DNA from: Methylomonas sp. LL1
GTDB taxonomy: Bacteria; Pseudomonadota; Gammaproteobacteria; Methylococcales; Methylomonadaceae
DNA length: 64,000 bases
NCBI RefSeq assembly: GCF_015711015.1
Contig: NZ_CP064653.1
Coordinates: forward strand, 4,340,001-4,404,000
Direction: 5' to 3'
The translations under genes and the position numbers were made by a program. This document shows positions 1 through 64,000 of the stretch, piece by piece (the stretch's first letter is position 1; each line of letters opens with the position of its first letter). A model generated the notes under the pieces. It searched no databases. It was not told the DNA's origin and saw only the letters and a program-made list of their open reading frames with translations.

Positions 1-546
1 CAACGCATTTTTAACGACATCGCCAAATTCATCAATCCGGCCGCGGCCCGGCAAGCCGGGGTAACCAAGCAACTGGCGATGCGCGGCTATGAAGACATCG
101 TGCGATTGGCGGCGGGGCTGGAACGCTTGCCGATTGCCGACAAGACTCAACTCGGCGAATGGCTGTTGAAACGTCTGCAAAAAGCCGGCGAACCCGAGCA
201 AAGCTGGTGGGCGTTGGGGCGTATCGGTGCAAGGATTCCATTTCACGGCAGCAATCACGACGTGATTCCTCCCGCTACGGCAGCCGTCTGGCTGCAACAG
301 TTGCTTGAGGTCGACTGGAAAAAACAAGCGCAAGCCGGTTTTGCCGCTACATTGTTGGCGCGTCGTTGCGACGACCGTGCCCGCGACATTGATGACGATT
401 TACGTTTGTGGGTATTGGATAAACTGAAACAAGCCAAGGCTCCGGCTTCCTGGCTAGAGATGGTCGCCGAGTTCAAACCGCTGGACGAAAGCCAGGAAAA
501 ACAAATATTCGGAGAGGCCTTGCCGCCGGGTTTGCGGTTGATTTAG
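1..546 (+). CDS. Hsp70-family protein, C-terminal part (DUF3731-type), 5' end outside window
   Basis: The reading frame is open from the first base, so the gene begins upstream and only about 181 C-terminal residues are visible. Features are a GRIGARIPF-type segment, an alternating helical region rich in Arg and Asp, and the terminal LPPGLRLI. This resembles the C-terminal DUF3731 extension of bacterial Hsp70-like (DnaK-related) proteins. The nucleotide-binding domain is not in the window, so chaperone activity is inferred from family resemblance only. The next gene, a SNF2-type ATPase, starts about 50 bases downstream on the same strand. Confidence 0.6.
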   Translation, partial: QRIFNDIAKFINPAAARQAGVTKQLAMRGYEDIVRLAAGLERLPIADKTQLGEWLLKRLQKAGEPEQSWWALGRIGARIPFHGSNHDVIPPATAAVWLQQLLEVDWKKQAQAGFAATLLARRCDDRARDIDDDLRLWVLDKLKQAKAPASWLEMVAEFKPLDESQEKQIFGEALPPGLRLI

Positions 547-597
547 GACTTGGTCGGAAACGAGTAAAATGCCGCCCATCTATTAACTCTACTCATC

Positions 598-3538
598 ATG
601 GACAACGACATTTACCTTTACGACACCGACCGTTTGCACGGCATCGCTTCGGATGAGTTGGTCAAGCAAGGCTTGAGTTATTTCACCGACAACCGGGTTA
701 TCGGGGTGGCACTGGAAAATGGCTCGGTGCTGGCACAAGTCGAGGATGAGAACGACGAGCAGTATTGGCTGGAATTGTCGGCGGAAAGCGATGGCGGTTT
801 GGCCGTGGCTTGCGACTGCCATTTAGGATCGGATGTTTGTGTGCATGCCATCGCCGCGCTTTACGCCTATGCCGATCAGAACGCACCCATAGATACTACC
901 GGTCTGGGTAGTGCGGTGGACGAGGCCATCCAGGAGCGAGTCAAGAAGGGCCGCAACGAGGTTAGGGTCAAACTGTTGAGCGGTAATCTCGGCTTTGGCA
1001 CCTGGCAGGCGACGTCCTTGGTTTCGGCGACGCATTGGCAGCGTTCGTATCAAGTGCAAATCCGCTCGCTGGACCAAAGCGTCAATTATTGTACTTGCCC
1101 GGATCTGGCCAGCAATCGGCTGGGCACCTGTAAGCACATCGAGGCGGTTTTACATCATGTCAAAAAGCAGCCGGAATACAAGACGCTGAAGGATCAAGGT
1201 TCGCCGGTATCTTTCGTTTATCTGGCCTGGGAATCGGCCACCCGTCCGCTGATCCGTTTGCAGCGTCGAGCCGAACTGGCGGATGATCTGGCGGCGCTGC
1301 TGACCGAGTTTTTCAATGAGCACAATGTCTTCACCGGCCGCTTGCCCGAAGACTTTTTTCGCTTCTCGCAAATAGTCTACGGCCGAGAGGATTTTTTGTT
1401 GGGCGACGATGCCGTGCAATATGCTCAGCAATGCGCGGAAGATGCGGCGCGGGCTTTGCGCGGGCAGGAGATCAAACAGGCTATCAGGCAAAGCAACGGC
1501 GTGTTGCCGGGATTGAAGGTCAAGCTGTTTCCGTATCAGGTCGAAGGTGTGGCCTTTCTGGCTTCGCGCGGCCGCGCCTTGCTGGCCGATGACATGGGCT
1601 TGGGCAAGACACTGCAGGCCATCGCCGCCGGCACTTGGCTGGCCGACAACGCCGGCGTCAAACGTATCCTGATCGTCTGCCCGACCTCGCTTAAATATCA
1701 ATGGGCACGGGAAATCGCCAAATTTACCGGTCGCGGTGTGCGGGTTTTGCAAGGTGGTCCCGAACAGCGCGGCGTGCAATACCGGGACGACGCGTTATTC
1801 TTCATCGTCAATTACGAGCTGGTGCTGCGCGATTTGAGCATCATTAGCGAAAACCTCAAGCCTGATTTGCTAATCCTCGACGAAGCTCAGCGGATCAAGA
1901 ATTGGCGCACCAAGTTGTCGTCCACCGTCAAGCTGATTCCTGCCCGTTATGTGTTTGTGCTCAGCGGTACGCCGTTGGAAAACCGGCTGGAAGATTTGTA
2001 TAGCCTGCTGCAACTGGTCGATGCCCGCGTGTTGGGACCGTTGTGGCGCCGTATTGCGCAGTACCCGCAGTCTGGTCTCCGATCAATTGCCGGACAGGAC
2101 CGAGGTGACGCTGGATATTGCGATGGACGTCAAACAGCAAGAATTGCATGGATCGGCATTACAAGCAGCCGGTCTATTGGCGCAAATCGCCAAGCGCCGG
2201 CCGCTGATGCCCGGTGAGAGTAACCGGCTTCTGGCTGCGCTTCAGGAGGCGCGCATGGCATGCAATGCCGCCGGTTTAGTGGACAAGGAAACTCAAGGCT
2301 CGCCCAAGCTGGAAGAATTGGCGCGGCTGTTGGACGAGCTTTGTTTGCAAAGCAACCGCAAAGCCGTGGTGTTTTCGCAATGGGCGATGATGACCGAAAT
2401 GGTGGAGGTGCTGGTGCGCGGCATGGGCTTGGGTTGCGTGCGCCTGCACGGTGGCGTGCCTAGTCATAGGCGCGGTGAATTGATGGAGCAATTTCAAACC
2501 GACGATGCCGTGCAAGTATTCATTTCCACCGATGCCAGCGGCACCGGCTTGAATCTGCAATCGGCCACGGTTTTAGTCAATCTGGACATGCCCTGGAATC
2601 CGGCTATCCTGAATCAACGCATCGCTCGCATTCACCGGCTGGGACAGAAACATAAGGTACAGATATTTCTGCTGCTGGCCGAGGATTCCTACGAGCAGCG
2701 CGTTGCCCAATTGGTGAAAGGTAAACGCGATTTGTTCGATAACGTCATCGATCCGGCCGCGTCTGAGGATACGGTGGGTGTATCGAAGAAAATGCTGGAG
2801 ACTTTGATCGATGACTTGGCGGGTAAGCCCGCCGAGGATGCGGCAAAGGTCGAAACCTCGACAACGCCGGAGCCGAAGATGCAGGAGTCTGCCGGCGAAA
2901 GGCCTGCCGCCAAACCTGCCGCGACGGTGGACTATGAAGACGATGAATCAGTGCGGCGGATTGTGAGTGGCATTCAAAGCGAATTTGGCCCACGGATAGA
3001 ACGGGTGCTGGCCAAGGCCGGCGGTTTGCTGGTGGTGGTGGAGCAGTGGCGGGACAGCGATGAACAAACGGCCCAGAAATTATCCGCCGACGATTTACCG
3101 GTGGCGGTGATCGATGGCCGCACCTGGCGTAGCCTGAAACGCTTGGGGAGTGCCTCGCCGCTGGCTGAAACTCGCACCCTGTTTGAAGCGGCAGAATCCG
3201 AACAGCCTCAACAAAACCCCTTGCATGAGCAGGCCGTGCAAAAACTGCGTTCGGCCGAAGTGTTGCTGGAACAACAATGCACCGTCGGCGTGATGGATTT
3301 ATTGGCGTCGGCGTTGTTGTTGAAGCTGGCGGCCTTGAATGGGCAAACGCAAGCTCCGGCCGTTACGGAAGCCGCTGCATGGCTTTATACCGACATCGTG
3401 CCGCGCGGTATTTTGACCGGCGAACAGGCGGCGCAGGTGGTGCAAGTCGTGTCTTTGAGTTTGAGTAGCGCGTTACCCGACGTGTTGATACGGCAAGCCG
3501 AGAGCGATGTGCGGCAATTATTTGCGGCTTGGTCCTGA
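598..3538 (+). pseudogene. SNF2-family helicase/ATPase with SWIM zinc fingers, frameshifted with internal loss
   Basis: A DNA-dependent ATPase of the SNF2/RapA type, read in two frames. The first frame (598 to about 2049) has two CxC...CxH SWIM-like zinc motifs (CDCHLGSDVCVH and CTCPDL...CKH), Walker A DDMGLGKT near residue 331, the DEAQ box and the LSGTPLENRLEDLYSLL segment. The second frame (from about 2051) has SDQLPDRTEV and the helicase C domain (VVFSQW, TDASGTGLNLQ, QRIARIHRLGQ). The two halves fit the family except that the stretch normally between GPLW and the VLLRR-like segment is missing, roughly 30 to 40 residues in relatives. This looks like a short internal deletion that also shifted the frame near 2047-2065, not a single-base error. 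Without read data an assembly fault cannot be excluded. Confidence 0.8.
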
Positions 3539-3817
3539 TCGGCTATGCCGGCTTTTATACCGGCCAAGCAGCATGAGTGACGGCTAACGAGATTATCCTG
3601 CCATCGAATATTCACGGCGTCGAGAGATTGGTTTTCGAGTTCGCCGTGGATAAGGTGAGGACTTGGTGCACCATTGTCCGGTATCTGTGAACGATCGAGT
3701 ACTCGTTGGGGCACAAATCGTTTTATCCGCGTAAAACCAGTGTCATTGGTGATCAAAGTTTAGGTGCCGGGAAGATTGGGCGATGGCTGAGGTTTTAATT
3801 AAACAGGGCTTGGTGTA

Positions 3818-4798
3818 ATGAAAAAGGTTTTGGTGACAGGGGCCGACGGTTTTATCGGTTCACATTTGACGGAGATGCTGGCTGGCAGTGGATTGCAAGT
3901 CAGGGCTTTGGCACAATACAACTCATTCAACAGTTGGGGGTGGCTGGATCATGTGAACTGTAAGAACGATATCGAAGTGGTGTGCGGCGATGTGCGTGAC
4001 CCGCATTTTTGCAAATCTATCTGCAACGGTGTCGACACGGTGTTTCATCTGGCCGCGCTGATTGCCATTCCGTATTCGTATCAGGCGCCGGACAGCTATG
4101 TCGATACCAATATTCGCGGTACTCTGAACATTTGCCAGGCTGCCCGCGACAGGGGCGTTCAAAGAGTGATTCATACCTCGACCAGCGAAGTTTATGGCTC
4201 CGCGCAATATGTACCGATCGACGAAAAACACCCATTACAACCTCAGTCACCATATAGCGCATCAAAAATAGCTGCCGATGCAATGGCTATGAGTTTCCAT
4301 AACGCCTTCGACTTACCTTTGACCATTGCCCGTCCGTTCAATACCTACGGTCCCCGGCAATCGGCGCGCGCGGTGATCCCGACCATCATTACTCAGATAG
4401 CCAACGGCAAAAAGCAGATTCAGCTCGGTGATGTATCGCCGACCCGCGATTTCAATTATGTCGAGGATACCTGCTGCGGATTCATCGCCTTGGCCGAATC
4501 CGACAAAACCATAGGCGAGACCGTCAACGTAGGTTCGAATTTCGAAATTTCGGTTGGCGATACCTTGAATTTGATCAAAAACATCATGGCTAGCGATGTC
4601 GAATTCTTGGTCGACGAACAGCGATTGCGCCCGGAGAAGTCGGAAGTGAACCGTTTGTGGTGCGATAACGGCAAGATCAAACAACTGACCGGTTTTGCGC
4701 CACAAGTGAGCTTGGAAAACGGTCTGCGCCGCACCGTGGACTGGTTTTGCGATCCCGATAACCTGAAAAAATACAAAGCGGATATTTACAATGTTTGA
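3818..4798 (+). CDS. legB: NAD-dependent 4,6-dehydratase, LegB type
   Basis: Extended short-chain dehydrogenase/epimerase of 326 residues, predicted to be the first enzyme of the legionaminic branch: 4,6-dehydration of a nucleotide-activated GlcNAc. The N-terminus carries the Rossmann motif TGADGFIG (residues 7-14). The catalytic region has TSTSEVYG (120-127) and the YxxxK pair Y146/K150 in PYSASK. It opens a run of twelve genes on the same strand and overlaps the LegC start by 8 bases. LegB is preferred over a GDP-mannose dehydratase because a LegC aminotransferase, a hydrolysing 2-epimerase and NeuB/NeuA homologues follow. The nucleotide carried by the substrate (GDP or UDP) cannot be told from sequence; the PtmE-like gene at 13239 favours GDP. 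Confidence 0.85.
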   Translation: MKKVLVTGADGFIGSHLTEMLAGSGLQVRALAQYNSFNSWGWLDHVNCKNDIEVVCGDVRDPHFCKSICNGVDTVFHLAALIAIPYSYQAPDSYVDTNIRGTLNICQAARDRGVQRVIHTSTSEVYGSAQYVPIDEKHPLQPQSPYSASKIAADAMAMSFHNAFDLPLTIARPFNTYGPRQSARAVIPTIITQIANGKKQIQLGDVSPTRDFNYVEDTCCGFIALAESDKTIGETVNVGSNFEISVGDTLNLIKNIMASDVEFLVDEQRLRPEKSEVNRLWCDNGKIKQLTGFAPQVSLENGLRRTVDWFCDPDNLKKYKADIYNV

Positions 4799-5963
4799 TG
4801 GGTTCATTGGCTTGGTTAGGGATATTTATAAGACCGAAGCGTTCATTCCATTGCATGAGCCGCGTTTTGTCGGCAACGAAAAACAGTATTTGTCGAATGT
4901 GATCAACAGCACCTTCGTTTCCAGCGTTGGACCTTACGTCGCGGAATTCGAGCATAAAATCGCCGACTATTGCGGCGCCAAACACGCCATCGCCACCGTT
5001 AACGGCACAGCAGCTCTGCATGTCGCTTTACTATTAGCTGGTGTCAAGGCAGGCGAAGAGGTGATTACTCAAGCGCTAACCTTTGTCGCCACTTGCAATG
5101 CGATTCATTATTGCGGTGCCGAACCTGTGTTTGTCGATGTCGATGGTTCAACGCTGGGTTTGTCGCCGCAAGCATTGGCGAATTTCCTGGATGAATTTGG
5201 CGAGCGCCGTGACGACGGCCTCTGGAACAGGCTTAGCGGCAAACGCATTGCAGCTGTTTTGCCTATGCATACCTTCGGGCACCCCTGCGATATGAAGGGT
5301 TTGATGGCGGTTTGCCAACACCATGGTTTGCCGTTGGTGGAAGACGCCGCCGAGGCCTTGGGGAGCCTATGTACTCTTTCTCCTGACGACGCGGGGGAGG
5401 AAAATGTAACCAAGCATTGCGGCACTTTCGGCAAGCTCGGCGTCCTCAGCTTCAACGGCAACAAGATCATCACCACTGGTGGCGGCGGCATGATCTTGAC
5501 CGATGATGCCGAATTGGCGCGGCAGGCCAAGCATCTGACCACGACCGCCAAGTTGGCTCATGCCTGGCGCTTTGCCCATGACCAAGTTGGATTCAATTAT
5601 CGAATGCCGAATCTGAACGCGGCGTTGGGATTGGCGCAATTGGAACAGCTGCCAGCCTTTGTCGAACGCAAGCGCGCACTGGCCGATCGTTATTTGGGCT
5701 GGGCGGAGGCCAACGGCGTCCAAATGATCAAAGAACCAAACGGTGCGCAAGCCAATTACTGGCTCAACACCTTATTGCTGGATGACGCCTTGCAGCGCGA
5801 CGCCTTCCTGGAGTTTAGCAACGCTCAGGGCGTGATGACCAGGCCTCTCTGGGAACTGATGCCGGATTTGCCTATGTACCGAAATTGTCGGACAGACGGC
5901 TTGAGGCAATCGCGGTGGCTGGCCGACAGGCTGGTGAATATTCCCAGCAGCGTGGTATTCTGA
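4791..5963 (+). CDS. legC: LegC-family PLP-dependent aminotransferase
   Basis: DegT/DnrJ/EryC1-fold sugar aminotransferase (390 residues). It is predicted to add the C-4 amino group to the 4-keto sugar made by LegB, which becomes N-7 of legionaminic acid. The cofactor lysine is K225 in SFNGNKIITTGGGG. Other family motifs are NGTAALHVAL for phosphate binding and PLVEDAAEALGS with the aspartate that contacts the pyridine nitrogen. Length and the N-terminal IPLHEPRFVGNEKQYL block fit LegC. The start overlaps legB by 8 bases, so translation is probably coupled. The downstream methyltransferase begins 35 bases after the stop. Confidence 0.85.
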   Translation: MFDGFIGLVRDIYKTEAFIPLHEPRFVGNEKQYLSNVINSTFVSSVGPYVAEFEHKIADYCGAKHAIATVNGTAALHVALLLAGVKAGEEVITQALTFVATCNAIHYCGAEPVFVDVDGSTLGLSPQALANFLDEFGERRDDGLWNRLSGKRIAAVLPMHTFGHPCDMKGLMAVCQHHGLPLVEDAAEALGSLCTLSPDDAGEENVTKHCGTFGKLGVLSFNGNKIITTGGGGMILTDDAELARQAKHLTTTAKLAHAWRFAHDQVGFNYRMPNLNAALGLAQLEQLPAFVERKRALADRYLGWAEANGVQMIKEPNGAQANYWLNTLLLDDALQRDAFLEFSNAQGVMTRPLWELMPDLPMYRNCRTDGLRQSRWLADRLVNIPSSVVF

Positions 5964-5998
5964 GCCAAATTTGTTGCTGACAAGACCTGGGAGACGGG

Positions 5999-6694
5999 AT
6001 GGAAAACCAGAAAGCCGAGTGGGAGCGCTCTTATCAAAACCGAGATAATTTCGTGTTTTATCCGCATGAGGAGGTGATTCGCTTTGTTTCTCGGCATATA
6101 CGCAAGCGAACCGGGTTGGATGAGTTTCGTGATGTTGCAGCCGAGCCTGGAAAATGCAATATCCTGGATTTGGGCTGCGGTATTGGCCGCCATGTGATTT
6201 ATTGTCATGAAATGGGCTTGAATGCCTATGGCGTCGATTTATCGGATGAAGCCGTGAAAGTGGCCGTTGACTGGGCCGGCAGCAAAGGACTGGCAGACGC
6301 CGAGCAAAAAATTCTGCAAAGCGATATTCGTACACTGCCGTGGCAGGACGGCTTTTTCAATTTCGTCGTCAGCCACGGCGTGCTGGACAGCATGGCGTTT
6401 GAAATTGCCCGAGCGGCTTGCGTCGAGCTTGCCAGAGTCATGGCGGATGGCGGATTGTTTTACTGCGATCTGGTTTCCGGCGACGATTCAAAGCATGCCC
6501 GCGAATATTCTGGCGAGGAAGTCGTCGATACCCGGCATGAGCAAGGCACGATACAGTCTTATTTTAATCTCGCCAAAATTGAACGGTTAATAGATGGGCT
6601 GTTCGAGATAGTCGAATGCGTGTTGATTCGCCGCGAAGAGGTCGTTACAGGCGGATACATTTCGCGCTACCACCTTGTGCTCAGGAGAGCTTGA
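5999..6694 (+). CDS. class I SAM-dependent methyltransferase
   Basis: Class I SAM methyltransferase of 231 residues. Motif I is ILDLGCGIGRH (residues 55-65), an acidic residue closes beta-2 (GVDLSDEAV), and a motif II-like SDIRTLPW follows. Substrate is not evident. Its position between legC and a TylF-type methyltransferase, all in the same direction, suggests methylation of the nonulosonic acid or its N-acyl group. Family members also act on unrelated small molecules, so the role rests on context. The stop overlaps the next start as TGATG. Confidence 0.7.
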   Translation: MENQKAEWERSYQNRDNFVFYPHEEVIRFVSRHIRKRTGLDEFRDVAAEPGKCNILDLGCGIGRHVIYCHEMGLNAYGVDLSDEAVKVAVDWAGSKGLADAEQKILQSDIRTLPWQDGFFNFVVSHGVLDSMAFEIARAACVELARVMADGGLFYCDLVSGDDSKHAREYSGEEVVDTRHEQGTIQSYFNLAKIERLIDGLFEIVECVLIRREEVVTGGYISRYHLVLRRA

Positions 6695-7392
6695 TGCAGT
6701 CGTTGATAGAAAAATACCCCGGGCCCATCAACTCGAAACTGGATAATTTCGAAAAATATGTCAGACGCCAGGTCATTTCAAGATTTCTGGTCAGGTACGA
6801 GTTGTTCCAGATGCAGCTTGGCATCAAGGGCAGCATCATCGAATGCGGTGTTCATCACGGCGGTGGTTTGATGGCATGGGCCAAGCTTTCGGCAGCGCTC
6901 GAGCCGTTTGCGCTGGATAGGCGCATCTTCGGTTTCGATACCTTCGAAGGATTTCCATCGGTAAACGACAAGGATATTGGTCAAGCGGCCAACGCACAAA
7001 CCAAAGTCGGTGGGCTCGCCACTGGTTACGATGTCTATGCCGAATTGCAGGAGCTGATCGGCGAGTACGATGACAATCGGGTGCTCAATCAATTCGAAAA
7101 GGTGTTCTTGGTTAAGGGAAACGCCATGGAAACCATTCCTGCGTTTATGGAGCAAAATCCCTACCTTCTGATTAGTCTGCTGTTTCTGGATTTCGATCTT
7201 TACGAGCCGACCAAGGTGGCATTGCAGCACTTTCTACCGCGCATGCCTAAAGGCTCTATCCTGGCATTCGATGAAATCAACAATCCCTGGTGGCCAGGCG
7301 AAACCACGGCCATGCTGGAATTGCTCGACATCAGACAAAAAGAAATTCGGCGCTTCTCGTTCGACCCGAATATTGCTTATATCGTCATTTAG
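6694..7392 (+). CDS. TylF/MycF-family O-methyltransferase-like protein
   Basis: 232 residues resembling the macrocin O-methyltransferase (TylF) family, which are metal-dependent sugar O-methyltransferases. The SAM-binding block is IECGVHHGGG (49-58). Later blocks are FGFDTFEGFP, LDFDLYEPT and AFDEINNPWWPGE, the last two supplying acidic metal ligands. The start at 6694 is chosen because it overlaps the preceding stop (TGATG) and has AGGAGAG seven bases upstream; an in-frame upstream start would lie deep in the previous gene. As the second methyltransferase in the sugar cluster it probably tailors the nonulosonic acid; the methylated position is unknown. Confidence 0.7.
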   Translation: MQSLIEKYPGPINSKLDNFEKYVRRQVISRFLVRYELFQMQLGIKGSIIECGVHHGGGLMAWAKLSAALEPFALDRRIFGFDTFEGFPSVNDKDIGQAANAQTKVGGLATGYDVYAELQELIGEYDDNRVLNQFEKVFLVKGNAMETIPAFMEQNPYLLISLLFLDFDLYEPTKVALQHFLPRMPKGSILAFDEINNPWWPGETTAMLELLDIRQKEIRRFSFDPNIAYIVI

Positions 7393-7400
7393 GAAGCTCG

Positions 7401-8306
7401 ATGCGCAGGAGAATTCTTACCGAGGCATCGGGTAGTCTGGTCAGCGGCTATCTGATCAATGCCATCAAAGATGCCGGTCATATCGCCGTCGCTTCAGATA
7501 TTGACGATCAGTGCGTCGGACGCTATTTGGCTGACGATTTTGTGCAGATGCCTTCGAAGCACGATCCGGATTTGTGGCCGAAAGTCGCGGCTATTCTTAC
7601 CGAACATCGTATCGATGTCGTCATTCCATCGCTGGACGAAACGCTGTTGGGCTGGGCAAAGAACAAACCTCAGTTTGCCGAGCGAGGTGTTGAAGTCATC
7701 ATCTCTGATCCGCCGGTGATCGAAACCTTTGTCGACAAGTGGTTGGCTTACCGGTTTTTTGTCGACAACGGCATTCCCACGCCGGCAACCAGTCTCAGTC
7801 AGGATTATCCTTTGGTCAAACCCCGTAACGGTAGAGGCGGGCAGGGTGTCGGCGTGGTTCATGAGCGGATCGACATGGCGGGTATGTTGTCTCAGGCGTT
7901 GCTGGAAGGCGAGGAATATACGGTCGATGTATTGTGTGACAAGGCATCGCGGCCTTTGTATATCGTGCCTCGCCGGCGCATCGGCGTGAAGGACGGCAAA
8001 TCGACTCAAGGCGTCGTCGTCCGCCACGAAAAAATCATTGAGGTCGTCGGCGCGTTATGTAAGGCCGCCCAATTTATCGGTCCCATCAATGTCCAGTGCT
8101 TTTGCTGTAACGACGGTACGGTGAAAGTCGTTGAAGTCAATCCGCGCATCGCGGGCGGTATGGCCTTGGGGTTTGCGGCCACGGAAAACTGGATCTCGGT
8201 TTTATGCGATAAGTTGACGGACGGTCAAGTTTACCAAACCAAGCCGATCAAATATGGGCTTAGGATGATGCGCTATTATGCTGAAGTCTTTGTATCCGAC
8301 TGTTGA
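7401..8306 (+). CDS. ATP-grasp ligase (carbamoyl-phosphate-synthase-like)
   Basis: 301 residues with an N-terminal Rossmann-like preATP-grasp domain (ASGSLVSGYLINAIKDAG) and an ATP-grasp core (PLVKPRNGRGGQGVGVV; LEGEEYTVDVL; VKVVEVNPRIAGG, with metal ligands E and N). Such enzymes form an amide or ester by way of an acyl phosphate. The start at 7401 follows the Shine-Dalgarno AGGAAG at 7391-7396. The 3' end overlaps the HAD gene by 29 bases. Together with the PIG-L deacetylase downstream it could put a new acyl or amino-acid group on a freed amine of the sugar. That role is inference; the ATP-grasp fold itself is clear. Confidence 0.7.
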   Translation: MRRRILTEASGSLVSGYLINAIKDAGHIAVASDIDDQCVGRYLADDFVQMPSKHDPDLWPKVAAILTEHRIDVVIPSLDETLLGWAKNKPQFAERGVEVIISDPPVIETFVDKWLAYRFFVDNGIPTPATSLSQDYPLVKPRNGRGGQGVGVVHERIDMAGMLSQALLEGEEYTVDVLCDKASRPLYIVPRRRIGVKDGKSTQGVVVRHEKIIEVVGALCKAAQFIGPINVQCFCCNDGTVKVVEVNPRIAGGMALGFAATENWISVLCDKLTDGQVYQTKPIKYGLRMMRYYAEVFVSDC

Positions 8307-8925
8307 TTGGCAGGATGTGAAGGCCGTCGGCTTTGATCTCGACGGCACGCTTTACGACGAATTCGATTTTATTTCCCAGGTGTACGGGCCGATCGCGGAC
8401 AAAATTGCGGCTGCGGCCGGCTCGGATTACTCGTATATGTATAACGTGTTGCTCAGAAGTTGGCTCGAGAAAGGTAGTTCCTACAACCGGATTTTTTCGG
8501 ACGTGTTATCTGCTGCAAAGGTAGAGCAGGAAACAGCGGATCGCGTTGTCGGCGACTGTCTTGGCGTGTTCAGAGCTTTTCAGCCGGCTTTAAAGTTGAG
8601 TGCCCGCGTCGCTGCGTTGCTGGCGTTTTTCGCTGAGCGCTATCCGTTGTTTTTGGTTAGCGATGGTTCTTGTGAGCTTCAGCGCGCTAAAATCGAAGCG
8701 CTCGGCTTGAATCGATGGTTTCGCCCGGAAAATGTCGTGATTTCGGGGTGTTTGGCCAGCCGAGTCGAGAAGCCGTCCACCGTTGCCTTGGATAGCATCG
8801 CGATTTTCAACGACGGCTTCGATCCGGGCACCGTGGTTTTTTTCGGTGACCGGGCCGTCGACCGATTGTTTGCCGAGGCGGCGGGATTTAGGTTCGTCGG
8901 CGTTAAAAATATGTGGGCTGTTTGA
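8278..8925 (+). CDS. HAD-superfamily hydrolase
   Basis: 215-residue HAD phosphatase. Motif I is DLDGTLYDE with nucleophile D20 and acid/base D22, motif II is LVSDGS, motif III is the lysine in VEKPST and motif IV is FFGDRAVD. The start lies inside the end of the ATP-grasp gene (29-base overlap), which suggests the two are co-translated and may work on one intermediate. A phosphatase is useful in a sialic-type pathway, where NeuB produces a free sugar from PEP chemistry, or to remove the phosphate of a precursor. The actual substrate cannot be read from sequence. Confidence 0.75.
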   Translation: MLKSLYPTVDWQDVKAVGFDLDGTLYDEFDFISQVYGPIADKIAAAAGSDYSYMYNVLLRSWLEKGSSYNRIFSDVLSAAKVEQETADRVVGDCLGVFRAFQPALKLSARVAALLAFFAERYPLFLVSDGSCELQRAKIEALGLNRWFRPENVVISGCLASRVEKPSTVALDSIAIFNDGFDPGTVVFFGDRAVDRLFAEAAGFRFVGVKNMWAV

Positions 8926-8937
8926 GGTTGGATGTGA

Positions 8938-10098
8938 ATGGATAAAAGGATAGTGCTGGGTGTTACAGGCATTCGTTCCGAATACGATATTATGTCTTCG
9001 GTGTTTAGCGCCATAGCTGAGCACCCCTCGCTGGCGCTGGAAGTTGCGGTGACCGGCGCCCATCTGGCCGATGCCTACGGTTATACCGTGGACGAAATTC
9101 GTAAGGACGGCTTTAAGGTCGCTGACGAAATCGAGAGTCTGGTTAACGGCGATAGGGCGTCATCGCGAGTCAAGGGCTTGGCCTTTCAGTTGCAGGGTTT
9201 GGTGCAAACGGTATGCAGAATCAAACCGGACTTTCTGTTGGTTTTGGGTGACCGCGAAGAGGCCATGTCGACTGCCCTGGTGGGCGCGTATATGAATGTG
9301 CCGGTGGCGCATATTGCCGGCGGTGACCGGGTCATAGGCAACGTCGATGATCAAGTGCGGCACGCCGTCACCAAGCTGGCGCATCTTCATTTCGTAACCA
9401 ATCAGGAAAGTTACCAGCGGATTATTCGTCTCGGTGAACAGCCGTTTCGGGTGTATGACACCGGCAATCCGGGGCTCGATCGATTGCTCGAGGTGCCGGT
9501 TTTGAATGCTGAACAACTGTCGTCGCGCTTGGGATTTGTGCTCGAGGATGGCGAGCCGCTGATTTTGTTGATACAGCATGTCATTTCCACCGAAATCGAA
9601 CAAGCGTATTGGCAAATGCGGCAAACCTTGGAAGCCGTCAAGGCCTTGGGTATCAAAACCATCTTGAGTTATCCCAACTCCGACGCCGGCGGCCAGCAGA
9701 TCATCAAGGCGATCCGGGAATACCAAGACCTGCCCTGTCTTCATACGGTGAAAAACATGCCTAGGCTGGAATTCGTAAACGTCATGCGCAGAGCAGGCTG
9801 CATGCTCGGCAATTCCAGCGCCGGCATTCTGGAAGCGCCCTTGTTGAAGCTCCCTGTCATTAATGTCGGCAACAGGCAAAAAGGCCGTTTGCATGCCGAA
9901 AATGTCGAATTCGTGGCGCACGATGTAGATGCAATCGTTGCTGCGGTTAATCGGGCCTTTTTTGATGCCGATTATCGAAAACAAGTCGAGCGCTGCAGCA
10001 ATCCCTACGGCGACGGACATTCCGCCCGGCGGATTGCCGATATTTTGGCGACAGTGCCTATCGATCAGGCCTTGCTGATCAAGGATATAACCTACTGA
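8938..10098 (+). CDS. legG: hydrolysing NDP-sugar 2-epimerase, LegG/NeuC type
   Basis: 386-residue member of the UDP-GlcNAc 2-epimerase family (GT-B fold). Members of the LegG/NeuC group release the nucleotide while inverting C-2, here giving the 2,4-diacetamido-trideoxy-mannose needed by LegI. Characteristic blocks are GVTGIRSEYD at the N-terminus, LVLGDREEAM, IAGGDRV, DTGNPGLDRL and MLGNSSAGILEAP near residue 285. LegG is chosen because legB, legC, legI and legF homologues are all present. Starts with ATG 12 bases after the HAD stop; the ribosome site is weak. Confidence 0.85.
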   Translation: MDKRIVLGVTGIRSEYDIMSSVFSAIAEHPSLALEVAVTGAHLADAYGYTVDEIRKDGFKVADEIESLVNGDRASSRVKGLAFQLQGLVQTVCRIKPDFLLVLGDREEAMSTALVGAYMNVPVAHIAGGDRVIGNVDDQVRHAVTKLAHLHFVTNQESYQRIIRLGEQPFRVYDTGNPGLDRLLEVPVLNAEQLSSRLGFVLEDGEPLILLIQHVISTEIEQAYWQMRQTLEAVKALGIKTILSYPNSDAGGQQIIKAIREYQDLPCLHTVKNMPRLEFVNVMRRAGCMLGNSSAGILEAPLLKLPVINVGNRQKGRLHAENVEFVAHDVDAIVAAVNRAFFDADYRKQVERCSNPYGDGHSARRIADILATVPIDQALLIKDITY

Positions 10099-10766
10099 TG
10101 AAACACGTGATAGTCGTAGCGCCGCATCCCGACGACGAAACTTTGGGCTGCGGTGGAACCTTGCTCAAGCATAGGCAGGCTGGAGATCAAATTCACTGGT
10201 TGCTGCTGACCGCGATGACGCCGGAGCGGGGCTTTACCGAGCAGAGGATTTCGGCGAGAGAGGCGGAAATTGCCGAAGTGTCGCGTCGTTATGGTTTTGC
10301 GTCCGTCAATGCGCTCGGTTTTCCTACCGCTCGGCTGGATGCCATCGCCAAGGGCGACCTGATTGCCGAAATCGCAGGCGTATTCCAGACTGTGAAGCCG
10401 GAGGTCGTTTATTTGCCGTTTAGAGGCGACGTACATTCCGATCATGCCGTCGCCGCGGATGCGGTGATGTCGTGTTGCAAGTGGTTCCGCAACGCATCGG
10501 TCAAGCGCATTCTGGCTTACGAAACCTTATCGGAAACAGAATTCGGCATCAGCCCGGATACGCAGGGTTTTCGGCCTAATGTGTTTGTAGACATCGGCGC
10601 TTATCTGGAGCAAAAGCTTGATATGCTGCATATATTTGACGGAGAACTGGGTGAATTTCCGTTTCCGAGAAGTGATGATGCGGTATGTGCGTTGGCTAGG
10701 TTCAGAGGCGCGGCCTCCGGTTGTCAGGCAGCGGAAGCTTTTATGTTGTTAAGGGAAATCATCTAA
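10098..10766 (+). CDS. PIG-L (LmbE-like) family deacetylase
   Basis: 222-residue zinc-dependent N-deacetylase of the PIG-L/LmbE family. The metal-binding signature PHPDDE is at residues 9-14 (D12 likely catalytic base) and the second metal motif HSDH lies near residue 114. Family members remove N-acetyl groups from GlcNAc derivatives. It abuts legG with a one-base overlap and precedes legF. A standard legionaminic route needs no deacetylase, so this gene together with the ATP-grasp enzyme suggests that one acetamido group is replaced by another acyl group. Homologues also occur in unrelated pathways. Confidence 0.75.
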   Translation: MKHVIVVAPHPDDETLGCGGTLLKHRQAGDQIHWLLLTAMTPERGFTEQRISAREAEIAEVSRRYGFASVNALGFPTARLDAIAKGDLIAEIAGVFQTVKPEVVYLPFRGDVHSDHAVAADAVMSCCKWFRNASVKRILAYETLSETEFGISPDTQGFRPNVFVDIGAYLEQKLDMLHIFDGELGEFPFPRSDDAVCALARFRGAASGCQAAEAFMLLREII

Positions 10767-10820
10767 CCGCTTTATTGTTGCCGGCTTGGTCGGCCCCAAC
10801 TAAAAATGTAATAACACAGC

Positions 10821-11519
10821 ATGAAAATCATCGCATTCATACCGGCTCGTAAAGGAAGCAAGCGGCTGGCGGATAAAAATATCAAGCCGCTTGCCGGCAA
10901 ACCCTTGATTGCCTGGACGATTGAGGCGGCATTGGCGGCTGGGTCGAATATGGATGTGATTGTGTCTACCGATTCCCCTGAAATCGAGGGCATAGCCAAA
11001 GCTTACGGCGCCGAAGTGCCTTTCTTGAGACCCGAGAGTCTGGCGGGCGACAATATCCCTACCTTCGATGCTTTGGAATATACCTTGGACCGTTTGAAGA
11101 AAGCCGGCAGAGAGTACGATACGGCCGTGTTGTTGCAACCAACCTCTCCGCTACGCAAGGCAAACCATATAGCCGAGGCGTTGAAGCTGCTGGAGCAACC
11201 GGATGTGCGCTCGGTAGTATCGGTGTCGGAGTTTGAGCATCCGGTCGAATGGACGATGCCTTTGCCGGAAAATCGCCGACTGGATAGCTATATTTCGGAG
11301 CATGAACAAGTCCTAAGGACCCGGAGTCAGGATTTGCCCAAACGCTATCGATTGAATGGCGCCGTTTATTGCGCCAGAACCGCCGATATTTTGCAATACA
11401 AGAGCTTTTATATGCCGCAAGGGACCTGTGCCTATATCATGGATAAGGTGTTTGCGACCGATATCGACGATTTGTTCGATTTTGAATATGCGGAATTTTT
11501 AATTAGCAAGGGTAAATGA
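10821..11519 (+). CDS. legF: CMP-nonulosonate (legionaminate) cytidylyltransferase
   Basis: 232-residue CMP-sialate synthetase family protein. It is predicted to activate the finished nonulosonic acid with CTP to CMP-sugar, the donor for flagellin glycosylation. The N-terminal nucleotide-binding motif is IPARKGSKRLADKN (7-20), followed by KPLIAWTIEAAL, STDSPEI and LLQPTSPLR. Its stop nearly touches the NeuB/LegI start (TGA then ATG at 11520), the usual pairing of activation and synthase genes. LegF is preferred over NeuA by context alone. Confidence 0.85.
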   Translation: MKIIAFIPARKGSKRLADKNIKPLAGKPLIAWTIEAALAAGSNMDVIVSTDSPEIEGIAKAYGAEVPFLRPESLAGDNIPTFDALEYTLDRLKKAGREYDTAVLLQPTSPLRKANHIAEALKLLEQPDVRSVVSVSEFEHPVEWTMPLPENRRLDSYISEHEQVLRTRSQDLPKRYRLNGAVYCARTADILQYKSFYMPQGTCAYIMDKVFATDIDDLFDFEYAEFLISKGK

Positions 11520-12593
11520 ATGGACAGGCGCATTTTTGTGATTGCCGAGGCCGGCGTTAATCATAATGGTAGTCTGGAAACGGCGATGCAATTGGTCGAT
11601 GTGGCTGCAGCAGCCGGAGCCGATGCGGTGAAGTTTCAGACCTTTAAGGCCGAGAATCTGGTGACTCGAAAAGCGGTAAAGGCTGCCTATCAAATCGTCA
11701 ATACCGGCGGCGAAGAAAGTCAGCTGGCCATGCTGCAACGCCTGGAACTCAAGCACGAATTTCACTTTCGGCTGCGGGACTATTGCCAAAGCCGCAACAT
11801 CCAATTCTTATCGACCGCTTTCGACTTCGACAGCCTTGGGTTTTTAGTCGAAGAGGTTGGTGTCGAGCAACTCAAAGTCCCCTCGGGAGAAATTATTAAT
11901 GGCCCCTTTTTACTGGCCCATGCCCAAACCGGTAAAAAACTCATCGTTTCCACTGGGATGGCAACCTTGGGGGAAGTGGAGGCGGCGCTGGGGGTATTGG
12001 CATTCGGTTACTTGGATTGGGAGCAACCGTCACCGGCGGCCTTTCAGCGGGCTTACAGTTGCGAACAAGGCCAAGCCTTGCTAAAACAGAAAGTGACTTT
12101 GCTGCATTGCACCACCGAGTATCCGACGCCGATGGCACATGTCAATTTGCGCTCCATGGATGGTTTGCAGCATGCATTCGGTTTGCCGGTTGGTTATTCC
12201 GATCATACCGAAGGCTTGGCGGTGCCGATAGCCGCAGCCGCTCGCGGAGCGACTGTCATCGAAAAACATTTTACCTTGGATAAAAAACAACCAGGCCCGG
12301 ATCACAAGGTATCCTTGGAGCCGGATGAACTGATGCAGATGGTGACGGCGATTCGAGACGTCGAGCAGGCGCTGGGCTCGCCTTGTAAAAGGCCGCAGAC
12401 TGTTGAGCTGGAAAACCGCGATGTTGCCCGCAAAAGTTTGGTGGCTGCTACGGCTATTGCCGCAGGCGAATGTTTCAGTGTCGAAAACTTGGCAAGCAAG
12501 CGGCCTGGAACCGGACTTAGTCCGATGGAATATTGGCGCTTGTTGGGGCAAACCAGTCATCGCGCTTATCAGTCGGATGATTTGATCGAATGA
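11520..12593 (+). CDS. legI: nonulosonic acid synthase (NeuB/LegI)
   Basis: 357-residue N-acetylneuraminate-synthase family enzyme. It condenses phosphoenolpyruvate with the 2,4-diacetamido-trideoxyhexose to make the nine-carbon acid. The TIM-barrel part starts with IAEAGVNHNGS and contains KFQTF, LKVPSGEI, STGMATL, HCTTEYP and GYSDHT. The C-terminal part is a SAF (antifreeze-like) domain beginning around RKSLVAA. The next gene overlaps by 4 bases (ATGA). Full length and conserved active-site blocks suggest it is functional. NeuB, PseI and LegI are close homologues; LegI follows from the neighbouring legB/legC/legG. Confidence 0.87.
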   Translation: MDRRIFVIAEAGVNHNGSLETAMQLVDVAAAAGADAVKFQTFKAENLVTRKAVKAAYQIVNTGGEESQLAMLQRLELKHEFHFRLRDYCQSRNIQFLSTAFDFDSLGFLVEEVGVEQLKVPSGEIINGPFLLAHAQTGKKLIVSTGMATLGEVEAALGVLAFGYLDWEQPSPAAFQRAYSCEQGQALLKQKVTLLHCTTEYPTPMAHVNLRSMDGLQHAFGLPVGYSDHTEGLAVPIAAAARGATVIEKHFTLDKKQPGPDHKVSLEPDELMQMVTAIRDVEQALGSPCKRPQTVELENRDVARKSLVAATAIAAGECFSVENLASKRPGTGLSPMEYWRLLGQTSHRAYQSDDLIE

Positions 12594-13228
12594 AACCGGT
12601 TATTTTATTGGGTAGCGGTGGGCACGCACGAGTGTTACTCGACATGCTGCGGCGCTTGAATGTTAAAGTGCTGGGTATTGCCGATCCGCATCGCCCGATT
12701 GGTAGCGATTATTTGGGGGCGAGAATACTGGGTGATGATGCCGCAATATTGAGTTATGTGGCCGATCAAATTGAACTGGTGAATGGAATAGGCTCCTTGC
12801 CGAGAGATGTTGGTTTGCGTTCGGCCCTGTTTCGGCAATTCCGGCAGCAGGGGTTTCGCTTCAGAACTTTGATCGATCCCAAGGCGTTTACGGCCGCCGA
12901 TGTCGAACTGGCGGAGGGTGTACAGGCGATGGTCGGTACCATTATACAGGCAGGCGCAAAAATTGCCGAGAACAGCATAGTCAACAGCGGCGCGATTGTC
13001 GAGCACGATTGCAGTATCGGTAGGCATGTGCATATTGCTCCTGGCGTGGTACTCAGCGGTGGCGTCGAGGTTGGCGATAACGTCCACATCGGCACCGGTG
13101 CAATGGTCATTCAAGGTATTCGAATAGGCGAGGGGAGTGTGATCGGTGCTGGCAGTATAGTAACCAGCGACGTTGCTTGTCGCCAGATCGTCTACCCGGC
13201 GCGTTCGCATCGGCGGGATTTGGAATAG
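12590..13228 (+). CDS. NeuD/PglD-family acyltransferase (left-handed beta-helix), probable LegH function
   Basis: 212 residues with an N-terminal Rossmann-like substrate domain (LLGSGGHARVLLDML) and a C-terminal left-handed beta-helix of hexapeptide repeats (for example IVNSGAIVEHDCSIG, VHIAPGVVLSGGVEVG). The catalytic histidine of PglD/NeuD proteins fits H in VEHDCSIG. It is likely the acetyl-CoA-dependent N-acetyltransferase acting on the LegC product (LegH role), although NeuD proteins can O-acetylate sialic acid instead. It overlaps legI by 4 bases and is followed 10 bases later by the CBS-nucleotidyltransferase. Confidence 0.8.
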   Translation: MKPVILLGSGGHARVLLDMLRRLNVKVLGIADPHRPIGSDYLGARILGDDAAILSYVADQIELVNGIGSLPRDVGLRSALFRQFRQQGFRFRTLIDPKAFTAADVELAEGVQAMVGTIIQAGAKIAENSIVNSGAIVEHDCSIGRHVHIAPGVVLSGGVEVGDNVHIGTGAMVIQGIRIGEGSVIGAGSIVTSDVACRQIVYPARSHRRDLE

Positions 13229-13238
13229 GATTATATAG

Positions 13239-14291
13239 ATGAAACAGCATTGGCGGCAGGTATTGATTCGGACGGAAACGACATTGCGTTCGACGATAGA
13301 GGTGATAGACCGTGCGGCTTTGCAAATCGCGTTGGTAGTAGATGAGCAGGAAAGACTGGTCGGGGTTGTTACCGACGGCGATATTCGGCGAGCCTTGATT
13401 CGCGGTTTGTCGTTGGAAACTGCTGTTGGCGAAGTGATGAACAAGCGACCTAAGGTCGCCTCATTACGAGATAGTAAGGCCCAATTAATTGCGATGATGG
13501 AAGGGCATCATCTATACCAATTACCGGTCATCGACGACCAGGGTCGGGTAGCACGATTGGAGTCCTTGCAGGCCTTGTACAAACAGCCATCGTTTCCCAA
13601 TCCCGTGTTCCTGATGGCGGGTGGTTTCGGCAAGCGTCTGAGACCTTATACCGACGAATGCCCGAAACCACTGTTGGAGATCGGAGGCAAGCCGATTTTA
13701 GAGACTATTATCGAGAACTTCGTCAAGTCCGGTTTCCGGCGGTTTTATATCGCCGTACATTATCGTGCCGAGCAAATTAAGGATTACTTTGGTGATGGCG
13801 GGCGCTGGGGCGTCAAGATTGATTATATTGACGAAGTTGAGCCAATGGGCACAGCTGGCGCTATCGGTTTGTTACCAGATTATTTGCCGGACGTGCCTGT
13901 GATCGTGATGAACGGCGATATTTTGACTCAAATCGATTTTGCTCGGTTGCTGGCTTATCATAACGAGCAACAAGCTATCGCGACGCTGTGTGTGCGGCAA
14001 TATGAGTATCAAATTCCCTACGGTGTGGTGAACCTGGACCAGCAGAGGGTAATCGGTATCGAAGAAAAACCGTTACAAAGTTGTCTGGCTAGCGCTGGAA
14101 TCTATGTGCTGGATCATAGCCTGATCAAGGTCATTGCCGAGCAGAAACAGTTGGATATGCCGACACTGTTAAATCAGCAAGTCTCCCGGGGTGAGCAGGT
14201 GGCGATGTTTCCGATATACGATTATTGGTTGGACATTGGTCGAGAAGCCGACTTTTTGCGGGCTCAGGGAGAATTCACCAAATATTTTTGA
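13239..14291 (+). CDS. CBS-domain sugar-phosphate nucleotidyltransferase (PtmE-like)
   Basis: 350 residues: a tandem CBS pair in roughly the first 120 residues, then a nucleotidyltransferase domain starting FLMAGGFGKRLRPYTDECPKPLL. Further motifs are EPMGTAGAIGLL and VMNGDIL. This arrangement matches PtmE of Campylobacter, which makes the GDP-activated amino sugar feeding the legionaminic route. Its presence supports GDP rather than UDP intermediates here, although the nucleotide is not determined by sequence. It ends the sugar block; a perfect sigma-28 promoter for the flagellin starts 9 bases after its stop. Confidence 0.75.
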   Translation: MKQHWRQVLIRTETTLRSTIEVIDRAALQIALVVDEQERLVGVVTDGDIRRALIRGLSLETAVGEVMNKRPKVASLRDSKAQLIAMMEGHHLYQLPVIDDQGRVARLESLQALYKQPSFPNPVFLMAGGFGKRLRPYTDECPKPLLEIGGKPILETIIENFVKSGFRRFYIAVHYRAEQIKDYFGDGGRWGVKIDYIDEVEPMGTAGAIGLLPDYLPDVPVIVMNGDILTQIDFARLLAYHNEQQAIATLCVRQYEYQIPYGVVNLDQQRVIGIEEKPLQSCLASAGIYVLDHSLIKVIAEQKQLDMPTLLNQQVSRGEQVAMFPIYDYWLDIGREADFLRAQGEFTKYF

Positions 14292-14299
14292 GCAAGGGT

Positions 14300-14326
14300 T
14301 AAAGTAATCCAAGCCTGGGCCGATAA
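14300..14326 (+). promoter_or_regulatory. sigma-28 (FliA) promoter of flagellin 1
   Basis: A TAAAGTAA -35 element (14300-14307), an 11-base spacer and a GCCGATAA -10 element (14319-14326) match the FliA consensus with an exact -10 box. It lies about 94 bases upstream of the flagellin ATG, directly after the sugar cluster, so the filament gene can be switched late in flagellar assembly independently of the sugar genes. Confidence 0.9.
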
Positions 14327-14419
14327 AATCAACGAGTTTGAAATAAACCTTTTACTTAATTCAACAAAACTAAAAATTACTGAGGCGCTGAAGGCACCCA
14401 GAATTTGGAGGATAACATC

Positions 14420-15268
14420 ATGGCAATGGTAATCAATACAAACGTCGCATCGTTGAATAGTCAACGGATGCTGACCAAAACAAACACATCGCTGAGTACA
14501 TCAATGGAGCGTTTGTCATCCGGTTTACGCGTGAATTCCGCGAAAGATGATGCAGCGGGCCTGTCGATTGCCGATAAAATGACTTCGCAGATTCGTGGTA
14601 TGACCGTAGCGATGCGAAACGCCAATGACGGTATTTCGATGGCGCAAACGGCCGAGTCCGCAATGGGATCGATCACTGAGACGTTGCAGCGTATGCGTGA
14701 TCTTGGGGTTCAAGCTGCTAATACAGGTGCGGTATCTACAGGGGATCGGCAAAAATTGCAGACCGAATTCAAACAGCTCAGTGAGGAGATTGGAAGAATA
14801 ATTAGCAATACCGAGTTTAACGGTAAAAAAATCCTGAACGGCAGTCTGACTGGAGCGATGTTTCAAGTAGGGGCCGGAACTTCAGCTAATAATCAAATAT
14901 CGATTACTGTTTCAGATTTGGAAACAGTTTCAGGGATTGGTTCTCTTGGTTCCGCTCAAGTATCTATAGGTAGTGATGCTACGTCAGCGCAGATATTGGC
15001 CGCTGTCGATACTATAGATCTTGCAATTGGTAAAATTGATGACTTTCGTGCTAAATTGGGCGCCGTACAAAATCGTTTTACTACTACCATCGGTAATTTG
15101 CAGTCTTCTATCGAAAATCAAAGTGCTGCGCGTTCACGCATCATGGATGCTGACTTTGCAGTTGAAACTTCTAACTTGAGTAGGTCACAAATTCTGCAAC
15201 AAGCGGGTACAGCGATGTTGGCACAGGCTAATCAGTCCGCCCAAGGCGTGCTTAGTTTGCTCGGGTAG
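14420..15268 (+). CDS. fliC: flagellin 1
   Basis: Filament subunit of 282 residues with conserved D0/D1 ends: N-terminal VINTNVASLNSQR, LSSGLRVNSAKDDAAGL, IRGMTVAMRNANDGI; C-terminal QSAARSRIMDADFAVET and LQQAGTAMLAQANQS. The central region is short, so there is no large D2/D3 outer domain, and it is rich in Ser/Thr where O-linked nonulosonic acid would sit. The ATG at 14420 is preferred to an in-frame TTG at 14405 because GGAGG at 14407-14411 is well placed for it. Transcribed from a sigma-28 promoter and closed by a strong terminator. Exported unfolded by the flagellar type III apparatus. Confidence 0.95.
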   Translation: MAMVINTNVASLNSQRMLTKTNTSLSTSMERLSSGLRVNSAKDDAAGLSIADKMTSQIRGMTVAMRNANDGISMAQTAESAMGSITETLQRMRDLGVQAANTGAVSTGDRQKLQTEFKQLSEEIGRIISNTEFNGKKILNGSLTGAMFQVGAGTSANNQISITVSDLETVSGIGSLGSAQVSIGSDATSAQILAAVDTIDLAIGKIDDFRAKLGAVQNRFTTTIGNLQSSIENQSAARSRIMDADFAVETSNLSRSQILQQAGTAMLAQANQSAQGVLSLLG

Positions 15269-15275
15269 TATTGAT

Positions 15276-15310
15276 GGGAGGTTACGGAATCCATAGCCTC
15301 CCTTTTATTT
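15276..15310 (+). terminator. rho-independent terminator after flagellin 1
   Basis: GGGAGG (15276-15281) pairs with CCTCCC (15297-15302). The loop side continues with TA/TA and GGA/TCC pairs, and a T-rich tail follows (TTTTATTT, 15303-15310). It separates the highly expressed flagellin from flaG. Confidence 0.9.
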
Positions 15311-15336
15311 GATTTGGATGGTGCAGGGTGAGTGTC

Positions 15337-15764
15337 ATGAATAGCGAGATTCCCAATCTGTTGAAACTATCTCCGATTAGTGTTGCCAAACCCAGCCATC
15401 AGGCTTTAGTACCGCAATCTTCGGGGGGGGCGAGGAGGCTGGCGGGCTAGTAGTATCTTTTGTTTCTTCGCCTCAAGACAATAAGCCAGTTTCTACTGTT
15501 AATCAAAATGAAAAAAGTGAGCAGGAGACTTCTCCCGAGTTGGTCAAGGAGGCTGTTGATCAAGGAAATAGTTTGCTGCAAATGGCCAAGCGAAATTTGC
15601 AGTTTAAAGTCGACGAAGAAACTAATGAGCAGGTAGTTAAGATTGTCGATAGCGATAGCGGCGAAGTGGTGCGGCAAATACCAACGGAAGAAATGTTGGC
15701 GTTTATTAGGCGCATGCAAGAATTGGAGGGGTTACAGGGATCTGTACTTCAGGACCGTGCATGA
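15337..15764 (+). CDS. flaG: FlaG-family protein, split by a frameshift at a G8 tract
   Basis: The C-terminal half is a clear FlaG: the block from LVKEAVDQGN through LQFKVDEETNEQVVKIVD and EVVRQIPTEEML. A start at ATG 15337 reads into a run of eight G (15423-15430) and then stops at 15448-15450. The downstream part is in another frame, and one extra G (nine in all) would join the two into about 142 residues. FlaG proteins influence filament length or cap assembly in polar flagella. Either the tract is a slippage-prone on/off switch, or the run was miscounted in sequencing. A shorter product could begin at an in-frame TTG at 15540, but its translation is doubtful. Confidence 0.75.
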
Positions 15765-15790
15765 GCTGTTGATTTGATGAGGAGTGTGTC

Positions 15791-17194
15791 ATGGGGATTG
15801 TATCTTCAGTAGGCTTGGGCAGTGGAATCGACATTCAAACCCTTGTTTCCCAGTTGTCGAAAGCCGAATCACAACCAGCCTTAAATGCTATTAGTCGCCA
15901 AAAGACCATCGCCGACACCCGGCTCAGTGGATTGGGAACGTTGAAGAGTGCGTTGTCTGATTTTCAAAAGGCAGTAGCCAAGTTGAAAGACAGTAGTTTA
16001 TTCAAAACGCATAAATCCAGTTCTTCCGATGAATCCATTTTAAAAGTCACTGCAGGTACTGGTTCGGTATCTGGATCTTACACCATAGAAGTCTCTCAGC
16101 TGGCCAAGGCGCAAAAATCAATCGCAAGCTCGGAATTTACTAATGCTTCGGCTTTGGTGGGAGCTGGTACCGTAACCATCGAAACCGCATCAGCATCGTT
16201 TCAAGTAACAACTGACGGCTCCACGACTTTAACTGGTTTGAGGGATGCCATCAACACCGCTTCAGATAACAGTTTAGTTACTGCCAGTATCATAAATGTC
16301 GATAATGGAGCCGGTACTGGTACCATTTCCAAACTGGTGTTGACAGCCAAAAATACGGGTACTGAAAATGCATTCGCAGTCTCAGTAAACGATGATGACG
16401 GTAATGATTCTGATACATTAGGATTGTCTAGGTTTGCTTCGGTTAATTTTGATGCGTTATCTCAGGTGGATGCAAGCGATGCCAAGATAAAAGTCGATGG
16501 TCAAATAGCAACTCGAAGCAGTAATACCATAACCGATATTATGCCAGGGGTTACGCTTAATTTGAGCAAAGTAACTGCGGCAGATCAGACTATCAATGTG
16601 GAGATCAGTCTTGATAACGACGCGATCAATACTGTTGTTAATGAATTTGTCACGGCCTATAACAAATTAAGTTCTACGACTCAGAGCCTAGGGAAATATG
16701 GAGGTTCTACAGACGGTAGCGGTTCTGGCAATGGCCCCTTGATCGGCAATTCAACTTTACGTTACATAAGTAGTCAACTGCGTCAGACCGCCATGAATAC
16801 TGTGTCATCGGTGGTAGGTAGCTATAATTCGCTGGCGATGATGGGTATCTCTATCAAGGATGGTTCCATGTCCCTGGATAGCTCGAAACTCAATGAAGTA
16901 TTAAGCCTTGATTTGCAGGCAGTCAGTGATGTTTTTACATCTACCGAAGGGGTGGCGACCCGGTTGCATGAGCGTTTGAGCTATTTTTTGCAGTCGGGTG
17001 GCCCTTTAGATAGCCAGCAAAACTCACTGAAGAAGCAATTATCTGCTTTGGATAGTCGGAAACTTGACGTCGAACGACGGCAAAGTAGTGTTGAGGCGAT
17101 GTTGTTGAAACAGTTTACTGCGATGGATATTTCAGTTGGCACTTTTAATTCGACAGGTACTTTTTTAAGCAATTGGATCAATAATCTAAATTAA
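15791..17194 (+). CDS. fliD: flagellar hook-associated protein 2 / filament cap
   Basis: 467-residue filament-cap protein that promotes flagellin polymerisation at the tip. The N-terminal FliD domain starts GIVSSVGLGSGIDIQTLVSQLSKAE, the central part is beta-rich with low-complexity Ser/Thr/Asp, and the C-terminal coiled-coil domain contains the usual two helices and ends IDISVGTFNSTGTFLSNWI-like. ATG is preceded by GAGGAG. It follows flaG by 26 bases and is 11 bases upstream of fliS, the common flaG-fliD-fliS-fliT order. Confidence 0.93.
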   Translation: MGIVSSVGLGSGIDIQTLVSQLSKAESQPALNAISRQKTIADTRLSGLGTLKSALSDFQKAVAKLKDSSLFKTHKSSSSDESILKVTAGTGSVSGSYTIEVSQLAKAQKSIASSEFTNASALVGAGTVTIETASASFQVTTDGSTTLTGLRDAINTASDNSLVTASIINVDNGAGTGTISKLVLTAKNTGTENAFAVSVNDDDGNDSDTLGLSRFASVNFDALSQVDASDAKIKVDGQIATRSSNTITDIMPGVTLNLSKVTAADQTINVEISLDNDAINTVVNEFVTAYNKLSSTTQSLGKYGGSTDGSGSGNGPLIGNSTLRYISSQLRQTAMNTVSSVVGSYNSLAMMGISIKDGSMSLDSSKLNEVLSLDLQAVSDVFTSTEGVATRLHERLSYFLQSGGPLDSQQNSLKKQLSALDSRKLDVERRQSSVEAMLLKQFTAMDISVGTFNSTGTFLSNWINNLN

Positions 17195-17205
17195 GAGAAA
17201 TTTTC

Positions 17206-17592
17206 ATGTATGCCACCACATATAAGAAGGGCGCCAGTCAATATGCCAGTGTGCATAATGTTGGCGGAGTAGGTGATGATTCTCCTCATCGTTTGATACA
17301 AATGTTAATGGAAGGTTTTTTGGCGAGAGTCAATTCGGCAAAAGGGGCAATCATTCATGGAGATATGGAAACCAAAAGTCTCTATATATCGAAGGCAATT
17401 GGCATCATAGGCGGTCTTGACGAAGCCTTGAATGTTGAGCAAGGTGGGGAATTGGCTGTTAACTTACGGCAGTTATATGTTTATATCAATAATTGTTTAT
17501 TACAAGCCAGTCATGAAAATAGTGTCGAAAAATTGGATGAAGTAGCGGGTTTAATGAAAGACATTAAGGAAGCATGGGATGCTATCGGCTGA
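17206..17592 (+). CDS. fliS: flagellin export chaperone FliS
   Basis: 128-residue helical chaperone that holds flagellin unfolded before export. The N-terminal YKKGASQYASVHNV, the DDSPHRLIQMLMEGFL block, the AIGIIGGLDEALNVEQGGELA segment and NLRQLYVYINNCLL all match FliS. It overlaps the FliT-like gene by 14 bases, so expression is coupled. The two flagellins on either side are its likely clients. Confidence 0.93.
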   Translation: MYATTYKKGASQYASVHNVGGVGDDSPHRLIQMLMEGFLARVNSAKGAIIHGDMETKSLYISKAIGIIGGLDEALNVEQGGELAVNLRQLYVYINNCLLQASHENSVEKLDEVAGLMKDIKEAWDAIG

Positions 17593-17920
17593 TGATTTGG
17601 ATTTTATTGATGGGGATTGGATAGAGCAGCAAAAAAATGCTCTGCATACTTACTCCGAGAAAATTGAGTCTTGTATCATTTCTTCTGAATGGGAAACTTT
17701 AGCGATGGTTCTGGAGTCACGCTATGCCTTCATTCGGCAATTATTCTCTTCCGAGCTTAGTGGGCAGAGACGGGCAGTTCTTAAGCCGCTCGCCGACGCT
17801 GTATTAGAGCAAGATGCGCTGTTTCAGGCCAGAGTCGAAGAGCAAAAACAGATTGCTGTCCAGCAGCAAATGACCATCAGACGGGCGCGCCTGGCTGTCA
17901 ATGCCTATAATAATCAATAG
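17579..17920 (+). CDS. fliT: FliT-like flagellar chaperone
   Basis: 113-residue, mostly helical protein directly after fliS with a 14-base overlap. Position, size and the amphipathic helices (IEQQKNALHTYSEKIES; an EEQKQIAVQQQMTIRRARLAVNAY C-terminus) fit FliT, the chaperone of the FliD cap. FliT sequences diverge strongly, so the name depends mainly on synteny. A small inverted repeat (GTTGCC 17935-17940, GGCAAC 17951-17956) follows the stop. Confidence 0.65.
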   Translation: MLSADDLDFIDGDWIEQQKNALHTYSEKIESCIISSEWETLAMVLESRYAFIRQLFSSELSGQRRAVLKPLADAVLEQDALFQARVEEQKQIAVQQQMTIRRARLAVNAYNNQ

Positions 17921-17934
17921 TGGTTTTTCTTGAA

Positions 17935-17956
17935 GTTGCCCCATATTGTAGGCAAC
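17935..17956 (+). terminator. possible terminator hairpin after the fliD-fliS-fliT block
   Basis: GTTGCC (17935-17940) and GGCAAC (17951-17956) form a six-base-pair stem with a ten-base loop. The tail is TCTTCTCG rather than a clean T run, so termination would be weak. Confidence 0.4.
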
Positions 17957-18327
17957 TCTTCTCGTTCATCGGTAGTGTCGATTTCCTTTAGAAATCTCAT
18001 TCTGACTGCATTCTTTTGCTATCTTTGAAATAAGGAATTATGCAGAATGTCTGGATTCTTTCAAATATTTTGAATTGTTATTCCTGCGGAAGGAGAAGCG
18101 TTTTGCTGTTGTTTAAGACGTGACGGCGCGAAAACTTTGTCACTTGAATATTGATAGTAAGGGTAAAAAATTAAAATGGTAAAAAGTCAAAAAATTGTCA
18201 AATAGAATGCTTATTTTGTTAAATTATTGATATTTAAGTGGTAGTTTGGTCTATGGCATGAAAAGTGTATGAAATGGGTTGTTGGCGATAAAGCCTATTT
18301 CATCAAACACTTACGGGGAGAACCGTC
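17957..18327 (+). promoter_or_regulatory. AT-rich leader/promoter region of flagellin 2
   Basis: About 370 bases without a gene. The stretch 18160-18240 is markedly AT-rich. Near the gene there is a GGCGATAA (18284-18291), one base from the sigma-28 -10 box, but the corresponding -35 position is poor. A TGGCATG-N4-GTGTAT (18254-18270) faintly resembles a sigma-54 site, with GT in place of the invariant GC. GGGGAG (18315-18320) is the ribosome site. I cannot decide the sigma factor. Confidence 0.4.
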
Positions 18328-19182
18328 ATGCCATCATCAATGGTTATTAATACCAACATTGCATCACTGAATAGCCAGCGGATGCTCAGCAAAACCAACG
18401 AAGCGCTACAAACTTCTATGGAAAGGTTGTCTTCAGGGATGCGGGTAAATAGTGCAAAAGACGATGCTGCGGGTTTGTCCATCGCCGACCGCATGACCTC
18501 TCAGATTAGAGGTATGACTGTGGCGATGCGGAATGCCAACGACGGTATTTCCATGGCGCAGACAGCGGAAGCGGGTATGGGGAATATTACTGAAACTTTG
18601 CAGAGGATGCGTGATCTGGCCATACAAGCGGCAAATTTTGGGGCCGTAAGTTCAAATGATCGGGAAAAATTACAAACAGAATTTAAGCAGCTTGGCACGG
18701 AAGTGCTGCGGATTATTGAAAACACTCAGTTTAATGGTAAGAAAATTTTAAATGGGTCGTTAGCCAGTGCGATTTTTCAAGTTGGCCCCAATACCAGCAC
18801 CAATAATCAGATCAGTATCACCGTGTCTAATTTAGAAACACTTTCCGGTTTGAGTTTGTTATTTGGTGATGCGGCATCAATCGGCAGTTTGGCGACATTT
18901 TCCAATGTTATGTCTGCGATTACGAATATCGATACGGCCATTGCCAGGATCGATGACTTCCGAGCCAAACTTGGTGCCATCCAGAACCGTTTTACGGCGA
19001 CTATCTCCAACTTGCAATCGTCTATCGAAAACCAAAGTGCAGCCCGCTCAAGAATCATGGATGCGGATTTTGCATCGGAAACGGCACAATTGAGTCGAGC
19101 GCAGATTCTGCAGCAAGCTGGAACGGCTATGCTTGCGCAAGCCAATCAATCAACCCAGGGCGTTCTGCAGTTATTGCAATAA
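18328..19182 (+). CDS. flagellin 2
   Basis: A second filament subunit of 284 residues, highly similar to flagellin 1 at both ends (LNSQRMLSKTNEALQTSMERL; MDADFASETAQLSRAQILQQ) with a divergent short centre. It sits after the cap and chaperone genes and has a separate, differently built upstream region. The ATG at 18328 is supported by GGGGAG seven bases upstream; a second in-frame ATG at 18340 is possible. No terminator is visible before the glycosyltransferase 22 bases downstream, so the two may be co-transcribed. Confidence 0.95.
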   Translation: MPSSMVINTNIASLNSQRMLSKTNEALQTSMERLSSGMRVNSAKDDAAGLSIADRMTSQIRGMTVAMRNANDGISMAQTAEAGMGNITETLQRMRDLAIQAANFGAVSSNDREKLQTEFKQLGTEVLRIIENTQFNGKKILNGSLASAIFQVGPNTSTNNQISITVSNLETLSGLSLLFGDAASIGSLATFSNVMSAITNIDTAIARIDDFRAKLGAIQNRFTATISNLQSSIENQSAARSRIMDADFASETAQLSRAQILQQAGTAMLAQANQSTQGVLQLLQ

Positions 19183-19204
19183 GCGTCTTTAATTAAATAG
19201 CAAA

Positions 19205-21715
19205 ATGGATAGTGGCGAAACTCTGGTAGGCGAACATCTGTTAGGTCCTTTGTCTAGTAATGAAGCGGGCGAGACCTTTCTGTTCAATTTAAACCGGCAC
19301 GCTTTCGATAAGGTGAGTGCGTCCGCATTGTTTGATGCTAGATTTGGAGATGCGTTGTTCAAGGAAAATACCTTGAACATCATTGTCGGTACCGATTCGG
19401 GACTATTGTTGCGCTATTTACAAAACCGAACCTTGCCGAAAGGGACGCGCTATATTTTCATAGAGCCTGAAATCGTGTTGCAAGCGCTACGGGAATATCG
19501 ATTGCTGGGCGAATCAAACGATAGGATAGTTTGCATTAGTTTGTCGGATTGGGACAGGGCGATTAGGGGGTTCAAAATATCCGATTACCTGTATATCGGA
19601 GCGGTACGGTCTTTCAACGCCATTTGTGCGCAGGATGATTTTATCAACGAATATGCTGAATTGAGCTGGGGAATTGTGGAAGTTTTGTCGCAATTGCATT
19701 GGCAAAACAACATGGCGATCGGGCAGGAGGCATTTATAGACCGGCAGATTAACAACATTGCCGAAAACAGATTGCCTGCGAAATTATTGCAAAACGCTTT
19801 TCGGGGGCAAACGGTCGTGATTTTAGCGGGAGGCCCATCGCTGGATGAGGCGTTGCCGTGGATAAGGATGCATCGGCGAAAGTTTGTACTATTCGCAGTT
19901 TCTAGAATTTCCCGGCAGCTGCTTGCTGCGGGGATAGAGCCAGATTTTGTATTTTCGGTGGATCCACACGAGGTCAGTTTTGATGTCAGTAAGGAAATGC
20001 TTAACTTTGGCCGAAAGACAATATTCATCGCTTCTTATCATGTCGTGCCTACGTTGGCCAATCAATGGCCTGGCTTAATGTTATACCTAGGGCATCGATT
20101 ACCGTGGGATTCTGCGTTGAATGAGGCTAATTTAAGTGGAGCCGGACCCACTGTGACCAATTCTGCAATGAATGTGGCTCATGATTTTGGCTTTAGGCGT
20201 GTTATCTTGGCTGGTGTCGATCTCTGTTACACTCGCGATGGCTTTACTCATGCTAAAGGTAGTAACGAGCAATTGGCGGGGCCAAAACTCGATTTGACGT
20301 CGTTACAAGTTGAAACTAACGGCGGCTTCATGGCTCCAACCGGTAATGATTTTGCCATGGCGATCAAGAGCCTGAGTATGCAGGCTAAGCGCATGGTCGC
20401 GGAAGGTGCACAGGTAATAAATGTCTCCTCGGGCGCGGCCAGGATTGAGGCTGTCGAGTTCATGCCATTCGGCGATATTCACCTTGATGAATCTTGTATG
20501 GAGACTTCAGCAGTGGTCGACGCCAGAATCAAGAATACGGCGGATACCGATCAATATTTACAGGCCTCGCTGATCGAATTGAAGCGTGCTCAATTCCAGA
20601 TTCGAGCCATCGTCCGTTTGGCTATACAGGCGCGCAGTATCAATGATGCTATGTATAACGCATCGGGCGTTTTGGAGAATTACAAAGACAAGAAGTTGCT
20701 TGATCGAATCGAGAAAAAACTCAAACGCGAGCATAGACATTTTGCCAAGTTGGTAAAAAGATTCGGTATCAGGCGCTTTATGCAGGTGATGAAACCATTC
20801 AATGATGAAGATTGGACTGCGGAAGAAGCCAGGCAGCTGGGTAATGTTTATTATGACGCTTATCAAGAAGGCGCCGCGAAATTATTGCAAATAATAGAAG
20901 AGGCTATTGAACGGCTTATTGTGAGACGACAAGAAAATCTTTCGGAACCCAATTTTGATCGTATTTTCGAGCAGTGGCGGCAAGACAAGAGTTTTGGACG
21001 GGTCAGAATTTGGCGTGCTGCACACCCCGATCGGGTAGTTTCGTCGGAAGCGGAAGCGGAAGCGGTTTTTGACGAATTTGAAAATAATTTCGTGCAGATA
21101 CTTAATCATAAAGACACCCGTCACTTGGCTTTGATAAAAAGGCATAGTAATTTGGCTATTGTTAGGCAAAGAGCTGGTCTGCTGTTCAAACATAAGAAAA
21201 CTGAAGGATTGCGTGACTTGTTAGTTAGTTTGGACGGACACGAACAGCAACAGTTGGTAGCGCCTTATCGGTATTTGGTTAACGGCTATTTAGCTGAATT
21301 GGAAGGCAAGACTGAGCTTGCATTGATTGCTTACCACCAAATTATAGATGGTGGTGACGTTTTGCTGGAAGAAGCTTTGCTTAGAATTGCCGCGATTGGT
21401 ATTGAGCTTGGCGATGCAGACAACGTGAATTTAGCATTACAGTGTCTGTCGCAATTAAATCCGGTGTTTTTACCTTTTTATGCGGAAATACAGCGTTTGC
21501 ATGGTGATGTAATGCTGGCCATCGACGCGTACAATAGTTATGTTGGTCAATTCCCCGGTGATACGTTGGTGCAAATGAAGCTTGCGAGGCTTTATATGGA
21601 GTCTAATGTTTACGATGCCGCAGAGATGATGCTCGATTTTATTCTACAGCAAAAGCCCGACTACGAGGCTGCTATCAGCATGAGGCGGCAATTGTTAGCT
21701 GGTAGAGGAAGTTAA
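19205..21715 (+). CDS. motility accessory factor (Maf/DUF115) flagellin glycosyltransferase
   Basis: 836-residue protein with a central DUF115/MAF_flag10 domain: VVILAGGPSLDEALPWI near residues 200-216, then FAVSRISRQLLAAGIEPDFVFSVDP and GVDLCYTRDGFTHAKG. Maf proteins transfer CMP-activated pseudaminic or legionaminic acid to flagellin Ser/Thr in the cytoplasm before export. The C-terminal third (from about residue 640) is helical and repeat-like, resembling TPR units, perhaps for flagellin contact. Directly following flagellin 2 and close to the legionaminic cluster, it is the natural last enzyme of the pathway here. The donor sugar is inferred from context. Confidence 0.85.
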   Translation: MDSGETLVGEHLLGPLSSNEAGETFLFNLNRHAFDKVSASALFDARFGDALFKENTLNIIVGTDSGLLLRYLQNRTLPKGTRYIFIEPEIVLQALREYRLLGESNDRIVCISLSDWDRAIRGFKISDYLYIGAVRSFNAICAQDDFINEYAELSWGIVEVLSQLHWQNNMAIGQEAFIDRQINNIAENRLPAKLLQNAFRGQTVVILAGGPSLDEALPWIRMHRRKFVLFAVSRISRQLLAAGIEPDFVFSVDPHEVSFDVSKEMLNFGRKTIFIASYHVVPTLANQWPGLMLYLGHRLPWDSALNEANLSGAGPTVTNSAMNVAHDFGFRRVILAGVDLCYTRDGFTHAKGSNEQLAGPKLDLTSLQVETNGGFMAPTGNDFAMAIKSLSMQAKRMVAEGAQVINVSSGAARIEAVEFMPFGDIHLDESCMETSAVVDARIKNTADTDQYLQASLIELKRAQFQIRAIVRLAIQARSINDAMYNASGVLENYKDKKLLDRIEKKLKREHRHFAKLVKRFGIRRFMQVMKPFNDEDWTAEEARQLGNVYYDAYQEGAAKLLQIIEEAIERLIVRRQENLSEPNFDRIFEQWRQDKSFGRVRIWRAAHPDRVVSSEAEAEAVFDEFENNFVQILNHKDTRHLALIKRHSNLAIVRQRAGLLFKHKKTEGLRDLLVSLDGHEQQQLVAPYRYLVNGYLAELEGKTELALIAYHQIIDGGDVLLEEALLRIAAIGIELGDADNVNLALQCLSQLNPVFLPFYAEIQRLHGDVMLAIDAYNSYVGQFPGDTLVQMKLARLYMESNVYDAAEMMLDFILQQKPDYEAAISMRRQLLAGRGS

Positions 21716-21771
21716 ATATTGGTTGATAATTGTCGATAGCTGCTGGGTTATTTATCGTTAGGAGGTGTGTT

Positions 21772-21972
21772 ATGGTCGATTCAGTTTCAAGTGGTAATGC
21801 CGCCGGATTGATAACGGCTCTGATGAGCGAGGTGGCTGCGAAACAGAACCTTCAAGTCGGTTTGGTGAAGAAGGCTCAGGATGTCGAAAAAATGCAAGGA
21901 GAGGCCGCTTTAAAATTAATAGAGGCCGCGGGAAATGTTGCCGATGCCGGTAAAATAGATGTTCGTGCTTGA
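21772..21972 (+). CDS. YjfB-like putative motility protein
   Basis: 66-residue protein resembling the YjfB family (PF14070), small proteins found next to flagellar genes and of unknown molecular role. The start at 21772 follows GGAGG at 21761-21765. It has a hydrophobic-Ala rich helix pair and no membrane segment. It closes the filament block and converges with the ypjD-like gene on the other strand 10 bases away. Confidence 0.65.
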   Translation: MVDSVSSGNAAGLITALMSEVAAKQNLQVGLVKKAQDVEKMQGEAALKLIEAAGNVADAGKIDVRA

Positions 21973-21982
21973 ATCAATAACT

Positions 21983-22783
21983 TCAAACTTTTTTCAAAAT
22001 CAATTCCAGCACCAGTTTGCTGCCGAAATAGGCCAGTAACAATAAAACGAATCCCGTCAATGTCCATTGGATGGCGGTTTTGCCTCGCCATCCATATCGC
22101 ACTCTACCAAGTAACAGGCTTGAAAAAATTATCCAGGCGATGATGGATAATACGGTTTTGTGTACAAGATGCTGGGCGAATAAATCTTCAATAAAAATAA
22201 AGCCGCTAAACAAAGATGCGGTCAAGAAAAACATTCCCGTGCCTATCATTTGAAATAGCAGTGTTTCCATGGCTTGTAATGGTGGCAGGGCAAGGATTAG
22301 GCGCTTGGGGTGGTGGCTTCGAAGTTGTTGGTCCTGGATGGCAAGTAATATGGCTTGCAGGGCGGCGATGTTGAGTAGGCTGAAGGCGATAATGGAGGAG
22401 AGGATGTGAATGCTCATTTGCCAGTCGTGTGCGGCGACAGAATGGTTGTTTTCCGGTAGGCTCATGGCCAGGCCGAGCATAATTGCGGCTAGCGGAAAAA
22501 TGGCGATGCCCAACTTTTCAACCGGTTTGTCCAGTGCCGCAAACAATAGCAATAAAACGATGAATAGTGCTACTAATCCGGCTGCATTGAAAAAACCGAA
22601 ATTAAAGCCGTTGTTCTGCAGAAAAATTAGAATGATATAGGTGCAGTGCAAAGCCGCGCCAAGCCAGGCCATGCGAATGGAATTGCGGTGTTGTTCGCAC
22701 TGGCTGATTAATTCTCGAATAATCAGTGTCGATGCGAAGGCGTAGCTTAAAACCGAAGCGATGCCGACAAAAGTGCTGTTCAT
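21983..22783 (-). CDS. ypjD: YpjD/CcsA-family cytochrome c assembly-like membrane protein
   Basis: 266-residue integral membrane protein with about eight hydrophobic segments and a conserved histidine-containing region (WQMSIHILSSIIAFSLL; HLVHKTVLSIIAWIIFSSLL). It belongs to the CcsA/HemX-like group (YpjD) commonly found divergent from ffh in gammaproteobacteria. Function in this group is not firmly settled; heme handling is suggested by homology to CcsA. The ATG at 22783 is used; the longer open frame would need a TTG at 22807. Confidence 0.75.
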   Translation of the reverse strand: MNSTFVGIASVLSYAFASTLIIRELISQCEQHRNSIRMAWLGAALHCTYIILIFLQNNGFNFGFFNAAGLVALFIVLLLLFAALDKPVEKLGIAIFPLAAIMLGLAMSLPENNHSVAAHDWQMSIHILSSIIAFSLLNIAALQAILLAIQDQQLRSHHPKRLILALPPLQAMETLLFQMIGTGMFFLTASLFSGFIFIEDLFAQHLVHKTVLSIIAWIIFSSLLLGRVRYGWRGKTAIQWTLTGFVLLLLAYFGSKLVLELILKKV

Positions 22784-22912
22784 GACTGTATGGTGGGAAA
22801 TAATCAAAAAGGCGTTGCTAATGGCTTATGTTAAACTAAGCGGCCGGATTGTTCTAACCTGTTTAATGTTAGACCCTGTCAGCCTCAATCATAGAAAAAC
22901 AAAGACGCAGAT

Positions 22913-24268
22913 ATGTTTGATAATTTAACCGACCGCCTGAGCGGTACCCTGAAAAAACTTAAAGGCCAAGGCCGTCTGACCGAGGCAAACATTCAAGATA
23001 CCCTACGTGAAGTCCGTATGGCGCTGCTGGAAGCCGACGTTGCGCTGCCGGTGGTGACTGATTTTATCGGGCAAGTCACGGAGCGTGCCTTGGGGCAGGA
23101 GGTGCAGACTAGTCTGACTCCGGGCCAGGCGCTTATCAAGGTCGTGCAGGCCGAATTGGTCAAGGTGATGGGGTCGGCCAACGAAGAGTTGAATTTGCGT
23201 ACACAGCCGCCGGCGATCGTGTTGATGGCGGGTTTGCAGGGGGCCGGGAAAACGACCACGGTGGCAAAATTAGGCCGCCATCTAAAGGAAAAGAAAAAGA
23301 AAAAAATCGGCGTAGTCAGTGTCGACGTTTATCGGCCTGCCGCGATCAAGCAGTTGCAAACCTTGGCCGAGGATGTCGGCCTGAAGTTTTTCGAAAGCGA
23401 TGCGTCCGAGAATCCGATTGATATCGTCAAGCGTGCTGTGGATGCCGCTAAGCGTCAATTTATCGACGTGTTGATTGTTGATACTGCGGGCCGGTTGCAT
23501 ATCGATGATGAAATGATGGCTGAGATCAAAGAACTGCATGCGGCGATCAAGCCGATCGAGACCTTGTTTGTGGTCGATAGCATGACGGGTCAGGATGCCG
23601 CCAATACCGCGAAGGCGTTTCATGATGCCCTGCCGCTGACCGGTGTGATTTTGACCAAGGCCGATGGCGATGCTAGGGGTGGCGCGGCGCTGTCTATTCG
23701 TCATATAACCGGTAAGCCAATCAAGTTTATCGGTGTGGGCGAAAAAACCGATGCTCTGGAGCCGTTTTACCCGGACCGGTTGGCTTCCCGTATTCTGGGC
23801 ATGGGCGACGTGTTGTCGCTGATTGAGGATATCGAAGATAAGGTCGACAAGAAAAAAGCCGAGCAACTGGCGAAAAAGATTCAAAAAGGTAAGAGTTTTG
23901 ATCTGAATGATTTGAAAGAACAGTTGCAGCAGATGCAAAACATGGGTGGCATTAGTGCCATGATGGACAAGTTGCCCGGCATGGGCAGTGTTCCGAAAGA
24001 AGTTAAGGATAAGGTCAATGACAAGGACTTGGCTCGACAAATTGCGGTGATCAATTCCATGACGCCGCAAGAAAGAAAATTTCCGGACTTGATTAAAGGT
24101 AACCGAAAACAGCGTATCGCCGATGGTTGTGGCTTGGATCTACAAGCGGTAAATCGGGTTCTGAAACAGCATCAGATGATGGAAAAGATGATGAAGAAGT
24201 TCAGCAAAGGCAATATCACCAACATGATGCGCGGTTTGAAAAGCAATATGCGCGGCATGAGATTGTAA
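22913..24268 (+). CDS. ffh: signal recognition particle protein Ffh
   Basis: 451-residue SRP54 GTPase that binds signal sequences and 4.5S RNA and delivers nascent membrane proteins to FtsY. Layout: helical N domain, G domain with the P-loop LQGAGKTTT near residues 106-114, DTAGRL near residue 191 and TKADGDARGG, then a Met-rich M domain (KLPGMGSVPK, QMMEKMMKKF, NMMRGLKSNMRGM). Followed by rpsP as in E. coli and relatives. Confidence 0.97.
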   Translation: MFDNLTDRLSGTLKKLKGQGRLTEANIQDTLREVRMALLEADVALPVVTDFIGQVTERALGQEVQTSLTPGQALIKVVQAELVKVMGSANEELNLRTQPPAIVLMAGLQGAGKTTTVAKLGRHLKEKKKKKIGVVSVDVYRPAAIKQLQTLAEDVGLKFFESDASENPIDIVKRAVDAAKRQFIDVLIVDTAGRLHIDDEMMAEIKELHAAIKPIETLFVVDSMTGQDAANTAKAFHDALPLTGVILTKADGDARGGAALSIRHITGKPIKFIGVGEKTDALEPFYPDRLASRILGMGDVLSLIEDIEDKVDKKKAEQLAKKIQKGKSFDLNDLKEQLQQMQNMGGISAMMDKLPGMGSVPKEVKDKVNDKDLARQIAVINSMTPQERKFPDLIKGNRKQRIADGCGLDLQAVNRVLKQHQMMEKMMKKFSKGNITNMMRGLKSNMRGMRL

Positions 24269-24351
24269 GTTTTGTAATTTATACTTCACTTATGCGAAAA
24301 ATCGCGTAGAATAGTTTAATTAAATTTTGATTCAATGTTTAAGGTATTCAA

Positions 24352-24603
24352 ATGGTAAGCATTCGTTTGTCCAGAGGCGGCGCTAAAAATCGTCCTTTTT
24401 ATCACGTTGTCGTTACTGATAGCAGAAGTAGTCGTGACGGTCGTTATATCGAGCGCGTTGGTTTCTTTAACCCTTTGGCGCGTGGTAACGAGCAAAGATT
24501 GGTTCTGGATACGGAACGCGTTCAATATTGGCAATCCAACGGCGCTCAGCCGTCGGATCGCGTAGCCAGATTGATCAAAGACGCTAGCAAAGCAGCCGCT
24601 TAA
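24352..24603 (+). CDS. rpsP: 30S ribosomal protein S16
   Basis: 83-residue S16, starting [21 protein letters not shown] and containing [12 protein letters not shown]. First gene of the rpsP-rimM-trmD-rplS operon; the following genes are spaced 7 bases apart or overlap. Confidence 0.97.
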
Positions 24604-24610
24604 GAGACCG

Positions 24611-25120
24611 TTGTCAAATAGTGATTATCTAAATGCCGGGCAAATATCCGGCGTTTTTGGTGTAAAAGGCTTCGTAAAGGTCTTCTCGTTTACTCAGCCG
24701 CGCGAAAACATATTGCAGTATTCACCATGGATTTTGCGGAAAAATAACCAAGTCAGGGAAATCAAGGTTATAGGTGGTCAGCGCCAAGGTAATGCCGTGG
24801 TGGCCGAGCTTGAAGGTATTGTTGATCGGGATGTTGCGTTAGCGCTGATGGGTTCCGAGATACTGATCCTCAAACAGCAGTTGCCAAAGCCGCAGCCGGG
24901 CGAATACTATTGGGCCGACTTAGTGGGACTCCAAGTTGAAACTCAGACAGGTGTCAAATTGGGCCAGGTTGACCATCTGCTGGAAACCGGGGCAAACGAC
25001 GTATTAGTGGTTCTGGATGGGGAAATCGAACGCTTGATTCCCTTTTTGCAGCAACAGATAGTGTTGAAGATCGATTTGGAAGCCGGTTTGATGGTTGTCG
25101 ATTGGGATCCTGACTTCTGA
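24611..25120 (+). CDS. rimM: 16S rRNA processing protein RimM
   Basis: 169-residue ribosome assembly factor that binds S19 and helps 16S 3'-domain maturation. The N-terminal GQISGVFGVKGFVKVFSFT and the C-terminal PRC-barrel part (EYYWADLVGLQV, NDVLVV, LIPFLQQ) are typical. The start is TTG at 24611: no ATG is available before the conserved GxxxGxxG-like region, and GTG at 24621 is out of frame. Low-efficiency initiation may keep its level below the ribosomal proteins. Confidence 0.95.
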   Translation: MSNSDYLNAGQISGVFGVKGFVKVFSFTQPRENILQYSPWILRKNNQVREIKVIGGQRQGNAVVAELEGIVDRDVALALMGSEILILKQQLPKPQPGEYYWADLVGLQVETQTGVKLGQVDHLLETGANDVLVVLDGEIERLIPFLQQQIVLKIDLEAGLMVVDWDPDF

Positions 25121-25126
25121 TCCGGG

Positions 25127-25888
25127 ATGCGATTTGACATCATCAGTCTTTTTCCGGAAATGGTGCGGGATGCCGCAAGTTATGGCGTTACCGGAAAGGC
25201 AATCGAAAATGGCCTAGTCGGGCTGTCGGTTTGGAATCCTCGCGATTATACCCATGACAGGCATCGAACCGTCGACGATCGGCCTTATGGCGGTGGTCCG
25301 GGAATGGTGATGAAGTATCAGCCCTTGCTGGATGCGGTCGATGCCGCTAAGTGCCGGACAGCCTCGGCGGAACGTCGGGTGATTTGTCTAAGTCCGCAAG
25401 GCAAATTGATTTCCCAGCCGTTATTGCAGGAAGCCAGTCAACTTGAACAATTGATTTTGATTGCCGGACGCTATGAAGGCATAGACGAGCGTTTCATCGA
25501 TCAGGTGTGTGATGAAGAATGGTCTTTGGGCGATTATGTGATTAGTGGGGGTGAGCTGGCTGCGCTGATTGTGATTGATGCGGTGACTCGATTGATTCCC
25601 GGTGTATTGGGTGATGAAGATTCGGCCAAACAGGATTCTCACGCCGATGGGTTGCTGGATTGTCCGCACTATACCCGACCGGAACAAGCTGATTTCGGTG
25701 GAGTACCACGGGTGCTTTTGGGGGGTAACCATGCCGAAATCAAACGTTGGCGGATGAAGCAATCGCTAGGGCGGACTTGGTTGAGAAGACCGGATTTGCT
25801 GGAAAAAATACAATTAACCGCAGAGCAAAAGGCTTTGCTGAGTGAATTTAAAACTGAAGTTGATAAATTAGGGTGTGGTAATGAGTAA
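25127..25888 (+). CDS. trmD: tRNA (guanine37-N1)-methyltransferase
   Basis: 253-residue SPOUT-family enzyme methylating G37 of tRNAs to prevent frameshifting. It shows [23 protein letters not shown], the knotted SAM site GRYEGIDER with [19 protein letters not shown], and the C-terminal RPDLLE helix region. It overlaps rplS by 8 bases. Confidence 0.97.
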
Positions 25889-26228
25889 TATTATTGAAGA
25901 ATTGGAAGCGGCTCAGCTGAAACAAGACGTGCCGAATTTTGGACCGGGCGATACCGTGGTTGTGCAAGTACGGGTTGTCGAAGGTACACGGGAAAGATTG
26001 CAGGCATTTGAAGGTGTTGTGATTGCCAAGCGTAATCGCGGTCTGAATTCTGCTTTCACCGTCAGAAAAATTTCTCACGGCGTAGGCGTCGAGCGTGTAT
26101 TCCAAACCCACAGCCCTTCAGTTGGTAGTATCGAAGTTAAGCGCCGAGGCGATGTGCGCCGCGCCAAACTGTATTATTTGCGCGAACTGACCGGTAAAGC
26201 CGCTCGTATCAAGGAAAAACTGTCTTGA
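25881..26228 (+). CDS. rplS: 50S ribosomal protein L19
   Basis: 115-residue L19 with [39 protein letters not shown] and [23 protein letters not shown] at 25881 overlaps the trmD stop and fits the family N-terminus (MSNIIEELE) better than GTG at 25875. Last gene of the operon, followed by a strong terminator. Confidence 0.97.
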
Positions 26229-26269
26229 TATAGGCGATAGACAGGTTCGTGTAACTGGCGAATCGATCC

Positions 26270-26300
26270 AAAAAAGGCGGCTTCAAGCTGCCTTTTTTTT
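26270..26300 (+). terminator. rho-independent terminator of the rpsP operon
   Basis: AAAAAAGGCGGCTT pairs with AAGCTGCCTTTTTT around a tight loop, ending in eight T (26293-26300). The stem lies 41 bases after the rplS stop. Confidence 0.92.
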
Positions 26301-26321
26301 GTCCTGGCATTTAGAACAAAT

Positions 26322-26831
26322 ATGTCTCTACAGATCATTTGGCAAACTGTTGCGGATGGCGTTAAGACGCAACTGACTGTGCCGCTATTGGAGGCGGAGT
26401 TAACGATCACCCTGCTGGGTGATGTCATTGTCGATGCCTCATGGGTTATCCCGGACAGTCGCCCGTCGCTAACAGATACCGAGTTAGCCGTTCAACTAAA
26501 ACGTTATTTACTCGACCCCGACCGCAATCGTCTTCAGGTTAGCTTGCTCAAACAGGGAAGCGCTTATAGTCAACGTGTTTGGCAAGCGCTTCTTGAGATT
26601 CCGCTGGGACAAAAAATGAGTTATTCGGCGTTAGCCAACAAATTGGGTTCAGGTCCGCGCGCCGTCGCGCAAGCTTGCCGAAATAATCCTTATGCCGGTA
26701 TTATTCCTTGTCATCGCGTGGTTTCCAAATCCGGTCCGGGGGGGTTCATGGGGCAGAGTCGTGGTGCCATGGTCGACTTGAAAATACAGTTGCTCGAATA
26801 TGAAAGTGAAATTGTAATGAATCGGCCATGA
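26322..26831 (+). CDS. ogt: methylated-DNA--protein-cysteine methyltransferase
   Basis: 169-residue suicide DNA-repair protein that moves alkyl groups from O6-alkylguanine to its own cysteine. The active site is IPCHRVV in the C-terminal half, preceded by the helix-turn-helix GQKMSYSALANKLGSGPRAVAQACRNNP-region with the arginine finger. Length matches Ogt/AdaB rather than the two-domain Ada. It overlaps xerD by 4 bases (ATGA). Confidence 0.9.
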   Translation: MSLQIIWQTVADGVKTQLTVPLLEAELTITLLGDVIVDASWVIPDSRPSLTDTELAVQLKRYLLDPDRNRLQVSLLKQGSAYSQRVWQALLEIPLGQKMSYSALANKLGSGPRAVAQACRNNPYAGIIPCHRVVSKSGPGGFMGQSRGAMVDLKIQLLEYESEIVMNRP

Positions 26832-27715
26832 GTGGCTCGGCGAAGATCATAGAATCTTTTCTAAATGACCTGTGGCTGGAGTTTGGTCTCAGCAATAACA
26901 CATTGGCTGCGTATGGCAGCGATCTAAATCAGTTCGACAAATGGCTTGAAAAAAAGACGTTGATCGAGGTCGGCGCGGAGGATATTGCCGTTTTTTTACA
27001 ATACCGGCAGAAGCAAGGGCACAGTAGTCGTTCTTCGGCCCGGTTGCTGTCTTGCTTACGGCGATTTTATCGATATTTGCTGCGGGAAAATAAAATTAGT
27101 ACGGATCCTTCCCAGTTGATCGATGCGCCGCATATCGGCCGCTCATTGCCGCATTCCTTGTCGGAAACCGAGGTCGAGCTGCTGTTACAGGCTCCTGAAA
27201 CCGTGCATGCCTTGGGCTTCAGAGACCGAACCATGCTGGAGTTGTTGTATGCCGCCGGTCTTAGGGTATCGGAATTGGTGGAAATTAATTTTCAGCAGGT
27301 AAATTTCCGGCAAGGCTGCATTAGAATAGTCGGTAAAGGCGAAAAGGAGCGATTAGTGCCGGTGGGCGAAGAGGCCATGGTATGGTTGGAACGTTATCTG
27401 ACAGGACCCAGGCAGGATATTCTCGGTAATAGGCAAAGCAATTTTCTTTTCGTCACCGCGCGAGGCTCCTGTATGACAAGGCAGTCGTTTTGGCATATTA
27501 TCAAACGTTATGCCAAACAGGCCGGCATCAATGCGCATTTGTCGCCGCATACCTTGCGGCATGCGTTCGCCACGCATTTACTCAATCATGGCGCCGATTT
27601 GCGGGTAGTGCAATTATTGCTGGGGCATTCGGATTTGTCGACTACCCAGATTTATACGCATATTGCGCAACATCGCCTGAAAGAGCTACATTCAAAATTT
27701 CATCCCAGAGGATAA
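26828..27715 (+). CDS. xerD: site-specific tyrosine recombinase XerD
   Basis: 295-residue recombinase resolving chromosome dimers at dif together with XerC and FtsK. The N-terminal SAM-like domain reads FLNDLWLEFGLSNNTLAAYGSDL, closer to XerD than XerC. The catalytic set is R in AAGLRVSEL, H and R in LSPHTLRHAF, H in LLGHSDLSTTQIYTH and nucleophile Y in the same block. It overlaps ogt and is followed by the lpxA-type gene after 3 bases. Confidence 0.93.
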   Translation: MSGSAKIIESFLNDLWLEFGLSNNTLAAYGSDLNQFDKWLEKKTLIEVGAEDIAVFLQYRQKQGHSSRSSARLLSCLRRFYRYLLRENKISTDPSQLIDAPHIGRSLPHSLSETEVELLLQAPETVHALGFRDRTMLELLYAAGLRVSELVEINFQQVNFRQGCIRIVGKGEKERLVPVGEEAMVWLERYLTGPRQDILGNRQSNFLFVTARGSCMTRQSFWHIIKRYAKQAGINAHLSPHTLRHAFATHLLNHGADLRVVQLLLGHSDLSTTQIYTHIAQHRLKELHSKFHPRG

Positions 27716-27718
27716 TTC

Positions 27719-28495
27719 ATGACCGTTCAGTTCCACCCTTCCGCCTTTATTGCGCCTAACGCCAAATTGGGGGCGAATGTCAGTGTCGGTCCGTTTGCGG
27801 TCATTGAAGACGGGGCGGATATTGGCGCCAATAGTCAAATCGGGGCGCATGCGGTGGTTCATGGCCATGTAAAAATGGGCGAGGGCAATATACTGCATCC
27901 TCATGCGGTACTGGGTGGTTTGCCGCAGGATGTCGGCTTCAAACCCGAAACCGAATCCTGGTTGGAGATTGGCGACGGTAATGTGTTTCGCGAAGGTTTC
28001 ACCGCGCATAGGGCCACGGCCGCTGGCGGTTCAACTAAAATTGGTTCCGGCTGCTATTTCATGAATAACAGTCACGTCGCGCATGATTGCTCGGTGGGCG
28101 ATAAAACCATCTTTGCCAATAATGTAGCGATTGGTGGTTTCGTGGAAGTGGGTAATAACGTGTTTATGGGAGGGGCTGTCGTGGTACATCAGTTTTGCCG
28201 GATAGGCTCTTACGCGATCGTGCAGGGCACTACCGGTATCAATATGGATGTGATTCCGTTCATGTTGATTGGTGGCCGCCCGGCTAAACATTACCGGCTT
28301 AACATCGTCGGCTTGAGGCGGGCCGGTATAGTTGGTGCGGATTACAAAGTCTTATCTTCCGCCTTTCGTTTGCTAAAAAATAAAAAAAGCCTGGATGAAT
28401 TGCAATTAACCAAAGAGCTGCAATACTTAAAGGATTGGTTGGCTGCGGATTCAAAACGAGGCTTGCACGGTTTTGTCGATATAACCGCTGACTAG
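27719..28495 (+). CDS. lpxA: LpxA-type acyl-ACP--UDP-sugar O-acyltransferase
   Basis: 258-residue hexapeptide left-handed beta-helix protein with an LpxA-like C-terminal helical domain. It retains HVVxGH-like and HRAT...GSTKIG blocks and the catalytic-histidine region NNSHVAHDC, and the GGRPAKHYRLNIVGLRR segment typical of LpxA. LpxA adds the first acyl chain to UDP-GlcNAc in lipid A synthesis. It stands outside an lpxD-fabZ-lpxA-lpxB cluster, directly behind xerD, so it may be a second LpxA with different chain or sugar preference, or the only copy relocated. Confidence 0.8.
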   Translation: MTVQFHPSAFIAPNAKLGANVSVGPFAVIEDGADIGANSQIGAHAVVHGHVKMGEGNILHPHAVLGGLPQDVGFKPETESWLEIGDGNVFREGFTAHRATAAGGSTKIGSGCYFMNNSHVAHDCSVGDKTIFANNVAIGGFVEVGNNVFMGGAVVVHQFCRIGSYAIVQGTTGINMDVIPFMLIGGRPAKHYRLNIVGLRRAGIVGADYKVLSSAFRLLKNKKSLDELQLTKELQYLKDWLAADSKRGLHGFVDITAD

Positions 28496-28636
28496 TGTGT
28501 TCCTAGGATAATCCTTGAGTTTTCGCTTTGGATTAGGCTGCAAACCAAGTATCCGCTACCCAATGGATTCTATAACCATAGCTACTGGTATTTTGTTGAA
28601 AGCCAGTCCATAGAAATTTGAATATGCCTTATCCAG

Positions 28637-29062
28637 ATGAAAATTCTTGTAATAGATGACACCGGACAAATAGCGACAATTTTAGTGGCTATCGAAGCTG
28701 AGGTGGTTTGTATTACCGATGAAATCCGAGCCTTGAATGTTGCTCAGCAACAACAACCGGAATTGATTTTACTGGACTATGGTCTGCTAGGAGGACAAAC
28801 GCCTGACTATATCCGTTTGCTACTTGCCGCAACGGCTAGGTCAAATCTGGTGGTTATTGGCGAGGAAATGAGTGAGGAGCAGATTTTTCGCTGTTTATTG
28901 GCGGGCGCCAAGGGTTATCAGGAAGGGCGGCAATTATCGGACTATATCGGTAGGTTGATACCCGCGGTGACTCAAGGAGAAGCATGGCTGAGCAGAAGAA
29001 TGGTGGCTCACTTGCTGGATGCGATCAGGCAACAGCTTAACAGACAAGCTATCACCGCCTAA
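28637..29062 (+). CDS. stand-alone response-regulator receiver protein (NarL-like, no DNA-binding domain)
   Basis: 141 residues. Receiver fold with the acidic pair DD at 7-8, probable phospho-acceptor D47 in LILLDYGL, and AGAKGY with the conserved lysine. After the receiver the frame has the linker normally seen just before a LuxR-type HTH (VTQGEAWLSRRMVAHLL) but ends there, so it cannot bind DNA in the usual way. No kinase gene is adjacent. It converges with the TonB receptor gene, sharing four bases. Confidence 0.75.
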   Translation: MKILVIDDTGQIATILVAIEAEVVCITDEIRALNVAQQQQPELILLDYGLLGGQTPDYIRLLLAATARSNLVVIGEEMSEEQIFRCLLAGAKGYQEGRQLSDYIGRLIPAVTQGEAWLSRRMVAHLLDAIRQQLNRQAITA

Positions 29063-31224
29063 AAATGCACTTGGGCCTCGAAATAAAAGCTTTGACCGGC
29101 AATGGGCAGGTTATCGGGGTAACTACTGACTGCCGGTTCCTTGCCGTTACTATCGAACAGGTTACGAACCGAGGCGGTTAAATCTAAATACCCCATCAGA
29201 CGTTTGGCATTTATGGTCAGGTCGACGGTTTCGTAATCTTCCAAAATCCGTCTGTCATCCGAACTGCTAAGACGGTGTCCCAACCAGTTAATTTGGGTTT
29301 GAATTTGCCATTTCGGTGTGAAATTCCAGGCTAGAGCGTTATAAACATGATGCTCAGGTACGTTGCTGACCCGGCGTAAACTGGCTTCCTGGCGAGCATA
29401 TTGCCAAGCATAATTGCCGCGCAAACTCCAATCCGGATGAAATTTCCAATCCCATTCAAATTCACTGCCGTAAGCGTGTTGGCCCGGTGTATTGGTTTGG
29501 GTTAAAGGTGCTCCTTGGGTGACAAATTCACCGCCGATTAGATCTTCTATTTTGTAATAAAACAGATTTAGACTGGTTCTAAGCGTCTTGGTAGGGCGGT
29601 AATCGAAAGCTAGTTCGGTTGTTTCAATGGTTTCCGGATGAAGTGAGGGGGTGCCCGTGAATTGAGGGCTGTTTTGTTGGTATTGCTCCAGAAAACTGGG
29701 AGCCCGATAGGCTCGGCCGTACAATATTTTGCCGGTTAATTCAGGATTGATGTCCCAAACCAGAGCTGCTCTCGGATTTAAGGTATTGCCAAAATCCGAG
29801 TAATGGTCGTAGCGCAGGCCCGTGGTCAACTGCCAGTCCGCTGCGATTTGCCATTCGTCTTGTACGGCCATGGACCAGATGTCCCGATGATGATCGCCGA
29901 GAAAAGCTAGGGGAGTACCGGTAACATTTTCCAAGCCACCGGCCGTGTTGATAGCGGGAGGTGATCGTAAAGTGGAAGCGTTGATAATACCGCTGCCAAA
30001 ATTGCGGTCTTCATGAGTATTCAATTCTTCGTAGCGAAATCCGGCAACCATGCGTAATAGGTGATCGCTGAAGCCGTTATAAATGCTGGTGAACTCGAAG
30101 CTGGGTACGGTATTCTTTCTACCGGAGATGAAATGCATGCCATCCGGGAAGGCAACCAAGCCGACCGGGGTTGTGCTACTCAAATTACCGTCAGCGCCCA
30201 TGGGCACTACAGAGCCGGCTGGAAGGCTATAGACATTCGCTAATACGTCGGTATGCAGCAAACTGGCATGGACCTGAAGTTCCCAATCATCAATGCTATC
30301 CTCGCTGGAATAGCGCACATCAGCTAGATAGTTGCTGCCGTTGAGCTTGCCGCGGTTATCCAGCGCGCCGCTGGATCCGGCCCGAAAACCGGTATCGGCT
30401 TCGTTGAAAGCCCAGAAACTCAAATCCCAATGCTTGCGCTGTAAATTCAGATGCCCATTCCAGCGCTCGTTTTGGGTTTGCATCGGACCGGGAGCAAGGG
30501 AGGCTTGGGTGTGTAATAGGCTATCCAGTTGCGTTTGGGCATCGGAATAAATGATACGATCCGGGTCGACGCCATTATGGCTGTATTGCAGGCTGGTGGC
30601 CACGCTCCAACCTTGCCATTGCCCGCCATATTGTCCCCAAGCGCTTTTGCTGTCGGCATTGCCGCCTCGGGCGCCGACAGTGACACCATCCAGGTCGGCG
30701 GCCTTTTTGGTGACGATGTTAATCACGCCGGCAAAGGCGTCGGCGCCGTAAAGCGCCGAACCCGGCCCTCTGATGACTTCAACTCGCTGAATGTTTTCGA
30801 CCGGGATGATCATGCCTGCCATATGGGTACCTTGCTGAGGTACCGAAAAGCGGGTGCCGTTCATCATTAACAACACCTCGGCATTGGTATCGTTGCGCAT
30901 GCCGCGCATGGTATAGGTGTAATCGTTGGTGACAGGTTGGATGGTGACGTGGATGCCGGGTACGGTTTCCAGAATTTCATGCAGTTCGGTGGCGCCCATC
31001 GTGCTGATTTGTTCCGCCGTGATGACGCTGGTGACTGCTGCGGAGTGCGATAGGGCTTTGGCGGTGCCGGAGGCTATGCTGACGGAAATATCGCCGAGTT
31101 CCGCCGGTGATAACTCCATCAAATCGTCCATGCTGGGTTGCGCATAAGCATAATTTCCAATACAACTTAGCAACAGGGTACGTCTTAATTGTAACTTTAG
31201 ACGATTTTGCATGGCGTTTCTCAC
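29059..31224 (-). CDS. TonB-dependent outer-membrane receptor
   Basis: About 720 residues: signal peptide (RRTLLLSCIGNYAYA, cleavage before QPSMDD), plug domain with ITAEQISTMGATELHEILETVPGI and VEVIRGPGSALYGADAFAGVINI, and a barrel ending in an aromatic C-terminus (YFEAQVHF). It imports a ligand, probably a metal chelate or similar, using TonB energy. The GTG at 31224 overlaps the preceding stop (GTGA); ATG at 31212 gives a cleaner signal peptide and could be the true start. It is the last gene of the yfiR / GGDEF-EAL operon, so c-di-GMP signalling and uptake are probably co-regulated. Confidence 0.87.
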   Translation of the reverse strand: MRNAMQNRLKLQLRRTLLLSCIGNYAYAQPSMDDLMELSPAELGDISVSIASGTAKALSHSAAVTSVITAEQISTMGATELHEILETVPGIHVTIQPVTNDYTYTMRGMRNDTNAEVLLMMNGTRFSVPQQGTHMAGMIIPVENIQRVEVIRGPGSALYGADAFAGVINIVTKKAADLDGVTVGARGGNADSKSAWGQYGGQWQGWSVATSLQYSHNGVDPDRIIYSDAQTQLDSLLHTQASLAPGPMQTQNERWNGHLNLQRKHWDLSFWAFNEADTGFRAGSSGALDNRGKLNGSNYLADVRYSSEDSIDDWELQVHASLLHTDVLANVYSLPAGSVVPMGADGNLSSTTPVGLVAFPDGMHFISGRKNTVPSFEFTSIYNGFSDHLLRMVAGFRYEELNTHEDRNFGSGIINASTLRSPPAINTAGGLENVTGTPLAFLGDHHRDIWSMAVQDEWQIAADWQLTTGLRYDHYSDFGNTLNPRAALVWDINPELTGKILYGRAYRAPSFLEQYQQNSPQFTGTPSLHPETIETTELAFDYRPTKTLRTSLNLFYYKIEDLIGGEFVTQGAPLTQTNTPGQHAYGSEFEWDWKFHPDWSLRGNYAWQYARQEASLRRVSNVPEHHVYNALAWNFTPKWQIQTQINWLGHRLSSSDDRRILEDYETVDLTINAKRLMGYLDLTASVRNLFDSNGKEPAVSSYPDNLPIAGQSFYFEAQVHF

Positions 31225-33587
31225 AGTTCTCGCAATGGTACGGGTTTGGCTATTCCATAGCCTTGGGCGTAATCGACGCCTAGTGTTTTCAATAATTCGA
31301 AGATATTTTTGTTTTCGACGAATTCGGCTATGGTTTTTTTGTGCATTACATGGCCGACTTCGTTAATGGCTTTGACCATGGTCCAGTCAATCTTATCTTC
31401 CAGAATATCCTTGACGAATAAGCCGTCGATCTTCAGAAAATCCACGGGCAGGTTTTTCAAGTAAGCGAATGATGACAAACCGCTGCCAAAATCATCCAGC
31501 GAGAACAGGCAGCCTTTTTTGCGTAGGGTGTCGATGAAATGCTTGGCATATGACAGATTGCTGATTGCCGCGGTTTCGGTGATTTCGAAGCAGACTTTGT
31601 AGGTGGGTATCTGCCATTTGCGAAATTGCTCGCCGATGAAATCCAGCATGGTTTCATCGGACAACGATAAGCCGGATAGATTGACGGAACATAGCTCCAG
31701 GCGTTCGATAAATCCGGGGGTGGTGCCTAGATATTCGAACAGGTTGCTGATGACCCAGCGATCCAGGGCCGGCGCCATATTGTAACGTTCGGCGGAGGGC
31801 AAAAACGCACCGGGCGGAATAATCTTTCCCTGTTCGTCTTGATAGCGTAGCAAGGTTTCAAAATGCAAGCCTTCTTCCCTTTCGGCGATAGGCACAATTA
31901 ATTGCCCGTACAGTTTAAAACGATTTTCATCAATGCCGACCCGGATTTTTTCCACCCATTGCATCTCGCCTTGCCGTTCGGCCAACTCGTCATCGTTGCT
32001 GCTGAAGACATGTACCCGATTGCGGCCTTTTTCCTTGGCCGCATAACACGCTGCGTCGGCTTCTTTCAAAATGTCGACGGCATTGCCGCTGCTGCGATTG
32101 ATGGGGGCTATGCCGATGCTGACACTGATGCTGAAGCTGCGATTCTCCCAGGCAAATTGAAAATCACAAATCGCGTTACGAAGTTTGTCGCCGGTCAGCA
32201 AGGCTTGCTCCAGGGAACAATGCGCCATCAAAATCCCAAATTCATCGCCGCCCAAGCGAGCCAATATGTCGGTTTTTCGCACCTGTTGTTTTAATAATTC
32301 GCCCAGTTGCCTGAGCAATTCATCGCCCGCTAGGTGGCCGCAGGTGTCGTTGACTACCTTGAATTGGTCCAAATCCAGATAACACATGACATGCGAGCTA
32401 TTATCGGAATGTGCTTGCGAGACTAGATCTTGAACATGAGTATCAAAATGGCGGCGGTTGGTCAAACCGGTGAGTTCGTCATGGCTGGCTTGGTAAGCAA
32501 CTTTGTCGGCCAGGCGCCGGGTTTCGGTGATGTCTTCACCCACCAGTAAAACGTGCTGATGGTCATTTCCGATATCCACCAGTCTTGCGGTTTCTCGTAC
32601 CCAGATAATATGGCCATTATTGCAAATGAAGCGTCTTTCCTGTTTATGGACCTGCTGCGGATATTTTTGGCATAGTTGGAAAAACGTCCGGCTATTGGCT
32701 AAGTCTTCAGGGTGGGTAAAGTTGAAGATGGAGGTGTGCTGCAATTGGTTGACGCTCAAACCGATCTGTCTGGCACCAAACTGGTTGACCGACAGGATTT
32801 GCCCTTGCAGGCTTAGATCGAACACCATGGTTGGGTTATTGTCATACAGTGTTTGGTAATTGTTCTTCAGGGCGACCAGGGTTTTGTTTTTAGCCTCGAC
32901 TGTTTCCAACATGCCGTTGAAGGCGTCCACCAAAATACCGATTTCGTCGTCGCTGCATTTATGCGCGCGTATCGAATAATCGTGGTTTCGGCTGATTTTC
33001 TCAGCGGTTTTAGCCAGGAAGGCGATGGGCTTGGCTACGCGGTTAAGTAGCGGTATGGTCACCAGAAAAGCCGCAAATAAAGCGATAAACAGCACGATTA
33101 ATACCACGCCTACAAATTTTACTTGGCGCATCAGCGCCGAACTCAAATCGGAGATGATCAAGACGCTACCGATCGGCTCCTTGTCCATCAGCATCGCTTC
33201 AAAAACGTAGATAGTTAGTTTGTCGGTATGCGTCCGCATTCCGGACGAGGATGGCGGACACGGTGCGTCGATATGGTCCAGGCTCGTAAACAACAGTCCT
33301 TGTTTATCATAAACACAGGCGTTTAATAAATCGGGCAGATTAGCCAGCGATGTCAGGTTTTCCTTGGCCAATCCATGGTCGTCAAACATCACCGCGGCAA
33401 CGCTTCGGTTGGCAATCAGAGTAGCCGCGGCCAAAAAGTCATCTTGTGCCTTACGTTTAACCTCGGTGATATTGATGATGACCAATATTAGTAAAGCCAG
33501 TAGCATCGAGAAGAAACTGGAGGCGAGCGCAATCGAAAGTAGTTTGGATTTGATGGAAAAACGCGAGAATAGATTACTCATGTTCAT
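31221..33587 (-). CDS. membrane CHASE8-HAMP-PAS-GGDEF-EAL c-di-GMP enzyme (YfiN-like sensor)
   Basis: 788 residues. Two membrane segments (about 15-37 and 150-175) bracket a periplasmic CHASE8-like sensor; then come HAMP, PAS (about 245-355), GGDEF and EAL. The cyclase has intact GGDEF and an RxxD inhibitory site (RKTD) five residues before it. The phosphodiesterase has ETL in place of EAL but keeps the catalytic set: E, N in SVNLSG, E in FEITE, LDDFGSG, KIDG, E in AEFVEN and QGYG. It may therefore make or degrade c-di-GMP. Its gene overlaps the upstream YfiR-like gene by 14 bases, suggesting that a periplasmic YfiR controls its sensor. Confidence 0.88.
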   Translation of the reverse strand: MNMSNLFSRFSIKSKLLSIALASSFFSMLLALLILVIINITEVKRKAQDDFLAAATLIANRSVAAVMFDDHGLAKENLTSLANLPDLLNACVYDKQGLLFTSLDHIDAPCPPSSSGMRTHTDKLTIYVFEAMLMDKEPIGSVLIISDLSSALMRQVKFVGVVLIVLFIALFAAFLVTIPLLNRVAKPIAFLAKTAEKISRNHDYSIRAHKCSDDEIGILVDAFNGMLETVEAKNKTLVALKNNYQTLYDNNPTMVFDLSLQGQILSVNQFGARQIGLSVNQLQHTSIFNFTHPEDLANSRTFFQLCQKYPQQVHKQERRFICNNGHIIWVRETARLVDIGNDHQHVLLVGEDITETRRLADKVAYQASHDELTGLTNRRHFDTHVQDLVSQAHSDNSSHVMCYLDLDQFKVVNDTCGHLAGDELLRQLGELLKQQVRKTDILARLGGDEFGILMAHCSLEQALLTGDKLRNAICDFQFAWENRSFSISVSIGIAPINRSSGNAVDILKEADAACYAAKEKGRNRVHVFSSNDDELAERQGEMQWVEKIRVGIDENRFKLYGQLIVPIAEREEGLHFETLLRYQDEQGKIIPPGAFLPSAERYNMAPALDRWVISNLFEYLGTTPGFIERLELCSVNLSGLSLSDETMLDFIGEQFRKWQIPTYKVCFEITETAAISNLSYAKHFIDTLRKKGCLFSLDDFGSGLSSFAYLKNLPVDFLKIDGLFVKDILEDKIDWTMVKAINEVGHVMHKKTIAEFVENKNIFELLKTLGVDYAQGYGIAKPVPLREL

Positions 33588-34146
33588 CCTCTTTGACTAA
33601 GGTCGAGACTTCGATCAATTTAGCGCTAATCTCGAGACCGGATAGTTTTAAAGCCTTGAGATTAATATGTAATTTTATTTTTTCCTGTTCAAGGACAAAA
33701 CCGATCATCCCACCGGATTCGGCAAAAAAAGGCTGGCTACCGACCGTCAAGGTGCTGGGCAAAGCGCCTACGATTAATGAATTCGGTGCCGAAATGCTGG
33801 TGACATCCTCGATTTTGTCAAAATAGGCAATGTGGCAATCTTTCGCCTGTTTTATGTGGGCATAACGAAATACCCGGATCGGCTTATCGAACGCCGTTTT
33901 GCTTTCCAGGTTATCGAGCAACTTTCGAAACGGGTCACCTCCAACAATGCAAATATTGAAAGTCGTGGCATGGTTTTCCGGCCAGGTGATGAATTTGGTG
34001 AAATTGTAAAGATAGGCGGCCTTGATTTTGTACTCAAGGCTTTCATCGCCATACGCCACGTTACAAATCAGGCAAAGTGGCAAGATTATTTTGCTAACGG
34101 CGGCTATCAGACCAGCAGACGAACCGTCATGCTCGAAAAATACCAA
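33574..34146 (-). CDS. YfiR-family periplasmic regulator (DUF4154)
   Basis: 190 residues with a signal-like hydrophobic segment (SKIILPLCLICNVAYG), then the YfiR/DUF4154 core: YKIKAAYLYNFTKFITWPE, CIVGGDPF, AKDCHIAYF and a late SGGMIGFVLEQEKIKLHINL. In Pseudomonas YfiR represses the YfiN diguanylate cyclase from the periplasm in a redox-sensitive manner. The first available start is TTG at 34146; the start is uncertain because no ATG lies in frame before the hydrophobic segment. First gene of the three-gene operon. Confidence 0.82.
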   Translation of the reverse strand: MVFFEHDGSSAGLIAAVSKIILPLCLICNVAYGDESLEYKIKAAYLYNFTKFITWPENHATTFNICIVGGDPFRKLLDNLESKTAFDKPIRVFRYAHIKQAKDCHIAYFDKIEDVTSISAPNSLIVGALPSTLTVGSQPFFAESGGMIGFVLEQEKIKLHINLKALKLSGLEISAKLIEVSTLVKEDEHE

Positions 34147-34204
34147 GCTTAATTCCTATCAGATGGGGTCATCGGACAAGGATAGTCTAAGTTTTTTCTT
34201 AAAG

Positions 34205-35509
34205 CTATATGCTCGAAAAAAAGTAGTTCAATACTTTGATCATATAGGTATGATCTTGCACGCCGGCGCTTTCGCGCGCACTATGCATGGCCCACATCGG
34301 GTTACCGACATCGACCGTGGCCATGCCCAGCTTAGCCGATGCGATAGGACCAATGGTACTGCCACAGGGCAGATCGCCGCGATGGGCATATTTTTGGAAA
34401 GGCACTTCGGCTTGCCGGCAAATCTGCATAAAGGCGGCTTCGGATAGACAGGTTGAGGCATACCGGTGATTGGCATTAATCTTGATGACCGGTCCCCGAT
34501 TAACGATGATTTTATGACCAGGTTCATAAGCGTTAGGAAAATTGGGCTGATAAGCGTGGGCCATGTCGGCGCTGATCATCAGGCTGTTGGCGAGTGCGCG
34601 GTGATAACCCTGTTTATCCAAATCCAGTGCAAGCGCGACACGCTCCAGTACATCCGGTAAAAAGCTGCCGGCCGCGCCCTTGCAACTCTCGCTGCCGATT
34701 TCTTCATGATCGAAAAACGCGCAGACCAATGTATTGCCGCTGTTGAGGGCGGATTCGTTTAATAAGGCAGTCAGCCCGGCATGGCAGGAGGCCAGATTGT
34801 CCAGTTGGCTGTCGGCATAAAAAGCCTGATTGTCACCCCAAAATACGCCTTTTTGGGTGTCGTAGATGTTGAATTCCCAGCTCAGAATCTGTTCGACGGC
34901 CAGCCCGGCCACTTGAGTCAGCAGTTCGATAAATCGATCGGATGCCAGTTGCTGTTGGGTTGCATTGGCGAACAGTAACGGCAGCTCGGTTTGTTTGTTC
35001 AGTTTTAAGCCATCTTCGTTGACCGACCGGTTCATGTGTATGGCAAGGTTAGGCAGCCTTAATAGCGGCTGCTCGAAGCGCAACAGGCGGCTGGCGATAG
35101 TACCGTCGTCGGTTCGATAGGCAATCCGGCCCGCCAGGCTTAAGTCGCGGTCGCTAAATGTCGCCAGGATCGGGCCGCCGTAGACTTCCACACCGAGACG
35201 AAGTAGTTGTTCGCTATTTAGCACCGGATTGGGTTTTAGGCGTAAACCGGGCGAATCGGTGTGGGCACCGAGTATTTTAAAGCCGGTTTGAGCCAAGTCT
35301 TTGTGTCCAGCCACGAACATGACGATGGAAGAATCGTCGCGTACCACATAATAACGCCCGCCAGCGCTCAACGACCAGTGCTCTGTTTCGTGCAGACGCT
35401 GAAAGCCGAAATCCCGTAAACGTTGTTCCAGGCTAGCAATTACATGCCAGGGGCTGGGGCTGGCATCGATAAAATCCAGACAATCTTGTACTTGTTGCCG
35501 AGCATTCAT
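34205..35509 (-). CDS. M18-family aminopeptidase
   Basis: 434-residue zinc aminopeptidase of the M18 (aspartyl aminopeptidase/ApeB) family. Metal and catalytic blocks include [32 protein letters not shown] and a C-terminal MWAMHSARE with a zinc histidine. It probably removes acidic N-terminal residues in the cytosol. The ATG at 35509 overlaps the msrB stop (ATGA), so the two are translationally coupled; an upstream in-frame start would lie inside msrB. Confidence 0.9.
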
Positions 35510-35901
35510 GCTGGTTTCTTCAGGTCCAGAGCCACGGAATTGATGCAATAACGCAGGCCGGTCGGTTGCGGGCCATCGGGGAAGACATGGCCTAAATGGG
35601 CGCCGCAATGGCTACAAGTCACTTCGGTGCGTTGCATGCCGTGACTGGTATCTTCGTGTTCATCCAGGCTGCTTTCGTTCAAGGGTTCCCAAAAGCTGGG
35701 CCAGCCGCAGCCGGAGTGGAATTTATGGTCCGAGGCAAATAAGGCCTGGCCGCAACAGACGCAATGGTAAATGCCCTCAATGTTGCAATCGGTATATTTG
35801 CCGGTAAAGGGCGGTTCGGTGCCTTTTTCGCGACAGACATGAAATTGTTCAGGTGTCAGTTTTTCCCGCCAGGCTTGTTCGTTGTCGGATTGGTCGTTCA
35901 T
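35506..35901 (-). CDS. msrB: peptide methionine-(R)-S-oxide reductase MsrB
   Basis: 131-residue MsrB that repairs oxidised methionine. It carries two zinc CxxC motifs (CVCC and CSHC), the substrate block SGCGWPSFW and the catalytic cysteine in RYCINS. No signal peptide, so cytoplasmic. First gene of the msrB-aminopeptidase pair. Confidence 0.95.
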
Positions 35902-35999
35902 CTGTGATTCCCGGATTTATACATATTGGTTTATTGTACGCGCTGCGACTTTTTCTGCATAAGGGACTATATTGAAAAGGCAAGAAAAATTTAGTTGCA

Positions 36000-36021
36000 A
36001 ATATTATCAAATGCTAATATT
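36000..36021 (+). promoter_or_regulatory. perfect AT-rich inverted repeat upstream of sqr, possible ArsR-type operator
   Basis: AATATTA (36000-36006) and TAATATT (36015-36021) are perfect inverted halves separated by 8 bases, about 100 bases before the sulfide:quinone oxidoreductase ATG. Sulfide-responsive ArsR-family repressors (SqrR/BigR) use AT-rich palindromes of this size. No regulator gene lies in the window. Confidence 0.45.
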
Positions 36022-36120
36022 CTGAGTTTTCCAGTTTTTGAAGTCGATAAAAACATAATCACGTAGCATGGGCACCACTTCAAAAACAATACCTTCAAGT
36101 AAAAACAAGAGGAGATAGTC

Positions 36121-37398
36121 ATGGCTAGAATCGTTGTATTGGGTGCGGGTATCGGTGGTGTGCCGATGGCTTACGAAATGAAAGAAATTGTCGGTAAAGA
36201 GCATGAGGTGGTAGTAATTTCCGATTCGCCCACTTTTCATTTCGTGCCGTCTAACCCCTGGGTGCCGCCCAAATGGCGTAAACCCGAGGATTTGAAAATC
36301 GAGCTGGCGCCGGTAATGGCGAAAAAAGGCATCAACTTTATCCAAAAAGCCGCCACCAAGGTTGATCCGGCCAATAATAAGGTCGATTTGGCCGATGGTT
36401 CCTCAGTTGATTACGACTATTTGGTGATTGCCACCGGTCCACGCCTAGCCTTTGACGAAGTGCCGGGCATGGGGCCGCATGGCGGTTATACCTCGTCCGT
36501 CTGTCATGTTGATCATGCCGCGGTTGCCGCGCAGGATTGGGACAAGTTCATGCAAGAGCCAGGTCCGATCGTCATTGGAGCGGTGCAGGGCGCGTCCTGT
36601 TTCGGTCCTGCTTACGAATATCTGATGATTCTGGAAACCGAACTGCGTAAACGCAAAATCCGTGACCGAGTACCGATGACGTTCGTTACCTCGGAACCTT
36701 ATATCGGCCATCTGGGCTTGGGCGGTGTCGGCGATACCAAGGGGTTGCTGGAAAGCGCGCTACGCGACAAAACCATCAAATGGATTACCAATGCCAAGGT
36801 CGACCGCATTGAGCAGGGCATGATGTACGTCACCGAAGTCGACGACGACGGCAACGAAAAGAAAAAGCACGAAGTGCCTTTTAAACATTCCATGATGCTG
36901 CCCGCATTCACCGGTGTCGATGCCGTGCGTCACTGCGGCGCGGAAGGATTGACCAACCCTCGCGGGTTTGTGATTGTCGACCAGCATCAGCGTAATCCGA
37001 CTTATAAAAACATTTACTCGGTCGGCGTATGCGTAGCCTTGCCGCCGGTGGAAAAAACCCCGGTGCCGACAGGTACGCCGAAAACCGGTTACATGATCGA
37101 ATCCATGGTGACGGCCACCGCGCACAATATTCGCGACGAACTGGCGGGCAAGCAGCCGTCGGATATTCCTAGCCTAAGTGCATTATGTCTGGCCGATCTG
37201 GGCGACACTGGGGTAGCGTTTTTGGCGGTGCCGCAGATTCCGCCGCGCAACACGACTTGGGCCAACCATGGCAAATGGGTGCATCTGGCCAAAATCGGCT
37301 TTGAAAAATACTTCATGCGCAAAGTCAGAAAAGGCATCAGCGAGCCGTTTTACGAACGCATGATGCTGAAACTGATGGGCGTGGTGCGTTTGAAATAG
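36121..37398 (+). CDS. sqr: sulfide:quinone oxidoreductase-like flavoprotein
   Basis: 425-residue FAD/NAD(P)-disulfide-type oxidoreductase. N-terminal FAD motif VLGAGIGGVPMAYEM, then FHFVPSNPWVPPKWRKP and a second FAD contact YSVGVCVALPPVEKT. Candidate redox cysteines are in SVCHVDH, GASCFGP and VGVCVALP; a C-terminal amphipathic basic segment (FEKYFMRKVRKGISEPFYE) could bind the membrane. SQR oxidises sulfide and passes electrons to quinone. The small membrane protein downstream is 9 bases away and both may be controlled by the upstream palindrome. The SQR subtype is not assigned. Confidence 0.85.
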   Translation: MARIVVLGAGIGGVPMAYEMKEIVGKEHEVVVISDSPTFHFVPSNPWVPPKWRKPEDLKIELAPVMAKKGINFIQKAATKVDPANNKVDLADGSSVDYDYLVIATGPRLAFDEVPGMGPHGGYTSSVCHVDHAAVAAQDWDKFMQEPGPIVIGAVQGASCFGPAYEYLMILETELRKRKIRDRVPMTFVTSEPYIGHLGLGGVGDTKGLLESALRDKTIKWITNAKVDRIEQGMMYVTEVDDDGNEKKKHEVPFKHSMMLPAFTGVDAVRHCGAEGLTNPRGFVIVDQHQRNPTYKNIYSVGVCVALPPVEKTPVPTGTPKTGYMIESMVTATAHNIRDELAGKQPSDIPSLSALCLADLGDTGVAFLAVPQIPPRNTTWANHGKWVHLAKIGFEKYFMRKVRKGISEPFYERMMLKLMGVVRLK

Positions 37399-37407
37399 GA
37401 GGCAACG

Positions 37408-37608
37408 ATGTCTATCGATCGCATGGTCATGGCGTTTGCCGGATCTTTTATTTTGCTCAGCTTGGCATTGGCGCATTGGCACTCACCAAATTGGCTGTGG
37501 TTTACCGCTTTTGTCGGGGCTAATTTGTTACAGGCGTCTTTTACCGGCTTTTGTCCGCTGGCTATCATCCTGAAAAAATTAGGGGTAAAACCCGGTTGTG
37601 CGTTTTAA
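37408..37608 (+). CDS. DUF2892-family small membrane protein
   Basis: 66 residues: a helix, [19 protein letters not shown], and a second hydrophobic hairpin ([26 protein letters not shown]) with the FTGFCPL motif characteristic of the DUF2892/YgaP transmembrane family. Relatives occur fused or adjacent to rhodanese and sulfide-oxidising genes. Pairing with sqr (9-base gap) suggests a role in sulfide or sulfane-sulfur handling at the membrane. Confidence 0.8.
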
Positions 37609-37675
37609 AAAAAATTGATTGTTGACTGAACTACTAGGTTGCATAGCTGTCTATTACAACGGAGATAGTAGAAGG

Positions 37676-37721
37676 TCCGGTAGCGCGGAAAGTGATCTTG
37701 ATGTGCTGCCGGATTTTTTTT
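37676..37721 (+). terminator. rho-independent terminator of the sqr operon
   Basis: TCCGGTAGC (37676-37684) pairs with GCTGCCGGA (37705-37713) with one G-T pair around a 20-base loop, followed by eight T (37714-37721). Confidence 0.85.
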
Positions 37722-37760
37722 GCCCGTCGTTTTAACCATCCACCGGCTGCTGGCTGATTC

Positions 37761-38486
37761 TTAAATTGTTTCCCGCCGAAAAGTCCGCTCATCCCAGCAC
37801 AGGCATTCCGCGCTGTCTTTTTTCCAATCCCCCAGCACGATGCGTTGCGCGGCGGCGCCATCAACCGTTAGATCATGCATGGCCGGTCTATGGGTATGTC
37901 CGTGGATCAATGTGCGGCATTGATATTTTTGCATCGTTTCGATGACTGTTCGCGGATTCACATCCATGATGTCTTGCGTCTTTTTGCGTTTATGCCAATA
38001 GCTTCGCAAACGATACCAGCGCGCCGCCAGCAACCGCAGCCATAACGGTTTGGATAACACGTTTTCCTGCCATTCCGGGCTGTGCGCTTTTAGTCGAAAG
38101 GCTTGATAGGGAAGGTCGTCTGTGCACAGCAGGTCGCCGTGGGTCAGCAGGACGCGATGGTGATTGAGTTCGACCACGGCGTACTCGTCTAGCAAAGTAA
38201 TGCCGGTTTCGTCGGCAAATCGTTGGCCGATTAAAAAATCCCGATTGCCTTGCAGCAAAAAAACTTGGGTGCCGCTGTCGGATAATTGTTTAAGCGCCTG
38301 CTTGATGGTTTTGTTGGGCGGAGTATTGTCATCGTCGCCTATCCAGGCATCGAATAAGTCACCGAGAATATACAGCGCTTGAGCCCGCCGGGCGCGGTTT
38401 TGTAGGAAATCCAGGAATCGCCGGGTGATCTCGGTTTTTTCCAGCGAGATATGCAGGTCGGAGATAAAGAGTGTGTCTTGTTTCAA
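37761..38486 (-). CDS. lpxH: UDP-2,3-diacylglucosamine diphosphatase LpxH
   Basis: 241-residue metallophosphoesterase cleaving UDP-diacylglucosamine to lipid X in lipid A synthesis. Motifs: FISDLHI, GDLFDAWIGDDD, GNRDFLIG, THGD and HGHTHRP, the full calcineurin-like metal site. Lies downstream of the cyclophilin gene on the same strand, with a strong hairpin between them. Confidence 0.94.
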   Translation of the reverse strand: MKQDTLFISDLHISLEKTEITRRFLDFLQNRARRAQALYILGDLFDAWIGDDDNTPPNKTIKQALKQLSDSGTQVFLLQGNRDFLIGQRFADETGITLLDEYAVVELNHHRVLLTHGDLLCTDDLPYQAFRLKAHSPEWQENVLSKPLWLRLLAARWYRLRSYWHKRKKTQDIMDVNPRTVIETMQKYQCRTLIHGHTHRPAMHDLTVDGAAAQRIVLGDWKKDSAECLCWDERTFRRETI

Positions 38487-38494
38487 GAGATAAG

Positions 38495-38516
38495 GGTTCC
38501 GCCTGGCGGCGGAACC
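38495..38516 (-). repeat. intercistronic hairpin between ppi and lpxH
   Basis: GGTTCCGCC (38495-38503), loop TGGC, and GGCGGAACC (38508-38516) form a perfect nine-base-pair stem. No T run follows in the transcript direction, so it is more likely an mRNA-stabilising or attenuating structure than a simple terminator. Confidence 0.6.
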
Positions 38517-38527
38517 TTGCCCAAAAT

Positions 38528-39109
38528 TTACTCGATGATTTCGGCTTTTTCGATCACGATGTCGGTTTTAGGCACATCCTGATGGCCGCCGCGATTGCCG
38601 GTGGGTTGTTTGGCCATTTCGTCGACAACTTCCATGCCTTCGATGACTTCGCCGAAAACGGCATAACCCCAGCCGCTGGGGGTCGGACTGGTGTGATCCA
38701 GAAACGAGTTGTCCTTGTAGTTGATGAAAAACTGAGCGGTGGCCGAATTCGGATCATTGGTGCGGGCCATGGCTAGTGTGCCGCGTTTGTTTTTCAGGCC
38801 ATTGTCGGCTTCGTTTTTGATCGGCGCCTTAGTTTCTTTTTGCGCAAAGCTGGTGTCGAAACCGCCGCCTTGCGCCATAAAGCCCGGAATCACCCGGTGA
38901 AAGATGGTGCCGTTATAAAAGCCGCTTTTGACATATTCGGCAAAATTGGCGGCGGAAACCGGGGCTTTGGCATTATCCAGCTGGATCACGAAAGTGCCCA
39001 AGGAAGTGGTCATTTTTACTTTGGTTTGGGTGTCGGACATTTGTTTTTCCGTTGCAAATGAAAGGGTTGAAAACAAAAACAGCATCAGGTAAACAAGTGG
39101 GTTACGCAT
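38528..39109 (-). CDS. ppiA: cyclophilin-type peptidyl-prolyl cis-trans isomerase, exported
   Basis: 193 residues: signal peptide ([16 protein letters not shown]) then a cyclophilin domain with [25 protein letters not shown] and [16 protein letters not shown], which contain the Arg, Phe and Gln of the active site. Periplasmic location is predicted from the signal sequence, hence the PpiA-like name. Transcribed toward lpxH. Confidence 0.85.
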
Positions 39110-39220
39110 GCATGGCTCCTAAAATCGCTGCAAGCCGGCAATTCTAGGTGTTTTTATCTTGAAAGAGAAGCCGAAATCTTGATAGATTGCTCGGTCTTTA
39201 GCCGTATTCACCTGATCCCG

Positions 39221-40594
39221 ATGCTGAAAATCTACAATACCCTGACCCGAAGCAAGCAAGAATTCGTCCCCAAACAGCCTGGCAAAATCGGCATGTACGT
39301 CTGCGGCATGACGGTTTACGACTATTGCCATATCGGCCATGCCAGGGTGATGGTGGTGTTTGACACGGTGGCGCGCTATTTACGGCATTCGGGCTACGAA
39401 TTGACTTATGTGCGCAATGTCACCGACATTGATGACAAAATCATCCAGCGCGCCAACGACAATGGCGAAGATTTTTCGGCCTTGACCGAGCGCTTCATCG
39501 AAGCAATGCATGAAGACGAGCGCGCACTCTCGGTGTTGCCGCCGGACATCGAACCTAGGGCCACCCGGTCGATCACGGCTATCATTAATATGATCCAAAA
39601 GTTGATCGAGCGCGAATACGCCTATGTTGGCGGCAATGGTGACGTGTTTTATGCCGTCAATCGTTTCCAAGGCTACGGCAAATTGTCCGGTAAAAACATC
39701 GAAGACTTGCAGGCCGGCGAGCGGGTTGATGTCGATATCGCCAAGCGCGATCCGCTGGATTTCGTGCTGTGGAAAATGGCCAAACCCGGCGAACCTTACT
39801 GGGATTCGCCTTGGGGCCAGGGCCGTCCCGGTTGGCATATCGAATGCTCGGCGATGTCGACTTGCTGCCTGGGCAATCATTTTGATATTCACGGCGGCGG
39901 CATGGATTTGCAATTTCCGCATCACGAGAATGAAATTGCCCAGTCCGAAGGCGCCACCGGCGAGCCGTTCGTCAATTACTGGATGCACAACGGTTTCGTG
40001 CGGGTCAACGAAGAGAAAATGTCCAAATCATTGGGTAATTTTTTCACCGTGCGCGAGGTGTTGAAGCAATTCCGGCCGGAAGTGATCCGTTTCTTCATCC
40101 TGTCCAGCCATTACCGTAGCCCGTTGAATTATTCCGACGAACAACTGGACGATGCCGGTGCGGCACTGACCCGTTTGTATACCGCGTTAAGAGGCGTGGG
40201 GATTACCGATGTGGCTATCGATGCAGAATTCAAACAGCGCTTCGAGCAGGCGATGGATGACGATTTCAATACGCCGGTGGCGTTAGCGGTGTTGTTCGAT
40301 GTGGCTCGAGAATTGAATAAAGCCGAAGATAAGCAGATTTTGGCGGCAACTCTGAAACAGTTGGCGACGATCCTAGGTTTGTTGCAGGACGACCCTGACA
40401 GCTTTCTGAAGGGTGGGGCAAGCACCGATGGTCTGACCGAAGTCGAAATCGAACGATTGATCGAAGCCAGAAAAGCCGCAAAAGCCAACAAAGACTGGTC
40501 TCAGGCGGACAGCATACGGGATCAATTAAAAGCCCAAGGCATCTTATTGGAAGATATTGCTGGCGGCCTGACTAGCTGGCGCCGCGAGAATTAA
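39221..40594 (+). CDS. cysS: cysteinyl-tRNA synthetase
   Basis: 457-residue class I synthetase. HIGH motif is HIGHARVM, the zinc site includes [20 protein letters not shown] and [10 protein letters not shown], and the KMSKS loop is [15 protein letters not shown] at 39221 matches the family N-terminus ([15 protein letters not shown]); a longer frame from 39179 adds unrelated residues. Followed after 9 bases by fchA. Confidence 0.96.
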
Positions 40595-40603
40595 AGGCAC
40601 AGT

Positions 40604-41233
40604 ATGACTGAAATCAAAGACAAATCGGTGGAAACCTTCCTCGGTGAACTGGCCAGCAAACAAGCCACGCCCGGCGGCGGTAGCGCGGCGGCGGTGATGG
40701 GGGCTCAGGCAGCTGCCTTGGTCAGCATGGTCTGCAATCTGACCCTGGGCAAACCCAAATACGCGGCAGTCGAAGCCGACATGCAAGCCTTGTTGGCCGA
40801 ATCCGAAGCCTTGCGAGTGACATTGATCGGCATGATCAAGGCCGATGTCGACGTATTCGATAAGTTGATGGCCTGCTACGGTTTACCGAAAGCCAGCGAT
40901 GAGGAAAAAGCCCAACGTAGCGCCCAAATCCAGTGGGTATTGCGGGAAGCCACCGAAGTGCCGCTGGCTTGCGCCAAAGCCTGCGCCAAGGCCGTCGAAT
41001 TAAGCCGGGTGGCGGCGGAAAAAGGCAACTTGGGCGTGATCAGCGACGCTGGTGTGGCGGTGATGGCGGCTTACGCCGGTTTGAAAAGCGCGGCCTTGAA
41101 CGTGCATATCAATGCGGCCAGTTTAAAGGACCGTGAATTTGCCGAAGCTAAATTGGCGGAATTGCAAGCCATCATGCAAAACGCCGATACGGAAGCGGAA
41201 GCGATTTATCAAATCGTCCAAGGCAAGTTGTAA
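40604..41233 (+). CDS. fchA: cyclodeaminase/cyclohydrolase family protein (methenyltetrahydrofolate cyclohydrolase)
   Basis: 209-residue helical protein of the FTCD-C/FchA family, with the signature QATPGGGSAAAVMGAQAAALVSM near residue 20 and a helical core (AVELSRVAAEKGNLGVISDAGVAVMAA). In methylotrophs FchA hydrolyses methenyl-tetrahydrofolate to 10-formyl-tetrahydrofolate in one-carbon transfer. It shares the operon with cysS. This gene is the main metabolic hint in the window toward a C1-using organism, though the family also occurs elsewhere. Confidence 0.85.
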   Translation: MTEIKDKSVETFLGELASKQATPGGGSAAAVMGAQAAALVSMVCNLTLGKPKYAAVEADMQALLAESEALRVTLIGMIKADVDVFDKLMACYGLPKASDEEKAQRSAQIQWVLREATEVPLACAKACAKAVELSRVAAEKGNLGVISDAGVAVMAAYAGLKSAALNVHINAASLKDREFAEAKLAELQAIMQNADTEAEAIYQIVQGKL

Positions 41234-41314
41234 ACAGGCCATGGGTTTGGCGTATACTGATAAGCAACACTCGGCGTAAAGGTTAGCCGCTTATCGGCAT
41301 CCGCCGATTGCAAC

Positions 41315-42115
41315 CTATTCATCTGGCTGTTCCGGTTTCAGTTTTTCCAAGATACCCTGAGCATCGATTAAAGCCACTTGACTGATCTCGCTGCCGGTCA
41401 TACTGGCGGCGACACAGACGGAAAAGGCGCTATCCAGCGCGCTTACCACTTCGCCCAAACCTCGGCACAAGTATTGGTTGCAGACGTTCGAGCGGATGTT
41501 TCTCGGCAAGCAACAGCCGTTCTCGGCATGGTAGATACAGCTGTTTTCGTGGCTGATTTCGGGCAGGTAAGACAGGTAGGTTTCGACGATGCTATCTTCA
41601 TTTAGGTCGGGAGCTTCCCGTTGCCTGCGGACTATGGTGGCGGGCTCCAGCCAAGCCGCATTGCCTCCGGTATTGCAGCAGTGGCCGCCGCATAGTCCGC
41701 AAATGCTCCCAAGCACCGGGAGGGTGGCTTGGCCCGGTGAAACTCCGCTGGTCGTGGCGCGGGTTTCCGTGGCTATCGATTCGTCCGCCTCCCGTTGTTC
41801 CCGTGCCTGTCTTACAACCTGCTCCAGATGCCGGCGGTGGGCTTGGATGCGTTTGCGGCTAAGTGGAATCAGGCTCTGCTGGTTGCGAGGCAGTAGCGCG
41901 ATGGCCGCATTTGGAGGCCATGATTCAGGCAGTGACTCACGAACCCGCTGCAAAGTCGATTGGCGTCTCAGATCTTCCTGGTAAGCGACATCCTTGCGCC
42001 GGCATTCCGGGGCGTCGCATAAGCCGCGCCTGACTTGTAAAACGGTCAGCTTAACGCCACAGCCACGGCATCTGCCGGGTTTTATCATCGGTTGAGGCGC
42101 AAACTGAATGACCAT
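41315..42115 (-). CDS. Cys-rich protein with YkgJ-like zinc/iron cluster motif
   Basis: 266 residues. The N-terminus has CRGCGVKL and CDAPECRRK metal-type clusters and a basic helix; the C-terminal half has CGLCGGHCC, then CIYHAENGCCLP and SNVCNQYLCRG, similar to the YkgJ/CxxCxxxCC zinc/iron-chelating family. No signal peptide. Cysteine spacing implies metal binding, but no reaction can be named. It is the only gene on this strand between fchA (convergent) and tpx, which lies upstream in the same direction. Confidence 0.55.
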   Translation of the reverse strand: MVIQFAPQPMIKPGRCRGCGVKLTVLQVRRGLCDAPECRRKDVAYQEDLRRQSTLQRVRESLPESWPPNAAIALLPRNQQSLIPLSRKRIQAHRRHLEQVVRQAREQREADESIATETRATTSGVSPGQATLPVLGSICGLCGGHCCNTGGNAAWLEPATIVRRQREAPDLNEDSIVETYLSYLPEISHENSCIYHAENGCCLPRNIRSNVCNQYLCRGLGEVVSALDSAFSVCVAASMTGSEISQVALIDAQGILEKLKPEQPDE

Positions 42116-42162
42116 AGGCTGTTCAGGCGCGCGCAGCTCCGGAATTGAGCGTTGATTACCGC

Positions 42163-42681
42163 TTAGCCATGATGGTCGACATGGTTTACCAGCGCGGCCA
42201 GCGCACTGGTGTAATCCGGTTCGTCGGCGATTTCACTGACCAATTCGGTGTAAGTGACTTGATCGTTTTCGTCGATGATCACGATGGCTCGCGCGGTCAG
42301 GCCGGCCAAAATGCTGTCCAGCAGCTCGACGCCGTAATCATGGGCGAAGCTGGAACGGAAGCTGGATAGGGCCGTGATATGTTTGATGCCTTCGATTTCG
42401 CAAAAACGGGCCTGGGCGAAGGGCAGGTCGGCGGAGATGGTTAACACCACGGTATTGTGTAGATGCGCGGCCTTTTCGTTGAACTTGCGGGTTGAGGTGG
42501 CGCAAGTCGGCGTGTCCAGGCTGGGTACGATATTCATCACCTTGCGTTTGCCGGCGAACTCGGCCAGACCGACGTCCTGCATTTTACGGTTAGTCAGTTT
42601 GAAGTCGGGGGCTTTACTGCCGATAGCCGGCAGATCTCCAACGGTACTGATCGGTTTGCCTTGGAAAGTGATGGTTGCCAT
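42163..42681 (-). CDS. tpx: thiol peroxidase Tpx
   Basis: 172-residue atypical 2-Cys peroxiredoxin. Peroxidatic cysteine is in the PSLDTPTCATSTRKFN block and the resolving cysteine is in ARFCEIEG. It reduces lipid and other peroxides using thioredoxin. Full length, intact site. Confidence 0.95.
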   Translation of the reverse strand: MATITFQGKPISTVGDLPAIGSKAPDFKLTNRKMQDVGLAEFAGKRKVMNIVPSLDTPTCATSTRKFNEKAAHLHNTVVLTISADLPFAQARFCEIEGIKHITALSSFRSSFAHDYGVELLDSILAGLTARAIVIIDENDQVTYTELVSEIADEPDYTSALAALVNHVDHHG

Positions 42682-42775
42682 AACGATGCTCCTGAGTGGG
42701 TATGATTTTTAGGCACAAGGCATAAGTTGAGTTAGCATTTACCGAATCGCTATAATTTTTCGCCTTTCGCCGTTC

Positions 42776-44167
42776 TTATTTTTTCCGTTTGCTGAAATCG
42801 ATCAATCGTTTGCGCTTTTTGACCTGCCGATCGCTCAACTTGTTTTTCTGGCCGTGGAAAGGATTTTCCGGCGACTTGAATATCAGCCTGACCGGCGTGC
42901 CTTTCAGTTGCAACTGTTCTCGGTAATAGTTCATCAGGAAGCGTTTGTAAGCGCCCGGCAGGGAGTCGGTTTGCACGCCATGGATTACCACTACCGGCGG
43001 ATTTCGACCGCCCTGGTGGGCGTATTTCAGCTTGATGCGGCGGCCGCCGACCAAGGGTGGTTGGTGCGAGGAAACGGCATCGTTCAAGATTCGGGTCAAT
43101 ACCGGTGTCGACATGTCTATCATTGCTGAATCGTACAGGCTATGCACCACGTCGAACAACTTACCGACGCCGCTACCGTGCAAGGCTGAAATCGGATGTT
43201 TCTCGGCAAAGTCCAGAAAAGTCAGTTTAATTTCGATCTGTTTTTTGACGAAGGCCCGGTGTTCGGCATCCAGGCCGTCCCATTTGTTCAGGCCAATAAT
43301 CAAGGCCCGGCCGGCTTCCAGCACCAAGCCCAGAATATGGGCGTCCTGATCGGTGACGCCTTCGCGGGCGTCGATCAAATAAATCACCACATGGGCTTTT
43401 TCGATGGCTTGCAGCGATTTGATGATGCTGAATTTTTCCACCGTCAACGATACCTTGGCGCGGCGGCGCATACCGGCGGTGTCGATCAGGGTGAATTTTT
43501 GGCCGTTACGTTCGAACGGGATATAAATACTGTCGCGGGTGGTGCCGGCTTCATCGAATACCACCACCCGTTCCTCGCCCAGCAGGCGGTTGACCAGGGT
43601 CGATTTGCCGACATTGGGACGGCCGACGATGGCGATGGCGATGCCGGGATCCTGTTCTTCAAATTCATCTTCAACCGCTGGTATCAGGTCGTCGATACGG
43701 CCCAGCAGTTCATGCACATTACGGCCATGGGTGGCGGCAATTGGCACTGGTTCGCCCAGCGCCAGACTGTAAAAATCGTGGGTGACGGTGTTGCTGTCGA
43801 TACCGTCGATTTTATTCACCACCAGCACCACCGGTTTGCCCAGTTTGCGTAGCATGTCGGCAATGGCTTCGTCGGAGGCGTTGATGCCGTCGCGGGCATC
43901 CACCATGAAAAACACCACGTCGGCTTCCTGCAAGGCGATCTCGACCTGCTTCTTGGCGAAAACGTCGATACCTTCCAGGTCGTCGGTGATGCCGCCGGTG
44001 TCGACCACCAGGCAATCGCGTTCACCGCGCTTGACTCGGCCGTATTGGCGGTCGCGGGTCAGGCCGGGATAGTCGGCGACCAACGCCTCGCGGCTGCGGG
44101 TCAGATAATTGAACAGGGTGGATTTGCCGACATTGGGTCGGCCAACCAAGGCGATGACTGGTAGCAT
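42776..44167 (-). CDS. der: ribosome-associated GTPase Der (EngA)
   Basis: 463 residues with two consecutive G domains ([14 protein letters not shown] at the N-terminus and [14 protein letters not shown] near residue 187; NKID and NKWDG; DTGG and [11 protein letters not shown]) plus a KH-like C-terminal domain and a basic tail. Essential for 50S maturation. Next to bamB (3-base gap), the standard gammaproteobacterial order. Confidence 0.97.
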
Positions 44168-44170
44168 AAG

Positions 44171-45385
44171 TTATCTCGCTTTCAAGGCCGCGAGGGTGCC
44201 GTCTTTTGCGTAAATGTACACGGTGCCGTCGACGATAACCGGTTTGGCTTCGATCGGCGAACTAGTGAGCTGAGTGCGACCGAGCTGCCTGCCGTCGCTG
44301 GTGGATAGCCAATGCACATAGCCTTCAAAATCGCCGACCACGACATAATTGTCGTAGGCCACGGCGGCGGTGAGCTGGCGGTTGTGTAGGTCTTTTTGTT
44401 TCCACAACGAGGCGCCGTTGCGTTGATCGAGTTGCGACACCTCACTATGAGTGTCGCTGAGATACAAGTATCGCCAATCGGTGCTGATGCCGGTATAGGA
44501 TGAAATGTCCGGGTTACGCCAGATCACGTCGCCGTCCACTTCCGACACCGACGAAGTGCCGCCCTGGAAGCTGGAAATATAGATGGCGCCACGGCTAGCC
44601 ACCGGATCGACGTCCAAATCCACCAGACGTTCGACTTCGGAGCGGCCCGTCGGCATGGCGATGGTGGCTTCCCACAGGCTCTTGCCGTCGCTGAGTTGCA
44701 GGGCTTGCATCTTGCCATTGGCCGAACCGATGATAACGGTGTCTTCGATCACAACCGGGGCGCCGGCTCCGCGTATGCTCAAGGCCGGTACGCTGCCTTC
44801 GGAGAGCCATAACTGGCTGCCGTCTGCTTCGCGCAAGGCTATGACCTTGCCGTCAGTGGTGCGGACGATGACCATGCCCTTGGCAGCCACCGGTACGGCT
44901 TGCACTTCGCTGGGTACCAGTGAAATCCACTTTTGTTCGCCGCTGGCAATATCGTAGGCGACCACTTCACCGGAGGTGCAACCCATGATCACGGTTTGCC
45001 TGCCCAGACCGGGGCCGGCGGAAAATTCGTATTCGCTTTCGGACTCCCAAACCAGGTCGCCGTTAACGGTGTTGCGAGCTTGCAGCGTGCCTTGGCGATC
45101 GGCGGCGAAGATTCTGTCGTTTTGAACGGCGGGTATCAGTTTCAAAAACTGCTTGTCGGCGCCGTTGCCGACCGATTCCTTCCACAGCACGTCGATCTGC
45201 ACTTCTGCGGTGTATTCGGTTAAAAGCGCGGGCGGATCGGCGGTATCGTCCTCGCCGAATATCGTATCCGACAGTCCCGAGATCAAATCGCGTCCCGCAT
45301 CCAGCCCCGCGCAACCCGAGAGCAAGGGCAGGCAGGTCAGTAACATCCATAGTGCGCGAAATTTTTTGGGCTCGGTTATCAGCAT
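44171..45385 (-). CDS. bamB: outer membrane protein assembly factor BamB
   Basis: 404-residue lipoprotein with lipobox LLSGC near residue 24 and a PQQ-like beta-propeller (repeated W/G-rich blades such as GEQKWISLV, GSQLWLS, GASLWKQKD). Part of the BAM complex inserting outer-membrane proteins. Between yfgM and der, as expected. Confidence 0.94.
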   Translation of the reverse strand: MLITEPKKFRALWMLLTCLPLLSGCAGLDAGRDLISGLSDTIFGEDDTADPPALLTEYTAEVQIDVLWKESVGNGADKQFLKLIPAVQNDRIFAADRQGTLQARNTVNGDLVWESESEYEFSAGPGLGRQTVIMGCTSGEVVAYDIASGEQKWISLVPSEVQAVPVAAKGMVIVRTTDGKVIALREADGSQLWLSEGSVPALSIRGAGAPVVIEDTVIIGSANGKMQALQLSDGKSLWEATIAMPTGRSEVERLVDLDVDPVASRGAIYISSFQGGTSSVSEVDGDVIWRNPDISSYTGISTDWRYLYLSDTHSEVSQLDQRNGASLWKQKDLHNRQLTAAVAYDNYVVVGDFEGYVHWLSTSDGRQLGRTQLTSSPIEAKPVIVDGTVYIYAKDGTLAALKAR

Positions 45386-45408
45386 GATGGTGGTTTGAAT
45401 GGCGATGA

Positions 45409-46062
45409 TTATTTCGCGGCTTCCGGGTTAAAGCCCGGTGTGGCAATGTCGTCCAGTTTGAACTGGGTCAATGGCGTTGCCTGTCCGCTTCGGATGGCGC
45501 TTTGATAGGCGTTGCGGGCTTCGTCCAGCCTGTCCATCGCCACGTACAAATCGCCTTCCAGTTCGTCATAACTGGCGGCGAAGCCTTCGGCGCTGGCCGG
45601 GTCGACTTCTGCAATCAGTTTCAAGCCGGGTTCGTATTGACCGCTTGCCAGCATCAGCTGAATCAAGCGTAGGCGGGCAACATGCTGTAATTCCTGACTA
45701 CCCGGATTCTGCAGTTGTTGCTCCAGAATGGCTTTTGCCGCTTCCAGATCGCCCTGTTGTACTTTGCTTTTGGCTTTTTGCAGCGCCGCGAAATGGCTAT
45801 AAGCCAAGGAACCGTGCTCGACGGCCAGTTGATCCGCCAATTTATCGACGGAGGCGTTATCGTTGTTGGCGCCGCCGACCAGCAACTGCTGATACATTTG
45901 CGAGGCTTGGCTGCGTTGTTCCAATTGATGGTTTTGCCAGAAATTCCAGCCGGCCACCAGTACGACGGCGGTTGCCACGCCGGCAATCAGCGAGCTGTTA
46001 TTGGCTTCCCACCATTTTTTTAACTGTTCGACTTGTTCTTCTTCGGTATCGTAAATTGCCAC
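45409..46062 (-). CDS. yfgM: YfgM-type ancillary SecYEG translocon subunit
   Basis: 217 residues: a cytoplasmic N-terminus (YDTEEEQVEQLKKWWEANN), one membrane segment (LIAGVATAVVLVAGWNFW) and a periplasmic TPR-like region. This matches YfgM, which links SecYEG with periplasmic chaperones. Between hisS and bamB. Confidence 0.9.
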   Translation of the reverse strand: MAIYDTEEEQVEQLKKWWEANNSSLIAGVATAVVLVAGWNFWQNHQLEQRSQASQMYQQLLVGGANNDNASVDKLADQLAVEHGSLAYSHFAALQKAKSKVQQGDLEAAKAILEQQLQNPGSQELQHVARLRLIQLMLASGQYEPGLKLIAEVDPASAEGFAASYDELEGDLYVAMDRLDEARNAYQSAIRSGQATPLTQFKLDDIATPGFNPEAAK

Positions 46063-46074
46063 GGTATGTCTCGC

Positions 46075-47382
46075 TTAGTTTTTATGCAAAAGAGGTTTGT
46101 CGGCGTGCCATTGCTTTAGCGTTCGCAATAAATCGTCATGGCTCAAGCTGATTTGTTCTTGTTCGATACGTAACGATTTTAACGCCACTTCGCCGCGTTG
46201 GGCTTCTTCATCGCCTATGATAATCGCAAACGCGGCGCCTGACTTATCGGCTTTTTTAAATTGGCTTTTGAAACTGCCGCCACCGCAATGGACTTGGAGT
46301 TTCAAGCCGTCTATCGCATCACGTATTTGTTCGCTCAACAGCAGACCGGCTTTTTCGGCCGCCTCGCCGACGCGTATCATGTAGACATCGACAACTGGTT
46401 CGATGGCTACCGTATCGAGTTGTTCGACCAGTGCCAGTATCCGTTCCATGCCCATCGCAAAACCGATCGCGTGATTGGCCTTGCCGCCCAGTTGTTCGAT
46501 CAGGCCGTCGTAGCGGCCGCCGGCGCAGATGGTGCCTTGTGAACCGAGTTCGTCGGTGACCCATTCGAACACGGTTTTGCCGTAATAATCCAGGCCGCGC
46601 ACCAAGCGGGTATTCAATTCATAGCAGACGCCCAGATCGTCCAGCATGGTTTTCAAGCTGTCGAAGTGCCGCAGGCTGTCTTCGCCCAGATGATCCAGCA
46701 GCACCGGCGCCTCGCTCAGCATCAGTTGCATGTCCGGGTTTTTGCTGTCCAGGATGCGCAGCGGATTGGTCTCCAGGCGGCGTAAACTGTCGTCGTCCAG
46801 CACATCGATGTGCTGTTTGAAATACTCGACCAGTTTTTCCCGGTAGGCGGCGCGTTCCTCGGTGGTGCCGAGCGAATTCAATTGCAGTTCGACTTTATCG
46901 CGTATGCCGAGTTTTTTCCAAAGCCGGTCGGTCAGCAGGATCATCTCAGCATCGACGTCGGGGCCGGGCATGCCGTAGGTTTCCACTCCTAGTTGATAAA
47001 ACTGGCGGTAGCGGCCTTTTTGCGGGCGTTCGTGCCTGAACATCGGCCCGTAATACCATAACCGGTGGCTTTGGTTATGCAGCAGGCCGTGTTCCAGGCA
47101 GGCCCGCAGACAGCCGGCCGTGCCTTCCGGGCGCAGGGTCAATGAGTCGCCGTTGCGGTCGTCGAAGGTGTACATTTCCTTTTCGACGATGTCGGTGACT
47201 TCGCCGATCGAACGTTTGAACAGTTCGGTTTTTTCCACGATAGGCAGGCGGATTTCCTGGTAACCGTAAGCGGCCAGGACTTGTCGGGCATGTTGTTCCA
47301 GCCACTGCCAGTACGGGGATTGTTCGGGCAGAATGTCATGCATTCCGCGGATGGCTTGGATAGCCTGTTGTTGTTTTGCCAT
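46075..47382 (-). CDS. hisS: histidyl-tRNA synthetase
   Basis: 435-residue class II synthetase with [10 protein letters not shown], motif 2 ([21 protein letters not shown]), the histidine motifs ([21 protein letters not shown]) and a C-terminal anticodon domain. Separated from pilF by only 20 bases; rodZ and ispG, usually present here, are absent. Confidence 0.97.
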
Positions 47383-47402
47383 AAATGTTTATCGATGCCG
47401 GA

Positions 47403-48173
47403 TTATTTGCTGATCGCGGTTTTGACTTGTAGCGCCTCTTTGGAGGTCGGAAAAGCGGTGAGTAATTGTTCTTTGTAACTGTCGGCGCCCTGTTGGTTAC
47501 CCAGCGAGCGTTCCGTTTGAAAAGCAAACCATAATGTCTCCGGGCTGTGTTTGGCAACCGCCAGATAACGTTCCAAAAACGCGCGCGCCGACATGAACTG
47601 CTGTTTGTTATAACTGATTTTGATCATTTCCAGCAGGGCCGGCGAATATTCCGGGTTGCCCTGTAAGGCTCGGCGGAAATACTCCTCGCCTTGCACTACG
47701 TCATTTTGTTGTATCAGACAGATGCCGATATTGCTCAACGCCAGCCAGGGCCGTTTGTTCATCGGCGCATCCAACGATTCCCGCAGCATCGCCATGCCTT
47801 GTTCATGTTTACCGCGTTCGCATAAAAAACGGCCGTAGTTGTTTTTGATACTGAAATTGTCGGGGGCTTTACCGATGGCCGATTGATAATAATCGGTGGC
47901 CTGTTCGTCGTCCTTCATGCGCTCGTAAAACACCGCCAGCGCATTCAGGGTTTCAGGGTTGCCGGAATCCAGGTCATAGGCTATTTCCAACTTTTCCTGG
48001 GCGACGTCCAGCATGCCCATATCCAGATAACGTACGCCCATTTGCAAATTAAGCGTGGCTTTTTCACTATTGCTCATGCTGCTGCCGCCGAAGTCGGGTA
48101 TGAATGCGCAGGCACCAGCTAAGGCGCAGGTGGCGGCAAAAACGAGCAGGCGCGCGCCATGCTTAAATAGCAT
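47403..48173 (-). CDS. pilF: type IV pilus biogenesis lipoprotein PilF/PilW
   Basis: 256-residue TPR lipoprotein, the pilotin for PilQ secretin assembly. The N-terminus is a lipoprotein signal with the conserved Cys in LAGAC, then repeated TPR units ([53 protein letters not shown]-type). Start overlaps the end of rlmN by 11 bases. Implies type IV pili elsewhere in the genome. Confidence 0.9.
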
Positions 48174-49278
48174 GGGGGGCTGTCCTTGCCGCTTGCAATT
48201 TTAGATGGCGGCGGCTTTTATCCCGTACTTGACCGACCAACTGACCGCAGGCGGCGTCTATATCTTCGCCGCGGGTCTTGCGGATGGTGGTGACGATGCC
48301 GGCGTTATGCAGCACATCCCGAAATTTAAGGATGGCCACGTTTTTTGAGCAGCGGTATTGCGATTGCGGGAAAGGATTGAAAGGAATCAGATTCACTTTG
48401 GAAGGCACGTTTTTCAGCAGTTTTACCAAGGTTTTGGCGTCTTCCTCACTGTCATTGATACCGTCCAGCATCACATATTCAAACGTGATGTGCTTACGCG
48501 GGCCGTTTTGGGCATAAGCGCGGCAGGCGTCCATCAATTCCGCCAGCGGATATTTGATGTTGATCGGTACCAATTGATTACGTAATTCATCATTGGGGGC
48601 GTGCAGGGATACCGCCATGCTGACATCGCAAACTTCGTTCAGGCGGTTCATGGCCGGTACCACGCCGGAGGTGCTGATGGTGACCCGGCGTTTGGACAGG
48701 CCGTAGGCAAAATCGTCCATCATCAGATTCATCGCCGCGACGACATTGTCGAAATTCAATAACGGTTCGCCCATGCCCATCATCACCACATTGGTGATGC
48801 GGCGTTCGCTACCCAGGCGTTGCTGGGCCAGATACAACTGGCCGATGACTTCGGCCGTGCTCAAATTGCGGTTAAAACCTTGCTGGGCGGTGGAGCAAAA
48901 GCTACAGGCCAAGGCGCAGCCGACTTGCGAGGAAATGCAAAGCGTGGCCCGGCGTTCTTCCGGGATGTAAACGGTTTCCACCTTGTTGCCGCAATGGGTT
49001 TGCATGGCCCATTTGCAGGTACCGTCGGAGGCCAATTGTTCGGCGACGATTTCCGGTGGTTGGATGCAGCAGTTTTCCTTGAGATAGCCGCGCAAGGATT
49101 TGCTCAGATTGGTCATTTCGTCGAAGTCGACCACGCCTTCCTGATAGATCCATTTCAGCAGCTGGGTGGCGCGAAACGGTTTTTCGCCCAGACCGACAAA
49201 AAAGGTCTGCAGACCTTTCCTGTCGAAATCCAGCAGATTGATCAGCGCCGGTTTAACGGATGCGGTCGCAGAGTTCAT
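48163..49278 (-). CDS. rlmN: dual-specificity 23S rRNA/tRNA A2-methyltransferase RlmN
   Basis: 371-residue radical-SAM enzyme methylating A2503 of 23S rRNA and A37 of tRNA. Cluster motif CALACSFC (Cx3Cx2C) and the [12 protein letters not shown] block are intact. The start is taken at 49278 ([18 protein letters not shown]), overlapping the ndk end by 26 bases; the open frame continues into ndk to 49344 with no family similarity. Confidence 0.93.
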
Positions 49279-49684
49279 CGGCGGAGAAGAAGTAAGCGAT
49301 TTCCCGAGCAGCGGATTCTGGGGAATCCGAGCCGTGCACGGCATTTTCGTCGATGCTGACCGCGAAGTCGGCGCGAATGGTGCCGGCCGCAGCTTCTTTA
49401 GGATTGGTTGCGCCCATCAGTTCGCGGTTTTTCAGGACCGCATTTTCGCCTTCCAAGACTTGGACAACGACGGGGCCGGAAATCATGAAGCTGACCAAGT
49501 CTTTGAAGAAACCGCGTTCTTTATGCTCGGCATAAAAGCCTTCGGCTTGTTCTTGGCTCAGTTGCAGCATTTTGGATGCGACTACGCGCAAACCATTTTT
49601 TTCGAAGCGGCTGACAATTTCTCCAATCACGTTTTTAGCGACAGCGTCGGGCTTGATGATAGAGAAAGTACGTTCAATTGCCAT
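49253..49684 (-). CDS. ndk: nucleoside diphosphate kinase
   Basis: 143-residue Ndk, starting [21 protein letters not shown], with the phospho-histidine in NAVHGSDS. Keeps NTP pools balanced. First gene of the ndk-rlmN-pilF-hisS-yfgM-bamB-der run and only 54 bases after secD. Confidence 0.97.
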
Positions 49685-49738
49685 TTTTTAAAACTCCAGT
49701 TGAGGTTAATGATAAAAATTTACTGAATTATAACCTGT

Positions 49739-51586
49739 TTAGATCGACAGTTTTTCGACCCGGCGGTTGTCGCCGTAAAACCAGTTCACCAGCATGCGGG
49801 TGCCGGTAATGGCGGTGAACATAGAGGTCAGGATACCCAGGCATAATACCACCGCGAAACCCTTGACCGGGCCGGTGCCGAAGCCGAATAGCAACAGCGC
49901 GACCAACAAGGTGGTGACGTTGGAGTCCAAAATAGTGGCGAAGGCTTTTTCATAGCCGACGAAAATACTGGCTTGCGGGCTGTTGCCGTTGCGTAGTTCC
50001 TCGCGTATGCGTTCGTTGATCAAGACGTTGGCATCCACCGCCATACCCACGGTCAACACGATACCGGCCATGCCCGGCAGGGTCAGGGTGGCTTGCAACA
50101 GCGACAGAATGGCGATCAACAGCACTACGTTGAAGATCAGCGCAAAGTTGGCGATCAAGCCGAAGGCGCGGTAATAGATGATCATGAACACCACCACTAG
50201 CAGGAAGCCGACTTGAATCGAGGTCATGCCTTGATCGATATTTTCCTGGCCCAAGCTAGGTCCGACGGTGCGCTCCTCGACGATTTCAACCGGGGCCGCC
50301 AACGCGCCGGCTCTCAGCAATAGCGCCAAGGTGCGAGCTTCCTGAGGACTATCCAGGCCGGTGGTTTGAAAGCGTTTGCTGAAAGAATCGCGGATGGTGG
50401 CGACGCTGATGACTTTTTCAACTTTTTCTTTATGTTGAACTTTTTTGCCGTCGACCACCTTGGTTTCCGATTTGTATTCGATGAATACCACAGCCATCGG
50501 CTTACCGATGTTTTCCTGGGTAAACTTACCCATTTTTTTGGCGCCAACGCCGTCCAGCGTGATGAATACCGCTGCTTGGCCGTCCTGGTCCAGGCCGGAA
50601 GAGGCATCGGTGATTTGGTCTCCGGTGACTATCACCGAACGTTTCAACAGTACCGGAGCACCGTTTTTATCCTTGTATAAACGGCTGCCGACCGGCACAT
50701 GGCCTTCAATGGCCGACTTGACGTCATGTTCGACATCCACCATGCGATATTCCAGGGTGGCGGTGGTGCCCAGCAGTTCCTTGGCGCGCGCGGTGTCCTG
50801 CACGCCGGGTAATTGCACCACGATACGGCTGCTGCCTTGTTGCTGGATGATAGGTTCCGCTACACCCAGTTCATTGACCCGGTTGCGCAACGTGGTGATG
50901 TTTTGGTCCAGCGCGGATTTTTTGATCGCAAATATTTCGCGTTCGGGCAGTGTCAGCAAAAATTCATTGGGCCCGGTTTCGGTCAGGTCCAGATTATGGA
51001 AGTCCTTGTTCAGCACTTCGGCCGCCGCCACACGGGCTTCCTCGTTTGGCACAACGATTTTAATACCGTCGGCTTCCTTGCTGACAGATTGATAGCGGAC
51101 CTTGGCGTCTCTGAAAGCGCTACGGATGTCATTGCCATAACGCTCATCGGCTTGTTTCAACGCGGTATCCATGTCGACTTCCAGCGTGAAATGCACGCCA
51201 CCGCGCAAATCCAGGCCCAGATACATCGGTTCCGCGCCGAGTATGCCGAGCCAGGCGGGAGTAGCCGGCGCCAGATTCAGCGCAACAGTAGCGCGTTCGG
51301 ACATTTTGTCGCGCAGCATGTCCGCCGCTTTCATCTGCTCGTCGGTATTGTTAAAACGCGCCAGAATTTTGCCGTCCTTGAATTCGAACGATTTCAGCGT
51401 ATAACCGGCGGCTTTGATGCTGGCGGCGACTTCGTCGGCTTGACTTTGTTGCAGCGGAGTGGCGTTGCTGGAAGCAAGTTGTACTGCCGGATCGTTACCG
51501 TAAAGATTGGGTAAGGCATAAAGAATGCCGAAAATCAGAACGGTCAGGACTAGAATATTTTTCCAGAGCGGGAAATGATTTTGCAT
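49739..51586 (-). CDS. secD: protein translocase subunit SecD
   Basis: 615-residue membrane protein using proton motive force to aid Sec export. One N-terminal membrane helix, a large periplasmic P1 domain (AEPMYLGLDLRGGVHFTLEVD), then five C-terminal helices including PGMAGIVLTVGMAVDANVLINERIREE. Same length as E. coli SecD, so not a SecDF fusion. secF is not downstream; ndk follows instead. Confidence 0.96.
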   Translation of the reverse strand: MQNHFPLWKNILVLTVLIFGILYALPNLYGNDPAVQLASSNATPLQQSQADEVAASIKAAGYTLKSFEFKDGKILARFNNTDEQMKAADMLRDKMSERATVALNLAPATPAWLGILGAEPMYLGLDLRGGVHFTLEVDMDTALKQADERYGNDIRSAFRDAKVRYQSVSKEADGIKIVVPNEEARVAAAEVLNKDFHNLDLTETGPNEFLLTLPEREIFAIKKSALDQNITTLRNRVNELGVAEPIIQQQGSSRIVVQLPGVQDTARAKELLGTTATLEYRMVDVEHDVKSAIEGHVPVGSRLYKDKNGAPVLLKRSVIVTGDQITDASSGLDQDGQAAVFITLDGVGAKKMGKFTQENIGKPMAVVFIEYKSETKVVDGKKVQHKEKVEKVISVATIRDSFSKRFQTTGLDSPQEARTLALLLRAGALAAPVEIVEERTVGPSLGQENIDQGMTSIQVGFLLVVVFMIIYYRAFGLIANFALIFNVVLLIAILSLLQATLTLPGMAGIVLTVGMAVDANVLINERIREELRNGNSPQASIFVGYEKAFATILDSNVTTLLVALLLFGFGTGPVKGFAVVLCLGILTSMFTAITGTRMLVNWFYGDNRRVEKLSI

Positions 51587-51666
51587 GGGTTTCCGTTAAA
51601 AGCAGTGACAGCCTTGCTGCGACTAAGGATCGGGGGTTCGATTGTTATGCGGGTTCGTGAAAAAAC

Positions 51667-52014
51667 TTAAACTTTCGGTTTTTTGTTTAAGGTTTTATAA
51701 GTGCCCTTAGGCATCATGTTGGCGATGGCATGGCGTTGAACCTGAATAAAGCTGTTGTCGGCCACTTCCAATTTGACGAAGTTGTCGTCCAGTTCCGCCA
51801 CTTTACCCAGAATGCCACCGGTGGTGACCACTTCCGAGCCTTTGTCTAGCGCCGCCAACATTTGTTTTTGTTCCTTGTTGCGTTTGGATTGGGGGCGAAT
51901 AAACAGAAAGTAGAAAAATATCAGAATACCTAATGGGAACAGCATGCCTTCAAAACCGGGTTGAGTGGCTGCTGGCGCGGCTTGCGCCATGGCATCAGAG
52001 ATAAAAAAGCTCAT
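51667..52014 (-). CDS. yajC: Sec translocon accessory protein YajC
   Basis: 115 residues: one membrane helix (MLFPLGILIFFYFLFI) followed by RPQSKRNKEQKQMLAALDKG and the GGILGKVAELDD YajC core. Start set at 52014 because AAGAGG lies six bases upstream; the ATG two codons earlier would have no spacing. First gene of the yajC-secD unit. Confidence 0.94.
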   Translation of the reverse strand: MSFFISDAMAQAAPAATQPGFEGMLFPLGILIFFYFLFIRPQSKRNKEQKQMLAALDKGSEVVTTGGILGKVAELDDNFVKLEVADNSFIQVQRHAIANMMPKGTYKTLNKKPKV

Positions 52015-52077
52015 TGTCATCCTCTTAAAATTATTATCGTCGTGTTGTAATTCGATTCCGGTACCTAACCGGACAGC

Positions 52078-52092
52078 GTGGCATTATGCCAC
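52078..52092 (-). promoter_or_regulatory. palindrome with embedded -10 element, likely yajC-secD promoter
   Basis: GTGGCAT-T-ATGCCAC is a perfect 15-base palindrome. On the minus strand it contains TGTGGCATAAT, an extended -10-like element about 65 bases upstream of yajC. The -35 is not distinct. The symmetric overlap could allow a regulator to compete with RNA polymerase. Confidence 0.45.
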
Positions 52093-52133
52093 ACTAGAAG
52101 TGCTAAACGCATTTCCGGTTGATTTTGCAAGTG

Positions 52134-52994
52134 TTATCCAGCATAACGTCCAATGTTTTCGCCCAATTTTACCGGTTTACCGGCAACAAAATCATCGTTC
52201 CAGGCGGTTTGGTTTTGACCAAACAACACGATGATAGTCGAGCCCATGTTAAAGCGGCCCATTTCCGCGCCTTTTTCCAGTACCGGGGCATCGGCTTGGT
52301 AATGCCAGGTTCTTGGTTCGCCAATGCTGGGCGGTGTCACCACGCCATGCCAGACGGTTTCGACGCTGGATACGAAAATCGCGCCGACCAGTACCAGCGC
52401 CATCGGTCCGGCTTCGGTATCGAAAATACAGGCGACGCGCTCGTTGCGTGCAAACAGGTTCGGCACGCCATCCACGGTGGCGGCGTTGACGCTGAATAAA
52501 CGGCCCGGAATATGCACCATTTCCCTCAGGGTACCGGTTAGCGGCATATGCAGGCGGTGATAATCCTTGGGCGAAAGATAGATGGTGGCGAAGGAGCCGT
52601 TTTTAAAGGCCTGGGCGCGCTCGGCATCCCCGCCCAATAATTCCAGCGCCGTATAATCGTGGCCCTTGGCTTGAAAAATCCTGCCGTCTTCGATAGGGCC
52701 GGCCTGGCTGACTACACCGTCCGCCGGGCAGGCAAGCGCATCGAGGGCGGGGGCGATCGGGCGAGCGCCGTCTTTTAATTCGCGGGTAAAAAAATCATTG
52801 AAGCTGGAATAGTGATCCAAATTCTGGAATTTGGCCTCGTTCATGTCGACGCCGTATAGACGAATGATTAATTTGATGAACAGATTTTTCCATGCCGGGT
52901 TTTGGCAATGGGTCAGTTTGGACATCAATCCCGACAGAAAATGATGGGGCAGGACGTATTGGGGTAGAACGGTAAAAATATGTTTCAAGGTCAT
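52134..52994 (-). CDS. psd: phosphatidylserine decarboxylase proenzyme
   Basis: 286-residue Psd that makes phosphatidylethanolamine at the inner membrane. Conserved blocks: VDMNEAK, FNDFFTRELK, CPADGVVSQ, DYHRLHMPLTG and the self-cleavage site GST in FNMGSTIIVLF, with Met where Leu is more usual before GST. The start shares ATGA with the upstream FlhB-like gene. Confidence 0.94.
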   Translation of the reverse strand: MTLKHIFTVLPQYVLPHHFLSGLMSKLTHCQNPAWKNLFIKLIIRLYGVDMNEAKFQNLDHYSSFNDFFTRELKDGARPIAPALDALACPADGVVSQAGPIEDGRIFQAKGHDYTALELLGGDAERAQAFKNGSFATIYLSPKDYHRLHMPLTGTLREMVHIPGRLFSVNAATVDGVPNLFARNERVACIFDTEAGPMALVLVGAIFVSSVETVWHGVVTPPSIGEPRTWHYQADAPVLEKGAEMGRFNMGSTIIVLFGQNQTAWNDDFVAGKPVKLGENIGRYAG

Positions 52995-53275
52995 GATTCG
53001 GAGTCGGGAGTTTTTCCGCTGATAAAGTAGGCAAAGGCGATGACTTCGGCGACGGCGATATACAACTGCTGCGGAATTTCATCGCCGAGCGGCACTTGCG
53101 CCAGTATTCTGGCCAGTTCCGGCTCGTTTTGCAGCGGGACGCCGTGCTTTTCGGCAATCGCCAGAATTTGTTGAGCGGTCAACCCTTCACCCTTGGCGGT
53201 GACTTTCGGCGCATTTTTGCCGTCGTATTTCAGCGCGACGGCAATGTCGGCGTTATAGTAGGTTTTGCCGCTCAC
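52991..53275 (-). CDS. orphan FlhB C-terminal-domain protein (EscU/YscU/FlhB family)
   Basis: 94 residues equivalent to the cytoplasmic C-terminal part of the type III export switch FlhB: ADIAVALKYDGKNAPKVTAKG, then QQILAIAEKHGVPLQNEPELARIL and GDEIPQQLYIAVAEVIAFAYFI. There are no membrane helices and no NPTH autocleavage motif, so it mimics the already cleaved fragment. Such orphans exist in other bacteria with unclear function. Coupled to psd by a 4-base overlap; queF ends 6 bases upstream of its start. Confidence 0.83.
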   Translation of the reverse strand: MSGKTYYNADIAVALKYDGKNAPKVTAKGEGLTAQQILAIAEKHGVPLQNEPELARILAQVPLGDEIPQQLYIAVAEVIAFAYFISGKTPDSES

Positions 53276-53281
53276 GGTCGC

Positions 53282-53671
53282 TTAGGGCAGGTTGACCAGT
53301 TCTGGCGGCTGCCAGGCCGGATTACGGTGCTCGGCAATCACGGTGGTGTAAATGCCGCCACGTACGTTGAACTCGGCCCGCAAGCGCATGAAGTTGGGTG
53401 AAATCGCCGCGACGATATGGTCGAGGATTTCGTTGGTGACGGCTTCGTGAAACGCGCCGCGTTCGCGGAAAGTCCACATGTACAGTTTCAACGACTTCAA
53501 TTCGACACACAAATGGTTTGGAACATATTCGATTACCAATTTGGCAAAGTCAGGCTGGCCGGTCATCGGACACAAGCAGGTGAATTCCGGAATGTCGATC
53601 CGGATGGTGAAATCGCGCGCGGGTCTGGGATTTTCGAACGTAGTCAGGTCGGAACTGGGTTTTGTGGTCAT
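53282..53671 (-). CDS. queF: NADPH-dependent 7-cyano-7-deazaguanine reductase QueF
   Basis: 129-residue short-form QueF reducing preQ0 to preQ1 in queuosine synthesis. The nucleophile cysteine lies in [13 protein letters not shown], the family motif is [20 protein letters not shown] with the catalytic residues, and the C-terminus has [10 protein letters not shown]. Confidence 0.94.
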
Positions 53672-53916
53672 TGCTAATTTGTGGTTAAGGTGAATAGTTT
53701 AAGCCGGCCCGGTTTTAAACCCAAAGCCGCTGGAGATGAATTTTAACAGCTAACAAACCGGAAAAAATTAAAGTTTAACTTCAAGGGCTTGCAAGGCTGT
53801 GGCGGATTTGTGCGCCAGGTATGTTTTTTAAAATCTTTTGGCAATCATGCCTTGCTAAATTGGAGTAGAATCAAGCCATTAATTTGAAATGTCTGACTAA
53901 CCAAGAGGAGTCGACC

Positions 53917-54243
53917 ATGGACATCAACAGTGTAAATTTAAAGCAAAATAGGATAGCCAACCAGCCCGCGCCAGCCAGTCCCAAGACGGTCGGAACCGAC
54001 AAACCTGACGACCGGAAGGGCACGGATAGTAGCGCGGCTAGCGACAGCGTCGAGCTATCCAGTGAATCACTCAGGCTAGCGAGTTCTACAGGCGTAAAAG
54101 ACATGAATAATCAAATTCCCGATCAACAACAGGCTCGGAAGTTGGTGGATCAAATGGTGACGAGTATCCGGAGTCAGCCGAATCAAGCACAAAATGCCTT
54201 CGGAACTATGTCACAAGCCCAGGTCGGCGCGTTATTGGCTTAA
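53917..54243 (+). CDS. small motility-associated protein, possibly FlgM-like
   Basis: 108 residues, polar and low in aromatic residues. N-terminus MDINSVNL followed by a disordered Lys/Asp/Ser region, then DSVELSSESLRLAS, a pattern seen in FlgM, and a C-terminal helix (QARKLVDQMVTSIRSQPNQAQNAFG). The C-terminus does not closely match the FlgM sigma-28-binding helices, so this is only a possibility. ATG at 53917 has AAGAGGAG upstream. No flagellar gene is adjacent. Confidence 0.4.
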   Translation: MDINSVNLKQNRIANQPAPASPKTVGTDKPDDRKGTDSSAASDSVELSSESLRLASSTGVKDMNNQIPDQQQARKLVDQMVTSIRSQPNQAQNAFGTMSQAQVGALLA

Positions 54244-54347
54244 TTTTGGGGCTAATCAAGAGCCGTCAATCGACGCTACAGGTAATTTCTCCTAATTGAT
54301 CAGTCAATATCAGCATCCCGAAAAGGAACCATTCGAATGCGGGACTT

Positions 54348-54920
54348 TCATAACAGCCAGGGCACTAATTTCCAGGTGCCCTGGCTGTATTCGATATAAG
54401 CCTCGGCAAATTTCTGTTTTAACATCCGCTCTTCCAGTTCGATTCGAGAATTAAAAGCCAGGAAAGTCGGCAGGCTGGTGCAGGCCACGGCCATGACATC
54501 GCCCATCGCCAATCCCGCCGCCGCCAAGGCCAGCAATAAACCGGTATAAGCCGGATGCCGAACCCAGCGATAAGGGCCGTTCGTGATAAGTTTGTGCTGC
54601 CGTTGGATAGTGACGTGGCTAGTGAAAAAACGTCCAAGTTGCGCAATTGCCCAGTATCTGAGACTTAATCCGCCGGCGAACAGCAGCATCGCCAACAGCT
54701 GTCTGGGCAAATAGCGAATCGGGATCGGCAGCCAGGCCAGTTGTTTAAACCAGAACGCAAAACCCAGGCCGGCCAAAACACTTAACCATAACAGCCATTG
54801 CGAACGCCGTTCGCCGGACACGATAGTCTTGTGGTTTGGTCGCAAGTTGCGCGCCAGCCGGATTTCCGCAATCACCCAAAGCAGACAAAGTATTAGCCAA
54901 ATGATGCGTACCGATGTCAT
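54348..54920 (-). CDS. isoprenylcysteine carboxyl methyltransferase-family membrane protein
   Basis: 190 residues with about five hydrophobic segments and the ICMT/PEMT signature: FFTSHVTIQRQHKLITNGPYRWVRHPAYTG, then LAFNSRIELEERMLKQKFAEAYIEY near the C-terminus. Members methylate prenylcysteines, phospholipids or unknown membrane acceptors with SAM. Substrate unknown. The start at 54920 avoids overlap with the divergent ABC gene. Confidence 0.75.
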   Translation of the reverse strand: MTSVRIIWLILCLLWVIAEIRLARNLRPNHKTIVSGERRSQWLLWLSVLAGLGFAFWFKQLAWLPIPIRYLPRQLLAMLLFAGGLSLRYWAIAQLGRFFTSHVTIQRQHKLITNGPYRWVRHPAYTGLLLALAAAGLAMGDVMAVACTSLPTFLAFNSRIELEERMLKQKFAEAYIEYSQGTWKLVPWLL

Positions 54921-55004
54921 GAATTGCCCTCCGGCACGGGTTGATTTGATGGGCAGGCGGTCGTGGCCGCTGCTCGTGTAAAATACCTCAATTTGCCGGT
55001 TGTC

Positions 55005-55715
55005 ATGGAAAAAATCATCGAACTGAAACAGGTTTACAAAGCTTATCCGCAGGCCGGCGGTTTGCAAACGGTGTTGCATGACATCAACTTGGATATTTTC
55101 CCCGGCGAGTTCGTCGCCATAGTCGGCCCTTCCGGCAACGGCAAATCGACCCTGCTGAATCTACTGACCGGTATCGATCATCCTAGCCAAGGCGAAGTCG
55201 TCGTCAATGGGGCGGCCTTGCAAAAATTAAGCAACGAAAAGCTGACCTTGTGGCGCGGCGCCAATGTCGGCATCGTGTTTCAATTCTTTCAGTTGCTGCC
55301 GGCCCTGAGTCTGTTGCAAAACATTGTGCTGCCGATGGATTTTCTCGGCAAACTGAATAAACGCCAGCGCCGGGATCGTGCCCTGCAACTATTGGAGCGG
55401 GTAGGGCTAGGCGATGAAGCGCATCGTCTGCCCAGCCAGGTGTCAGGCGGCCAGCAACAGCGGGCCGCAATTGCCCGCGCCTTGGCCAACGATCCGCCGT
55501 TGATCGTGGCCGACGAACCCACCGGCAATCTGGATGCCGCCACCGCCGAATCGGTGTTCGATTTGTTTGCTCATTTGCGCGATCAGGGCAAAACCCTGGT
55601 GATGGTCACCCATAACGAGGCTTTGGCCGATGCCGCCAGCCGCAAGTTGGAAATCCGTTCCGGCCGCATTCATGCCGACACCTCGCCGGCTTTCACCGAT
55701 CCGGCGGGCATTTGA
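55005..55715 (+). CDS. ABC transporter ATP-binding protein (LolD/MacB type)
   Basis: 236-residue ATPase: Walker [11 protein letters not shown]-loop VFQFFQLLP, signature [15 protein letters not shown], Walker [13 protein letters not shown] and the H-loop VTHNE. Belongs to the lipoprotein/macrolide (LolD, FtsE, MacB) branch. Its stop overlaps the permease start by a few bases. The ATG at 55005 is chosen over GTG at 54963 by family N-terminus; the ribosome site is weak. Confidence 0.92.
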
Positions 55716-58126
55716 ATACGCTGTGGCATAAAGTCCGGGCCGACTTATGGCTGTCGAAATCCCGCAGCCTATTGGCCATCGCCAGTATCGCCATCGGCGT
55801 ATTTTGCGTCGGTACCTTGTTCGGCATGATCGATCTGCAATTAAGCAAGATGGACGCCGCCCACCGGCAATCGCAACCCTCGCATATCAATCTGATATTG
55901 CGTGGCGATGCGGACAACGGCTTATTGGAACGGATCAAAGCCTTGCCCGGCGTGGCAGGTATCGACAGCATGACGCCGGTGACGATGCATTTCAGGCGAT
56001 CCGGCCAAACCGAGTGGACGCTGGCTACGCTGATGATCCGGCCCGATTATACCGATCAGCGCTACGATCAAACCGGCTTGGACTCGGGTGCTTGGCCGTC
56101 ATCCGGCCAGGTCGCCGTTGAAAACTTGTCGGCGGCATTCGGCGGTTTTAACATCAGCGATCAGCTCGAATTCCAAACCGTTGAAGGGACTAAGACCTTG
56201 CCGATAATCGGCATTGTTCGCCATCCGTTCGTCAAACCGCCTAAATTCGGTGGCCAGCCGCACTTTTTTGCCGATGCTTCTTCCTCGGCATTATTTGGTG
56301 TGCCGGCCAATAGCTTTCGGCAACTGTTGGTGCAAATCACGCCGCCTTATAGTGCCGATCGAGCCCGTGCCGTCGCCGTCGATATTCGTAACTTACTGGC
56401 ACGGCATCAATTGGCCGTTAATGTCAGCCTGTTGCAAGACCCCGATAAGCACTGGGGGCGGCCTTTTCTGGCCGGCGTCAATGGCGTGTTGAAAATCATG
56501 GCGCTGGTTTCGCTGGCCTTGGCCAGTGTGCTGATATTGAACACCATCGCCGCACATATCGCTCAGCAAACCGACCAGATAGGTGTGATGAAAGCACTGG
56601 GAGCCAGAACAAGCACCATAGCGGCCGTTTATTTCAGCGAAACCCTTTTGCTGGCGCTGGTCGGGGTTCTATTGGCTTTGCCGTTCAGTCTGGCCGCCGC
56701 CTACTTCAGTTCCTGTCAATTGCTGGGCTTGTTCAATATCGATTGCGGCAGGTTCGAGGTGTCGAAGCGCGCTATTTACTGGATGGTGCTGGGAGGTTTG
56801 CTGGCGCCTGTGTTGGCGGCGGTGGGGCCGGTTTTGCGCGGGGCCTCCATGACGGTGCGCGTGGCTATCGCCAGCTACGGTTTGGGCGCTGATTTTGGCT
56901 ACAGCCGCCTGGATTCATGGGTGGAACGTTTCGGCGCCCGCTTTCTGCCGACATTGCATGCCGCCGCGCTGGGTAATTTGTTTCGGCGCAAGGCCAGGCT
57001 GGTGCTGACTCAAGGCGTCTTGATCCTAGCCGGCGTGATGTTTTTAGTGTTGATGAGCCTGATAACTTCGCTGAATTTGACCCTGGACAATGAAATGGCG
57101 CGAAGCCGTTACGCGGTATTGCTGGGTTTCAGTATCGACCAGCCCGAATCAAAGGTGGTCGAAATTGCCGGACAGATCGCGGAGAGCGGAAAAGTGGAAG
57201 TTTGGCGGCGCTTACCGATGGAAATGTCCAAAAACGGCCGGGCCTTACGGCAAAAAGGCAGTTTGGGTGCGCAATTGTTGGCGCTTCCGGCGGATTCTAA
57301 GCTATACCGGCCCTTGATCGAAGCCGGCCGTTGGCTGAACGCCGACGATGCCGGGCAACGGCGATTGCTGATCAGCGCCGATAGCGCCGAATTGAACGGC
57401 ATACGGGTTGGTGACTGGCTGGATATTACGATCGGAGCCGCCAGTCAAGCCTGGCGGGTGATTGGCACCTATCGCTGGCTGGCGGGCGGTAATCCGACGG
57501 TCGAGCCGGTTTATGCTAGTTTGGAAACGCTAAGGGACATTACTCCAGGTCCTGAAATGGCCTCGTTTGCCTTAATCGACGCGCCGATTACCGATTTGAA
57601 CCGGGAAGCCGACTATTTGCGGCGCTTAAAACAAGCTTTCCAACAACAGGGCATCGAGCTGAATGCCTACGCCACTCAGGCCAAACTGGCCCAGCGCCAA
57701 TTTGCCCGTAACCAGTTCAATCCTGTCATCGGGACTCTGTCCGGGCTGGCCTGCATGATCGCCGCCGTCGGCGGCATCGGTTTGTCTGGCGCGCTGGCCA
57801 TCGGCGTGTTGCAGCGTACCCGCGAGATCGGCGTGCTTCGCGCCATCGGCGCCTCCTCCAAGGCGGTATATCGGCTGTTTATGCTGGAGGGACTGTTGCA
57901 GGGTATCGTCGCCTGGCTGCTTAGCCTACCGTTGGCCTATGTTGCCGCCGAGCCGGTTTCCCGCCAATTAGGCGAGATCATGCTCGGAATACAACTGGAT
58001 TTTGCCTTCGACTGGTGGGCGGTCGGCTATTGGTTGGCCATTTTGTCAATGCTCGCCTGGCTGGCTTCCTATTGGCCGGCGCGAAAGGCGGCCGGCTTGA
58101 CGGTGCGGGAAAGTTTGGGCCATTGA
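55712..58126 (+). CDS. ABC transporter permease with two FtsX-like domains
   Basis: 804 residues. First helix near SLLAIASIAIGVFCVG, a long periplasmic MacB-like domain, a set of three helices (ALVSLALASVLILNTIAA; TLLLALVGVLLALPFSLA), a further half beginning RKARLVLTQGVLILAGVMFLV and a last three-helix FtsX domain ending SYWPARKAAGLTVRESLGH. The doubled FtsX layout is like YbbP-type exporters. Starts with TTG overlapping the ATPase stop. It probably exports or extracts a lipid-like or peptide substrate; identity unknown. Confidence 0.88.
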   Translation: MNTLWHKVRADLWLSKSRSLLAIASIAIGVFCVGTLFGMIDLQLSKMDAAHRQSQPSHINLILRGDADNGLLERIKALPGVAGIDSMTPVTMHFRRSGQTEWTLATLMIRPDYTDQRYDQTGLDSGAWPSSGQVAVENLSAAFGGFNISDQLEFQTVEGTKTLPIIGIVRHPFVKPPKFGGQPHFFADASSSALFGVPANSFRQLLVQITPPYSADRARAVAVDIRNLLARHQLAVNVSLLQDPDKHWGRPFLAGVNGVLKIMALVSLALASVLILNTIAAHIAQQTDQIGVMKALGARTSTIAAVYFSETLLLALVGVLLALPFSLAAAYFSSCQLLGLFNIDCGRFEVSKRAIYWMVLGGLLAPVLAAVGPVLRGASMTVRVAIASYGLGADFGYSRLDSWVERFGARFLPTLHAAALGNLFRRKARLVLTQGVLILAGVMFLVLMSLITSLNLTLDNEMARSRYAVLLGFSIDQPESKVVEIAGQIAESGKVEVWRRLPMEMSKNGRALRQKGSLGAQLLALPADSKLYRPLIEAGRWLNADDAGQRRLLISADSAELNGIRVGDWLDITIGAASQAWRVIGTYRWLAGGNPTVEPVYASLETLRDITPGPEMASFALIDAPITDLNREADYLRRLKQAFQQQGIELNAYATQAKLAQRQFARNQFNPVIGTLSGLACMIAAVGGIGLSGALAIGVLQRTREIGVLRAIGASSKAVYRLFMLEGLLQGIVAWLLSLPLAYVAAEPVSRQLGEIMLGIQLDFAFDWWAVGYWLAILSMLAWLASYWPARKAAGLTVRESLGH

Positions 58127-58148
58127 GCCGCCGCATGTCCGGCACCGA

Positions 58149-59399
58149 TTACGGGTGCTCGGTAAAAAACGGCCGAGTCGCAAAAAGTGTGTCCGCGAAA
58201 CGCTGACCTCGCCAGGACAGACTGCGTTTCAGCACGAAATCGAAGCGAAACGGATGGTAATCCTGCAGGACCAACAGCGGCTCGACGGCGTCTTCCGCCA
58301 GCAGGCCTGCCTCGGCCAGGGTTTTGGGCGAGATCAGCGGCAAAATGCCAGTCAACGGATAGTCTGAACCGTACAACAGGCGGCTGTGCCAGCCGGTTTC
58401 GGTCAGCAGGGTTTTAATCACTTCGGGGTCGCGGTTGCGTAATACGATCGCGGAAATATCGCCGAACAATTGCTGCCGCCACTGCTTTTCCGCCATCAGT
58501 TGGGTGAAGATGTCGAAGCTTCTGACTTCCCGCCCGTCGTCGGCAATGTCGGTGCCTATGCTCGCGCAATGGGCGATCACGACTCTTACTCCGGCATCCA
58601 ATGCCCGCCTCAGGCGCAATGGATTGCCGAACAGAGGTTGGTTGGCGCCATGAACGGCTTTTTCCTCGCCGCCATGGCTGATGATCGGAATGTTCAGCTT
58701 GGCCGCCGCCTTATAAAACCGGTCGCATTGCGGCGAAGCGGGATCGATGCCCATCGCCGGCGGCAGCCATTTCACCGCCCGCGCGCCGTTCGCGGCGGCC
58801 TGTTCCAGAACCGCCACGCAATCGGGCCGATAAGGATGGATGCTGGCGACCCACTCGAAACGATCCGGATACTGTTGCGCCAGCGCTCGGGCATATTCGT
58901 TGGGTACGAAAAACGAGGTGTTGGCATGGTCGGGATCGCCGCTGGCGCCGTGCGCGCGGTCGAAAGCAAACAGCATGGCCTTGGCCCCCTTGGGCAGGGT
59001 ATCCAGCAATGCTTGGAGGCGCTCGACGAAGGCAATATCTTGTGCGCCGACATCGCCGATGCAGGCGGCGTTGGCGTAAGCCCAGTGCTGTAGGGTTTGA
59101 ATCGGATGCCGTAGCGGTGCGTGCATGTCCGGGCTTTGAGTAATGCCGCTGCCGCCATCGCCGGAACCGACGATGTGGGTGTGGCAATCCCACCAGTCGG
59201 CTGGGTCGATGCCTTGCCAGGCGGCCGATTCCAACGCCGATACGGGGGTGGCGGCCGGGTCGAGGCAGGGATTGGTCAGCCGAAATAATGCCGAAGCCGG
59301 GGGGCTGGCCGTCACCAGGCCGGCGGCGGTCAACTTTAGAAAGCGGCGGCGCGAGCCATTGGCGGGGATGCTGGAATTGCTGCGGGAAAATGATTTCAT
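58149..59399 (-). CDS. Tat-exported amidohydrolase-family protein
   Basis: 416 residues with a twin-arginine signal (GSRRRFLKLTAAGLVTASPPASA). The mature part is an amidohydrolase-2-type TIM barrel: WDCHTHIVGSGDGG at the first strand, ARAVKWLPPAMGIDP, PIISHGGEEKAVHG, VVIAHCASIG and LLYGSDYPL with the catalytic Asp. The metal histidines HTH, H in ISHGG and H in IAHC are all present. A decarboxylase or lactonase-like role is possible; substrate not known. Converges with the ABC permease. Confidence 0.82.
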   Translation of the reverse strand: MKSFSRSNSSIPANGSRRRFLKLTAAGLVTASPPASALFRLTNPCLDPAATPVSALESAAWQGIDPADWWDCHTHIVGSGDGGSGITQSPDMHAPLRHPIQTLQHWAYANAACIGDVGAQDIAFVERLQALLDTLPKGAKAMLFAFDRAHGASGDPDHANTSFFVPNEYARALAQQYPDRFEWVASIHPYRPDCVAVLEQAAANGARAVKWLPPAMGIDPASPQCDRFYKAAAKLNIPIISHGGEEKAVHGANQPLFGNPLRLRRALDAGVRVVIAHCASIGTDIADDGREVRSFDIFTQLMAEKQWRQQLFGDISAIVLRNRDPEVIKTLLTETGWHSRLLYGSDYPLTGILPLISPKTLAEAGLLAEDAVEPLLVLQDYHPFRFDFVLKRSLSWRGQRFADTLFATRPFFTEHP

Positions 59400-59836
59400 G
59401 CCGGCGAGGGTGTTTTTACGTTATGGCGCTAGGATCGGAGAAATGATGCCGGCTGTAAAGAACTAAGATGATTTTTGAGAAAGTCTGTACTCATTGTCAA
59501 TGCCAAATATGTTGATCGCGAGCGGAGTCGAAGCGAGCGCTTGACTTTGGTTTCACTCAGTAAATTGTTTGGATTGGGTATATTTATTGCCAGAAATCGC
59601 TATCTAGCGGCCCGATAACATAAATCACAGGAACCGATTACAACCGTTTTTCGAGGCCACGTTTACTGAGAGCGACAAAAGTACACAAATACGAGCATTA
59701 TCTGGCTCATTGTGATCAATGATTAACCGTATTCGACCCGTTGCGGTCTATCGTTCATTCTGATTCAATGGGCAATAGTCAGATGATCATCAGTCATAAC
59801 CTCCTACCGCCGATGATATACAGAAGGGAAAATCAT
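59400..59836. other. intergenic region at the border of the accessory island
   Basis: About 437 bases without a convincing gene. It contains the motif GAGCGGAGTCGAAGCGAGCG (59520-59539), a Ser/Gly-coloured palindromic element related to the GCTTCGACTCCGCTC repeats common in proteobacteria. I see no integron integrase gene and no attC site here. Confidence 0.5.
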
Positions 59837-60379
59837 ATGCCGATGCGAAAGTATGCCGTCATTGCAGTTACTGCGCTGATTTTGATTTCTTGCGTCACCC
59901 CGCGTGTCGTCGAGAAACCGGCGGTGCCAGTTGACTTCTCGCGATTCAAAAGTGTCTCGTATGTCGTTCACGACGCACCCGACACCGAATATAGCTCAAA
60001 CCGGGACTATGGTAAGGAAATACTGACCATTTTTGATGCAATGCTTGGCAACAAGCTTCGTTCAATGGGGTTTAACGTGGTCGATCCGAAGCATTCGCCC
60101 GAGTTATCAATTGACGTGACAGTCAAAGCTGTTAAGCCTGGTAGCGCCGCAATGCGGTTTATTATAGGATTCGGGGCTGGCCGAGCCGTCCTGCTCTACG
60201 ACGCACTATTTCTTGACGCAAGAGGAAATCGGTTGGCTCTGCTCGAAGGGGGCCGGTCTCACACAGGAATGGAGTTTGGGGAGTCATTTGCGGGAGATGG
60301 GCAAATCCAAGCTATCGCGGTCTCACAATCTATACATCAGATAGAAGAATTCATCCGAAACAATTGTTCGTTACCGTGA
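59837..60379 (+). CDS. lipoprotein with DUF4410-like core, first cassette gene
   Basis: 180-residue lipoprotein: signal peptide and lipobox LILISC (Cys about residue 17), then a core resembling DUF4410-type lipoproteins with NKLRSMGFNVVDPKHSP and FIIGFGAGRAVLLYDALFLD. Start at 59837 has GAAGGGA at 59823-59829. The attC-like site A (60428-60505) begins 48 bases after its stop, as in a gene cassette. Function unknown; the fold is often implicated in envelope stress or peptidoglycan-associated roles. Confidence 0.65.
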   Translation: MPMRKYAVIAVTALILISCVTPRVVEKPAVPVDFSRFKSVSYVVHDAPDTEYSSNRDYGKEILTIFDAMLGNKLRSMGFNVVDPKHSPELSIDVTVKAVKPGSAAMRFIIGFGAGRAVLLYDALFLDARGNRLALLEGGRSHTGMEFGESFAGDGQIQAIAVSQSIHQIEEFIRNNCSLP

Positions 60380-60427
60380 ACAATGAATGGGCGAAGGATT
60401 CAAGTTTTGCAATCACACATCGATCCT

Positions 60428-60505
60428 GCCTAACATTGCGCTAAACCGGAGCGCGGTTATATTACGTTTTTATTCTTCAGCTTCCCGTGCCGCACTCGGT
60501 TAGCT
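60428..60505 (+). repeat. attC-like recombination site A
   Basis: GCCTAAC (60428-60434) matches the R'' box RYYYAAC. GTTAGCT (60499-60505) carries the GTTAG of an R' box, although the last two bases depart from GTTRRRY. CTAAC pairs with GTTAG; TGCG (60437-60440) pairs with CGCA (60491-60494); GCGCGG (60451-60456) pairs with CCGTGC (60485-60490, one G-T). The stem is interrupted by unpaired bases, as in attC. Confidence 0.6.
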
Positions 60506-60873
60506 CTGCGTCAAGCGGCTGCGTTTTGGTCCTGACCTACTATTATTGGAACGAGATCGATAAACAGCTTCTGGTCGAACTTGCTCTGTCAGAATTGAAG
60601 GAGCAAAACCGACCCAAAAGAGACTATTGCTTTAATTATGTCAACGACCGCAAAGGGATAATAAGCCGATGTTGGGTTTGCAGAAGTAGACTGGGTTGAA
60701 TGATAATGAAACCCAACTTCGAAGCTGATAAATTTTGTCATCCAAGAAGCATTTTGCATGAAAAGAACTCGGTAATTTCAGAGCATCTGTTGGGTTTCGC
60801 GTTGCTCTACCCAGTCACGACCCTGTTTTGAGAGTAGCCCTCTCCTGAACGAACATTAAAAGCGGTTGCAAAG
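60506..60873. other. leader of the MNT/HEPN cassette with a GTTGGGTTT repeat set
   Basis: 368 bases between attC site A and the MNT gene without a convincing gene. GTTGGGTTT (60671-60679) and AAACCCAAC (60709-60717) form a nine-base inverted repeat, and a third direct copy lies at 60789-60797. This may be a repeat-element remnant or a transcript structure ahead of the toxin-antitoxin pair. Confidence 0.5.
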
Positions 60874-61191
60874 ATGATACATCATCCAAATATTCCAGAA
60901 TCAGCTCGACAATTTCTTGAGCACATATCTACAGATTATGTAATCGAGTCGCTTATCCTCTTTGGCTCCCGTGCTATCGGAGACCACGACGAACGCTCTG
61001 ATGTCGACATTGCGGTATGCGGTCCGGCAATCAGTCGCTTGGAGTGGGCAAGACTTCGTGCGGCAGCTTATAAAGCAAACACGCTCTACTGGGTATCGTT
61101 GGTTCACTTCGACAGGAATCCACCATCATTGAGGGCAAGAATAATAGAAACAGGAGTAGAGATATATGTCCAAACGAAAACTACAAGATAG
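60874..61191 (+). CDS. mntA: MntA-type nucleotidyltransferase antitoxin (MNT domain)
   Basis: 105-residue minimal nucleotidyltransferase. The signature GS-x10-DxD is exact: G31/S32 in LFGSRAIGDHDERSDVD and D43/D45. In the HepT/MntA system MntA neutralises the HEPN RNase by AMPylating a tyrosine near its active site. The gene overlaps the HEPN toxin start by 26 bases, the usual order antitoxin-toxin seen in many HepT/MntA pairs. It is part of the cassette closed by attC-like site B. Confidence 0.88.
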   Translation: MIHHPNIPESARQFLEHISTDYVIESLILFGSRAIGDHDERSDVDIAVCGPAISRLEWARLRAAAYKANTLYWVSLVHFDRNPPSLRARIIETGVEIYVQTKTTR

Positions 61192-61570
61192 CTTAGACAA
61201 CTTGGAGAAAGTGCTAGAAAACCTCGAACGCGCTGTTCTGATCCCCAAAGACAGAGAACTTGTTGCAGAGGGTACAATCCATCGGTTCGAGATGACCATC
61301 GAGTTATTCTGGAAGACACTCCGGCGTGCAATTCAGTATGAAGGGACACGCGTTCAGACTTCTCGGGAAAGCTTGCGCGAGGCTTTCCGTTTGGGCTGGC
61401 TTCACGATGAGCAGGTGTGGTTGGATATGCTAGATAGCCGTAACACAACGTCCCATGAGTATCTCGCTGAGCAGCTTGCAGAGGACAACTACGATGATGT
61501 TGTGAAGGTAACGCCAATCATTCGACAGGCATTTAACCTACTACGGTCTCGATACCCAAAGAGCACCTAA
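61166..61570 (+). CDS. hepT: HepT-type HEPN toxin
   Basis: 134-residue all-helical HI0074-type protein. It carries the RX4HXY ribonuclease and AMPylation motif exactly: R92-NTTS-H97-E-Y99. The helices TIHRFEMTIELFWKTLRRAIQYEG form the HEPN core. Predicted RNase toxin acting on tRNA or mRNA until AMPylated by the upstream MNT protein. ATG follows GGAGTAGAG. Its stop codon lies inside the R'' box of attC-like site B. Confidence 0.87.
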   Translation: MSKRKLQDSLDNLEKVLENLERAVLIPKDRELVAEGTIHRFEMTIELFWKTLRRAIQYEGTRVQTSRESLREAFRLGWLHDEQVWLDMLDSRNTTSHEYLAEQLAEDNYDDVVKVTPIIRQAFNLLRSRYPKST

Positions 61571-61650
61571 CGAATATCATCTTGGGATGGAGCGGGAGGT
61601 GTCCTTTTTTGCAGCTCCCTGGCGTCCGGCCCTTAAAGCTGTTGTTAGCG
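61565..61650 (+). repeat. attC-like recombination site B
   Basis: ACCTAAC (61565-61571) fits RYYYAAC and GTTAGCG (61644-61650) carries GTTAG. Internal stem: GGGAG (61594-61598) with CTCCC (61615-61619); GGA (61589-61591) with TCC (61625-61627); GGG (61584-61586) with CCC (61630-61632); CTT (61581-61583) with AAG (61636-61638). This interrupted stem with extra unpaired bases is characteristic of attC. The stop of the HEPN gene is within R''. Confidence 0.7.
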
Positions 61651-61684
61651 CTACCAAATCTATATCAATCACAGGGAAATCAGT

Positions 61685-62989
61685 ATGACAGATGTGAAGT
61701 TGCCCGCCATTATCGGAAACACCATGCTAGCGCTCGATCAACTTACGATCGCACTTGGTGTTCCACGAGACATTCTTGCTTCTGCGGGTGAAATAGAAAC
61801 TGCATGGAACAATCTTCCAGGTGTATTGAAGAAGATTCCTCCTGCTTTACGCACCGAAGGTATGGCGCGAATGTGCGTTGCAGTCGCCTCTGGCCTATTT
61901 GATAGTGCAATCAACTACATCTGGAACTCATCAATAATTGAGCTGCGAGAAAAGGTTAAGCGGTTTGGCTTAAATGTCGTTGAACAAATCACGGGAAAAT
62001 CTAACTTCGACGACCAATCGCTGTTGGATTTAAAGGATGCTGAGCTTCTCAGTCTTTGCTTAAAACTTAATCTCATTACGGAGGATGGCTACTTCTTTCT
62101 TGACCACTGCCGGGATATAAGAAATAACTTCTCCGCTGCGCATCCGGTAGTCGGAAAGATCGATGATCATGAGTTCATCGGCTTCGCAAATCGCTGTGCA
62201 AAGTACGCGCTCGGGAATGAACATAACCCTGTGGGAGTTGATATTGCTGCCTTTATGGTGGCAATAAAGGGCGGGAAATTTTCCGTTGAGCAGAAGAATC
62301 AATGGGTGCAAAGAATTGGGAAAACTCATGAAGCGCAGCAATATCTTCTCTTTGGTTCCCTGCATGGAATATTCAGCGATCCGAGTAGCAATGAAGAAGC
62401 ACGAGTTAATTCTCTTTCAATCGCGGCTGAATTTGCACCTAACTTCACCCCGAAGGCAAAATCTGACTTAATAAATCGGCATCACGACTATATTGCCAAG
62501 GGTGATGAAAAGCGACATAAAGCATCGCAGCAATTCTTTGAAAAGCTAGGTATGCTTGCGCTGCTTGGTGAGCATGAAGTTCATTCCCTGTTGTCGAATG
62601 CGTCTAAACGATTGATGGCTGTTCACCAGGCATTCGATAATTTCTACAACGAGCCGCCGTTCGCCGAACGCTTGTTGCAACTATCGCAACAGGCAGCGAT
62701 CCCCGATACCGTAAAAGAGGAGCTCGTCACCACTGTAGTCACTTGTGCAATCGGCAATGCGTATGGCGTGTCTAACGCTGCTGTTCCCTACTATCAAAAG
62801 ATGGTCAAAGGGTTTTCACCAAGTGAAGTTGAAATCATGTTGAACTTGCCGAATGCAAAGACAATCGCGGGAGAGCGAATAAAACATTATGCCTCCTGTA
62901 AGAATCGTTTTAAAGGTCTCGTTAACTTAATTGACCCATCTACAGTTCCAGCTAAGGCAGGTGCAGCATACAAGCTGTGGACAAAATAG
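61685..62989 (+). CDS. 434-residue protein with HEPN-like RNase motif, candidate defence effector
   Basis: I do not recognise a named family. Residues about 60-185 are helical and contain HCRDIRNNFSAAHP, an Rx6H HEPN-type motif (R146, H153), followed by ANRCAKYAL as in HEPN domains that act as RNases in abortive-infection systems. The C-terminal half is helical without catalytic motifs I can name (LLSNASKRLMAVHQAFDNFY). The ATG has AGGGA upstream and is 35 bases after the attC-like site B. An RNase effector role is inferred from the motif and the HEPN/MNT neighbour. Confidence 0.6.
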   Translation: MTDVKLPAIIGNTMLALDQLTIALGVPRDILASAGEIETAWNNLPGVLKKIPPALRTEGMARMCVAVASGLFDSAINYIWNSSIIELREKVKRFGLNVVEQITGKSNFDDQSLLDLKDAELLSLCLKLNLITEDGYFFLDHCRDIRNNFSAAHPVVGKIDDHEFIGFANRCAKYALGNEHNPVGVDIAAFMVAIKGGKFSVEQKNQWVQRIGKTHEAQQYLLFGSLHGIFSDPSSNEEARVNSLSIAAEFAPNFTPKAKSDLINRHHDYIAKGDEKRHKASQQFFEKLGMLALLGEHEVHSLLSNASKRLMAVHQAFDNFYNEPPFAERLLQLSQQAAIPDTVKEELVTTVVTCAIGNAYGVSNAAVPYYQKMVKGFSPSEVEIMLNLPNAKTIAGERIKHYASCKNRFKGLVNLIDPSTVPAKAGAAYKLWTK

Positions 62990-62990
62990 C

Positions 62991-63054
62991 GCTAAATAAT
63001 CATTCCAACGGCTTGCACGAAAAGCCGTGCAAGTCGCTTACTTCAATTTAGAGC
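62991..63054 (+). repeat. attC-like recombination site C (degenerate core)
   Basis: CTAAAT (62992-62997) pairs with ATTTAG (63046-63051) at the base; CTTGCACG (63012-63019) pairs with CGTGCAAG (63026-63033) around AAAAGC. The segments CATTCCAACGG and CGCTTACTTCAATTTAG resemble common attC arms, but the AAC/GTT core is lost, so it may no longer recombine. It starts two bases after the stop of the 434-residue gene. Confidence 0.55.
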
Positions 63055-63066
63055 AATTTCGAACAT

Positions 63067-63115
63067 AAACCGGCCATTTAAAAATCAACATCGACGGTCA
63101 GGAATTGGCCGGTTT
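63067..63115. repeat. perfect 10-base inverted repeat downstream of the cassettes
   Basis: AAACCGGCCA (63067-63076) and TGGCCGGTTT (63106-63115) are perfect inverted halves with a 29-base loop. No T tract. It may be a remnant repeat element or a border structure between the cassette island and the chromosome. Confidence 0.55.
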
Positions 63116-63505
63116 CGAACCTTCGACGTACCTACACCTGCGGTGTGTTTAAACAAAATTCAAACGGGTTCCAACTCTATTTATACATTTTTCCCAAGAG
63201 CGGCGATGCCGAGCCTTCATGAAGGTACTATAAGGAAAAAGGTATGAGCAGCAAAGCTGCTGTAGCCATTTTCACTTAATCTGGTTCCTGGCGCCTGGAT
63301 ATTCCCAGCTAATGTGGTCCCGAAAATAGGATGTAATCGGTTTCTGTGGTTTATGTAATTGGGCCGCTATAGCTAACGCAATCAAAACAAAGTCGCGGTA
63401 TGCGCCGCAATCATTATTCAACGGGGACGACAACATCCGCTGGAACCGCGCAAAAACCGGCCAAGGCCAAAGGCATCGCTTATAATTCGACATTTGCTAT
63501 TTGAG
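63116..63505. other. 390-base region without a convincing gene
   Basis: I see no open frame with family features on either strand and no tRNA. A short inverted GCAGCAAAGCTGCTG (63248-63262) is a compact hairpin. The base composition returns toward the chromosomal pattern near 63400. Confidence 0.4.
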
Positions 63506-63778
63506 ATGAGCTCCGTGGTAGATGAAGCCTTAATTTCTCGTGTGTTGCTGGTGGAAGACGAACCGGCGGCGGCCAAACAGCATTTGCAGGCCAATCAATT
63601 GTATGCGGTTTTGTTGGATTTGCCCCTACCTGACTGTTTCGGATTGAATGTAGTCGAAGTTTGTCGCCAGCATACCGTTCCCTTACCGATGACAGTGTTG
63701 GCCAAGGGTGCACAGGTTTGCCACGTCACGGGCCAATCCAGCACGGCCGATTTCGGCGACAATATCAGGATGTCATGA
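63506..63778 (+). CDS. shortened response-regulator receiver protein
   Basis: 90 residues beginning like a receiver (SRVLLVEDEP) and then LYAVLLDLPLPDCFGLNVV with the phospho-acceptor aspartate in LLDLPLPD. The stretch between these blocks is about 15-25 residues too short, so alpha-1/beta-2/alpha-2 is incomplete, and the C-terminal half diverges from a receiver after VLAKGAQ. Probably a decayed or strongly reduced receiver. ATG at 63506 is used since the longer frame needs TTG at 63494. Its stop overlaps the next start (ATGA). Confidence 0.6.
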   Translation: MSSVVDEALISRVLLVEDEPAAAKQHLQANQLYAVLLDLPLPDCFGLNVVEVCRQHTVPLPMTVLAKGAQVCHVTGQSSTADFGDNIRMS

Positions 63779-64000
63779 AGCCTAGATTACTCGCAGCCAT
63801 GCTGGCACTGCTATTTTTTTCCGGCATTGCTGTGGCCGCAGAAACGGTCAGGATAGGCGTGCTGGCGTTCCGCCCCAAGGATCAGACACAGAGGCAATGG
63901 CAGCCATTGGCCGACGGGTTGAAGCGCAAATTGCCGGATCATGAATTTGTGATCCAAGCGCTTAATTATCATGAACTCAGACGGGCAGTAACTAATAACC
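63775..64000 (+). CDS. PhnD-like periplasmic sensor/binding protein, 3' end outside window
   Basis: About 75 N-terminal residues: a signal peptide (PRLLAAMLALLFFSGIAVAAE) and the start of a phosphonate-binding-like domain (VRIGVLAFRPKDQTQRQWQPLADGLKRKLP; LNYHELRRAVT). This pattern begins many hybrid sensor kinases and GGDEF proteins in which PhnD-type domain senses a ligand. Coupling to the receiver gene by ATGA favours a signalling protein. The rest lies beyond the window. Confidence 0.7.
   Translation, partial: MKPRLLAAMLALLFFSGIAVAAETVRIGVLAFRPKDQTQRQWQPLADGLKRKLPDHEFVIQALNYHELRRAVTNN

Follow-up and report, generated by a model that had tools for sequence, protein, structure and literature searches.

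We found that a gene cassette array in Methylomonas sp. LL1 is probably a decayed copy of an integrase-less integron family that is dispersed through methanotrophs of the Methylomonas family, as judged by comparing its sequence with those of relatives. The array lies within a 64,000-nucleotide stretch of DNA (the window), and it is bounded on the left by part of a left end (LE; 59734–59844) and on the right by a right end (RE; 63051–63111). In relatives LE, hereafter also the platform, is a conserved block of ~175 bp that terminates in an attI crossover, after which cassettes follow. A complete unit would consist of a left inverted-repeat tip, a leader of ~110 bp, an attI core with its crossover at the end of the 175-bp block, one to several attC cassettes, and a 68-bp right end with a matching tip.

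In the window, the truncated LE lies on the + strand (nhmmer LE model positions 1–110, 87.8 bits; alignment of copies) and comprises, in order, the inverted-repeat tip CGACCCGTTGCGGTCTATCG, the conserved TCTGATTCAATG and then GATGATATACAGAAGGGAAAATCATATG. It ends at position 110, and positions ~111–176, which hold the attI crossover in other copies, are missing. By sequence comparison, the DUF4410 gene at 59837–60379 (+; PF14366, 39.3 bits, cut-off 26) has as its ATG and preceding AGAAGGG (Shine-Dalgarno-like, a label given here) the platform's own. The attI core was probably lost in a deletion that fused the platform start codon to the DUF4410 gene; the attC sites have decayed as well, and this copy probably can no longer capture cassettes.

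Cassette 1 ends at attC1 (60428–60516, +), with its R' decayed to GTCAAGC. Cassette 2 contains an interspersed repeat of the genus (60605–60824, no strand assigned; DNA matches, including L011) that is not an integron part, followed by an MntA-antitoxin-like nucleotidyltransferase gene (60874–61191, +; PF18765, 49.5 bits; NF047752) and the gene for a HI0074/HepT-type partner containing RNTTSHEY (61166–61570, +; PF08780, 87.8 bits; TIGR01987), whose stop codon lies within R'' of an attC2-like hairpin (61565–61651, +; R'' ACCTAAC, R' GTTAGCG). A nucleotidyltransferase and a HEPN-type partner in tandem recall the type VII MntA/HepT toxin-antitoxin systems, but the MntA-like match reached 49 bits against a cut-off of 60, whereas the HI0074 family match reached 81.6 against 55.8. 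Cassette 3 encodes a 434-aa protein (61685–62989, +) that contains RNNFSAAH and had no Pfam, NCBIfam or PADLOC match at E ≤ 0.01, and it is followed by a strongly decayed attC3-like hairpin (62990–63056, +; R'' CGCTAAA, R' TTTAGAG). The RE, also on the + strand, runs GAGCAATTTCGAACATAAACCGGCCATT...GACGGTCAGGAATTGGCCG, and its tip mirrors that of LE as an imperfect inverted repeat. Its 58.5 bits with the nhmmer RE model are partly a self-match, as the window RE was among the sequences behind that model, and its DNA match to the right end of another copy (L166; 83%) is independent. Both ends had been overlooked in the earlier note on this DNA. A 67-bp inverted pair (59605–59671 and 63303–63369) was rejected as a candidate for mobile ends, lying outside the LE–RE interval and occurring, among the loci compared, only in the window. 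There was no empty site among orthologues of the window's flanking gene.

We scored attC sites with a covariance model (R1) built from 27 hand-picked sites of arrays linked to an integron integrase (IntI) in congeners, none of them from the window; at least one training site (in L058) was used in an orientation that later scored worse. Site 1 is a real attC: it scored 31.9 bits (E = 1.2e-5; 28.8 bits with a further model, R2), and the next best hit in the whole window scored 10.9 bits. Its boxes are R'' GCCTAAC, L'' GCTAAA, L' GTTAGC and R' GTCAAGC; the GTTAG that the earlier note had read as R' is actually L', and the true R' is without its GTT. Site 1 was 80–87% identical to eight sites in seven fetched loci, three of which hold IntI (L048, L054 and L056), with L050–L053 having been chosen for fetching because of matches to attC1 or LE; across whole genus genomes, its matches went down to 76% identity. 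Site 2 carries all that had been described for it (CTAAC/GTTAG, a hairpin, a HEPN-gene stop codon within R'' and a following gene that starts 35 bases further on). In 30 random sequences of 64 kb, CTAAC..GTTAG with a site-2-like hairpin occurred 0.1 times on average, yet neither R1 nor R2 picked up site 2 in sense orientation at E ≤ 10. Site 3, which directly precedes the conserved right end, is degenerate (3.9 bits with R2) but resembles an IntI-linked attC of L057, with 78% identity along 45 bases. Folded as single-stranded DNA, none of the three sites was significantly more stable than its shuffles (z = 0.51, 0.07 and −1.57), and two intact attC sites in the same shuffle test gave z = −4.41 and −3.58.

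With the two models built for this analysis, one of the three sites in the window array is covariance-significant. The earlier claim of three attC-type hairpins has covariance support at site 1 and none at sites 2 and 3, which lie far below threshold; scores under threshold at all three sites, the result named in advance as fatal to the array, were not obtained. That the array is an integrase-less cassette array was borne out by its significant attC, by attC families common to IntI-linked arrays and by the lack of IntI in cis. The window itself holds no integron integrase, the tyrosine recombinase at about 26.9–27.7 kb being just 28–31% identical to IntI. Compared with a complete integron, the array has neither an intI beside it nor an attI. 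The description as CALIN-like is apt as to the lack of a nearby IntI, but it says too little and is partly misplaced: a single site scores as attC, and the array is bounded by a platform part and RE rather than being a free attC cluster; the published description of IntegronFinder 2 (PMC9024848) has, in one passage, CALINs reported from two attC sites upward.

The LE is widespread. Its pattern was present in 27 of the 37 genus genomes, where the reversed control had no match at all, the 175-bp LE had matches in 30 of the 37 (up to 12 matches per genome), and in the family it was present in 67 of 237 genomes and 14 of 29 genera. We sorted 81 LE copies, of which that in L160 matches only weakly and in part (19.4 bits), into 65 left-flank clusters, an upper bound on the number of sites as diverged orthologous flanks are counted apart. 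Among the 105 between-cluster matches listed, 68 span from base −4 to 5 to base 163 to 184. The crossover is reached by 82 copies with flanks, 62 of them from LE base 1–5, and some of the remainder are attI of the IntI-B side (see below). R1 hits (E ≤ 0.1) in 40 platform loci lay downstream in sense in 50 of 53 cases, and by our own tally at least one R1 hit was present in 20 of these loci; the 20 loci without a sense-downstream hit weigh against our main reading. The training set of R2 included platform loci, which makes its 70 of 70 sense-downstream hits in 44 loci circular, and we relied on R1 there. Between IntI-linked and platform arrays, attC sites were up to 99% identical. A sigma-70 scan of LE returned zero promoters, and a sigma-70 promoter in LE was rejected. 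A selected leader peptide was likewise rejected (third-codon entropy 0.784 versus 0.704 and 0.688, many frames broken). The LE pattern had 0 exact matches in a viral collection and no match in phage records.

RE was found in 21 of the 37 genus genomes. Eighteen LE–RE pairs spanned 0.73–5.1 kb, most with matching tips; these pairs were hand-picked (L117, L148, L278, L282 and L283 were left out, and L177 is the same copy as L149), and some of their ends were lengthened by a few bases beyond partial model matches. The LE and RE tips examined are mostly imperfect inverted repeats of ~20 bp, as in MITE-like elements, with degenerate tips in L116, L134 and L135 and an RE that is only a weak partial match in L128, L133 and L135. 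The same unit also occurs at different sites, as in MITE-like elements, both across the 65 left-flank clusters and in one pair from two genomes (L149 in G026 and L166 in G020) that is 99.1% identical from LE base 1 to 771, with flanks compared without homology. A consistent target duplication, as a further MITE-like trait, was absent from the 18 pairs. No clean empty site came out of junction searches with L166 and L149, and a G021 locus in the empty-site search contains other genes over 19 kb, up to a divergent RE tip. The LE–RE unit may have spread as a non-autonomous transposon-like element, moved by some recombinase. In our own reading of the alignment, some copies have RE-like halves immediately upstream of their LE.

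A tblastn search for IntI near 44 platform copies (2–12 kb upstream, 8–18 kb downstream, E ≤ 1e-4) found none except in L159, where 36 residues matched an ORF that crosses the attI region of the integrase of the window's genome (G000). A genome-wide search, as the earlier note had proposed, placed this integrase 2.4 Mb away; it is an open IntI of another type, three attC hits adjoin it, and its own attI region (L009) had no LE match. Among the 30 LE-bearing genus genomes, 13 had an IntI above cut-off and 17 had none. A re-search at 1e-24, covering G000 and 12 of these 17 (G029 and G033–G036 were left out), added one remnant of a 493-aa integrase that we call IntI-B (G012) and two other recombinases, so that a helper is often lacking at present. 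Among the IntI loci examined, the attI of IntI-B is the sole one resembling LE. IntI-B is full-length beside its attI once (L063, where LE 64–176 adjoins the open gene at 70.9 bits) and otherwise present as remnants or on cut contigs, with the LE 3' part adjoining remnants in L263, L266, L268, L285 and L288. Weighing against our main reading, LE 1–34 was not found near IntI-B loci, the L266 match beginning at 35. An autonomous transposon that carries IntI-B and has LE as its distal end was rejected, as LE 1–62 was not found in 16.5 kb around the IntI-B of G017 or at the other IntI-B loci.

We then compared 15 pairs of orthologous platforms. The flank was kept throughout, and the DNA after the platform was unrelated in 14 pairs and the same in 1, which suggests that cassette exchange goes on with no integrase in cis. 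Pairs that share a cluster are not independent of one another (four genomes at a single site supply six of them), and without the one pair beside IntI-B remnants (L268/L288) 13 of 14 differ. Homology stops no more than 3 bases from the crossover in 10 of the 14 pairs that differ (for the three L051 rows, breakpoints come from a separate comparison, as the later rows refer to L051's second LE copy). It stops about 25 bases early in the other 4, which weighs against our main reading and arises partly because two attI 3' ends exist. The right breakpoint was also at an attC R' in two of five pairs inspected, and it was not at a recognizable R' in the other three. Replacement may be ordinary integration and excision by IntI acting in trans, now or in the past, and IntI-B would be the natural candidate. 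Since cassettes were replaced between genomes without a detected IntI (e.g. G007 and G008), the integrase may be dispensable or another recombinase may act. On a broader and tentative reading, to which we give a nearly even chance, integrons here are mainly mobile integrase-less platforms, in which an attI bounded by its own inverted repeats multiplies and the copies gain and lose cassettes, with the integrase a dispensable helper or another recombinase at work.

Further points against the main reading are the window's sites 2 and 3 with their low scores, the missing LE match at the attI of the G000 integrase, the LE-bearing genomes without an IntI, the three right breakpoints away from an R', the lack of a consistent target duplication or a clean empty site, and the negative sigma-70 scan. 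The main reading also has to be weighed against others. It is unlikely that LE is a dispersed repeat in its own right (MITE- or REP-like) whose attI-like target gathers cassettes and which does not derive from an integron platform. The inverted-repeat tips, the many copies, the sharp left end, the RE-like halves beside some copies and seven RE copies without an LE in about 16 kb upstream of each would all suit such a repeat, but the 3' ~113 bp of LE match the attI beside the open IntI-B and five sets of remnants. Nor is the tip pattern abundant in G000, where 22 matches (≤2 mismatches) against 5 in the reversed control led us to reject an abundant REP family.

We consider it quite unlikely that the window holds an ordinary CALIN, its cassettes put off-target (attG-type) by the genome's own IntI or left behind by a complete integron that lost intI here. 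Off-target insertion, intI loss and rearrangement are among the origins proposed for integrase-less arrays in a passage of PMC8618304, and G000 does carry an open IntI with adjoining attC hits; however, the array begins with a block common to 65 left-flank clusters and stops at a shared right end, and independent intI losses would hardly leave an identical left boundary every time. That the window shows chance hairpins and gene-flanking repeats with no relation to integrons is extremely improbable: sites 2 and 3 score below threshold and the folding tests are compatible with it, but the E value of site 1, its homologues in IntI-bearing loci and the bounding LE and RE refute it for that site.

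The dispersed platform family, as the probable reading, resembles several known systems in part. Inverted-repeat boundaries around an integron region recall a class 1 integron that, according to Gillings et al. 2009 (cited in PMC8618304), was reportedly mobilized by flanking MITE-like structures; there and in Acinetobacter the integron is said to sit between two MITE copies. Here, in contrast, the left end consists of the attI platform itself, the right end is distinct, and the arrangement is repeated across a bacterial family. A MITE-flanked integron in Acinetobacter is reported in PMC3934969. A sedentary chromosomal integron likewise has an attI followed by sense-oriented cassettes, and the attC families here are common to IntI-linked arrays of the genus; unlike it, these arrays have no intI in cis and several platforms per genome. 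CALINs likewise have attC-bearing cassettes with no intI nearby, and they can be mobilized in trans by a functional IntI, as a passage of PMC12444791 states; this family differs in that arrays begin at a conserved attI-type platform and end, where it was found, at RE, both at many places. Bounded attI platforms dispersed without intI would add a fourth, testable source of CALINs, and the picture of one attI per genome would give way to one of numerous capture sites, each served in trans. Sites of attI outside class 1 go undetected by IntegronFinder 2, according to a passage of its description (PMC9024848), and LE offers a signature for such a site. Orthologous platforms in sister species may, in turn, serve as natural records of cassette turnover.

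The window array consists of a DUF4410 gene (59837–60379), a nucleotidyltransferase/HEPN-type pair (60874–61570) and a 434-aa gene (61685–62989), and, as the earlier note had described, a hairpin followed each gene or gene pair. For scoring, we built a covariance model (R1) from 27 hand-picked attC sites, with gap-free alignment of their arms, in arrays adjoining congener integron integrase (IntI) genes, and a broader model (R2) from 78 sites. In the entire window, searched unfiltered, R1 detected site 1 (60428–60516; 31.9 bits, E = 1.2e-5; next best score in the window ≤10.9 bits) and did not report sites 2 (61565–61651) and 3 (62990–63056) at E ≤ 10. R2 gave 28.8 bits for site 1, 3.9 bits for site 3 and, for site 2, 7.1 bits on the opposite strand alone; site 1 was the one significant attC by these models. 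Eight sites in fetched loci were 80–87% identical to site 1, three loci with site 1 homologues also contained IntI (L048, L054 and L056), and matches across whole genomes went as low as 76% identity; site 3 was similar to IntI-linked attC across 45 bases. The box previously assigned as R′ of site 1 is L′, and the true R′ is GTCAAGC, which has lost GTT. Upon DNA folding, the three window sites were not significantly above shuffles, unlike two intact attC sites, and for this reason all three look decayed. The earlier observation was partly confirmed, and its interpretation as an integrase-less cassette array partly supported. A family search with the 434-aa protein, which contains RNNFSAAH, matched none; 330 bp of its gene were ~68% identical to rhizobial plasmids. 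Two interspersed repeats were also present: one of ~220 bp within cassette 2 (60605–60824), with many congener copies (~66–91% identity) and one at C2:1929756 of the source genome, and another at 59463–59600, with several copies in that genome (C2:331848, 481960, 880765, 3252907 and 4124136) and also in G001.

Searching the array region as DNA against 37 genus genomes returned many short matches, one of which (59734–59844) is the left portion of a conserved 175-bp block (LE). In loci L050–L053, LE extended to CTAATTACTAGTTAG or a variant, followed by genes differing between loci, which led us to read its end as one that looks like an attI crossover. A 30-base LE pattern (≤3 mismatches) occurred in 27 of 37 genus genomes (reversed control, 0/37), and the whole LE matched 30 of 37, with up to 12 matches per genome. 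With three candidates scored per genome, LE was found in 67 of 237 family genomes, representing 14 of 29 genera. The exact pattern, scanned over 84,980 species, gave 15 stretches, from Methylomonas (koyamae, fluvii, lenta and others), Methylobacter psychrophilus and Methylococcaceae bacteria; partial matches were also present on a Methylomonas plasmid and a Methylobacter plasmid.

Across 40 loci headed by LE (15 kb each), 50 of the 53 attC hits that R1 returned at E ≤ 0.1 lay downstream of LE in the sense orientation; the exceptions were the antisense of a palindromic site (L154) and one hit each in L151 and L134. At least one sense hit was present in 20/40 loci. No IntI was detected by tblastn with three IntI types in these loci or L050–L053, save in L159, a 36-residue match to an ORF through the attI region of the source genome's integrase. 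Also in L159, ~4.6 kb after LE, lies a copy (80%, 126 bp) of the region adjacent to that intI, without the gene itself; dispersal may extend to a second attI type. LE 64–176 adjoined an open 493-aa integrase of another type, IntI-B (G017, locus L063), and the 3′ part of LE lay alongside IntI-B remnants in L263, L266 (LE 35–176), L268, L285 and L288; from this adjacency, the 3′ part looks like the attI of IntI-B. Among 17 genus IntI matches, some at contig ends, the G017 locus was the only one with LE nearby, and LE 1–34 was observed in dispersed form only. IntI-linked and platform arrays had attC sites up to 99% identical in common. The IntI-B frame (L063, 51–1529, minus strand; 493 residues) has a long N-terminal extension before an IntI-like part starting at about residue 190.

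Among 82 LE copies reaching the crossover, 15 pairs had a common left flank. The first cassette was the same in one of these orthologous pairs, and the DNA after the platform was unrelated in the other 14. Homology stopped ≤3 bases from the crossover in 10 of the 14 and ~25 bases before it in four, where either a second attI 3′-end type was present or (L268/L288) IntI-B remnants lay beside. L053 and L151 were collinear (96%) up to base 176, then carried 4.06 kb and 1.02 kb of unrelated DNA, respectively, and were collinear again at 98.8%. Four loci from four genomes (L074, L069, L139 and L051) shared one flank and had four different first cassettes. The right breakpoint lay at the attC R′ in two of five pairs inspected (L051/L143 and L133/L146) and not in the other three.

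In several arrays, the last attC was followed by a common sequence of ~68 bp (RE) terminating in AATTGGCCG, which occurred in 21 of 37 genus genomes and in the window at 63051–63111. We selected 18 LE–RE pairs (0.73–5.1 kb), three of which depend on weak partial RE matches; in most, the tips formed an imperfect inverted repeat (CGACCCGTTGCGGNCTATCG versus CGGCCAAWTGCYGNCTATCG), three had degenerate tips, and no consistent target duplication was seen in the 18. At 14 loci with RE but no LE known beforehand, we found three more LE tips (L278, L282 and L283), a partial LE (L275) and an IntI-B remnant array (L285). Just beyond LE and RE, an inverted 67-bp pair (59605–59671 and 63303–63369; 81%) brackets the window array, and its right-hand copy also matches plasmids of Methylomonas, Methylotuvimicrobium and Pseudomonas.

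The 81 LE copies with enough flank fell into 65 left-flank clusters. Among the 105 between-cluster matches listed, 86 started at base −4 to 5, 84 ended at 163 to 184, and 68 did both. Counted from LE base 1, the first 771 bases of L149 (G026) and L166 (G020) were 99.1% identical; the two also had RE in common, and no homology was found between their flanks. These comparisons are fact; the mechanism by which the LE–RE unit would move is inferred. Neither of two junction searches turned up a clean empty site for the unit. The site orthologous to L166 in G021 (L333) holds 19 kb of other genes, by eye reverse-transcriptase-like and hydrogenase-type, with a divergent RE tip at the end.

IntI scored above cut-off in 13 of 30 LE-bearing genus genomes. 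Re-searching 12 of the remaining 17 at 1e-24 returned an IntI-B remnant (G012), hits 30% identical to IntI-B in G004 and G007, and nothing else, which counts against a helper integrase active today. Each member of the pair with the clearest exchange, G005 and G006, had two IntI matches, and an in-frame stop interrupts one of those in G005. For a further exchanging pair, G007 and G008, the genus-genome IntI search returned no match. The window itself encodes a tyrosine recombinase (26891–27676) with 28–31% identity to integron integrases, which is not an IntI.

A check for intI elsewhere in the source genome (4.9 Mb, two contigs; window at C2:4340001–4404000), as the earlier note had advised, found one (440 bits), with adjacent attC hits of 39.9, 34.7 and 27.8 bits and no LE match in its attI region. 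This genome has seven LE matches including the window's, two of them forming one interrupted copy; among their loci, L128 and L129 had attC hits, and the hit in L132 was weak (18.4 bits, E = 0.23). The window LE stops at its position 110 and so lacks the attI core; the DUF4410 gene now begins at the platform's ATG. Given this loss and the decayed attC sites, the window copy is most likely a fossil.

IntI biochemistry and, beyond a passage in PMC12444791, off-target attG insertion are general background. For Methylococcus, PMC8527097 reports a complete integron along with an isolated integrase and stretches bearing only attC sites, and CALIN (clusters of attC sites without an integron integrase) are defined, with proposed origins, in passages of PMC9024848, PMC12444791 and PMC8618304. 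The open-access literature searched yielded no description of dispersed attI platforms without intI and no paper naming both integrons and Methylomonadaceae. The platform family looks to be of the same kind as integrons and CALIN, with attI platforms dispersed without intI as its own feature.
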